A DNA stretch of 33,394 nucleotides from Candidatus Rokuibacteriota bacterium (lineage in GTDB: Bacteria > Methylomirabilota > Methylomirabilia > Rokubacteriales > CSP1-6). The notes under the pieces are model-generated. The model did no database searches. It saw only the letters and a list, made by a program, of their open reading frames with translations, and was not told the origin of the DNA. The stretch spans positions 1 to 33,394 of the forward strand of contig JACPIQ010000100.1 of the NCBI GenBank assembly GCA_016188005.1. The letters run 5' to 3'. Shown here piece by piece: positions 1-33,394 of this stretch; within the stretch, counting starts at the first letter, position 1; every line of letters starts with the position of its first letter. A program made the translations under genes and the position numbers.

Positions 1-156
1 CCAGGCCTTCGAAAACCGCCGTCAACGAGAAACGGCCTTGCACGGAGTGCTCCGAATGCCGTAAACAGAGAACAGCCGCTGGCCCTCCGGGTGGTGGAAT
101 CGTTTGAGAAACGCCTGGGGGAAAGCTTTTGGGAAATGACACGGGAGGAGACCTCG

Positions 157-408
157 ATGCTGGAGTCCTCGGTCTTGTCGGATCCGCGGTTCCTGTGGAA
201 CGCGATGGCCGGCTACCTCGTGACGCTGGTCGGGGCCGTCCTGATAGTGGCGGCGGGGCTGTGGATGTCCCGGGCTGGCCCGTGGGCTCTCATCGCCCGA
301 AGGCCACTGGCCTGGCAAGCCCTCGGTGCCGCCGGCTGCTCTCTGTTCATGCTCGGGATCCTGTGGTTGCTCGTCGCGCTCATGCGCACCGGGGCAGTGG
401 CGTGGTAA
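157..408 (+). CDS. Small two-helix membrane protein, unknown function
   Basis: An 83-residue protein with two hydrophobic segments, roughly residues 15-37 and 53-78, joined by a short basic loop containing RAGPWALIARR. It is probably an inner-membrane protein. The ATG at 157 is chosen over the upstream in-frame start at 91 because a strong Shine-Dalgarno sequence (GGGAGGAG) lies six bases before it, and the extra N-terminal residues are not hydrophobic. No family was recognised. It stands alone, with about 190 bases of apparently empty sequence before the next gene. That it is a real gene is an inference from the ribosome-binding site and the clean membrane topology. Confidence 0.6.
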   Translation: MLESSVLSDPRFLWNAMAGYLVTLVGAVLIVAAGLWMSRAGPWALIARRPLAWQALGAAGCSLFMLGILWLLVALMRTGAVAW

Positions 409-599
409 ACGCTGCTGAGCCGGGGAAGTGATCCTGGCGCCGCGACCGCCTGGCCCCCCGTGAGACGCTTCATCGCAGGGGATCCTTGACCTGCGCGTCG
501 TCCCGGGCCGTTCTCCTGGCCGGTGCACTCACGTCCCCCTGCCGACGCCCCCCGCTCAGCGTGGGCGTCCCGCGCTCCTGATACTCTGGATCCCGAGCC

Positions 600-1571
600 A
601 TGTGGAGATCAACGCGGTCCCCCGTCCCGGTGGCGCGCGCCCAGGGCCGGCGGGGGAGGTCGTCGGCTTCCGATAAGGGTCTGATTCCTTCCTGCGCTCC
701 TGGCAACGCTCCGGCGCCCGGTTGCCCAAGCGGATCCCGACGGGGCGCAGGGCGTGCCGCCGTGAGCCTGCTGCTGGGGCTTGCCGTCGCGCTCTCCGGT
801 TGTGCCGAGCTGGCCGGCCGACTGGGCATCCAGGACGAGCGTGACCGCATGACCCACGCGAAGTTCCTCGCGCGCGCTCGTGCCGGGGACGCCGAGAGCC
901 GGAACCTGCTGGGCTTCATGCTGTACTTCGGCGAAGGGGTCCCGAGGAATCGCGCCGAAGCTCACCGCTGGTTCCATGCGGCAGCGAGCCAGGGGAACCT
1001 CCGGGCACAGCGGAATCTGGCGGTCATGCACTATCTCGGCGCCGGGGTCCCGAGGGATCTGGCCGAGGCCGAACGATACTTCGACCTGGCACGGGAGAAC
1101 GTGGCCGCGGGGGCCGACGCGGCCTCGCCCTTCCAGGTGTACGGGAGCATCGGCGAGGTCGTCGAGCGGGGCGGCGCCCGGGTGCAGGCCGAGCCACGGC
1201 CGGGTGAGGCCCTCTACGTGACATTCTGCGCCGGGTGCCACGGCCTGAACGGCGTCGCGGCCTACGTGGGCTCGCCCTCCTTCGCCATAGGCGAGCGGCT
1301 GGAGCGGAGCGACGCGGCACTGCTTGGCAGCATCCTGAACGGAATCGGCGAGATGCCGGAGTGGGGCAACAAGCTCCCGCGGGGGGAGCTGGTCGATGTG
1401 CTCCGGTTCGTACGGTCCTTCCCCTCACAGCACGAGCTGGGGATCTTGCAGGAGCTCAGGCGCCCTCCCGGACTGTACTTCCTGTTCGGCCCCATGAGGC
1501 AGAACCCCGCCGCGTATCAGCCAGGTGACGAGGACGACGTCGAGAGGGCGATCAAGCGGCGGCGGCCCTGA
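600..1571 (+). CDS. Lipoprotein with Sel1-like repeats and a c-type cytochrome motif
   Basis: A hydrophobic stretch ending in the lipobox LSGC (Cys about residue 67 from this start) predicts a lipoprotein export signal. Two Sel1-like repeats follow (AEAHRWFHAAASQGN and AEAERYFDLA are the repeat cores). Then comes a heme-c motif CAGCH at about residue 211, with a possible axial methionine in GIGEMPEW. The product is therefore probably a membrane-anchored periplasmic or surface electron carrier with a protein-interaction module. The N-terminus is uncertain. A GTG at 762 lies just before the hydrophobic core but would remove the basic RRGAGR n-region, so the ATG at 600, or a GTG near 630, is preferred. 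The Sel1-cytochrome combination is unusual. No electron-transfer partner is visible next to it. Confidence 0.75.
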   Translation: MWRSTRSPVPVARAQGRRGRSSASDKGLIPSCAPGNAPAPGCPSGSRRGAGRAAVSLLLGLAVALSGCAELAGRLGIQDERDRMTHAKFLARARAGDAESRNLLGFMLYFGEGVPRNRAEAHRWFHAAASQGNLRAQRNLAVMHYLGAGVPRDLAEAERYFDLARENVAAGADAASPFQVYGSIGEVVERGGARVQAEPRPGEALYVTFCAGCHGLNGVAAYVGSPSFAIGERLERSDAALLGSILNGIGEMPEWGNKLPRGELVDVLRFVRSFPSQHELGILQELRRPPGLYFLFGPMRQNPAAYQPGDEDDVERAIKRRRP

Positions 1572-1916
1572 CGTATATTCCTGGCTCGGAATCCACGCCT
1601 TGCGCTACCTTGGGCCGATCTTCACCGATCCCGCGGCCCGGCTGGACCGGACGCGCATCCGGTCATCCCTGACCCCGTACCTGAGCCTGCCGGACGTCGT
1701 TCGGCCGGACCTCTTCCGACCAACCCCGATCTCGCCGCCGCCCTGCGGGGGCAGGTCCGCGTTCAGCTCAAGAGCCTGCAGAAGCCCGAGAACGCCCGAG
1801 TCCGAGCCCTGGGCTTTCCGGTCTGGCGCGCGGAGTTCGAGAAGGACCTGGCCGCGGTGCGCGAGCCACCCCAATGGCTGCGGTCAGCACCACACTCCCG
1901 CCGTGTGGACCTATAG
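1572..1916 (+). pseudogene. Decayed coding-looking stretch, no intact gene
   Basis: The 726 bases between the cytochrome gene and position 2298 hold no convincing full-length gene. Two short stretches look protein-like but lie in different frames. One spans about 1573-1720 and contains LGIHALRYLGPIFTDPAARL. The other spans about 1722-1916 and contains RVRALGFPVWRAEFEKDLAA before a TAG at 1914. A single frameshift near 1720 would join them, which suggests a decayed gene. No family was recognised, and the call rests only on amino-acid composition, so it may be wrong. Confidence 0.25.
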
Positions 1917-2044
1917 ATGGTGAAGCCCTGCTCGCCGATCTCGAAGCCTTGACGGCGGAGGACGCGCTGCCGGCGGACTTCGTCGACCTCGGCGAGGACA
2001 TGGAGTTCAAGGTCGAGACCCGGGAAGGAGAGTGCATGGCCTGA
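1874..2044 (+). CDS. Possible small acidic protein, 56 residues
   Basis: An ATG-started frame encodes 56 residues, rich in Asp and Glu, with an amphipathic stretch GEALLADLEALTAEDALPA followed by DFVDLGEDMEFKVE. It overlaps the end of the preceding decayed stretch in another frame and could be its third piece after a second frameshift. There is no clear ribosome-binding site. It could be the C-terminal end of a decayed gene rather than an independent small protein. No function can be proposed. Confidence 0.25.
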   Translation: MAAVSTTLPPCGPIDGEALLADLEALTAEDALPADFVDLGEDMEFKVETREGECMA

Positions 2045-2088
2045 GGTCTCGACCGTCGCCGACAGCGAGCAGGAAGGCGGGGAACGAA

Positions 2089-2116
2089 TTACACGCGATC
2101 GTGAAAGTTCTACAGT
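2089..2116 (+). promoter_or_regulatory. Possible sigma-70-type promoter
   Basis: TTACAC (2089-2094) and TACAGT (2111-2116) each match the -35 and -10 consensus at four of six positions, with a 16-base spacer. The surroundings are locally less GC-rich than the rest of the window. The next gene starts about 180 bases downstream, so the leader would be long. This is a sequence match only. Confidence 0.3.
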
Positions 2117-2297
2117 CTGATCCGTCCGTGACACGGCTCTCGCAGACACGCGGTGGCTGCAACTCTCCACCAGCAGGCGCTTCTTGGTCGAACAACCGCC
2201 GCCGGGTCGATCCTGGCATCCGACTTGCTCCGCAGGCAGGGCGTGCTCAGAGCCGCCGCCGGGCGGCCCGCAATTCAGAAAGGAGGACACACACGTG

Positions 2298-2627
2298 ATG
2301 AACATTCGAGCGATGCGTCGCTGTATCCCATTCATGGCAGTGCTGGTTGGCGCGGTGGCCTGGACCCCGAGCGCCCTCGCGCAGCTCGACGGGGAACTGG
2401 CCGAGCCGAGATGGGTCGACGGGAAGGTCGCCGACGTCGAGTCTGCCGGAAGCATGGTGACGATGCTGCGGCTGGACGACGGCACGCAGATCAGCGTCCC
2501 CATGGCGAGCACGGCGCCGGGGAGCGAGGTGCGGGTTGGCACCCAGGTGAGCGCCCAGTATCTGGACACCCCGGGCGGGAAGGTCGCAGTGCTTCTGCGA
2601 GTCCAGGGCGACGTGCAGGCGCCCTGA
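2298..2627 (+). CDS. Small exported DUF1344-like protein
   Basis: A 109-residue protein with a standard signal peptide: basic MNIRAMRR, a hydrophobic core, and a predicted cut after SALA before QLDG. The mature part is a single small beta-rich domain. It has the pattern VDGKVADVE...TMLRLDDGTQISVP...VGTQVSAQY, which resembles DUF1344-type periplasmic proteins, where a short barrel is built around a 'DDGT' turn. A strong AAAGGAGG site lies upstream. The GTG at 2295, directly before the ATG, is an equally possible start. A near-perfect hairpin follows 16 bases after the stop, so it is probably a one-gene transcript. The molecular role is unknown. Confidence 0.7.
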   Translation: MNIRAMRRCIPFMAVLVGAVAWTPSALAQLDGELAEPRWVDGKVADVESAGSMVTMLRLDDGTQISVPMASTAPGSEVRVGTQVSAQYLDTPGGKVAVLLRVQGDVQAP

Positions 2628-2643
2628 CGGGTCGTCACGCGTG

Positions 2644-2687
2644 ATGGGTCCGAAGGGTCAGGCGCCGGCCCGATCCTTCGGACCCAT
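2644..2687. terminator. 16-bp hairpin, probable transcription terminator
   Basis: Arms 2644-2659 and 2672-2687 pair over 16 positions with one G-U wobble, around a 12-base loop. It begins 16 bases after the stop of the DUF1344-like gene. The 3' side has no run of T, so it departs from a classical intrinsic terminator. It could serve the converging - strand remnant as well. Confidence 0.55.
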
Positions 2688-2738
2688 GTGACGGCGCCTC
2701 ACAGGCGCAAGGAGTGCAGGCACGCATGGTCCGCGAGG

Positions 2739-3117
2739 TCAACGCGCGCCGTCGAGGATGAACCTCTCGGCGGGCAGAGCGGCAGTCATGCGGTCCCGCC
2801 CCTCCCGCTTGGCGCGATAGCTTCCCGCGGACGGCTCGGCGGACCTCCCGCTACAGCGTCTCTTCCATGTGCCGGCGGTTGAAGAGACCGGTGAGCGGAT
2901 CCCTGATGGACTGGCTCCGGAGGACGTCGCGCAGCTTCACATTGGCCACGCCCAGCGCGAGGTGGGCGGCGACGGCCTCGGCACGGCGGCGGGTCGCGTC
3001 CACCACCCCGGGCGCCCGCGCCTGTGCGCGCGCCCCGACATGGAGCACCCCCAGCGCCTCCCCCTGGGCCACGAGGCCTCTGCTCACCATCCTGCCCCCC
3101 GTTCCGACGGAGGCCAA
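2739..3117 (-). pseudogene. Remnant of a GAF-GGDEF diguanylate cyclase with internal deletion
   Basis: Reading leftward from about 3117, the frame gives the end of a GAF-type sensor domain (VAQGEALGVLHVGA, then AAHLALGVANVKLRDVL). The start of a GGDEF domain follows (SIRDPLTGLFNRRHMEETL) and ends at a TAG at 2853-2851. A few codons later, in a different frame, the typical end of a GGDEF domain appears (SYRAKREGRDRMTAA, about 2788-2823), ending at 2741-2739. In an intact enzyme these two pieces are separated by roughly 130 residues containing the GG(D/E)EF active site. That whole core is missing, so the gene cannot make cyclic di-GMP. The upstream part of the sensor region is also absent or unrecognisable. 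Confidence 0.75.
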
Positions 3118-3417
3118 TCGTGGGGGCGTCCCTGAAGCCGCCGGACGCCATCGACGTCACCAGGATGACGCCGACGCGATGGCCACGCGACACGGGCAAG
3201 GGGCCGTCCTCGTGCTGGAGCGACGGCGTCCTGGCCCCGCGCGGGCCGCGAATCACCCAACCACGGTAATCCTCGGCGAGAGGGGCCCCGTTCGTGTAGG
3301 ATGACGTGCGGAGTTCGCGATCCAACCGGGGCTGCAACGGCGCGGAGGCGGAGTCGAAACCCACCTGCGAGAGGGCAGGTGGCAGGTTTCCATTCGCTGC
3401 TCGGCTTGGGGGGAGCC
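3118..3417. other. Region without a convincing gene
   Basis: Between the cyclase remnant and the sensor kinase no intact gene is visible. One - strand frame, about 3130-3290, looks mildly protein-like (GPLPVSRGHRVGVILVTS) but has no recognisable domain and runs out of frame into the cyclase remnant. It may be a further decayed piece of that gene or of a neighbour. The promoter of the kinase should lie here, but no good consensus match was found. Confidence 0.3.
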
Positions 3418-6400
3418 GTGACACGAGGCGTTCTGTCCAGCCTGCGCGTCCGCCTGGCGGTGCTCGTCCTCCTGGCCCTCGTTCCGGCACTGGGACTCAT
3501 CTTCTACGCGGCGCGGGAAGACCGTCGCCTGGCCGCGGTGCAGGCGGAGGACGACGCCCTCCGGATCGTCCGCCTCGCTGCCCTCCAGCACTCCCAGATG
3601 GTCGAGGCGGCGCACCATCTCCTCGTCGGCCTGACCCAGCTTCCCGCTGTGAGGAGTCTCGACGCGGAGGCGTGCGCGAAGACCTTCGCCGGCATGCTCG
3701 TGGACTTCCCGTCTTACTCGAACATCGGGGCCGCGAAGCCGAACGGCGATATCTTTTGCAGCGCCGTGCCGCTGCCCGGCCCGATCAACCTGGCGGACCG
3801 GGAGCATTTCCAGCGCGTCCTCCGGACTCGTGCCTTCGTCGCCAGCAAGTTCGTGATTGCCCGGACCACGGGCAAGCCGACGATCATCTTCCTCTATCCC
3901 CTCGTGGAAGGGTCCAGCGTCGTCCGGGCCGTCGTCACCATTGTCCTGGATCTCGACTGGCTCCACCGCCTGGCCGAGCAGGCCTCGCTGCCGCCGGGAT
4001 CGACGTTCTCCGTCGTCGACGAGGACGGGGTGTTCCTGGCTCGCTATCCTGACCCGCGAGACTGGGTCGGGAGGGTCGTGCCGGACGCGCCCATCACTCG
4101 GGCCGTGCTGTCGGGATTGACCGAGGGCACTGTCGAGGCGCAGGGGCTCGATGGGATTCGACGTCTGTACGCGTACACCCGGCTTCCCACGGATGCCCAG
4201 ACGGGAGCGGTGTACATCGGCATCGGGACCCCGACTGCCGTCGTCTTCGCCGCCGCAGACCGGGCCCTGACACGTAATCTCCGCGGGCTCGGGCTCGTGG
4301 CAGCCCTGGCTCTCGCGGCGACGTGGATCGCCGGCAACCTGCTGATCCTGCGCCGGGTGCATCCCCTCGTGAGGGCGACGCAGCGGCTGGGGGCGGGGGA
4401 TCTGACCGCGCGCACCGGGCTCGCGTCCCGGACAGGGTCGGACGAGCTCAGCCAGCTCGCCAGCGCGTTCGACGACATGGCCGCCGCGCTGGAGCAGCGG
4501 ACGGCAGACCGGCAGAGGGCCATCGACGCCCTCAAGGCGAGCGAGACCCGCTTCCGGTCGGTGGCGCGGTCCGCCGCCGACGCGATCATGGTCGCGAGCG
4601 GGGACGGGATCGTGGTGTTCTCCAACCCTGCGGCGCAGGCGATGTTCGGGTACGCGGAGGACGAGCTGCTGGGGCGGCCACTCACGCTGCTGATGCCGGA
4701 GCGCCATCGCGAGTCCCACCAGGCCGGTCTCGACCGGCTGGGAGCCACCGGCGAGTCGCCCTTGCTCGGCAAGGTGGTCGATCTCCGGGGGAGAAGGAAG
4801 GACGGCACGGAATTCCCGCTGGAGCTGCAGCTGGCCAGCTGGGAGACAGCCGGCCAGCGGTTTCTGAGCGGGGTGATTCGCGACGTCACCGAGCGCAGGC
4901 GCGCGGAGCACGCGCAAACGATGGGGCTCGCCGTGGCCCAGATTCTCGCGGAGGCGGCGACCCTGGAGGAGGCGATGCCGGGCCTCCTCGAGGCGGTCTG
5001 CGAGGGCCAGGCCTGGGAGCTCGCCGAGCTGTGGACGGTGGAGCCCGAGGCGAACGTGCTGCGCTGGCAAGGCGCCTGGCATCGGCCGGGACTCGAGCCT
5101 GGCGAGTTCCTGGCGCTGAGCCGCGACACCTCCTTCGCGCCAGGGTTGGGGTTGCCGGGTCGGGTGTGGGCCAGCGGCCAGCCGGCGTGGACCGCGGACG
5201 TTCTGGCCGACCCCGGGTTCACCCGGGCGTCTGTCGCCACGGCCGTGGGCCTCCACGGCGCGTGTGCCGTTCCCGTGTACGGGGCGGCGCCGGCGGGAGT
5301 GCTCGTGTGCTTCAGCCAGGCGACCCGGGTGCGCGATGACGACGTGGTGGCGGCCATGCAGGCCGCGTGCGAACGGATCGGCCACTTCATCGAGCGGAAG
5401 CACGCCGAGGCGGCCCTCCGGGGGAGCGAGGCGCAGGTGCTCCAGCTCCAGCGGCTGGAATCGGTGGGGCGGCTCGCGGGTGGCGTGGCGCACGATTTCA
5501 ACAACCTCCTGACCGTGATCCTGGGTCGCAGTCAGCTCCTGCTGGCTCGCTCCGAGGTCGACGAACGGGTGCGCCGGGACATCACCCTGATCGAGCAGAC
5601 GGCGATGCGAGCGGCCTCGCTCACCAAGCAGCTCCTGGCCTTCAGCCGGCGACAGATGCTGGAGCCCCAGGTTCTGGATCTCAACGGCATCGTCTCCGGC
5701 ATGGTCGTGATGCTCCGGCGGCTCATCGGCGAGGACATCGATCTCGCGGTCCGTCCCGGTCCGGACCTGGGCCACGTCAGCGCCGACCCTGGGCAGCTGG
5801 AGCAGGTGCTCGTCAACCTGGTCGTCAATGCCCGTGATGCCATGCCCCAGGGCGGGCACCTCACCCTCGAGACGGCCAACGTCGAGCTCGATGCCCGGTC
5901 TGCGCGCCGGCACCCGGGCGCGCGCCCGGGGTCCTACGTGACCCTTGCGGTGAGCGACACGGGCATCGGCATGGATGCCGAGGTCCAGGCGCGCGTCTTC
6001 GAGCCCTTCTTCACGACGAAGGAGCCCGGCAAGGGGACGGGGCTGGGCCTGTCCACCGTGTACGGCATCGTGAAGCAAAGTGACGGCTACATCGCCCTGT
6101 CGAGCGAGCCCGGGCGTGGCACCACCTTCACCATCTACCTGCCCCGCGTGGAGGCTCCGGTCGCGGAGGAGGGGCCGGTGGCCTCGACGCCGGCCGGGGG
6201 GGGTGCGGAGACGGTTCTCGTGGTGGAGGACGAGGCCGAGGTCCGGGCACTCGCCTGCGAGGTGCTGGGACAGAGCGGATACACCGTCCTTGCGGCGAGC
6301 GAGGCGGCCGAGGCCCTGGGGATCGCCGAACGGCACGAGGGTCCCATTCATCTCCTGCTGACGGACGTGGTGATGCCGCACATGAGCGGCCCCCAGCTCG

Positions 6401-6576
6401 TGAAGGAGATCACCCCGCTCCGGCCCGGGATGAAGGTGCTGTACATGTCTGGTTACACGGCCGACGCGATGGCCCGGCACGGCATCCTGGACCGGGGCAT
6501 GATCCTGCTCCAGAAGCCGTTCCTGCCCCAGGCACTCGCCCAGAAGGTGCGCGAGGCCCTGGACAGGGCGCCATAG
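3418..6576 (+). CDS. Hybrid sensor histidine kinase (dCache-HAMP-PAS-GAF-HK-REC)
   Basis: A membrane sensor kinase of about 1052 residues. In order it has TM1 (residues ~8-31), a periplasmic double-Cache-like sensor (~32-285), TM2 (~288-312), HAMP (~312-365), PAS (~375-495) and GAF (~500-660). A HisKA domain follows with phospho-acceptor His692 in VAHDFNNLL, then an ATPase domain (N-box Asn804 in VVNARDAM, G1 box Asp847 in DTGIGM, then FFTTKEPGKGTGLGLS). The C-terminal receiver has acceptor Asp983 in LLTDVVMPHMSG. It should autophosphorylate on His and pass phosphate to its own receiver. The GTG at 3418 is chosen because GGGGGGAG precedes it. An ATG at 3301 would add 39 unconserved residues. 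No DNA-binding partner is adjacent, so the output is unknown. The next gene starts 18 bases later. Confidence 0.9.
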   Translation: MTRGVLSSLRVRLAVLVLLALVPALGLIFYAAREDRRLAAVQAEDDALRIVRLAALQHSQMVEAAHHLLVGLTQLPAVRSLDAEACAKTFAGMLVDFPSYSNIGAAKPNGDIFCSAVPLPGPINLADREHFQRVLRTRAFVASKFVIARTTGKPTIIFLYPLVEGSSVVRAVVTIVLDLDWLHRLAEQASLPPGSTFSVVDEDGVFLARYPDPRDWVGRVVPDAPITRAVLSGLTEGTVEAQGLDGIRRLYAYTRLPTDAQTGAVYIGIGTPTAVVFAAADRALTRNLRGLGLVAALALAATWIAGNLLILRRVHPLVRATQRLGAGDLTARTGLASRTGSDELSQLASAFDDMAAALEQRTADRQRAIDALKASETRFRSVARSAADAIMVASGDGIVVFSNPAAQAMFGYAEDELLGRPLTLLMPERHRESHQAGLDRLGATGESPLLGKVVDLRGRRKDGTEFPLELQLASWETAGQRFLSGVIRDVTERRRAEHAQTMGLAVAQILAEAATLEEAMPGLLEAVCEGQAWELAELWTVEPEANVLRWQGAWHRPGLEPGEFLALSRDTSFAPGLGLPGRVWASGQPAWTADVLADPGFTRASVATAVGLHGACAVPVYGAAPAGVLVCFSQATRVRDDDVVAAMQAACERIGHFIERKHAEAALRGSEAQVLQLQRLESVGRLAGGVAHDFNNLLTVILGRSQLLLARSEVDERVRRDITLIEQTAMRAASLTKQLLAFSRRQMLEPQVLDLNGIVSGMVVMLRRLIGEDIDLAVRPGPDLGHVSADPGQLEQVLVNLVVNARDAMPQGGHLTLETANVELDARSARRHPGARPGSYVTLAVSDTGIGMDAEVQARVFEPFFTTKEPGKGTGLGLSTVYGIVKQSDGYIALSSEPGRGTTFTIYLPRVEAPVAEEGPVASTPAGGGAETVLVVEDEAEVRALACEVLGQSGYTVLAASEAAEALGIAERHEGPIHLLLTDVVMPHMSGPQLVKEITPLRPGMKVLYMSGYTADAMARHGILDRGMILLQKPFLPQALAQKVREALDRAP

Positions 6577-6594
6577 ACGGTGGCGAGGGCAGCG

Positions 6595-7497
6595 ATGAGC
6601 GAGCGAGTGGGGTTCATCGGGCTGGGGACCATGGGGATGCCGATGGCGGCGAACCTGGCCAGGGCCGGTCTCGGGCTGGTCGTCCACGACAGCAGTCGCG
6701 CAGCCGCCGAGGCCGGCGGCGGGCTGCCGGGGGCACGCCTGGCCGCTTCTCCTGCCGAGGTGGCGGCGGCCGCGGACGTGGTCTTCACCTGTCTCCCCAA
6801 CGACGCCATCGTCCTCGAGGTCTATCTGGGCGCCGCCGGCCTCTCCGCGGGGGCGCGACCGGGCCTCGTCACCTGCGACTGCTCCACGGTGAGCCCGGCG
6901 GTCACGGTGGAGATCAGCGGGAGGCTCGGACCCCGGGGCGTCAGCCACATGGACACGCCCATGCTCGGGTCGCAGCCCCAGGCGGTGGACGGGCAGATCT
7001 TCTTCATCGTGGGGGGGGAGGCGGCGACGGTGGCGCGGATCGCGCCCTACCTGGCCATCATGGGCAAGCAGCACATGTACGCCGGCCCCTCGGGCGCGGG
7101 CAACCGGGTGAAGCTCATCCACAACGGGCTCGCAGCGGTGACCTCGGTGGCGGTGGCGGAGGCGCTGGCCATCTGCGTGCAGGCCGGCGTCGATCCCGCG
7201 ACGTTCTACGAGATCGTCCGCAACGGGGGCGGGATGGCCTATGGCACCTACTTCGAGCGCCGCGTCCGGCGCATCCTCGACGGGGACTTCTCGCCCACCT
7301 TCACGCTGGCGCTGATGCGCAAGGACGCGGGGCTGGCGCTGGAGCTGGCGCGCGCCGCGGGCGTGCCCGCGGCGATGCTGGCAGAAGCCGGGCGCACGTA
7401 TGACGAGGCCGCGGAGCGGGGGTGGGGGCGGGAGGACTTCTCGGCCGTCACCCACGTGATCGAGACGCGCATCGGCCGCCGGCTCTCGGAGCGATAG
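6595..7497 (+). CDS. NAD(P)-dependent beta-hydroxyacid dehydrogenase (HIBADH family)
   Basis: A 300-residue member of the 3-hydroxyisobutyrate/tartronate-semialdehyde dehydrogenase family. The Rossmann motif GLGTMGMPMAANL opens the protein. DCSTVSP and the substrate-binding MDTPMLGSQPQA segment follow, and the catalytic lysine is Lys173 in GAGNRVKLIHN. The family oxidises beta-hydroxy acids to the aldehyde or keto acid using NAD(P). The ATG at 6595 is preferred over a GTG at 6580 because the conserved fold starts right after it. It follows the hybrid kinase by 18 bases, so the two may be cotranscribed, although a functional link is not obvious. The exact substrate cannot be assigned. Confidence 0.88.
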   Translation: MSERVGFIGLGTMGMPMAANLARAGLGLVVHDSSRAAAEAGGGLPGARLAASPAEVAAAADVVFTCLPNDAIVLEVYLGAAGLSAGARPGLVTCDCSTVSPAVTVEISGRLGPRGVSHMDTPMLGSQPQAVDGQIFFIVGGEAATVARIAPYLAIMGKQHMYAGPSGAGNRVKLIHNGLAAVTSVAVAEALAICVQAGVDPATFYEIVRNGGGMAYGTYFERRVRRILDGDFSPTFTLALMRKDAGLALELARAAGVPAAMLAEAGRTYDEAAERGWGREDFSAVTHVIETRIGRRLSER

Positions 7498-7535
7498 CGC
7501 CCCGAAAGAGGCTGCGGGGGAGCCACGCGGGGCGC
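7497..7535. terminator. Possible bidirectional terminator between convergent genes
   Basis: GCGCCCCG (7497-7504) pairs with CGGGGCGC (7528-7535), an 8-bp GC stem with a 23-base loop. It lies exactly in the 46-base gap between the stops of the dehydrogenase and the converging flavoenzyme. It has no T-run, so this is a positional inference. Confidence 0.35.
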
Positions 7536-7543
7536 GCGGCCGG

Positions 7544-9469
7544 CTACAGCCGCAAGGCCAGCTCGGTGGCCCCGTGGACTGCGGCCGCGAGATCGCCGGG
7601 GGCCACGCTGTCGCCGGTGGCGAAGACGGTGAGACCCTCGGCCTCGAGCCCGCGCTGGAGCGCGTCGTCTGGGATGAGCGTGCCCTCCACGACGACCAGC
7701 GCTGCGGGGGCGACGGCGGGCTGGCAGGCCGCGTCGGTGTAGCGGACGCTCCCCGCCTCGATCGCCTCGGCGCGCGCTCCGGTCAGGATGCGGACGCCGA
7801 GACGGCCGAGCTCTCCGGTGAGGCCCCGGCGCGTCTGCGGCTCCACATCCCTGGCCACGTCGCGCCCAGGCGCCAGCAGCGTCACCTCCCAGCCGCCCTC
7901 GCGAAGGTAGCAGGCCGCCTCGCAGGCTGCGCTGCCGCCTCCGAGGACGACGGCCGGGCCCGCTCCGCGCCCATTGCCCGCCAGGCATTGCTCGACGGTG
8001 CTCACGTGGGGGGCGTCCATGCCGGGCAGCGGCGGCAGCCTGACGCGCGCACCTGCGGCGACGACCACGACATGCGCGGCGAGTCGGGCGATCTCCTCGC
8101 GCGTGGCCGGGGCGCCGAGCCTCACCGCGACGCCGGCCTCCGCGAGCCGGCGCGTCCAGAGCGGCACCAGCTCGCCCACCTCGCGCTTAAAGGCGGGGCG
8201 GTCGGCGAGCCTGAGCCGGCCGCCGAGCGCCCCGGCGGCCTCGAGGAGCGTCACCTCGTGGCCGCGCCGGCGCGCCACGAGGGCCGCCTGCATCCCCGCG
8301 GGGCCGCCGCCCACCACGACGATGCGGCGGCGTGGCGCGGCGGGCCGAGGCGGGAACTCCGCCTCCTGCCCCATCTCGGGGTTGACGGCGCAGCGGATAG
8401 GCTCGGCCTTCATGAGCCGCGCCAGGCACTCATTGCACGTGATGCAGCGCAGGAGATCCTCACGCCGTCCTGCACGGGCCTTGCGGGGCAGGTCGGGGTC
8501 GGCGAGCAGCGCGCGCCCCATGGCGACCAGGTGGGCCTCGCCGCGCTCGACCACCTCCTCGGCCACCGCCGGGTCGTTGATCCGGCCCACCGCGGCCACC
8601 GGGATGCCCAGCGTCTCGCTGAAGCGGGCGGCTTGAGTCCGCAGGCAGGCCTGGGGCCAGCCGAGCGGCTGGACGATCCACTGGAACGAGCCGTAGGTTC
8701 CCGCGGAGACGATCAGGGCGTCCACTCCGGCCTCCTGGAGCCAGCGGCTGAAGTGGAGCGTGTCCTCGAGCGTCAGTCCGCCGGGCAGCCTGTCCTCCGC
8801 CGAGAGCTTGTACAGGAGGGGGAAGCCGCGGCCGAGCCGCTCGCGGATCCCCCGCACCACGGCCAGCGCGAAGCGGGCTCGCCCGGCCAGGTCGCCGCCC
8901 CACTGATCGGTGCGCTGGTTGGCGAGCGGGCTGAGGAACTGGTGGATCAGATAGCCGTGGCTGCCGTGCAGCTCGATGGCGTCGAAGCCCGCCTGCCGGG
9001 CGCGGGCCGCAGCCTCGACGAAGCGCTCCACGAGCGCCGGGATCTCCTGGCTCTCGAGCGCGCGCGGCAGCTCGCGGACCATGGGGCAGGGGATGGCCGA
9101 GGGTGCCACCGGCTGGCGGCCGGAGACGCGAAGGCTCATCTGCCGGCCGGCGTGATAGAGCTGCATGGAAATGGGCACGCCGTGGGCGTGCACGGCCTCC
9201 GATACCCGCCGCAGGCCCTCGAGCATCCCGTCGTCGTCGGCGCGAAGCGCCACCGGGAAGGGGGCGCCCGAGGCATCCACCGCGGTGGCCTCGGTGGTCA
9301 CGAGCGCGACGCCGCCCTCGGCGCGCCGCGCGAGGTAGCGGACGAGGCGGTCGGTGGCGCGCCCCTCGGCGCTCGCGAAGCCCGAGCCCATGGCGGCCAT
9401 GATGAGCCGGTGCTGGAGCCGGAGCGTGCCGATGTGGATGGGGCTCCAGAGCGCGGCCCCGCCCCTCAT
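7544..9469 (-). CDS. FMN/FAD/4Fe-4S oxidoreductase of the old-yellow-enzyme/2,4-dienoyl-CoA reductase type
   Basis: A 641-residue flavoenzyme with the FadH/2-enoate-reductase layout. The N-terminal TIM barrel binds FMN and carries the family segment HGSHGYLIHQFLSP. The iron-sulfur motif is Cys342-Cys345-Cys348-Cys360 (CITCNEC, then a spaced Cys). An FAD Rossmann motif GGGPAGMQAA and a second dinucleotide fold VVLGGGSAACEAA follow. Such enzymes reduce C=C bonds of enoates or dienoyl-CoA with NAD(P)H. The ATG at 9469 starts just before the conserved barrel; upstream in-frame codons add an unconserved tail. It lies about 180 bases downstream of livF on the same strand, so it may be the last gene of the long operon or have its own promoter. 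The exact substrate is unknown. Confidence 0.85.
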   Translation of the reverse strand: MRGGAALWSPIHIGTLRLQHRLIMAAMGSGFASAEGRATDRLVRYLARRAEGGVALVTTEATAVDASGAPFPVALRADDDGMLEGLRRVSEAVHAHGVPISMQLYHAGRQMSLRVSGRQPVAPSAIPCPMVRELPRALESQEIPALVERFVEAAARARQAGFDAIELHGSHGYLIHQFLSPLANQRTDQWGGDLAGRARFALAVVRGIRERLGRGFPLLYKLSAEDRLPGGLTLEDTLHFSRWLQEAGVDALIVSAGTYGSFQWIVQPLGWPQACLRTQAARFSETLGIPVAAVGRINDPAVAEEVVERGEAHLVAMGRALLADPDLPRKARAGRREDLLRCITCNECLARLMKAEPIRCAVNPEMGQEAEFPPRPAAPRRRIVVVGGGPAGMQAALVARRRGHEVTLLEAAGALGGRLRLADRPAFKREVGELVPLWTRRLAEAGVAVRLGAPATREEIARLAAHVVVVAAGARVRLPPLPGMDAPHVSTVEQCLAGNGRGAGPAVVLGGGSAACEAACYLREGGWEVTLLAPGRDVARDVEPQTRRGLTGELGRLGVRILTGARAEAIEAGSVRYTDAACQPAVAPAALVVVEGTLIPDDALQRGLEAEGLTVFATGDSVAPGDLAAAVHGATELALRL

Positions 9470-9651
9470 GCGTCGAGCCTCATCATGGGCGCGATGCTGA
9501 GCCGCCGCTGCTCCCCCCGATGCCGATGGCACCGCCACGTCGGTCTACGTCGGCAGGCGCGAGACTAGACGTGAAGTCATGGCGCGCGGCGCGAACGGCT
9601 GGCTCGGTCCGTCCGTGAACGTGCTGCCAACGTCGCAGCCGAGACTCGCCG

Positions 9652-10362
9652 TCATGCCAACCCCAGATACGCCTTCTTCACGGAGGAGGTCCCCATCAGC
9701 TGCGCCGCGTCGCCCTCGAGGGCCACTCGGGCGTTCTCGAGGACGTAGCCGTAATCGGCGATCTGCAGGACCTGCTGTACGTTCTGCTCGACGATCACGA
9801 TCGTCATTCCGGACTTTCTCAGCCTGACGACGACCTCGAGGATGTCGGCGATGACTTTCGGCCCCAGGCCGAGGCTCGGTTCGTCGAGCATGCAGAGCGT
9901 CGGGGCCGTCATCAAGGCCCGCGCGATCGACAGCATCTGCTGCTCGCCGCCACTCATCGTCCCGGCCAGTTGCCGCCGGCGCTCGAAGAGGATCGGGAAC
10001 AGCTCGAACACCTGCTCGAAGCCTCCGGCCCGTCCCGTCGCCCGGGCTCGGCCGATGCGCTCGCCCATCTCCAGGTTTTCCCGGACCGTCATCTTCGTGA
10101 ACAGCCGTCGGCCCTCGGGCACGAGCGCGATTCCTTTCCGGACGATGTCGGACGGGCTCGCGCCAACGAGCGACTCGCCGCAGAAGCGGATGTCGCCCAG
10201 ACTCGGGCGGAGGAGTCCCGAGATCGTCTTCAGGATCGTCGACTTCCCCGCGCCGTTCGAGCCGATCAGGGCGACGATCTGCGCCTTGCCGACGTGCAGG
10301 CTCACGTCGCGCACGGCGTGCACCTCGTCGTAGGCCACGGCGAGGTTGCTGACGTCAAGCAC
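9652..10362 (-). CDS. livF: Branched-chain-amino-acid-type ABC transporter ATPase LivF
   Basis: A 236-residue ATPase of the LivF type. It has Walker A GSNGAGKST, the signature MSGGEQQMLSIARAL, Walker B LCMLDEPSLGLGP and the switch histidine region IVIVEQNV. It energises uptake through LivH/LivM from the cytoplasmic face. The start is a GTG that overlaps the end of livM by eight bases, so translation is probably coupled. It is the last of the liv genes and is separated from its partner ATPase LivG by eight metabolic genes plus livH and livM. The family transports branched-chain amino acids, amides, urea or aromatic and aliphatic carboxylates. Given the enzymes in the operon, a carboxylic acid is the more likely substrate here. 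Confidence 0.92.
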   Translation of the reverse strand: MLDVSNLAVAYDEVHAVRDVSLHVGKAQIVALIGSNGAGKSTILKTISGLLRPSLGDIRFCGESLVGASPSDIVRKGIALVPEGRRLFTKMTVRENLEMGERIGRARATGRAGGFEQVFELFPILFERRRQLAGTMSGGEQQMLSIARALMTAPTLCMLDEPSLGLGPKVIADILEVVVRLRKSGMTIVIVEQNVQQVLQIADYGYVLENARVALEGDAAQLMGTSSVKKAYLGLA

Positions 10363-11356
10363 GTCCCGGCGCTCCGGGTCGCTGGCGGCCCCGCCACCAT
10401 CGCGGGCGCCGGAGGCTGATGATCCCTTTCGGCAGGAAGAGGATGATCATGACAAAGACGACTCCGTACATCATCCGGCTCACCGCGGCGAGCCGCTGGC
10501 TGGCACTGATCGGCATCAGGTGACTCAGCTCCTGGATCACCGTCAGGGCCAGAGCGCCGACCAGGGGGCCGAAGACGGTGGCCAGCCCGCCGAAGATCCC
10601 GGCGACGAGGACGTTGATCGCCAGGGCCATGTCGAAGATCACGTCCGGCCGCACGAAGTAGATGTATTGCGCGTAGAACGCACCTCCCACGCCGGCGACG
10701 AAGGTGCTGGTCCCCATGGCCAGGATGCTGATCCTCGACGAGTCGATCCCCATGGCCTCGGCCGCCTCCAGGTCCTCTCGCATCGCGGCGAGCCTCAATC
10801 CGAGCGCCCCGCTCGAGATCCACCAGGAGATGTACAGGGCGCACGCGGTCAGCACCAGGATCACGTAGTAATAGGGGGGCCGCGTCACGAACAAGAAGTG
10901 CCAGGGGTCGTTCCGGACCGGCAGCAGCAGACCCTCGGAGCTGCCGACGAACGGCAGGTTGTTGACGATTCCACGCAGCACGGTCGCGAGGGCAAAGGTC
11001 GCCAGGACGAAATAGACCTCACGCATCCGGTAGCGCGTGCTGATCCACGCCAGCGATACGCCCAGGAGTGCCGAGAGCCCGCCGCCGAGGAACATCCCCA
11101 GCCACGGGCTCACGCCGTAGGACATCAGCAAGAAGACGGAGAGGTAGGCGCCGACGCCCGCGAAGCCGTGGTGACCGAAGGAGAGCAGGCCTGCGTAGCC
11201 CGAACCGATATTCCAGGCGGTCGCCTGGAATCCCAAGTAGAGAGCCAGCGTGGCGATGGTCAGCAGGTAATCCGACGCAACGAGCGGGAGCAACGACGCG
11301 AGTGCCAGCACCGCTCCCGCCGCCAGCCACCGTCGCCCCACCACGGCCCCGCTCAC
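10355..11356 (-). CDS. livM: Branched-chain-type ABC transporter permease LivM
   Basis: A 333-residue permease with about nine to ten hydrophobic segments and the family landmarks NIGSGYAGLLSFGHHGFAGV near the N-terminus and LVAGIFGGLATVFGP near the C-terminus. It forms the membrane channel with LivH. The GTG start at 11356 overlaps the stop of livH in a GTGA arrangement, which argues for translational coupling and against an upstream ATG at 11437 inside livH. Its end overlaps livF by eight bases. Confidence 0.9.
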   Translation of the reverse strand: MSGAVVGRRWLAAGAVLALASLLPLVASDYLLTIATLALYLGFQATAWNIGSGYAGLLSFGHHGFAGVGAYLSVFLLMSYGVSPWLGMFLGGGLSALLGVSLAWISTRYRMREVYFVLATFALATVLRGIVNNLPFVGSSEGLLLPVRNDPWHFLFVTRPPYYYVILVLTACALYISWWISSGALGLRLAAMREDLEAAEAMGIDSSRISILAMGTSTFVAGVGGAFYAQYIYFVRPDVIFDMALAINVLVAGIFGGLATVFGPLVGALALTVIQELSHLMPISASQRLAAVSRMMYGVVFVMIILFLPKGIISLRRPRWWRGRQRPGAPGRA

Positions 11357-12219
11357 GCCGCCCGCGATTGCAGCAATCCGCCCGGCCTGTAGATCAGCAC
11401 CGCGATCAGCAGGCTGAACGTCACCGCGTCGGTCCACCGGGCTCCGAGCCAGACGGTCGTGAAGGTCTCCAGGAGCCCGACCGTGAGGCCCGCCACCAGC
11501 GCGCCCGGGATGCTGCCCAGGGTGCCGAGAACGGCGACGATGAAGCCGTACAGCATGAAATGCATCCCGTCATAGGGCGTCATCACCGAGAAGGTCGACA
11601 GCGCCGACCCCGCGATCGCCGCCGTCGCCACACTGATGGCGAACGCGCCCAGATAGACGCGCTCGACGTCGATCCCGACGAGCAAGGCGCCGACCGAATC
11701 GTTCGCTGACGCGCGGATCATCTTGCCGAAGGTCGTCGTCCGCAGGAACAGCGAGAGCGCGGCGATGGTGACCACGGACAGCACCCCGCCCAGCAGCCGC
11801 GCCACGTTGACTCTCGCCGGGCCGAGGTTGAACGCAGTCGTGTCGTACCGGACCTTCACCGATACGATGTCGGTCCCGAACATGAACACCAGCACGCTTT
11901 CGAGCAACAGGGACACCCCGAGCGTCAGCAACATCATGCCCGTCTCGTTCATCCTCATGCGGAACCGGCCGATCAGCCCCCAGTACACGATCACGCTGAA
12001 CACCACCATCATCGGCGTGACGACGACGGTTCCGACGAGCGGGTCGAGCCCCGCGCTGTTGAAGAGCACGAGGGTGAGGTACATCGTCAGCACAACGAAC
12101 GTGCCGTGGGCGAAATTCACGATGCCGAGCACGCCGAAGACCAGACTGAAGCCGATTCCCATCAACGCGTAGTTGGTGCCCATCAGCACGCCGTTGATCA
12201 GGCCCTGGAGGACGACCAC
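11353..12219 (-). CDS. livH: Branched-chain-type ABC transporter permease LivH
   Basis: A 288-residue membrane protein with about eight transmembrane segments, opening with the LivH-type segment GLINGVLMGTNYALMGIGFS and the conserved FGVLGIVNFAHG. It pairs with LivM to form the transport path. The start is GTG (GTGGTCGTC). It lies 36 bases after mutase large subunit 2 and overlaps livM by four bases, so the transporter membrane genes are coupled to the metabolic genes before them. Confidence 0.9.
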   Translation of the reverse strand: MVVLQGLINGVLMGTNYALMGIGFSLVFGVLGIVNFAHGTFVVLTMYLTLVLFNSAGLDPLVGTVVVTPMMVVFSVIVYWGLIGRFRMRMNETGMMLLTLGVSLLLESVLVFMFGTDIVSVKVRYDTTAFNLGPARVNVARLLGGVLSVVTIAALSLFLRTTTFGKMIRASANDSVGALLVGIDVERVYLGAFAISVATAAIAGSALSTFSVMTPYDGMHFMLYGFIVAVLGTLGSIPGALVAGLTVGLLETFTTVWLGARWTDAVTFSLLIAVLIYRPGGLLQSRAA

Positions 12220-12255
12220 GGAGCTACCGCCACCACGCCGCGACGATGGTGCCCC

Positions 12256-13947
12256 TCATACCACGCTGGGCTCCCGGTACTCGCCGAAGACGTCGCGAAG
12301 GACCTGACACATCTCGCCCATCGTGGCGTACGCCTCCACCGCGGACAGGATTGGAGACATGAGGTTGTGGGCGCTGGACGCTTCGCGCGAGGCGGCCGTG
12401 CGGAGGTCGTCGAGCGCGCGCCGCACGGCGTCCTGATCGCGCGCCCGCCGCAGCTCGTGCAGGTCCGCGATCTGCTGGGCCTCGGTCTCGGGGTCATGCC
12501 GGTGCGGCCGCAACACGACCGTGTCGCCCGCCTCGGTGTACTTGTTCTCCCCCACGCGCACGAACTCGCCGCGATCGATTCCCCGCTGGAGCCGATAGGC
12601 GTCCTGCAGGATCTGTCGCTGGACGGCTCCGGACTGGATGCACGCGGTCATGCCGCCCTGCGCCCGGATGCGCGTCAGCTCGGCGTCGATCTGGCTCTCG
12701 TAATCCTTGGTCAGGGACTCGATGAAGTACGAGCCCCCGAGCGGATCCACGGTGTTGGGGATGTTGGTCTCCTCGGCCAGTACCTGCTGCAACCGGATCG
12801 ACAGCACCTGGGCGTCCTTGGCGGGGATCCCGAAGCCCTCGTCGATCGTCCGGAGGCCGATGTGCTGGGCACCGGCGAGCACGCCGATCAACGCCGACAG
12901 CGTGCAGCGCGCGGTGTTGTTGAGCGGCTGGCTCTTCGTGAGCGTCGAGCCGCCCTGCTGTGTCACGATGCGGAACTGGACGGAGTCCGGCCGCCGCGCG
13001 CCGTACTCGGTTCTGAGCTTCCGCGCCCACATCTTGCGCATCGCTCGCAGCTTGGCGATCTCGCTGAAGAAGTCGATGTGATTGTTCGAGGTGACGAAGG
13101 AGAACTTCGGCGCGATATCGTCGGCGGCGAGCCCGCGGCCCATGGCCGCCTCGAGATACGTGAACGCGTTCGCCAGCGTGATCGCCGCTTCATGCAAGCC
13201 GTTGGCGCCGGCCTCCTGGAGATGGATCCCGCAGGGGCTCACGGGCCAGTACAGCGGCACCTGTCGCACGCAGAACTCGATCGTGTCCGTCACGAGTCGG
13301 AGCGCGGCGTCCACGGGGAAGATGTAGTTCCCGCGACAGATGTATTCCTTGAGGATATCGTTCTGGACCGAGCCGCGGAGCCCGTCCAGCGGAAGGCCGC
13401 GCTTGCGTGCCAGGGCGACGTGAATCGCCAGGATCACCGCCGCCTGGGCATTGGCGACCGAGTTCACGAAGACGCCCCGGAAGTCGATCCCGTCGAACAG
13501 CACCTCCCAGTCCCTCAGCGACTTCAACGTCAGCCCCGCCAGACCGACCTCGCCGGCGGCGCGCGGGTGATCCGGGTCGTAGCCGAGCTGCGTGGGCAGG
13601 TCGTACGCCAGGCCGACCGCGGTCTGGCCGCTGGCGATGAGTTCTCTGAGCAGCTTGTTGCTTTCTCTGGCGGACGCGATTCCACCGTACTGCCGGATCA
13701 GCCACAGCTTTCGCCGGAACATCGCAGCGTCGATCCCGCGCGTGTACGGGTAGTCGCCGGGGAACCCGAGGTCCTCGAGGTAGTCGAAGCCACGCGCCTC
13801 GAGGTCAAGCGGGCTGTACACGCGCTGGATCGGCACGCCCGAGAGGTCGGCGAACGGCTTTTCGCCGCCCTCGTCGCCCGCCGGGTTCGACGCTTCCCAG
13901 AGCTGCTGGGCAGCCTTGAGGGTCTTCAAGAACTCGCGGTCGTACAT
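12256..13947 (-). CDS. B12-dependent acyl-CoA mutase, large subunit 2 (MCM family)
   Basis: A 563-residue protein covering the substrate-binding TIM barrel of the methylmalonyl-CoA mutase family. It lacks the C-terminal B12 domain found in full-length mutases, so it must work with a separate B12 subunit. Landmarks are RGFDYLEDLGFPGDYPYTRG, the QNDILKEY segment and HLQEAGA. By my alignment to the Propionibacterium enzyme, Tyr89 corresponds to Tyr87 and the substrate-carboxylate Arg207 to Arg205. The Tyr of the active-site Tyr-His pair is replaced (Ile241-His242). AAGGAGA precedes the ATG. The retained Arg favours a substrate with a carboxylate on the acyl group, but the Ile makes ordinary methylmalonyl-CoA activity uncertain. 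The stop is 36 bases before livH. Confidence 0.88.
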   Translation of the reverse strand: MYDREFLKTLKAAQQLWEASNPAGDEGGEKPFADLSGVPIQRVYSPLDLEARGFDYLEDLGFPGDYPYTRGIDAAMFRRKLWLIRQYGGIASARESNKLLRELIASGQTAVGLAYDLPTQLGYDPDHPRAAGEVGLAGLTLKSLRDWEVLFDGIDFRGVFVNSVANAQAAVILAIHVALARKRGLPLDGLRGSVQNDILKEYICRGNYIFPVDAALRLVTDTIEFCVRQVPLYWPVSPCGIHLQEAGANGLHEAAITLANAFTYLEAAMGRGLAADDIAPKFSFVTSNNHIDFFSEIAKLRAMRKMWARKLRTEYGARRPDSVQFRIVTQQGGSTLTKSQPLNNTARCTLSALIGVLAGAQHIGLRTIDEGFGIPAKDAQVLSIRLQQVLAEETNIPNTVDPLGGSYFIESLTKDYESQIDAELTRIRAQGGMTACIQSGAVQRQILQDAYRLQRGIDRGEFVRVGENKYTEAGDTVVLRPHRHDPETEAQQIADLHELRRARDQDAVRRALDDLRTAASREASSAHNLMSPILSAVEAYATMGEMCQVLRDVFGEYREPSVV

Positions 13948-13977
13948 GGCTCGTCTCCTTGCGGGCGACCGCTGCGA

Positions 13978-15147
13978 TCATCGGCCGAGGATCGCGACGC
14001 AGCTCAACGCGCCCGGCCCGCCGACGTTGTGCGCCAGGCCGAGGGTCGCGTTCCGCACCTGCCGTTCCCCGGCCTTGCCCTGCAGTTGCGTCGTGAGCTC
14101 GTAGATCATCCGCATGCCGGTGGCGCCGACCGGATGGCCACAGCTGAGGAGCCCGCCACTCGGGTTGACCGGCAACCGGCCCTTCAGGTCGGCATGCCCC
14201 TCCTCCACGAACCGCCACCCCTCACCGGGCGGACAGAACCGGAGGTCCTCGCAGTTGAGGAGCTCGGTGATCGTGAAGCAGTCGTGCACCTCGGCGAAGT
14301 CGATCTCGGCCGCCGGGTCCTTGATGCCGGCCTCGCGATAGGCCTGCGCGGCGGCGTCCCTCGTCCGCGGGAAGCCCAGGAAGTCGAAGTTCGGGTCGAA
14401 CACCGTGCGGAAGCTTCCCACCGACAGTCCGATGCCCTTCACGCGCACGAAGTCGTCGCGGATCGTCCGGGCGATCTCCGGCGAGGTGATGATCGCCGCG
14501 GCGGCGCCATCGGTCGTCGGGCAGGCATCCAGCACGCCGAGCGGCTTGGCGACGATCGGAGCGTTCAGGACGGCGTCGAGGTCGACGCGCTGACCGAGGT
14601 GCGCTTTCGGGTTCATGGCGCCGTTGGCATGGTTCTTGACCGAGACGAGCGCCAGGTGTCTCTTCTCGGCCTTCCGTTCATGAAGGTACCGCTGGGCGCA
14701 GAGGGCGAAGAATCCCGGCGCCGTGCGCCCCTTGATGATGAAGGGATGACCGTTCGCGACCGAGTTCGCGACCAGACTCTCCCGCGGGCCGACGTCCCGC
14801 ATCTTCTCCACGCCCACCGCGAGGACGATCTCGTGCACACCCGAGGCGACGGCCAGGCACGCGTTCCGGAAGGCGTCGAGTCCCGACGCGCAATAGTTGC
14901 TGACGCGCGTGACCGGCCCGTGGAAGAAGCGCAAGGGATCGCTGAGCGACGTGCCGGCGTCGCCCTCGTAGTGGCCGCGGCCGGCGGTGCCGAGCCAGGC
15001 GGCCTGGAGGTCCGGCACGCCGAGCTTGGCATCCGCGCAGGCCTCGTCGACCGCCTCCACGATCAGCTCGAAGTAGCCCTGGTCGAAGCTCTCGCCGAAC
15101 CGCGTGCAGCCGACCCCGATGACCGCCACTCGATCCTTGAGCCCCAT
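13978..15147 (-). CDS. Thiolase-family acyltransferase
   Basis: A 389-residue thiolase-fold protein of the SCP-x/acetyl-CoA-acetyltransferase-like type. The nucleophile is Cys86 in NYCASGLDAF. The HDCFTITE, CGHPVGATG and C-terminal HNVGGPGAL motifs supply the other catalytic positions. It should cleave or form beta-ketoacyl-CoA. The ATG follows the HMG-synthase-like/DUF35 gene stop by two bases, with a GGAGGG site, so the two are almost certainly cotranslated. In archaea, thiolase and HMG-CoA synthase form a complex bridged by a DUF35 protein, and the same trio occurs here as two adjacent genes. The physiological direction and substrate are inferred only. Confidence 0.9.
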   Translation of the reverse strand: MGLKDRVAVIGVGCTRFGESFDQGYFELIVEAVDEACADAKLGVPDLQAAWLGTAGRGHYEGDAGTSLSDPLRFFHGPVTRVSNYCASGLDAFRNACLAVASGVHEIVLAVGVEKMRDVGPRESLVANSVANGHPFIIKGRTAPGFFALCAQRYLHERKAEKRHLALVSVKNHANGAMNPKAHLGQRVDLDAVLNAPIVAKPLGVLDACPTTDGAAAAIITSPEIARTIRDDFVRVKGIGLSVGSFRTVFDPNFDFLGFPRTRDAAAQAYREAGIKDPAAEIDFAEVHDCFTITELLNCEDLRFCPPGEGWRFVEEGHADLKGRLPVNPSGGLLSCGHPVGATGMRMIYELTTQLQGKAGERQVRNATLGLAHNVGGPGALSCVAILGR

Positions 15148-15149
15148 CG

Positions 15150-16616
15150 CTATCCCTCCGTCGCCGCGCCGCGACCGGCCGCGCCTGCGGCCCACGCTCC
15201 GCCGTCCGCCCCGGCCGGCCGGATCTTCCAGAAGTAGTTGTGGTGCCCGAGGCCCTCGTGCAGCCGACGGAACGTCAGCCTCACCGGCTGTCCGATGGCG
15301 ACGGCCTCCGGCTCGCAGTCGGTCATCTGGCCGTAGAACCGCCCGCCGCCATCCAGATCGACGCACGCCATCGCCAAGGGAGGGTTCTCGTTCAGGAAGA
15401 GATGGTCGACGGTGTAGGTGTAGATCGTGCCGCTGCGGCCGAGCGTGTGGTCGCAGAGCTTCCGGCCGCCACACGTGATGCAGGTCTGACGCCGGGGAAA
15501 CTGCACCGTCCGGCAGTCGGCACAGCGGCTGCCGCAGAAGCGGATATTCTGCTTCTCCTCCCGCCAGAACAGCGCGAGCGACGACCAGGGGCGGTATTCG
15601 GCGCGCGGCAGCGCGCCGCGAAACCGCAAGAACCGTCCGTAGGCGCCGAGCTCGACCCCGCCGGTCATCTGTTCCGTGAATCGCCGCGCCACCTCCGGGC
15701 CGTGCGCTTCGATGGCGTCGGTGGCCTGAAGCACGCTCGCGTCAGCCCCGTCCCCGTAATTCGCGAGCAGGACCCGATCGCCCCCGCGCAGCCCTGACAG
15801 ACCGGCCGCGAGCAACAGGGGCGCCATCGCGGTTCCCGCGTATCCGATCTGGCGGACGAGGTCGGCGCCCTCCGAACGCTCGCACTTGAGGACCTTCAGG
15901 AGTCCCCGCAGGCTCGCGCGGTCGGGCGCCGGGATGAGGACTCGCGCCACGTCCCCGAGCGTGAGCCGGTTCGTCTCGAGCACCGTGGTGATCACGCGCC
16001 GCATGATGTCGACGTACCCCTTGCGCTGGATGAAGTGCGCGTCACCGCTGCGGATCTCGGCGTCCCCGTCGCGGCGCCAGAAATCGACGAAGGAGCTATC
16101 CTCGTGGTGATGGCCGACCGGCGTCAGCACGCACTGCTCGCTGCCGAGGACCAGAGCGCCCGCGCCCGCGCCGATGGTTCGCTCGAGGGCCGACGAGGGC
16201 TCGGCGGCACGGGCGTCCGCCGCCACGACGAGCACCGTCCGGAACCGCCCCGCCGACAATCCGTCGAAAGCCGCCTGCAGCGCGAGGCTGGCGCCGCGGA
16301 CGGAGTTGCAGAAGTCGACGGTGGCGACGCCCTCCCGCAGATCGCAGGCGGCGGCGACGACGGCGGAGCAGAGCTTCTCGCTGAACGGAGGCGTCGTGGA
16401 CGCGAAATAGAGCGCATCGATCGCGGCCGAGTCGATCCGGCCCGCCGCGAGCGCGTCCTGCGCCGCCTCCACCGCCATCGTGATCGAATCTTCGTCGTAG
16501 TTGGCCACGGCGAGCGCGCTCGGCGCACCCTTCTCCGCGCCCCAGGCCTGCGCGAGCGTCTTGCCAGTCAACCGGTAGCGCGGGACGTACGATCCGACGG
16601 CACAGATGCCGGCCAT
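15150..16616 (-). CDS. HMG-CoA-synthase-like protein fused to a DUF35 zinc-ribbon/OB domain
   Basis: A 488-residue fusion. Residues 1-350 show the KAS-III/HMG-CoA synthase fold (GICAVGSYVPRYRL start, nucleophile Cys103 in VDFCNSVRGAS, and GDRVLLANYGDGADA near its end). Residues 360-470 are a DUF35 domain: a zinc ribbon C365-C368-C379-C382 followed by an OB-fold segment. At the place where HMG-CoA synthases have HQPNG with the catalytic His, this protein reads LIPAPDRAS, so that His appears to be missing. It may therefore not make HMG-CoA, and could instead be a condensing or scaffold subunit for the adjacent thiolase. The ATG at 16616 is preceded by GGGAGAG; upstream in-frame codons look non-coding. 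Confidence 0.87.
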   Translation of the reverse strand: MAGICAVGSYVPRYRLTGKTLAQAWGAEKGAPSALAVANYDEDSITMAVEAAQDALAAGRIDSAAIDALYFASTTPPFSEKLCSAVVAAACDLREGVATVDFCNSVRGASLALQAAFDGLSAGRFRTVLVVAADARAAEPSSALERTIGAGAGALVLGSEQCVLTPVGHHHEDSSFVDFWRRDGDAEIRSGDAHFIQRKGYVDIMRRVITTVLETNRLTLGDVARVLIPAPDRASLRGLLKVLKCERSEGADLVRQIGYAGTAMAPLLLAAGLSGLRGGDRVLLANYGDGADASVLQATDAIEAHGPEVARRFTEQMTGGVELGAYGRFLRFRGALPRAEYRPWSSLALFWREEKQNIRFCGSRCADCRTVQFPRRQTCITCGGRKLCDHTLGRSGTIYTYTVDHLFLNENPPLAMACVDLDGGGRFYGQMTDCEPEAVAIGQPVRLTFRRLHEGLGHHNYFWKIRPAGADGGAWAAGAAGRGAATEG

Positions 16617-16679
16617 GGCGCTTCTCTCCCTCCTCGCGTCTCGCGCGCGTGTGCGGGTCACGGGTTCCACGTCGGCTCG

Positions 16680-17468
16680 TTACGCGAGCGGCGCTTCTCC
16701 GTACAGCAGTCGGACGGAATCGAGCAACTGTCGCGACGGGCGCGGGAACGCCGCCCGACGGCTCACCGGCTGGCGGTTCACCCTCGCCAGGTCGACCAGC
16801 ATCTCGGCGACCTTCACCGCGGCGGCCGCCGCGTCCAGGACGATCGCCCCGTCGATGGTCTTCAGCCCGCTCTCGACGACGACCTGATTCAAGCACCCGC
16901 AGGCCGGGATGAGCACCTCAGCCCCCCGCTCGAGCAGCACGTGCGCTTCGCGCGTGAACTTCTCGATCACGGGAGCGGGGTCGGCGAACCAGCGATCGAC
17001 CTCCTCCAGCTTGATGTCGATGCTCTGGACGCCGGCGAGGCGATCCCGGTAGCCGTACTGGTCGACGTTCCGGAGGATGTTCGCCAGGCTCGGGCGCCAG
17101 TGCCCGATCAGGCCGAACGTGTCCCCGAGGAGCCCCGAGATGATCAGGGCGCTCTCGCCCAGGAACGTGACCGGGATGTCGAGGACCCCCTTCATCTCGA
17201 AGTACGCGGGATCGCCGAAGCAGCCGACGACGAACGCGTCGTAGCCCTCCGCCTGCGCGCGAAAGCCGTTGTCGATGATCTGCTTGGTGTTGAGGAACCG
17301 GAAATACTTGAACGTATCGAGCGAGGGCGTCATCCGCTCGACCCCATGGATGTCGATCGTCGTGCCCGGGCGGCCGATCCCGGTGACGTTCTTGATCAGC
17401 GCTCGCTCGTACGCGGCGAACGTCGGATTCTTCCCGATCGAGGAGCTGCTCTGATACCAGATCCGCAT
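16680..17468 (-). CDS. Asp/Glu/hydantoin racemase-family protein
   Basis: A 262-residue protein of the Asp/Glu racemase superfamily. It has the two expected active-site cysteines, Cys83 in VVGCFGDP and Cys190 (or 192) in LIPACGCLN. Members include hydantoin and aspartate racemases, maleate isomerase and arylmalonate decarboxylase, all using paired cysteines for proton transfer at a carbon next to a carboxylate. The start ATG is preceded by GGAGGAG. It lies 29 bases after the luciferase-like gene and before the HMG-synthase-like gene. In this setting it could epimerise or isomerise the acid or acyl group between mutase steps, a role played elsewhere by a different methylmalonyl-CoA epimerase family. 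That role is inferred. Confidence 0.82.
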   Translation of the reverse strand: MRIWYQSSSSIGKNPTFAAYERALIKNVTGIGRPGTTIDIHGVERMTPSLDTFKYFRFLNTKQIIDNGFRAQAEGYDAFVVGCFGDPAYFEMKGVLDIPVTFLGESALIISGLLGDTFGLIGHWRPSLANILRNVDQYGYRDRLAGVQSIDIKLEEVDRWFADPAPVIEKFTREAHVLLERGAEVLIPACGCLNQVVVESGLKTIDGAIVLDAAAAAVKVAEMLVDLARVNRQPVSRRAAFPRPSRQLLDSVRLLYGEAPLA

Positions 17469-17497
17469 CCCGCGCCTCCTCCGCCGCGATCCCCGCG

Positions 17498-18514
17498 CTA
17501 GCGGGCGGCCAGTGACTTGACAGCGGGGATCACGGCCCTGCCGATGAGCTGGATCGTTCGCAAGACCTTCGCCTGCGCCATGCCCGGCCATTGCATCCGG
17601 AACAAGAAATGGTTGACGCCCAGCCGGGCGTGGAGCTCGGTGATCGCCTTGACGCAGTCCTCGGGGTCGCCCAGGATGAAGCGCTCGGTGATCAACCGGT
17701 CCATGTTGTAGTAGTCATCGACGTGCTCGCCGCTGCGCCGCTTCCAGAGGGCGTAGGCCGAGTACTTGTTGCGCAGATAGGGCTCTGCCTCGCCGAGCGC
17801 CGTCTTCCGGTGTGGGGCCACGTACGTCTCGACGATCATCCCGATCTCGGTGTCCGGGCTCTTGCCGGCCGCGACGCGCGCGGCGCAGTAGAGCTTCATC
17901 TGCCGGTCGAGATCTTGGAGCTCGTCGCTCGGGGTCATGACCCAGGCGTCGCCCAGCCGCGCCGCTCGCTCCACGGCGGCGTCCGTCTTCGCGCCGATCC
18001 AGATCGGCGGATGCGGCTTCTGGACCGGCCGCGTTCGCGTCGTGACGTTGTCGAGCTGGAAGTGCTGGCCCCGGAACGTGACGGATTCCTCGGTCCAGAG
18101 CTTCGTCATCACCGCCAGCGATTCCTCGAACCGGCTCACCCGCTCGCGCTTCCGGAGCCCGAAGGCCGCAAACTCCTCGTCCCGGTAGCCCATGCCGACG
18201 CCGAGCACGAGCTTGCCGTCGCAGATGGCGTCGAGCGTCGCGACGTGCTCGGCGAGTTCCACCGGATGGTACAGGGGCAAGATCAGCACGCCGGTGCCGA
18301 AGACCATGCCGCGACCTTCGCCGGCCAGTCGAGCCAGGAGCGCCAGCGGGTGGAGGAAGGCGTACGGGTTGGCGAGGAAATGCTGGGCGAAGAAGACGGA
18401 GTCGAAGCCGCAGTCGCGCGCGGTGGCCACCTGCTCCACGTGGTCACGGATCTTCGCGGCGAAGTTCTCCGTGGGCGCGTGCTGCGACGAGATGAAGAGC
18501 CCGTACCTCACCAC
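17498..18514 (-). CDS. Luciferase-like (LLM-class) flavin-dependent oxidoreductase
   Basis: A protein of about 338 residues with the bacterial-luciferase/F420-oxidoreductase barrel. It opens VRYGLFISSQH, and has DSVFFAQHF, ILPLYHPVELAEHVATLD and GVGMGYRDEEF, the usual flavin- or F420-binding landmarks. It ends with KVLRTIQLIGRAVIP. Family members oxidise or hydroxylate small organic substrates using FMNH2 or F420. Tandem GTG codons at 18514 and 18511 are the likely starts, 16 bases after mutase large subunit 1. A second, deleted copy lies upstream of the solute-binding protein, so this gene type appears twice in the locus. The cofactor and substrate cannot be told from the sequence. Confidence 0.87.
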   Translation of the reverse strand: MVRYGLFISSQHAPTENFAAKIRDHVEQVATARDCGFDSVFFAQHFLANPYAFLHPLALLARLAGEGRGMVFGTGVLILPLYHPVELAEHVATLDAICDGKLVLGVGMGYRDEEFAAFGLRKRERVSRFEESLAVMTKLWTEESVTFRGQHFQLDNVTTRTRPVQKPHPPIWIGAKTDAAVERAARLGDAWVMTPSDELQDLDRQMKLYCAARVAAGKSPDTEIGMIVETYVAPHRKTALGEAEPYLRNKYSAYALWKRRSGEHVDDYYNMDRLITERFILGDPEDCVKAITELHARLGVNHFLFRMQWPGMAQAKVLRTIQLIGRAVIPAVKSLAAR

Positions 18515-18530
18515 CGTCCCCTGCTTCCCG

Positions 18531-20213
18531 TCACACGACGGTCGGCATGCGATATTCGCCGAGGACCTGCCGGAGCACCCCGCAGATCTCTCCCATGGTC
18601 GCGTAGGCTTCGACCGCCTCCAGGATCGGCTCGACGAGGTTCGGGCTCGCGGGAGCCTCGGCGGCCGCGCGGAGCCGCCGCAGCGCCCGCTGGACGCCGC
18701 CGTCGTCGCGGGTTCGCCGCAGGGCCTCCAGCCGCTCGCGACACTGCCGCGCGATGTCGGCGCTGGGCACGTAATAGGAATTCTGATTGGGGCTCCGGTA
18801 GGGGTTCTCGGCGTCGCGCCGGTAGCCGAGCAGGACCTTCCCACCCCCCTCGAGCGCGGTCTGGAAAGCGTAGGCGCTGTTGCTGATCTCCGTCGAGATG
18901 TAGCCGCTCTCGATGGCGGCCACGATGCCCCCCATCTTCTCGATGACCGCGAGCTTGTCTTCCACGCGCGACTTGATCTCGGCGGTCATCGACTCGACGT
19001 AGTAGGAGCCGCCGAGCGGGTCGATGGTGTCCATGGCGCCCGTCTCCTGGGCCACCATGCGCGCGATGCGGATCGAAATGATGCTCGCCTCCTCGCTCGG
19101 GATGCCGTACGGCTCGTCGATCGTGCGCAGACCGAGGCTCTGCACCCCCGCGAGCGCCGCCACCAGCGCGGCCAGCGTGATCCGGCCGAAGTTCAGGAGG
19201 CCTTCACCCGCGGTCAGGCAGATGCCGCCCTGGGCGCAGTGCATCTTCAGCGTCATGGATTCGGGCAGCGTCGCCCCGTATCGGGTCTTCATCAGCTCGG
19301 CCCACAACCGGCGCATCGCGCGGATCTTCGCGACCTCGCAGAGCAGGTCCCGGTGGTTGACGTACCCGAGGAAGGCGATGTTGCGCGCGAAGCGGTCGAT
19401 CGGCAGCCCCCGCTGCGTGACTGCGTCGCAGTACTCGATGGCCGCCGCCAGCGCGAAGGCGACCTGCTGAACCTGATCGGCGCCGGCTTCGCCGAGGTGA
19501 TAGAGCGCGATGTTGTTGGCGTAGAAGCGCGGCATCTTCTCGGTCACGTACTCGATGATGTCCGCGCTGAGCCGCACCGCCTGTCGGGGCGGGAAGATGT
19601 ACTTCCCGCACGCCGTGTACTCCTTCATGACGTCGTTCTGCACGCAGCCGGTCAGCAGGTCCAGCGGGACGCCCTGCTTCCTGGCCACGGCGATGTGCAT
19701 GGCCAGGATCACGGGCGCGATCGGGTTGACCACGTACGTGACGCCGATACGCCGCAGGTCGATCCCGTCGAGGAACTCTTCCATGTCGGCCAGCGAGCTG
19801 ATCGTCAACCCCACCCGCCCGATCTCTCCTTCGGCCAGCGGGTGATCGATGTCATAGCCCATGTTCGTCGGCAGGTCGCAGGCGACGTGGATGCTGTCCT
19901 GGCCCTCGGCGATGAGCTTCTTGAACAGGCGGTTGGTGTCCCGGGCGGTGGCGAACCCCGCGTACTGACCGATCCCGTAGATCTTGTCCCGGTATCCCGT
20001 CACGTCGGCGCCGCGGGTGAAGGGGAACTCGCCCGGGAACCCGAGGTCGTCGCGGTAGTCGAAGCCCCGGGCGGCGAGGTCCAGGGGCGTGTAGAGCTCC
20101 TTGACCGGGATCCCGCTGTCAGTGGAAAACGCGATCGCCCGCGGCTTCGTCAACGCCTGCTCGTGCGTCTTCCGCCACGATGCAGCCTGCTGCTCGAGGT
20201 CATCGTCGCGCAT
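18531..20213 (-). CDS. B12-dependent acyl-CoA mutase, large subunit 1 (MCM family)
   Basis: A 560-residue MCM-type substrate barrel without its own B12 domain. Landmarks are RGFDYRDDLGFPGEFPFTRG, QYAGFATARDTN, CVQNDVMKEY and LYHLGEAGA. By my alignment to methylmalonyl-CoA mutase it keeps Tyr89 (Tyr84) and the Tyr-His pair (Tyr238-His239). The carboxylate-binding Arg207 position is a cysteine (Cys202, ACGKYIFPP). That argues against methylmalonyl-CoA as substrate. The ATG at 20213 is preceded by GGGAGGA; an ATG at 20234 is also in frame. It overlaps the B12-subunit gene by 14 bases, so that subunit is its most likely partner. It is paralogous to large subunit 2: both end YATMGE-x-C-x-VLR...GEYR. 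Confidence 0.88.
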   Translation of the reverse strand: MRDDDLEQQAASWRKTHEQALTKPRAIAFSTDSGIPVKELYTPLDLAARGFDYRDDLGFPGEFPFTRGADVTGYRDKIYGIGQYAGFATARDTNRLFKKLIAEGQDSIHVACDLPTNMGYDIDHPLAEGEIGRVGLTISSLADMEEFLDGIDLRRIGVTYVVNPIAPVILAMHIAVARKQGVPLDLLTGCVQNDVMKEYTACGKYIFPPRQAVRLSADIIEYVTEKMPRFYANNIALYHLGEAGADQVQQVAFALAAAIEYCDAVTQRGLPIDRFARNIAFLGYVNHRDLLCEVAKIRAMRRLWAELMKTRYGATLPESMTLKMHCAQGGICLTAGEGLLNFGRITLAALVAALAGVQSLGLRTIDEPYGIPSEEASIISIRIARMVAQETGAMDTIDPLGGSYYVESMTAEIKSRVEDKLAVIEKMGGIVAAIESGYISTEISNSAYAFQTALEGGGKVLLGYRRDAENPYRSPNQNSYYVPSADIARQCRERLEALRRTRDDGGVQRALRRLRAAAEAPASPNLVEPILEAVEAYATMGEICGVLRQVLGEYRMPTVV

Positions 20214-20625
20214 CGGCCGTCCTCCCGGTGGCATCGATCGTCCGCCTCATGTAGTCGACGATGTCGTCGAGCTTGGTCTGTTGACCGAACACCGCGCTGA
20301 CCCCGAGCCTGAGCAGCTCATCCACGTCCTCGGCGGGAATGAATCCACCGACCACGAGCGTGACCTCCGGCGCTCCCGCGACACGGAGCAGGTCCTGCAG
20401 CCGCGCGACGATGCGTTGATGCGCGCCTGACAGGATGCTGAGCCCGATGACCGACACGTCCTCTTCCAGCGCAATCTTCACGATCTCGTCCGGCAACCGA
20501 TGCAATCCGCTGTACACGACCTCGAGGCCGGCGTCCCGCAGGGCCACCACCACCAGCTTGGCGCCCCGATCGTGCCCGTCCAGACCGGCTTTCGCGATGA
20601 GGATCCGACCGTGCCGCTCCGACAT
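20200..20625 (-). CDS. Stand-alone B12-binding subunit of an acyl-CoA mutase
   Basis: A 141-residue Rossmann-like cobalamin-binding domain. It has the base-off/His-on motif DGHDRG (lower-ligand His18), LSILSGAH and VVGGFIPAEDVDEL, all matching the C-terminal domain of methylmalonyl-CoA mutase. The ATG at 20625 is preceded by GGAGGGGGG; an upstream ATG at 20646 would overlap the ligase stop and is not preferred. It overlaps mutase large subunit 1 by 14 bases. It is the only B12 domain in the window, so it may serve both large subunits. No MeaB/ArgK-type chaperone or adenosyltransferase is seen nearby. Confidence 0.92.
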   Translation of the reverse strand: MSERHGRILIAKAGLDGHDRGAKLVVVALRDAGLEVVYSGLHRLPDEIVKIALEEDVSVIGLSILSGAHQRIVARLQDLLRVAGAPEVTLVVGGFIPAEDVDELLRLGVSAVFGQQTKLDDIVDYMRRTIDATGRTADARR

Positions 20626-20642
20626 CGTCCCCCCTCCGGTGA

Positions 20643-22142
20643 TCACCGTGCCGATCGGCGCAGGATCTTGCCCGTGTCACTCTTCGGCAGCTCGCTCACG
20701 AATTCGACCTCCGCGGGCGCTTTGTAGTGGGCGAGCCGGCCCCGGCAGTGCTCGATGAGCTCGCTCGCCGACGCCTGGGCGCCCTTCTTGAGGACGATCA
20801 TCGCCCTCGGGACCTGCCCTTTCACCGGGTGCGGGACGCCGATCACGAGACACTCCTTGACCGCTGAGTGGCTGTAGAGCACGTCCTCGGTCTCCGTAGG
20901 GTATACCTTGAACCCCGACGTGATGATCAGATCGTCCTTACGGTCGACCAGGTAGAGGAAGCCCTCCTCGTCGAACTTTCCGAGGTCCCCGCTGTGCGAC
21001 CAGCCGTCGCGGTAGTGCCGTGCCGTCAACGCGGGCAGTTTCCAAAAGCCGGGAGACATCGTCGGGCCGCGAAAGACGATCTCCCCGACCTCCCCTGCCG
21101 GCAGCACGCGATTGGCCTCGTCCACGACCCTGACTTCGAGCCCCGCGACGGGCAGCGGCAAGCCGATGGAGCTGTACTTCCTCGGTCCGTCGTACGGGTG
21201 GGCGGTGAGCATCGACCCCGTCATGCCGTAGGTGTTGATGACCACCGCCGCCACCCGTTCCTCGAACTCGCGGATCAGGTTCGCCGGCACCGGCGCCCCG
21301 CCCACGACGCACGTGCGCAGGCTCGTCAGGTCGTAACGCAGCAGATCGGGACAGTTCAGAATCTGGATGAACAGGGTCGGCACGCCCGCCAGGAAGGTCA
21401 CGCGCTCGGACGCGATCTTCGCGAGCGCGGTCTTCGGGGCCCATTCCCGCAACACGGAGATGGCCCCGCCCTGGTAGAGCGGCAGAAACATGCCGATGTA
21501 ACAGCCGAACGTGTGGAACATCGGCAACGCCGCCAGCGCCCGGTCCTCCGGGGTGACGCGGTAGGCGCGCGCGAGCGAGGTCGCGATCTCGGCCCGCACC
21601 CGATGGGAAATCGGCACGCCCTTGGGCCTTCCGGTCGTGCCGGCGGTGAAGAACAGGGAGGCGAGATCGTCGTCCCGGCAGTCGACGAGGCCGTCGGCGG
21701 CGGTCGAGGCCGCGAGGAGTCGGCCGAGGTTGTAGGTGCCATAGACGTCCCGGTCGCCCGTGGTGATGATCCACTCGAGCTGGGGCAGGTCCCACCAGAG
21801 GTGATCGATCTTGTCGAGAAAGTCCGGGTCGGCCAGCAGCGCGCGGACCTGGCCGCTCTTCAGGACATAGTCGATCGTCGACTCGTCGTGCCGCTTGTTG
21901 ATGCCGACGACCGTCGCGCCCATGCGCTGCACGGCGAAATGGCCGATGACGAACTCCAGCGAGTTGTCGAGCGCCAGGCCCACCCGGTCGTGGCGGCGCA
22001 CCCCGAGCTGCGTGAGGGCGTCGATCAGCCTGTTACTGGCGGTGAGCAGGGCCGCGTAGGTGACGGTTCGATCGCCGTCGGTCACGGCGATCTTCGCCGG
22101 CGAGCCGGCGGCGTGGCGATCCAGACAGTCGGCGACGTTCAT
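20643..22142 (-). CDS. Acyl-CoA ligase (class I adenylate-forming)
   Basis: A 499-residue ATP-dependent acid:CoA ligase. It has the AMP-binding loop FFTAGTTGRPKGVPISH, NTYGMTG, the hinge/adenylate motif YRDGWSHSGDLGKFDEEGF and the catalytic lysine in KSDTGKILRR. It should activate an imported carboxylic acid to its CoA thioester, the substrate form for the mutases. Its ATG overlaps the livG stop by four bases (ATGA), so it is translationally coupled to the transporter. The chain-length or ring specificity cannot be read from sequence. The loop has Ala in the usual second Ser position, a tolerated change. Confidence 0.9.
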   Translation of the reverse strand: MNVADCLDRHAAGSPAKIAVTDGDRTVTYAALLTASNRLIDALTQLGVRRHDRVGLALDNSLEFVIGHFAVQRMGATVVGINKRHDESTIDYVLKSGQVRALLADPDFLDKIDHLWWDLPQLEWIITTGDRDVYGTYNLGRLLAASTAADGLVDCRDDDLASLFFTAGTTGRPKGVPISHRVRAEIATSLARAYRVTPEDRALAALPMFHTFGCYIGMFLPLYQGGAISVLREWAPKTALAKIASERVTFLAGVPTLFIQILNCPDLLRYDLTSLRTCVVGGAPVPANLIREFEERVAAVVINTYGMTGSMLTAHPYDGPRKYSSIGLPLPVAGLEVRVVDEANRVLPAGEVGEIVFRGPTMSPGFWKLPALTARHYRDGWSHSGDLGKFDEEGFLYLVDRKDDLIITSGFKVYPTETEDVLYSHSAVKECLVIGVPHPVKGQVPRAMIVLKKGAQASASELIEHCRGRLAHYKAPAEVEFVSELPKSDTGKILRRSAR

Positions 22143-22885
22143 CGGTCGAGTGTCTCGTCGGGCTGGGCGACCTCGTATGCCCGGCCCAGGTACGCCTTGA
22201 TCACTTCCTCGTTCCGGCTGATCTCGGCCGGCGTTCCTTCGGCGAGCTTGCACCCGAAGTTCAGGACCACGATGCGCGGACAGAAGCTCATCACGGCGTG
22301 CAGGACATGCTCGACCACCAGGATCGCGGTCCCGGTCCTCGCGTGAACGGTTCGGAGAATCGAGAGCAGCTCGTCGACCTCCGCCGGGAGCAACCCCGCC
22401 ATCACCTCGTCCAGGAGCAGCAACGAGGGCTTCGTCGCCAGCGCCTTGGCCAGCTCGAGCCGTTTCCGCTCCGGCGTGGTCAGGTCCCGTCCGAACCTGC
22501 CGCTCTTGTCGCCGAGGTGAAGCAGATCGAGCACCTCGGCGGCGAACGCCCGGGCGTCCTCGATCGTCGCCAGATGGTTCAGCGCTCCGGCCGCCGCCAT
22601 TTCGGCGACGGTCAGCCCGTTGAACGGCCGCGTGATCTGGAACGTGCGGGCGATCCCCCGCTTGCAGATCTCGTGCGGGCTGAGCCGCGTGATGTCGGCG
22701 CCATTCCAGGTGACCCGGCCCGAGTCGGCATGGAAGAAGCCGCCGATCAGGTTGAAGACCGTCGTCTTGCCGGCGCCGTTCGGTCCGATGAGGCCGACGA
22801 CCTCCCCCGGACGAATCGTCATGCTGACGTCCGTCACGGCCTTGATGCCGCCGAAGCTCTTCGTCAGCCGGGTCAATTCGAGCAC
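22139..22885 (-). CDS. livG: Branched-chain-type ABC transporter ATPase LivG
   Basis: A 248-residue ATPase with Walker A GPNGAGKTT, Walker B LLLLDEVMAGL and the LivG-type ARTFQITRPF segment. The ABC signature is degenerate (LTTPERKRLELAKAL instead of LSGGQ), which I take as a variant within LivG-type proteins. It starts with GTG, 15 bases after the solute-binding protein gene, and its end overlaps the ligase gene by four bases. It should heterodimerise with LivF encoded at the far end of the same operon. Confidence 0.9.
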   Translation of the reverse strand: MLELTRLTKSFGGIKAVTDVSMTIRPGEVVGLIGPNGAGKTTVFNLIGGFFHADSGRVTWNGADITRLSPHEICKRGIARTFQITRPFNGLTVAEMAAAGALNHLATIEDARAFAAEVLDLLHLGDKSGRFGRDLTTPERKRLELAKALATKPSLLLLDEVMAGLLPAEVDELLSILRTVHARTGTAILVVEHVLHAVMSFCPRIVVLNFGCKLAEGTPAEISRNEEVIKAYLGRAYEVAQPDETLDR

Positions 22886-22900
22886 AGGAGATCCCTCAGG

Positions 22901-24205
22901 CTAACCCCTGGACCACCTCGGCCGCGGCCAGACCAGCTCGACCGTCTTGATCGACTCGGGATAGACCGGGCGATGCTTGCCGCCACGAACCTGGGTGATG
23001 ATGACGTCGGCACCGATATTGAGCCCCTGGTCGTTGAACTGGAGCGGCGTCGGCAAGACCCAGTACCGCTCGCCGGGGTTGAGCCGCAGGTTCCGGATCG
23101 CGTCCCGGATCTTGTCCCGGTCGGTGGACGCGGCCGCTTCCACGGCGCCCCAGATGACGCCGATCGTCCAGTACCCGATCCCGGCAACGGTATCCATTTC
23201 CCGCCCCGTCGCCGTCTTGAAACGCTTCACGAGGTCGGCCGCGACCTTGGCCTCCGGATTGAAGTCGGTGCCCCCCAGCATGTATTCGGCGTCCTGCTTG
23301 AGGTTGTCGACCGCAGTCCGGTCAACGGCACCCCCGAGGATCCCGATGTAGTTCGGGTTGAAATCGAGCGACTTCATGTCCTTGACGAAGATGACCGTAT
23401 CGGCAGGCTTGCCATGGTGGAAGATCGTGTCGACGCCGGCTTGCTTGCACGACGTGAGTGGCGCGCTGAAATCCCTGGCCGTCGCGGCCGAGTAGCGGAC
23501 ATAGTCGACCACGTTGAACCCGACTTCCTTGGCGCGCGCCAGGGCGTTCTCGCCGATCTGCGTCCCGGCCGTGTCGTCCTGCACGATGATCGCGACCTTC
23601 GTCGGCATCACGCCGGTCTTCTGTCCGGCCCACTTGCTGAAGTCCACGGATTTTCTCGCCAGCTGGATCGCCGTCGGCCGGAGCATGAAAACGTACTTGA
23701 ATCCCCGCTGGACGATCTGAGGCGAGCTATCCCCGCCGTCGACGAACGGCACTCGAAGGCGCTCGGCGATGCTGGCGGCCGTGACCGCGACGCTGCTGGT
23801 CACGCACCCCGTGAGGACCTGGACCTTCTGCTGTGCCAGCTTCTCTGTCCGCGCCGCCCCGATGTCGGGCTTGCTCTCGTGATCCTCGACGACGAGCTTG
23901 AGCCTCGCGCCCCCGAGCGACTTCACTCCGCCCGCCGCGTTGATCTCGTTGACGGCGAGCTGCATGGTCTCGGCCGCGCCCTTCCCCCATTGCGCCGTGA
24001 TGCCCGTCAGGCCGACCACCGCACCGATAACGACCTCCCCGGCCGCTGCGGCAGCCGGCGCGACCTCGACCCACCTGGAGGCGCTCGACACCAGCGGCAG
24101 GCCGGCCACCCCTGAGGCGACCCTCATGAACGACCGGCGCGTGATCCTGCCGGAGCTCCGATCGGGTTGACGAGAACGGGCGTGGTCGAGTTTACCGTGG
24201 CGCAT
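22901..24205 (-). CDS. ABC transporter solute-binding protein (Peripl_BP_6/LivJ-like)
   Basis: A 434-residue periplasmic binding protein. The N-terminus has a twin-arginine export signal (ITRRSFMRVASGVAGLPLV) rather than an ordinary Sec signal, so it is probably exported folded. The mature protein has the two-lobe leucine/amide-binding fold (IGAVVGLTGITAQWGKGA; ESKPDIGAARTEKLAQQ). It captures the substrate for LivHMGF. The ATG is preceded by AGAGGAG. It is the first transporter gene of the unit and overlaps the end of a luciferase-like remnant. The family binds amino acids, amides or aromatic and aliphatic acids, so the ligand is open. Confidence 0.9.
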   Translation of the reverse strand: MRHGKLDHARSRQPDRSSGRITRRSFMRVASGVAGLPLVSSASRWVEVAPAAAAAGEVVIGAVVGLTGITAQWGKGAAETMQLAVNEINAAGGVKSLGGARLKLVVEDHESKPDIGAARTEKLAQQKVQVLTGCVTSSVAVTAASIAERLRVPFVDGGDSSPQIVQRGFKYVFMLRPTAIQLARKSVDFSKWAGQKTGVMPTKVAIIVQDDTAGTQIGENALARAKEVGFNVVDYVRYSAATARDFSAPLTSCKQAGVDTIFHHGKPADTVIFVKDMKSLDFNPNYIGILGGAVDRTAVDNLKQDAEYMLGGTDFNPEAKVAADLVKRFKTATGREMDTVAGIGYWTIGVIWGAVEAAASTDRDKIRDAIRNLRLNPGERYWVLPTPLQFNDQGLNIGADVIITQVRGGKHRPVYPESIKTVELVWPRPRWSRG

Positions 24206-24384
24206 TGGCGTTATCTCCTCTTGTTCGTCGATCCGGGCACGTGATATCCGGCGCCGGCATGACCTGGCGGCCGATCAGGCGGATCGTCCTGAGGACCTTG
24301 TCTCGCTCCCACATGCGCGGCGACCTTGGCGACGGGAGAGTCTGCCGCGAAATGCTGCGGCGACACGAACAGGCCGGATTTCAT
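24192..24384 (-). pseudogene. Luciferase-like monooxygenase remnant with internal deletion
   Basis: From an ATG at 24384 the frame reads MKSGLFVSPQHFAADSPVAK, matching the start of LLM proteins. After about 30 codons it switches frame into KVLRTIRLIGRQVMPAPD, which matches the C-terminal end of the intact LLM protein encoded at 17498-18514 (KVLRTIQLIGRAVIP). The roughly 280 residues between are gone. The C-terminal frame ends with TAA at 24194-24192, overlapping the start of the solute-binding protein gene. It is thus an in-place deletion remnant of a second LLM gene that once headed the transporter operon. Confidence 0.75.
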
Positions 24385-24415
24385 CTCGGCGCCCCGGGCC
24401 GACGCGCCTGTGCCC

Positions 24416-25309
24416 TCACGGGCGCGCCGGCGGCCACTGGATGCCGTACGCGTCGAGCCGGCGCAGCCGGTCCTGACCGACGTAGCGGTCGTACACCTCG
24501 CCGAGCGCCTCGGGCGTCCAGGGCTCGCTCCGGGAGACCGTCCGCAGGGCCGCGGGATGGGACCACACGCTGACCTCATTGCCAGCCACGTGGATGACCT
24601 GTCCCGTCACGTGGGCGGCGAGATCGCTCGCGAGGAAGGCGACGACGACCGCGACGGCTTCCGGCGGCGCGGCCACCTGCGCCCGCCGGCTCTCGGAGAG
24701 GCGCGCGGTCATCCGTGTGTCCGCCGCGGGCGAGATGCAGTTGACTGTCACCCCGTACTTCGCCATCGCGATCGCCGTCGAGCGCGTGAGGCCGAGGATC
24801 CCGCCCTTCGCGGCGGCGTAGTTCGGCTGGGCGGGGCTGCCCTCGAGGCCGGCGGTGGAGGTGAACGTGATGATCCGCCCGTTGCGCTTCTCCCGCATGT
24901 GGCGCGTGGCCGCGCGCATCACGGTGAAGTGGCCCTTGAGGTGGACCGCGATGACGCTGTCCCACTCCTCCTCGGTCATGTTGAAGATCATCCGCTCCCG
25001 GAGGATCCCGGCGCAGCAGACGAGGATGTGCAGGTCGCCGAACGTCGTGAGCGCGGCGTCCACGACCGCCTGCCCGCCCGCCAGGGTGGCGACGCTCTCG
25101 ACGCTCGCCACCGCCCGGCCCCCCGCCGCCTCGATCTCCTTCACGACGGCCTGGGCCGGTCCCGACGACGGCTCCCGGCCGTCGACCGTGACACCATAGT
25201 CGTTCACCACCACCTTCGCCCCGGCAGCGGCGAGCCCGAGCGCCACCGCGCGACCGATGCCGTTGCCCGCCCCTGTCACGCCCGCGACCTTCCCGTCGAG
25301 CAGCCCCAC
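24416..25309 (-). CDS. Short-chain dehydrogenase/reductase
   Basis: A 297-residue SDR. It has cofactor motif TGAGNGIG, acidic VVNDYG (Asp suggests NAD preference), catalytic Ser in FTSTAGLEG and Tyr-x-x-x-Lys in PNYAAAKGG. It resembles the hydroxyacyl-CoA dehydrogenase domain of multifunctional beta-oxidation enzymes. The usual NNAG motif reads CCAG. A tail of about 45 residues (ALGEVYDRYVGQDRLRRLDA) follows the SDR core. The start is GTG, preceded by GGGAGGGGGG. It is 30 bases or more upstream of the LLM remnant and transporter operon on the same strand, and could oxidise a hydroxyacyl intermediate of the same pathway. Substrate unknown. Confidence 0.87.
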   Translation of the reverse strand: MGLLDGKVAGVTGAGNGIGRAVALGLAAAGAKVVVNDYGVTVDGREPSSGPAQAVVKEIEAAGGRAVASVESVATLAGGQAVVDAALTTFGDLHILVCCAGILRERMIFNMTEEEWDSVIAVHLKGHFTVMRAATRHMREKRNGRIITFTSTAGLEGSPAQPNYAAAKGGILGLTRSTAIAMAKYGVTVNCISPAADTRMTARLSESRRAQVAAPPEAVAVVVAFLASDLAAHVTGQVIHVAGNEVSVWSHPAALRTVSRSEPWTPEALGEVYDRYVGQDRLRRLDAYGIQWPPARP

Positions 25310-25350
25310 GTGCCCCCCTCCCGATGTTTGCGTATGGCGCGCCAGCCGCC

Positions 25351-25699
25351 TCAGACTGGCGTCGCGACCAGGATCGCCATCGCCTCGACCCCGCGCGCGC
25401 CGTGCCCGCGAGGCAGCACGATCGATGGGTTTCGCCCCGCCTCCACGAAACGCTCGATGATCGGCTGCGGGTTCGTGAACGCCTCACCGAGGGCCGGCAG
25501 CTTCCGGAGCTCGGTGAGGCCGGGATCGTCCCAGCACTTCAGCGTCGCCAGGGCTTAGCCGACCGCGTCCGGCAGGCTGGACTGAGCGACGGGGACGGTC
25601 TCCGGGTAGCGAGCCGCTCTCGCCAACCAGAAAGCAGGCACACCGCGGCAAGTGATCCTGTCCCAGGAAGACCCCCTCGTCCAGTGAAACGTTCTGCAT
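25351..25699 (-). pseudogene. Decayed gene of unknown family upstream of the SDR
   Basis: Reading leftward, an ATG at 25699 opens MQNVSLDEGVFLGQDHLPR. A shift of frame then leads into a clearly protein-like stretch (VPAFWLARAARYPETVPVAQ), which is broken by a TAA at 25557-25555. The same frame continues (ALATLKCWDDPGLTELRKL, later FTNPQPIIERFVEAGRNPS and VLPRGHGARGVEAMAILVA) to a TGA at 25353-25351. One frameshift and one nonsense codon make it non-functional unless the sequence is in error. I do not recognise the family. It would have been the first gene of the - strand unit, directly opposite the LysR gene. Confidence 0.5.
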
Positions 25700-25706
25700 G
25701 AAATGG

Positions 25707-25719
25707 TAAGATCTGCTTA
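25707..25719. promoter_or_regulatory. Probable LysR operator in the divergent gap
   Basis: TAAG-N5-CTTA (25707-25719) is a perfect interrupted palindrome inside the 20-base gap between the LysR start (25720) and the divergent decayed gene (25699). This has the shape and place of a LysR-family binding site (T-N11-A type). It abuts the LysR start codon, which suggests autorepression. It is inferred from position and symmetry. Confidence 0.4.
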
Positions 25720-26736
25720 ATGATAGACGTCGCGCTCTTCCCCGCCCTCGAGACCCTGCTTGCGGTGTCCAGCACGGGCTCGGTGGGGGCGGCGGCGCGC
25801 CAGCGTCACGTCACCTCCTCCGCGGTGAGCCAGCAGATCCGCCGGCTCGAGAATCATTTCGGTATGAAGCTCTTCGAGCGCGCCGGGCGCGGCGTCCGCC
25901 TCACCGCCGCCGGCGAGACGGCGCTGCCGGTCGTGCGCGAGCTGTGGGGTGTGGCGGAGTCCGTTTTCGCCCGCCTCGCCGAGCTGGCCGGTCGTCCCGC
26001 CACCACGCTCCGCATGGCGGCCAGCGACTACCTGGGCAAGGGTCTCCTGGCACCGGTGCTCCGCGACCTGCTGGACGAGGCGCCGCCGCTGCGCTTCGAG
26101 ATCGTCACCACCCACTCGCGCGCAGGCGTGCGCTTGGTCCAGAGCGGCGACGTGGACCTCGCCGTGGTCACGGGCCAGGAGACCCCGCGCGGCCTCGAGG
26201 ACCGGCACCTCTTCGACCAGCCCTTCGTCTGGGTGGGCCCCCGGCGCGGGCGCCGCGGCCAGGCGCGGCTGACGGAGCGGCTGCGCCAAGAGCCCGTCCT
26301 GCGCCTGGCCGCGGAGAGCCGCAGCCGCGTGCTGCTCGACCAGTATCTCGCCGACCAGCGTATCCGCCCGGTGTCGACCATCGACGTGCCGAGCGTCTCG
26401 CTGCTGCTCTCGTATGTCTCAGGCGGGCTGGGCATCGGGCTCGTTCCCGCCCTTGCCCTCGCCGGGGCGCCCCCGGACCGCATTGTGAGTGAGCCCGCGC
26501 GGGTCCCGTCACTGCCCGTCACTCTGGTCTGGCGTCCGGCCACCCGCCGCCAGCCCGCCCTCACGCGCCTCGCCGCCCTCCTCGTCGCCGCCGGCGGCCG
26601 GGCGGGCGCGCGGCTGACCCGAGCGCGGGCGGGGCGGACCCGATCTGCCGACCATCCGGCGTCACCGCCGGCGGCGAGAGGAGCCTCACGTCGGCGATCG
26701 TCGGGCGGAGGTCGGTCGTGCCATGGTTCTCGCTGA
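25720..26736 (+). CDS. LysR-family transcriptional regulator
   Basis: A 338-residue LysR protein. The N-terminal winged helix-turn-helix covers residues ~5-65 (GSVGAAARQRHVTSSAVSQQ, then LENHFGMKLFERAGRGVRLT). The effector-binding domain covers ~90-290. A tail of about 40 residues rich in Arg, Ser and Ala follows and exceeds the usual family length of about 300. The ATG lies directly after a palindromic site without a Shine-Dalgarno sequence, so the message may be leaderless or the start may lie elsewhere. It is divergent to the decayed gene, the SDR and the long - strand operon, so it is the most likely regulator of that operon, responding to a pathway acid or CoA ester. Confidence 0.88.
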   Translation: MIDVALFPALETLLAVSSTGSVGAAARQRHVTSSAVSQQIRRLENHFGMKLFERAGRGVRLTAAGETALPVVRELWGVAESVFARLAELAGRPATTLRMAASDYLGKGLLAPVLRDLLDEAPPLRFEIVTTHSRAGVRLVQSGDVDLAVVTGQETPRGLEDRHLFDQPFVWVGPRRGRRGQARLTERLRQEPVLRLAAESRSRVLLDQYLADQRIRPVSTIDVPSVSLLLSYVSGGLGIGLVPALALAGAPPDRIVSEPARVPSLPVTLVWRPATRRQPALTRLAALLVAAGGRAGARLTRARAGRTRSADHPASPPAARGASRRRSSGGGRSCHGSR

Positions 26737-26786
26737 CGCCTGGGCGTCGATCATGGGGTGGTGGAGGACTCGCGACCGTGGCCCAC

Positions 26787-28100
26787 TCACCTCCTGCGGG
26801 GAGGCGATGGCGCTCCGGGATCTCGGGGCCGACTCGTGACTCCCGATCCCCCGAGCCGCGCCAGTAGCCGTCGCGCCGCATCCGACGTTGCCCAGCGGGG
26901 GGCGAGCGCGAGCGATTGATCGAGGTATCGACGAGCGGCCTCGCGGTCCTTGAGCTTCGCCGCGATGGCGCCGGCACGGTAGAGCATGCCCGCCTCGCGG
27001 ATGCCCACGGCCAATGCCTGCTCGATCTCCCGGCGCGCCTCGGCGTGACGGCCGTTGAGGGACAGCGCCCAGGCATATGCGTCGCGCGTATGGACGTCGC
27101 GGCGGCGAGCGATCTCCTTCTCGGCGACGGTGAGCGCGTCTCCCGGCCGCCGGGCGACGTCGGCATAGTAGAAGACCAGCTCGCGGTTGGCGTTGTCCCA
27201 GCCGTCCATCTCGGCCCGTGCCTTGCGCTCGAACTCGGCGAAGGCCCGGGCCGCCGCCTGGCGCTCGCCCCCCTGTCGCAGCGCCATGCCGAGCGCGAAC
27301 AGGTGTTCCGGATAGGGCGCCCGCTCGTAGCGGCGCCGTTCCAGCCCCACCGCCTCGCGATGCCGGCCCTGCGCGGACCGCACCCGTGCCAGCTGGCCGA
27401 GCGCGTAGTGATAGTCCGGAAACCGTGCCAGGGCCTGCCCGAGCAGGCTATCGGCGACGTCCACCTTGCCCTGCATGAGCTGCAGGTGAGCCATCTGGGT
27501 CAGGATCCAGGCCTGCTCCTCCACCTCGGTGGGCGGCGTCCGGCCGTAGGCCATCTGCATGAGGTCCAGCGCGCCCTCGATGTCGCCGAAGAGCTCTCGC
27601 AGATAGGCGGCTCGCGTCAGTCCGGCGATATTGCCCGGTCGCAGGTTCAAGAGCCACTGGGCCGCCTCTTCGGCTTCGGCGTAGTTGCCCAGCTCGACAT
27701 TGGCGTCGACCAGGAAGCCATAGGTCATGAGGTCGTCGGGGACCTTCCGGTTGAGCCGTTGGGCCAGCTCGAGAGCCTGCGCGAACTCGTGCTTGCCAAG
27801 GCGCACCCAGATACGCGTGCGCTCGGCGGCCAGGTTTCCCGGGGCGACCTCCAGCGAGCGGGCGATGGCGGCGTCGGCCCGGTCGTAGTAGGTGGGATCG
27901 GCGGTTTCCCTCGCGCGGCGGGCAAGGGCCAGGGCCAGGTCGGCGTGGGCCTCGGCGCGCTCGGGCGCGGCCTGGATCACTCTCTCCGCCGCGGCGATCT
28001 TCTGCTGGGCGGGGGACAGGCTCTCGGCGGAGGCCGTGGCGACGCCCAGGCACGCGACCCCGGTGGCCAGCAGCCGCCGGACCACCGGGATCGCGTGCAT
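26787..28100 (-). CDS. Exported tetratricopeptide-repeat protein
   Basis: A 437-residue protein with an N-terminal signal peptide (MHAIPVVRRLLATGVACLG, cut likely after TASA). It is followed almost wholly by helical tetratricopeptide repeats with the Trp/Leu/Ala pattern (EEAAQWLLNLRPGN and HREAVGLERRRYERAPYPE are two examples). The C-terminus is a short Pro/Arg tail. It should act as a periplasmic or surface scaffold. The ATG at 28100 is chosen over 28130, which would begin inside the preceding gene and lacks the signal-peptide start. It follows the DUF4331 gene by 10 bases, so they are cotranscribed and probably work together. Confidence 0.85.
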   Translation of the reverse strand: MHAIPVVRRLLATGVACLGVATASAESLSPAQQKIAAAERVIQAAPERAEAHADLALALARRARETADPTYYDRADAAIARSLEVAPGNLAAERTRIWVRLGKHEFAQALELAQRLNRKVPDDLMTYGFLVDANVELGNYAEAEEAAQWLLNLRPGNIAGLTRAAYLRELFGDIEGALDLMQMAYGRTPPTEVEEQAWILTQMAHLQLMQGKVDVADSLLGQALARFPDYHYALGQLARVRSAQGRHREAVGLERRRYERAPYPEHLFALGMALRQGGERQAAARAFAEFERKARAEMDGWDNANRELVFYYADVARRPGDALTVAEKEIARRRDVHTRDAYAWALSLNGRHAEARREIEQALAVGIREAGMLYRAGAIAAKLKDREAARRYLDQSLALAPRWATSDAARRLLARLGGSGVTSRPRDPGAPSPPRRR

Positions 28101-28110
28101 GACACTCGCC

Positions 28111-29682
28111 CTACGGCGCGCAGGCGGCACCCAAACCTGCGGTGCAACCCGCCTCGCCCGGGTCGATGTGCCGCCGGCTCCGACCGCTCGGAGCGTCGGC
28201 CAGGTACGGGAAGTCGGTACGGTAGGGCGCGTCGTTGACGTTGACGCCGTCGCCCAGCCGCCCGCCGATGTTCGGGTCGAAGCCAGGGAACGGCGCGGCG
28301 AGCACCCCGCCGACGACCAGCCGGAGGGTGATGTCGGTCACGTCGTCGAACACCCGCCGGCCGTTGGGGAAGCCGGCGGGGTCTCCCCCGAGCAGACCGA
28401 GGCGGCTGGCGACGGGACTACCGGGCGGGGTCGGCGCCACGCCGGTATTCAGTCTCAGCACGTCGGCGATGGGGCCCGGGGGGGTCCCCGTCGCGGCGAT
28501 CGGCGGGGCATAGGTCACCACCGGCAAGAGGTCCAAGCGCGGCGGAACAGGGATGGCGACCGCGCCACCGGTGAGCGCGTTCACGACCCGGGCGATCGCC
28601 GGATCCAGGAAGAAGGAGGCGAACTGGGAGTCGTTCTTCGGCTGGTCCATGCTGAAGCGGTCCTTGGACCCCGTTCCCACGAGCAATTCGTTGATGAGCG
28701 GATTGCCCATGCGCTGCACCTGGAAGAAGGTCCCCGAGCTCGCCGGGGGCAGCGGCGAGCGCCGGACCGTGGTCCGGGGGCGCGAGGTGGTGGCCCACAC
28801 GCCGATGGTGGCCGCCGTCGAGGTGGCGGCTTCCACGGCGCCGGTCCGGGTCAGCAGCGACACCGGCACCTCGATGGCGATGGAGTTGACCGCATACCCG
28901 GAGACGGTGTCAGCGGCGAAGTTCTGCACGGCCGCGTCGTCGGACACGCTCAGGATCGGCGGAGCCTTGCTGGTGTTGAAGGTATCGAACGCCCCGCCCA
29001 GGTCGATCCAGAAGGCATCGTCGGTGGTGCCCGCGAACACCTTCACGTTGGGCGTGGTCGTCGTGTGGATGCCGGCGTTGAAGAGCGCGGTGTAGTCCAT
29101 GGTTCTCGGGCCGACGTTGGCGGGCACGGCGAAGAACGGCCCGCCTGCCGCCCTGGTGATCGGGGTGGCCACACCGCCCTTCACCATGGTGACCGTGTAC
29201 CGCTGCCGCTGCCCGAGACCGACGTCGTCGAACGAATCGATCCTCGGCGGCACGATCAGGGTCCCGGGCGGCACCGGCGGCGGCGAGTTACCCGGGGCCA
29301 CGGCTCCGCCGCCCACGCCCGCGTAGCCCTGGAACAGGTTCGGCAGGCGCTGCTCGGTGGTGAAGCGGAACTGGAAGACGATGTCCTCGACCGCGTCGTT
29401 GTTGTTGTCGATCTTGATCTCGTAGAGGATGTCAGGGTCGAACGGGAACCAGTTGGGGCCGTTGGCGGGCTCGAGCAGCGGGTCGACGCTCATGATGAGC
29501 GTCACTCGCGGGGCGCTGGAGCTGCCCCCGTAGCTGCGGAATGCGAAGACATCGCTGATGTCGGCCTTGTGATCGAGCGCCGTGATCGGCGCCTCACGGT
29601 GGTTCGCCGCATCGGCGAGCGGCGAGGAGGCGACGGCTGCGACGAGAACGAGGATGACGAGTCTCGCTGTCATGAATCTCAT
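28111..29682 (-). CDS. DUF4331-family exported protein
   Basis: A 523-residue secreted protein with a signal peptide (MRFMTARLVILVLVAAV...ADA). The DUF4331 hallmark start NHREAPITALDHKADISDVF follows. Further on are LIMSVDPLLEPANGPNWFPFDP and the C-terminal DDVTDITLRLVVGG and GDGVNVNDAPYRTDFPYLA segments. DUF4331 has no settled function. The ATG at 29682 has an AGGAGGGG site; further upstream in-frame residues are unconserved. Two cysteines close the protein (GCTAGLGAAC). It sits between a PEP-CTERM-like gene and a TPR gene on the same strand. I think DUF4331 and TPR genes occur together in other genomes too, so a surface complex is a fair guess. Confidence 0.88.
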   Translation of the reverse strand: MRFMTARLVILVLVAAVASSPLADAANHREAPITALDHKADISDVFAFRSYGGSSSAPRVTLIMSVDPLLEPANGPNWFPFDPDILYEIKIDNNNDAVEDIVFQFRFTTEQRLPNLFQGYAGVGGGAVAPGNSPPPVPPGTLIVPPRIDSFDDVGLGQRQRYTVTMVKGGVATPITRAAGGPFFAVPANVGPRTMDYTALFNAGIHTTTTPNVKVFAGTTDDAFWIDLGGAFDTFNTSKAPPILSVSDDAAVQNFAADTVSGYAVNSIAIEVPVSLLTRTGAVEAATSTAATIGVWATTSRPRTTVRRSPLPPASSGTFFQVQRMGNPLINELLVGTGSKDRFSMDQPKNDSQFASFFLDPAIARVVNALTGGAVAIPVPPRLDLLPVVTYAPPIAATGTPPGPIADVLRLNTGVAPTPPGSPVASRLGLLGGDPAGFPNGRRVFDDVTDITLRLVVGGVLAAPFPGFDPNIGGRLGDGVNVNDAPYRTDFPYLADAPSGRSRRHIDPGEAGCTAGLGAACAP

Positions 29683-29765
29683 GGGACCCCTCCTTGGCTC
29701 GACGCTGAAGAGACGATGGAGCGCGGTCTCGTCCCGCCGGAGAATGCGAGGGAAGCCGGCCGATG

Positions 29766-30512
29766 TCAGACGCGCGATCGAACGGACCGGGCCCGCCAAC
29801 CGAGCCACCCGGCCAGCCCGGCGCCGACCATCAGGATGGCCGGCGGCCCGGCCACGGGGGTGGGTGTGGGCGCGCGCGCCGTCGCGACGTGGAGCTCTCC
29901 CAGCGAGGGGCCGAGCGACGCGTTTCCGGCGACGCCGCCATCGACGACCAGCTCGACGAAGACATCGAAGAAACTGACCGGCGGAGCGAAGGTGGCGCTC
30001 TCTTCCAGGTCACTCAGGCCCTCGATGGCGAACGGGATCAGCGTGACCGGGGTCCCGGCGCAGCCCACGGACGGAGAGGAGAAGACCGCCCCGAGGCACT
30101 TGCTCTCGACTATCGTGATCGCCCCATCGCCGGCGACGAGGGCAGACGAGTCGAGCGCGATGCTGTTGCCGATGAACGAGTCACCACTGGCGGGAGTAGC
30201 CTGGAAGCCGAGAAACAGCTCCAGCAGGCTGGCGGGGCCTGCGGCGATGGGACTGCCGGCGAAGAGGAAGCCTGGGCCGCCCGGCCCCGTCACCGGCGTC
30301 AGCGACACGGACGCCGACGGGATCTGGGTCGTCCCCGGGCTTGGCGGCGTCACCTCCGAGAAGCTGAAGAAGGTCACATCCTCGACCGTGCACCCGGTCG
30401 CGCCCAGGCCGATGTAGTCCACGAGTGTCCCGGGTGTGCACGGAGCCGCGAACGCGGGTGCTCCGAAAGCCAACTGTGCCAGAACGAGGAGTAGACAGGC
30501 ATGTCGGATCAT
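29766..30512 (-). CDS. Exported protein with PEP-CTERM-like sorting tail
   Basis: A 248-residue secreted protein with a signal peptide (MIRHACLLLVLAQLAFGAPAFA). The body is rich in Gly, Ser and Thr and of beta type. The C-terminus is tripartite: a Pro-rich motif, a hydrophobic helix (GPPAILMVGAGLAGWLGWRA) and a basic end (RSVRSRV). This is the layout of exosortase-sorted PEP-CTERM proteins. The core VPEP is replaced by VAGPP, so it is a variant or a degenerate signal. No exosortase is in the window. The ATG is preceded by GAGAGGAG. A sigma-54 promoter match lies 117 bases upstream. It leads a probable cluster with the DUF4331 and TPR genes, separated by 83 bases. Confidence 0.75.
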   Translation of the reverse strand: MIRHACLLLVLAQLAFGAPAFAAPCTPGTLVDYIGLGATGCTVEDVTFFSFSEVTPPSPGTTQIPSASVSLTPVTGPGGPGFLFAGSPIAAGPASLLELFLGFQATPASGDSFIGNSIALDSSALVAGDGAITIVESKCLGAVFSSPSVGCAGTPVTLIPFAIEGLSDLEESATFAPPVSFFDVFVELVVDGGVAGNASLGPSLGELHVATARAPTPTPVAGPPAILMVGAGLAGWLGWRARSVRSRV

Positions 30513-30628
30513 GACTTCTCCTCTGCCGACAGTGACGGCACGTCGTGATCAACCGAGGTGTGGCAGCACCGGTGACGTCGCACGGGAAGCCTTACCGGTG
30601 GCCCCTACCATGCCGCAGTGCCGATAGC

Positions 30629-30644
30629 TGCGATATCCGTGCCA
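30629..30644 (-). promoter_or_regulatory. Sigma-54 (RpoN) type promoter for the PEP-CTERM-like gene
   Basis: On the - strand the site reads TGGCACGGATATCGCA. The -24 element TGGCACG is a full match, and the -12 element TCGCA differs from TTGCA at one base, with the correct spacing. It lies 117 bases upstream of the PEP-CTERM-like start. Control of PEP-CTERM genes by RpoN and the PrsK/PrsR system is described for some bacteria, which supports the assignment. Confidence 0.5.
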
Positions 30645-30762
30645 TTCCCGGTTCCGACGAGAATACAGCATGTCCCGTTCAGGTTCCCGGAGGCGGAGTA
30701 CCGAACTGTAAACTATTCCGACAGGGGTCGGCCGGTGGTTACACTGCGAGCAGCCGCGCCGC

Positions 30763-30924
30763 GGCCACGGCGTCCAGGAGGAGGGCCATGATCTGTCCGA
30801 CACCGACCTTCCCATGCAACGCTACTTCCGCGACGCGCGCCTCTACGTCTTCGCTCCCCTCACCAACGACATGGTGAGTAACTACCTCGGCGAGCGCTGG
30901 CTGGGCCTGCCCCGCTCCTTCTGA
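30763..30924 (+). pseudogene. C-terminal remnant of an acyl-CoA dehydrogenase
   Basis: About 53 codons encode a typical acyl-CoA dehydrogenase C-terminus: a Gly-His-Gly stretch, then LPMQRYFRDARLYVFAPLTN, then NYLGERWLGLPRSF and a TGA at 30922. The FAD- and substrate-binding N-terminal parts are missing. The frame is closed by a TAA about 50 bases upstream (near 30709), and there is no start codon with a ribosome-binding site. It is the 3' end of a gene lost by deletion or rearrangement. No function remains. Confidence 0.7.
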
Positions 30925-30944
30925 GCCGCTGCGCGCTCGTGGGG

Positions 30945-30987
30945 GGGCCACGGCGAGGAGTCACGGCGAGGAGAAGGTCCGTGGCCC
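30945..30987. terminator. Hairpin with tandem repeat between convergent genes
   Basis: GGGCCACGG (30945-30953) pairs with CCGTGGCCC (30979-30987) in a 9-bp perfect stem. Within it, CACGGCGAGGAG occurs twice in direct repeat (30949-30960 and 30962-30973). The element lies 12 bases past the MFS stop and 20 bases past the dehydrogenase remnant stop. It is probably a bidirectional terminator. No T-run. Confidence 0.4.
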
Positions 30988-30998
30988 TGAGAGCGGGC

Positions 30999-32282
30999 TC
31001 AGGCCGGCCTCGAGCGGCGCGGGGGGGCAGGACGCCACGCGAGGATGAAGAAGACGGAGCCTGCGGCGGCCAGCGCCGCCAGAACCCGGAAGCCCGCCTC
31101 GTAGCTGCCTGTCCGGTCGGCCAGGACGCCGGCGATCAGCGGGCCACCGATCATCCCCAGCATCACGATCATGGAGGAGAGCCCCGAGATCATGCCGAAG
31201 GAGCCGCTGCCGAAGTAGTCCGCGCGGATGGCGGCCATGAGCGGGCCGCGGATCCCCCAGGCCATGCCGTGGAGCATCGCGAAGCCGAGCACCATCCAGA
31301 AGGCGTTGGCCGAGGCGAGCAGGAGCAGCGCGGCGGCGTGGCCTGCCATGCACACCACGATGATGGTGCGCTTGCTGAAACGGTCGCCGGCCCAGCCGCC
31401 GCCCAGCTGGCCCAGCACCTGCATGGCCGTCATGATCGCGATGACGGCCGTGCCCTGGCGCAGGGAGTAGCCCAGGCGCTCGGTCAGGTGCACCACCAGG
31501 TGGACCAGCACCGCCGAGACCACCAGGAGGGCCGAGCCGTGGCCCAGGGAGATGAGCCAGAAGGCCGGCGTGCGCATGGCCTCGCGCGGGGTGAACTCCG
31601 CGGGACTCGCGTGGGCGACGCCGTGCCCGGTCGATCGCGCGCTCACGGCCGCCGCCGACGCTGCCTCGGGAGCGTCGCCGTCGGGATGGAGGCCGTAGAG
31701 TTCCGGGCGGTGCCGCACGAGCTGGGCGATGGGCAGACCCAGGAGCAGGATCACGACGCCCGACCCGGCTGCCGTCCACCGCCAGCCATGGCGCGCCAGC
31801 GACAGCGCCACGAGCTGGGTGAGGATTCCCCCCACCGCCATGCCCGTGGCGCTGATGCCCAGCGCCAGCGCCCGCCGCCGCCTGAACCAGGAGACGATGG
31901 CGACGCTGATGGGGAGATAGCCGCCGAGGCTCGACCCGAGCGCCACCAGGAAGAAGGTGACGAAGAAGCCGAGCGGCGAGGCGATCTGGCTGAACAGGAT
32001 GAAGCCCAGGCCGAAGACGACCACGCCGACACGGATGAGGGCCCTCGGGCCGAAGCGATCGGTGAGCCAGCCCTGGATGGGGCCGAGGATGCCGCTCTCC
32101 ATCCGCGCCATGGAGAAGGCGGCGGAGAGCATGGTCTTGCTCCAGCCGAACTCCTCGCGCAGGAGGACCACGTAGGCCCCGTAGGCGTGGAAGACGAGGG
32201 CGCCGATGAGGGCCTCGAGGCCAAACCCGGCGGCGACGATCCACCAGCCGTAGAAGATCCGGTCGCGCGGGCGTGGGATCAT
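30999..32282 (-). CDS. MFS transporter (oxalate/formate antiporter-like)
   Basis: A 427-residue major facilitator with 12 predicted membrane helices in two halves. The half-linker is hydrophilic and rich in Ala and His (about residues 195-230, EAASAAAVSARSTG). Motif-A-like segments GWLTDRFGPRALI and GGWAGDRFSKRTII occur in the first and second halves. The opening FYGWWIVAAGFGLEALIGA is typical of OFA/monocarboxylate-type carriers. It probably moves small carboxylates across the inner membrane by proton or anion coupling. The ATG at 32282 starts just before the first helix. Further upstream in-frame sequence belongs to the divergent peptidase remnant. A -10 box lies close upstream. Confidence 0.88.
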   Translation of the reverse strand: MIPRPRDRIFYGWWIVAAGFGLEALIGALVFHAYGAYVVLLREEFGWSKTMLSAAFSMARMESGILGPIQGWLTDRFGPRALIRVGVVVFGLGFILFSQIASPLGFFVTFFLVALGSSLGGYLPISVAIVSWFRRRRALALGISATGMAVGGILTQLVALSLARHGWRWTAAGSGVVILLLGLPIAQLVRHRPELYGLHPDGDAPEAASAAAVSARSTGHGVAHASPAEFTPREAMRTPAFWLISLGHGSALLVVSAVLVHLVVHLTERLGYSLRQGTAVIAIMTAMQVLGQLGGGWAGDRFSKRTIIVVCMAGHAAALLLLASANAFWMVLGFAMLHGMAWGIRGPLMAAIRADYFGSGSFGMISGLSSMIVMLGMIGGPLIAGVLADRTGSYEAGFRVLAALAAAGSVFFILAWRPAPPRRSRPA

Positions 32283-32303
32283 GGGGGCAAGAGGAGCCGC
32301 GCC

Positions 32304-32332
32304 ACTATAGCACGCTCGTGCCGCCTTGCTCT
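32304..32332 (-). promoter_or_regulatory. Possible promoter of the MFS gene with a palindrome in the spacer
   Basis: On the - strand a good -10 box TATAGT occupies 32309-32304, about 22 bases before the ATG, with only a weak -35 (AGAGCA at 32332-32327) 17 bases away. The spacer carries a perfect GCACG-CT-CGTGC palindrome (32310-32321), which could be a repressor site. A weak -35 with an overlapping palindrome fits a regulated promoter, but this is inference. Confidence 0.3.
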
Positions 32333-32342
32333 CTCCGGCGAG

Positions 32343-32768
32343 ATGGCGCGGCTGTCGCTCCGCACGGTGCCGGAGATGGACGCGACGGAGGCCGGGCGCC
32401 TGCTCGTCAGGCGCCTCACCTCGAGGCCTCCCCGCGGCGCGCGGGTCACCGCGCGCATGACGGGGTCGGCGCCCTGGTGGAGCACCGACCCCGAGGGGCC
32501 GGCCTTCGAGGCAGCGCGCCGCGCCCTCCGGGCCGGCTTCGGCAAGGAAGCCGCCATGATCGGTTCTGGCGGCACCATCGGCTTCGTCGAACCGTTTGCG
32601 CGGCTGCTCGAGGGCGCGCCGTGCCTGCTCACGGGCGTCGCCGATCCGGCGTGCCACGCCCACTCGGAGAACGAGAGCCTCCACCTGGGGGACTGGCTCA
32701 AGGCCATGCGCGCGGCAGTGCATCTCTACGACGAGCTGTCGCGCGTGCCCCTGCGCCCGCGCCGCTGA
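32343..32768 (+). pseudogene. C-terminal remnant of an M20-family metallopeptidase
   Basis: The 141-residue frame matches the C-terminal part of M20 dipeptidase/carboxypeptidase-like enzymes: the end of the dimerisation domain (ARLSLRTVPEMDATEAGRLL), IGSGGTIGFVEPF, and the metal-site segment AHSENESLHLGDW. The N-terminal catalytic half with the His-x-Asp and Glu-Glu metal ligands is absent; that place is taken by the divergent MFS promoter. The remaining part cannot be an active peptidase. An ATG at 32343 could start translation but has no clear ribosome-binding site. Confidence 0.7.
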
Positions 32769-32938
32769 CGGCGGGCGAGTGCTGCCGGTGAACGGCGCCG
32801 TGGTGAGGCGGCGGGTGCCGATCGAAGAGGCCGCTTGACGCTGCTTCGCCGCTGGGTTAAGCATGTGGCCTGCCCCGCCCGCCCCGGGGGCCGGCGGGCG
32901 CGCCCAGCTCACGTCCCAGACCGAGGGAGATCCCAACG

Positions 32939-33394
32939 ATGAAGCGTGCCGTCGAGTTCCCCAGCGAGAACCCGCGAGAGCTGATCCGGGCCGACCTGTT
33001 CACGCCGGACGAGGGGAAAGGCCCGTGGCCGGTGATCGTCATGGGCGGCGGATGGTGCTACGTGAAGGAGCTCATCATGCCGGAGTACGCGCAGTTCTTC
33101 CTGCGCGAAGGCCTCGCGGCCCTGATCTTCGACTACCGATGCCTCGGGGCCAGCGACGGGGAGCCACGGCAGCACCTCGACCCCTGGAAGCAGATCGCCG
33201 ACTACCGCTCGGCGGTGGACGCGCTGAGCTACCTCGACGAGTACGAGGGCGTCATCGACCGCGAGCGCATCGGCGTCTGGGGAATCTCCTACAGCGGCGG
33301 GCATGCCCTCGTCGTCGGCGCCCTCGATCCCCGCGTGAAGTGCGTCGTGTCGCACATCCCCATCATCGAGGGCTGGTACAACTCCATGCGCGCC
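32939..33394 (+). CDS. Alpha/beta hydrolase, 5' part (runs off the window)
   Basis: The first 152 residues of an alpha/beta-hydrolase, open to the window edge. VIVMGGGWCYVKE forms the oxyanion-hole region, LIFDYRCLGASDG the following strand, and IGVWGISYSGGHAL the nucleophile elbow with Ser as likely nucleophile. LDPRVKCVVSHIP comes next. The acid and His of the triad lie beyond the edge. It resembles the dienelactone-hydrolase/X-Pro-dipeptidyl-peptidase-like group, acting on ester or peptide bonds. The ATG is preceded by GAGGGAGA. It follows the peptidase remnant by 170 bases without visible genes between. Confidence 0.85.
   Translation, partial: MKRAVEFPSENPRELIRADLFTPDEGKGPWPVIVMGGGWCYVKELIMPEYAQFFLREGLAALIFDYRCLGASDGEPRQHLDPWKQIADYRSAVDALSYLDEYEGVIDRERIGVWGISYSGGHALVVGALDPRVKCVVSHIPIIEGWYNSMRA

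Follow-up and report, generated by a model that had tools for sequence, protein, structure and literature searches.

The gene pair and its operon

The DNA analysed here (the window) is a stretch of 33,394 nucleotides from a Candidatus Rokuibacteriota bacterium (GenBank assembly GCA_016188005.1, contig JACPIQ010000100.1). It carries a gene in which an HMG-CoA synthase (HMGS)-like domain is fused to a DUF35 part, followed by a thiolase gene (Table 1). The fusion starts with an ATG preceded by the SD-like sequence AGGAGGGAG, and two bases separate its stop codon from the thiolase start (TAG-CG-ATG). All three modules (HMGS-like, DUF35 and thiolase) are co-encoded, two within the fusion and the third adjoining it. 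ORFs, coordinates and domain matches bear out the original prediction on this point, which was a fusion of DUF35 to a synthase-like domain with a thiolase two bases on. In Pfam, residues 354-451 match zf-ChsH2 and OB_ChsH2_C (previously DUF35), and the part before them gives only weak KASIII matches. The AF2 model of the fusion as a single chain has a pLDDT of 87.8 and a pTM of 0.90.

Table 1. Features of the gene pair and of the surrounding operon
Feature	Position	Strand	Basis or remark
HMGS-like/DUF35 fusion protein, 488 aa	15150..16616	-	ORF and translation; Pfam, NCBIfam and PDB matches; AF2 model
HMGS-like domain, residues 1-340, without triad (Thr74, Val106, Pro229)	15597..16616	-	Aligned to MtHMGS Glu82, Cys114, His238
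Thr74 at catalytic Glu82 position	16395..16397	-	Alignment; Glu in 0/110
Cys103, not at nucleophile position	16308..16310	-	Aligns with MtHMGS Glu111; Cys in 6/110
Val106 at nucleophile (Cys114) position	16299..16301	-	Alignment; Cys in 0/110
VLIPAPDRAS, residues 226-235, replacing HQPNG region; Pro229 at His position	15912..15941	-	His in 1/110
DUF35 part (zinc ribbon and OB fold), residues 350-468	15213..15569	-	PF12172, PF01796 over cut-off
Zinc site Cys365-x2-Cys368-x10-Cys379-x2-Cys382	15471..15524	-	Kept in 110/110 fused proteins
Thiolase subunit, 389 aa; Cys86, HDCF 288-291, His338, Gly376	13978..15147	-	NF004810 over cut-off
LIV-type ABC transporter, two permeases and ATPase	9652..12219	-	PF02653 twice, PF00005
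B12-dependent acyl-CoA mutase large subunit 1	12256..13947	-	PF01642; best PDB match 2-hydroxyisobutyryl-CoA mutase 4r3u
Asp/Glu/hydantoin racemase-family protein, directly upstream of fusion	16680..17468	-	PF01177; start by SD-like site
Luciferase-like (LLM) oxidoreductase	17498..18511	-	PF00296, TIGR03619
B12-dependent acyl-CoA mutase large subunit 2	18531..20234	-	PF01642; best PDB match 4r3u
B12-binding small subunit	20200..20625	-	PF02310, TIGR00640 over cut-off; start by SD-like site
Acyl-CoA ligase (AMP-forming)	20643..22142	-	PF00501, PF13193; start inferred from overlap with upstream gene
LIV-type ABC transporter, ATPase and substrate-binding protein	22139..24205	-	PF00005, PF13458

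The pair belongs to an operon of transporter, CoA-ligase and B12-mutase genes. On the minus strand, the order is SDR, binding protein, ATPase, CoA ligase, B12 subunit, mutase, luciferase-like protein, racemase-like protein, fusion, thiolase, mutase, two permeases and ATPase; a LysR gene lies on the opposite strand. This one operon encodes two mutase large subunits and one B12 subunit. Despite their best match, both mutases differ from 2-hydroxyisobutyryl-CoA mutase at substrate-pocket positions. At the position that we take to correspond to Arg207 of methylmalonyl-CoA mutase, Arg is found in subunit 1 and Cys in subunit 2, the HcmA equivalent being Gln. No HMGS scored over the cut-off in the genome to which the window belongs.

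The HMGS triad in the window fusion

Triad columns were read from a phmmer alignment and from a MAFFT alignment of 75 homologues, with the Methanothermococcus HMGS (MtHMGS) as reference; the His of the HQPNG motif is a catalytic residue in HMGS. Glu82 and Cys114 are the catalytic residues of the archaeal HMGS (PMC6392133). As judged from these alignments, the window fusion lacks the whole triad of Glu, Cys and His. Loss of the HQPNG His had been predicted and was confirmed, a Pro standing in its column, while the loss of the catalytic Glu, replaced by Thr74, is an addition to the original prediction. The other part of that claim, a retained catalytic Cys103, did not hold: this residue lies three positions before the nucleophile column, which is occupied by Val106, and in the model (residue numbering offset by +1) it ends a strand ahead of the turn leading into the next helix. 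Alignment position, model and low conservation rule out Cys103 as the catalytic Cys. Glu145 (Glu153 in MtHMGS) is ruled out as the catalytic Glu, which is Glu82 (PMC6392133). The HMGS models score the fusion below their cut-offs (TIGR00748, 122.4 vs 353.35 bits; PRK04262, 172.3 vs 244 bits), and neither on score nor on catalytic residues would it be classed as an archaeal HMGS.

Triad loss across the fused family

Homologues were collected by a pattern scan of GTDB genomes, giving 66 loci, and by further genome searches with the protein and then with a profile, which are independent of the scan patterns. Across 110 fused proteins, the Glu82 column holds no Glu (92 Thr), the Cys114 column no Cys (mostly Leu, Val, Thr and Ile), and the His column a single His, along with 41 Tyr and 33 Pro. 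Consistent absence of the His from the fusion clade had been put forward as a check, and the residue is missing in 109 of the 110. Because it is fixed across 110 homologues, the triad loss can be regarded as family-wide and as more than chance. All four DUF35 zinc cysteines are kept throughout. Nowhere in the HMGS-like half of these 110 proteins does a replacement His or Cys reach 70% conservation, which rules out an equivalent conserved residue of either kind elsewhere in this half; the highest Cys, at position 55, is found in 68% of the family and is Ala in the window.

Neither the sole fused copy with His in the HQPNG His column (L011:3153-4592) nor the sole one with Cys in that column (L161) has the Glu or the nucleophilic Cys. 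Two of the archaeal genomes with fused proteins also encode unfused HMG-CoA synthases (L159 and L160), in which the triad is complete. Five other unfused relatives have none of the three.

A maximum-likelihood tree was calculated for the HMGS-like half with the three trait columns omitted. In it, the active enzymes split from all inactive ones (support 100/99) and one change suffices for the loss of the triad. PhlA, the MucABC subunit and the other unfused inactive proteins fall outside a fused group of 60 rows (99/100). One more fused row, L163, has no resolved placement, and a tree with all fused rows in one clade cannot be rejected (p-AU 0.45). The order of the branches suggests that activity was lost before the fusion arose. 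The triad loss is both older and more complete than first held. The window fusion forms a long branch (1.36) whose position within the fused group is not resolved. It lacks some family-conserved residues, and no homologue in 80 relatives exceeds 46% identity to it.

The fused family ranges over many bacterial phyla, Helarchaeota, Archaeoglobi and alkane-associated methanogen lineages, and no published description of it was found in the open literature searched. The 2.1 Mb genome of Dehalococcoidia bin1158 (G095, locus L018) holds at least six full-length fusion copies, with five partial matches besides. Two fusion-thiolase pairs stand in tandem at five loci from Dehalococcoidia and other Chloroflexi (L017, L019, L023, L026 and L033), always in the same order, with Pro at the His position in the first and Tyr or Phe in the second.

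The thiolase partner and its neighbourhood

The window thiolase scores over the NF004810 cut-off (475 vs 403 bits). Its Cys86, H288-D289-C290-F291, His338 and Gly376 recur in 65-66 of the 66 partner thiolases, the HDCF motif in all of them, and it has Cys, HDCF, GH and NxGG in common with the thiolase of the archaeal complex. HDCF is the SCP-2 thiolase motif, the DUF35-linked aldolases having YDHF or YDCY (PMC12329534). By its residues (nucleophilic Cys, HDCF, GHP-type His and oxyanion Gly), the window thiolase is of the SCP2/archaeal type.

A same-strand thiolase lies 3' of the fusion, mostly within less than 100 bp, in nearly every locus with room for one, and the order of fusion then thiolase is kept in bacteria and archaea. 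Pairwise distances of the two partners correlate (r = 0.86, against a shuffled maximum of 0.34), which indicates co-inheritance and is not proof of contact. Where a locus holds two units, fusion and thiolase agree in their nearest neighbour in 8 of 14 pairs. The genome of the window also holds a fusion paralogue of 42% identity (G000:C121:6881-8278; L002, L110), with no thiolase in the 4.4-16 kb of DNA examined; many genomes of the family have counterparts of it, whose identity with the window protein is about 41-43%.

Acyl-CoA or beta-oxidation neighbours, counted as acyl-CoA dehydrogenase, CoA ligase, enoyl-CoA hydratase, CoA-transferase, MaoC-like and hydroxyacyl-CoA dehydrogenase genes, occur at 46 of the 66 loci, and the setting expected for the degradative direction originally proposed is borne out. 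At a Syntrophomonas locus (L045), the pair occupies the spot where a beta-oxidation operon would carry its thiolase. The closest thiolases (55-57%), with fusions at 38-40%, come from three genomes of the same class as that of the window, where they have a LIV-type transporter and a CoA ligase as neighbours.

Comparison with known complexes

Among solved structures, the HMGS from 6ESQ, the archaeal complex, is the best match of the N-terminal part of the fusion (2.5e-25), followed by PhlA and the subunit from MucABC (9VBO); the C-terminal part matches the DUF35 protein of 6ESQ and PhlB. Foldseek gave 6esq_J as the best hit for the fusion model (TM 0.89 by target), with PhlABC and MucABC also high, and 6esq_A for the thiolase model (TMq 0.90), followed by archaeal thiolases, SCP2 thiolases and BbsB. 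The subunit folds of both window proteins match the solved thiolase/HMGS(-like)/DUF35 complexes of the 6ESQ and PhlABC type, and the proposed kinship to the archaeal complex stands, 6ESQ being the best fold match for both.

The archaeal complex has the same three components as the window pair, but its DUF35 protein is separate and its HMGS is active (Glu82, Cys114 and His), whereas in the window DUF35 is fused and the triad is gone. PhlABC (PpATase, Pseudomonas protegens) and MucABC (Streptococcus macacae) also combine an inactive HMGS-like subunit with DUF35 and a catalytic thiolase-like subunit. These are three separate proteins, unlike the window fusion, and serve biosynthesis by CoA-independent or tetramate acylation, whereas the window pair has thiolase-type residues and a breakdown-type context. 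PhlA is inactive, with Gly115 and Cys83 in place of the catalytic Cys and Glu; the substrate of PhlABC is touched by PhlC residues only, and a functional enzyme was obtained only when the whole operon was expressed (PMC6392133). Fusions of DUF35 with domains of the thiolase superfamily were already described in a 2010 paper on a DUF35 structure, in which PhlA is termed an inactive member (PMC2954200).

Two other DUF35-linked systems were considered. Benzoylsuccinyl-CoA thiolase BbsAB is a degradative thiolase with a DUF35-type zinc-finger subunit, and BbsB is among the top fold matches of the thiolase, but BbsAB has no HMGS-like domain. Scores of the window pair with the BbsA and BbsB models NF053627 and NF053628 (28.8/250 and 172/750 bits) are far below the cut-offs, and by score the pair would not be classed as BbsAB. 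In the steroid aldolases Ltp2-ChsH2 and Sal-Shy, the DUF35 domain that binds the thiolase fold is itself part of a fusion with another protein. They have YDHF/YDCY motifs and a hydratase partner (PMC12329534), and Sal has Gly in place of the thiolase Cys, whereas the window thiolase has HDCF and keeps the nucleophilic Cys86; by these residues it would not be classed as a steroid aldolase.

Discussion

We consider the pair to be, most likely, a heteromeric beta-ketothiolase of the SCP2/archaeal type that works in the breakdown direction with a non-catalytic HMGS-like/DUF35 scaffold. Fusion and thiolase would form an assembly like PhlABC and the archaeal thiolase/HMGS/DUF35 complex, with the HMGS-like and DUF35 domains placed beside the CoA/acyl pocket of the thiolase. 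Since the partner has no catalytic residues and the pair recurs in bacteria and archaea amid breakdown genes, it is probably a scaffold and not an enzyme, and the most likely role suggested by these analogies is to complete the CoA/acyl pocket. The enzyme would act thiolytically, late in an acyl-CoA breakdown route: an acid imported by the LIV-type transporter would be activated with CoA, rearranged by the B12 mutase, oxidised and then cleaved with CoA. The thiolytic direction we infer from gene context only, the PhlABC-type relatives being biosynthetic. Counted against this explanation are the C121 paralogue without a thiolase and, for the window fusion, the long branch and the lost conserved residues.

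These last two features, with the lack of any homologue above 46% identity in 80 relatives, would fit a decaying copy carried in the operon without function. We hold this to be very improbable, given an intact ORF, the kept zinc Cys4 and a confident fold, the two-base coupling to an intact thiolase, and a triad loss that is family-wide and not recent. A channelled complex of thiolase and condensing enzyme, with a Cys kept in the HMGS-like domain and altered chemistry, was the original proposal. Fold and arrangement do resemble the channelling archaeal complex, and a Cys does lie near the nucleophile position; yet this position is Val106, Cys103 is rare in the family, and Glu82 and the His are gone. 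With Glu, Cys and His all lost and no conserved His or Cys as substitute, there is no recognisable second active site, and for this reason a channelled two-enzyme complex appears unlikely; in the form first proposed, it is scarcely credible.

The HMGS-like pocket, though devoid of its triad, may instead have a role of its own. It could, for instance, use family-invariant residues to bind acyl groups or CoA at a second site, or to act as a gate, and so determine which 3-ketoacyl-CoA is accepted by the thiolase. We regard this as rather unlikely; if true, the fused clade would be a widespread class of heteromeric thiolases with a dead synthase as specificity subunit. A new active or binding site in the HMGS-like domain, built on Asp41-Glu42-Asp43, Arg136 and Glu145 and acting on or selecting the acyl-CoA before thiolysis, seems improbable. 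These residues are conserved at 99-100% in the 110 fused proteins, Arg136 and Glu145 being common to PhlA, but Asp41-Asp43 and Glu145 also occur in active HMGS and PhlA and may be structural, and no His or Cys is conserved. We give little credence to a biosynthetic or acyl transferase complex like PhlABC or MucABC in place of a degradative thiolase. The closest inactive HMGS-like subunits of known structure are indeed parts of acyltransferases; against this stand the HDCF motif in all 66 partners, the higher scores of the thiolase with archaeal and SCP2 thiolases and BbsB than with PhlC or MucC, and the beta-oxidation-type context.

The pair is a fused variant, in a breakdown-type context, of the known thiolase/HMGS-like/DUF35 complexes, and the arrangement is real and widespread. 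By family models, the fused proteins lie closest to HMG-CoA synthase, an assignment that would wrongly imply a part in mevalonate or HMG-CoA metabolism; it is better to regard them as non-catalytic thiolase partners. Given its breadth, the fused family is relevant to the question of how acyl-CoA breakdown is finished in anaerobes and uncultured lineages, and also to that of how a dead enzyme persists as a conserved subunit. Two further contigs of the window's own genome, G000:C74 (L108) and G000:C16 (L109), carry DUF35-thiolase-mutase clusters without an HMGS-like domain, L108 also having LIV-type transporter genes. In Desulfotomaculum arcticum, an acetone cluster with a B12-mutase has a DUF35 protein (04021) numbered beside the acetone-induced acetyl-CoA acetyltransferase 04022 (PMC8084838).
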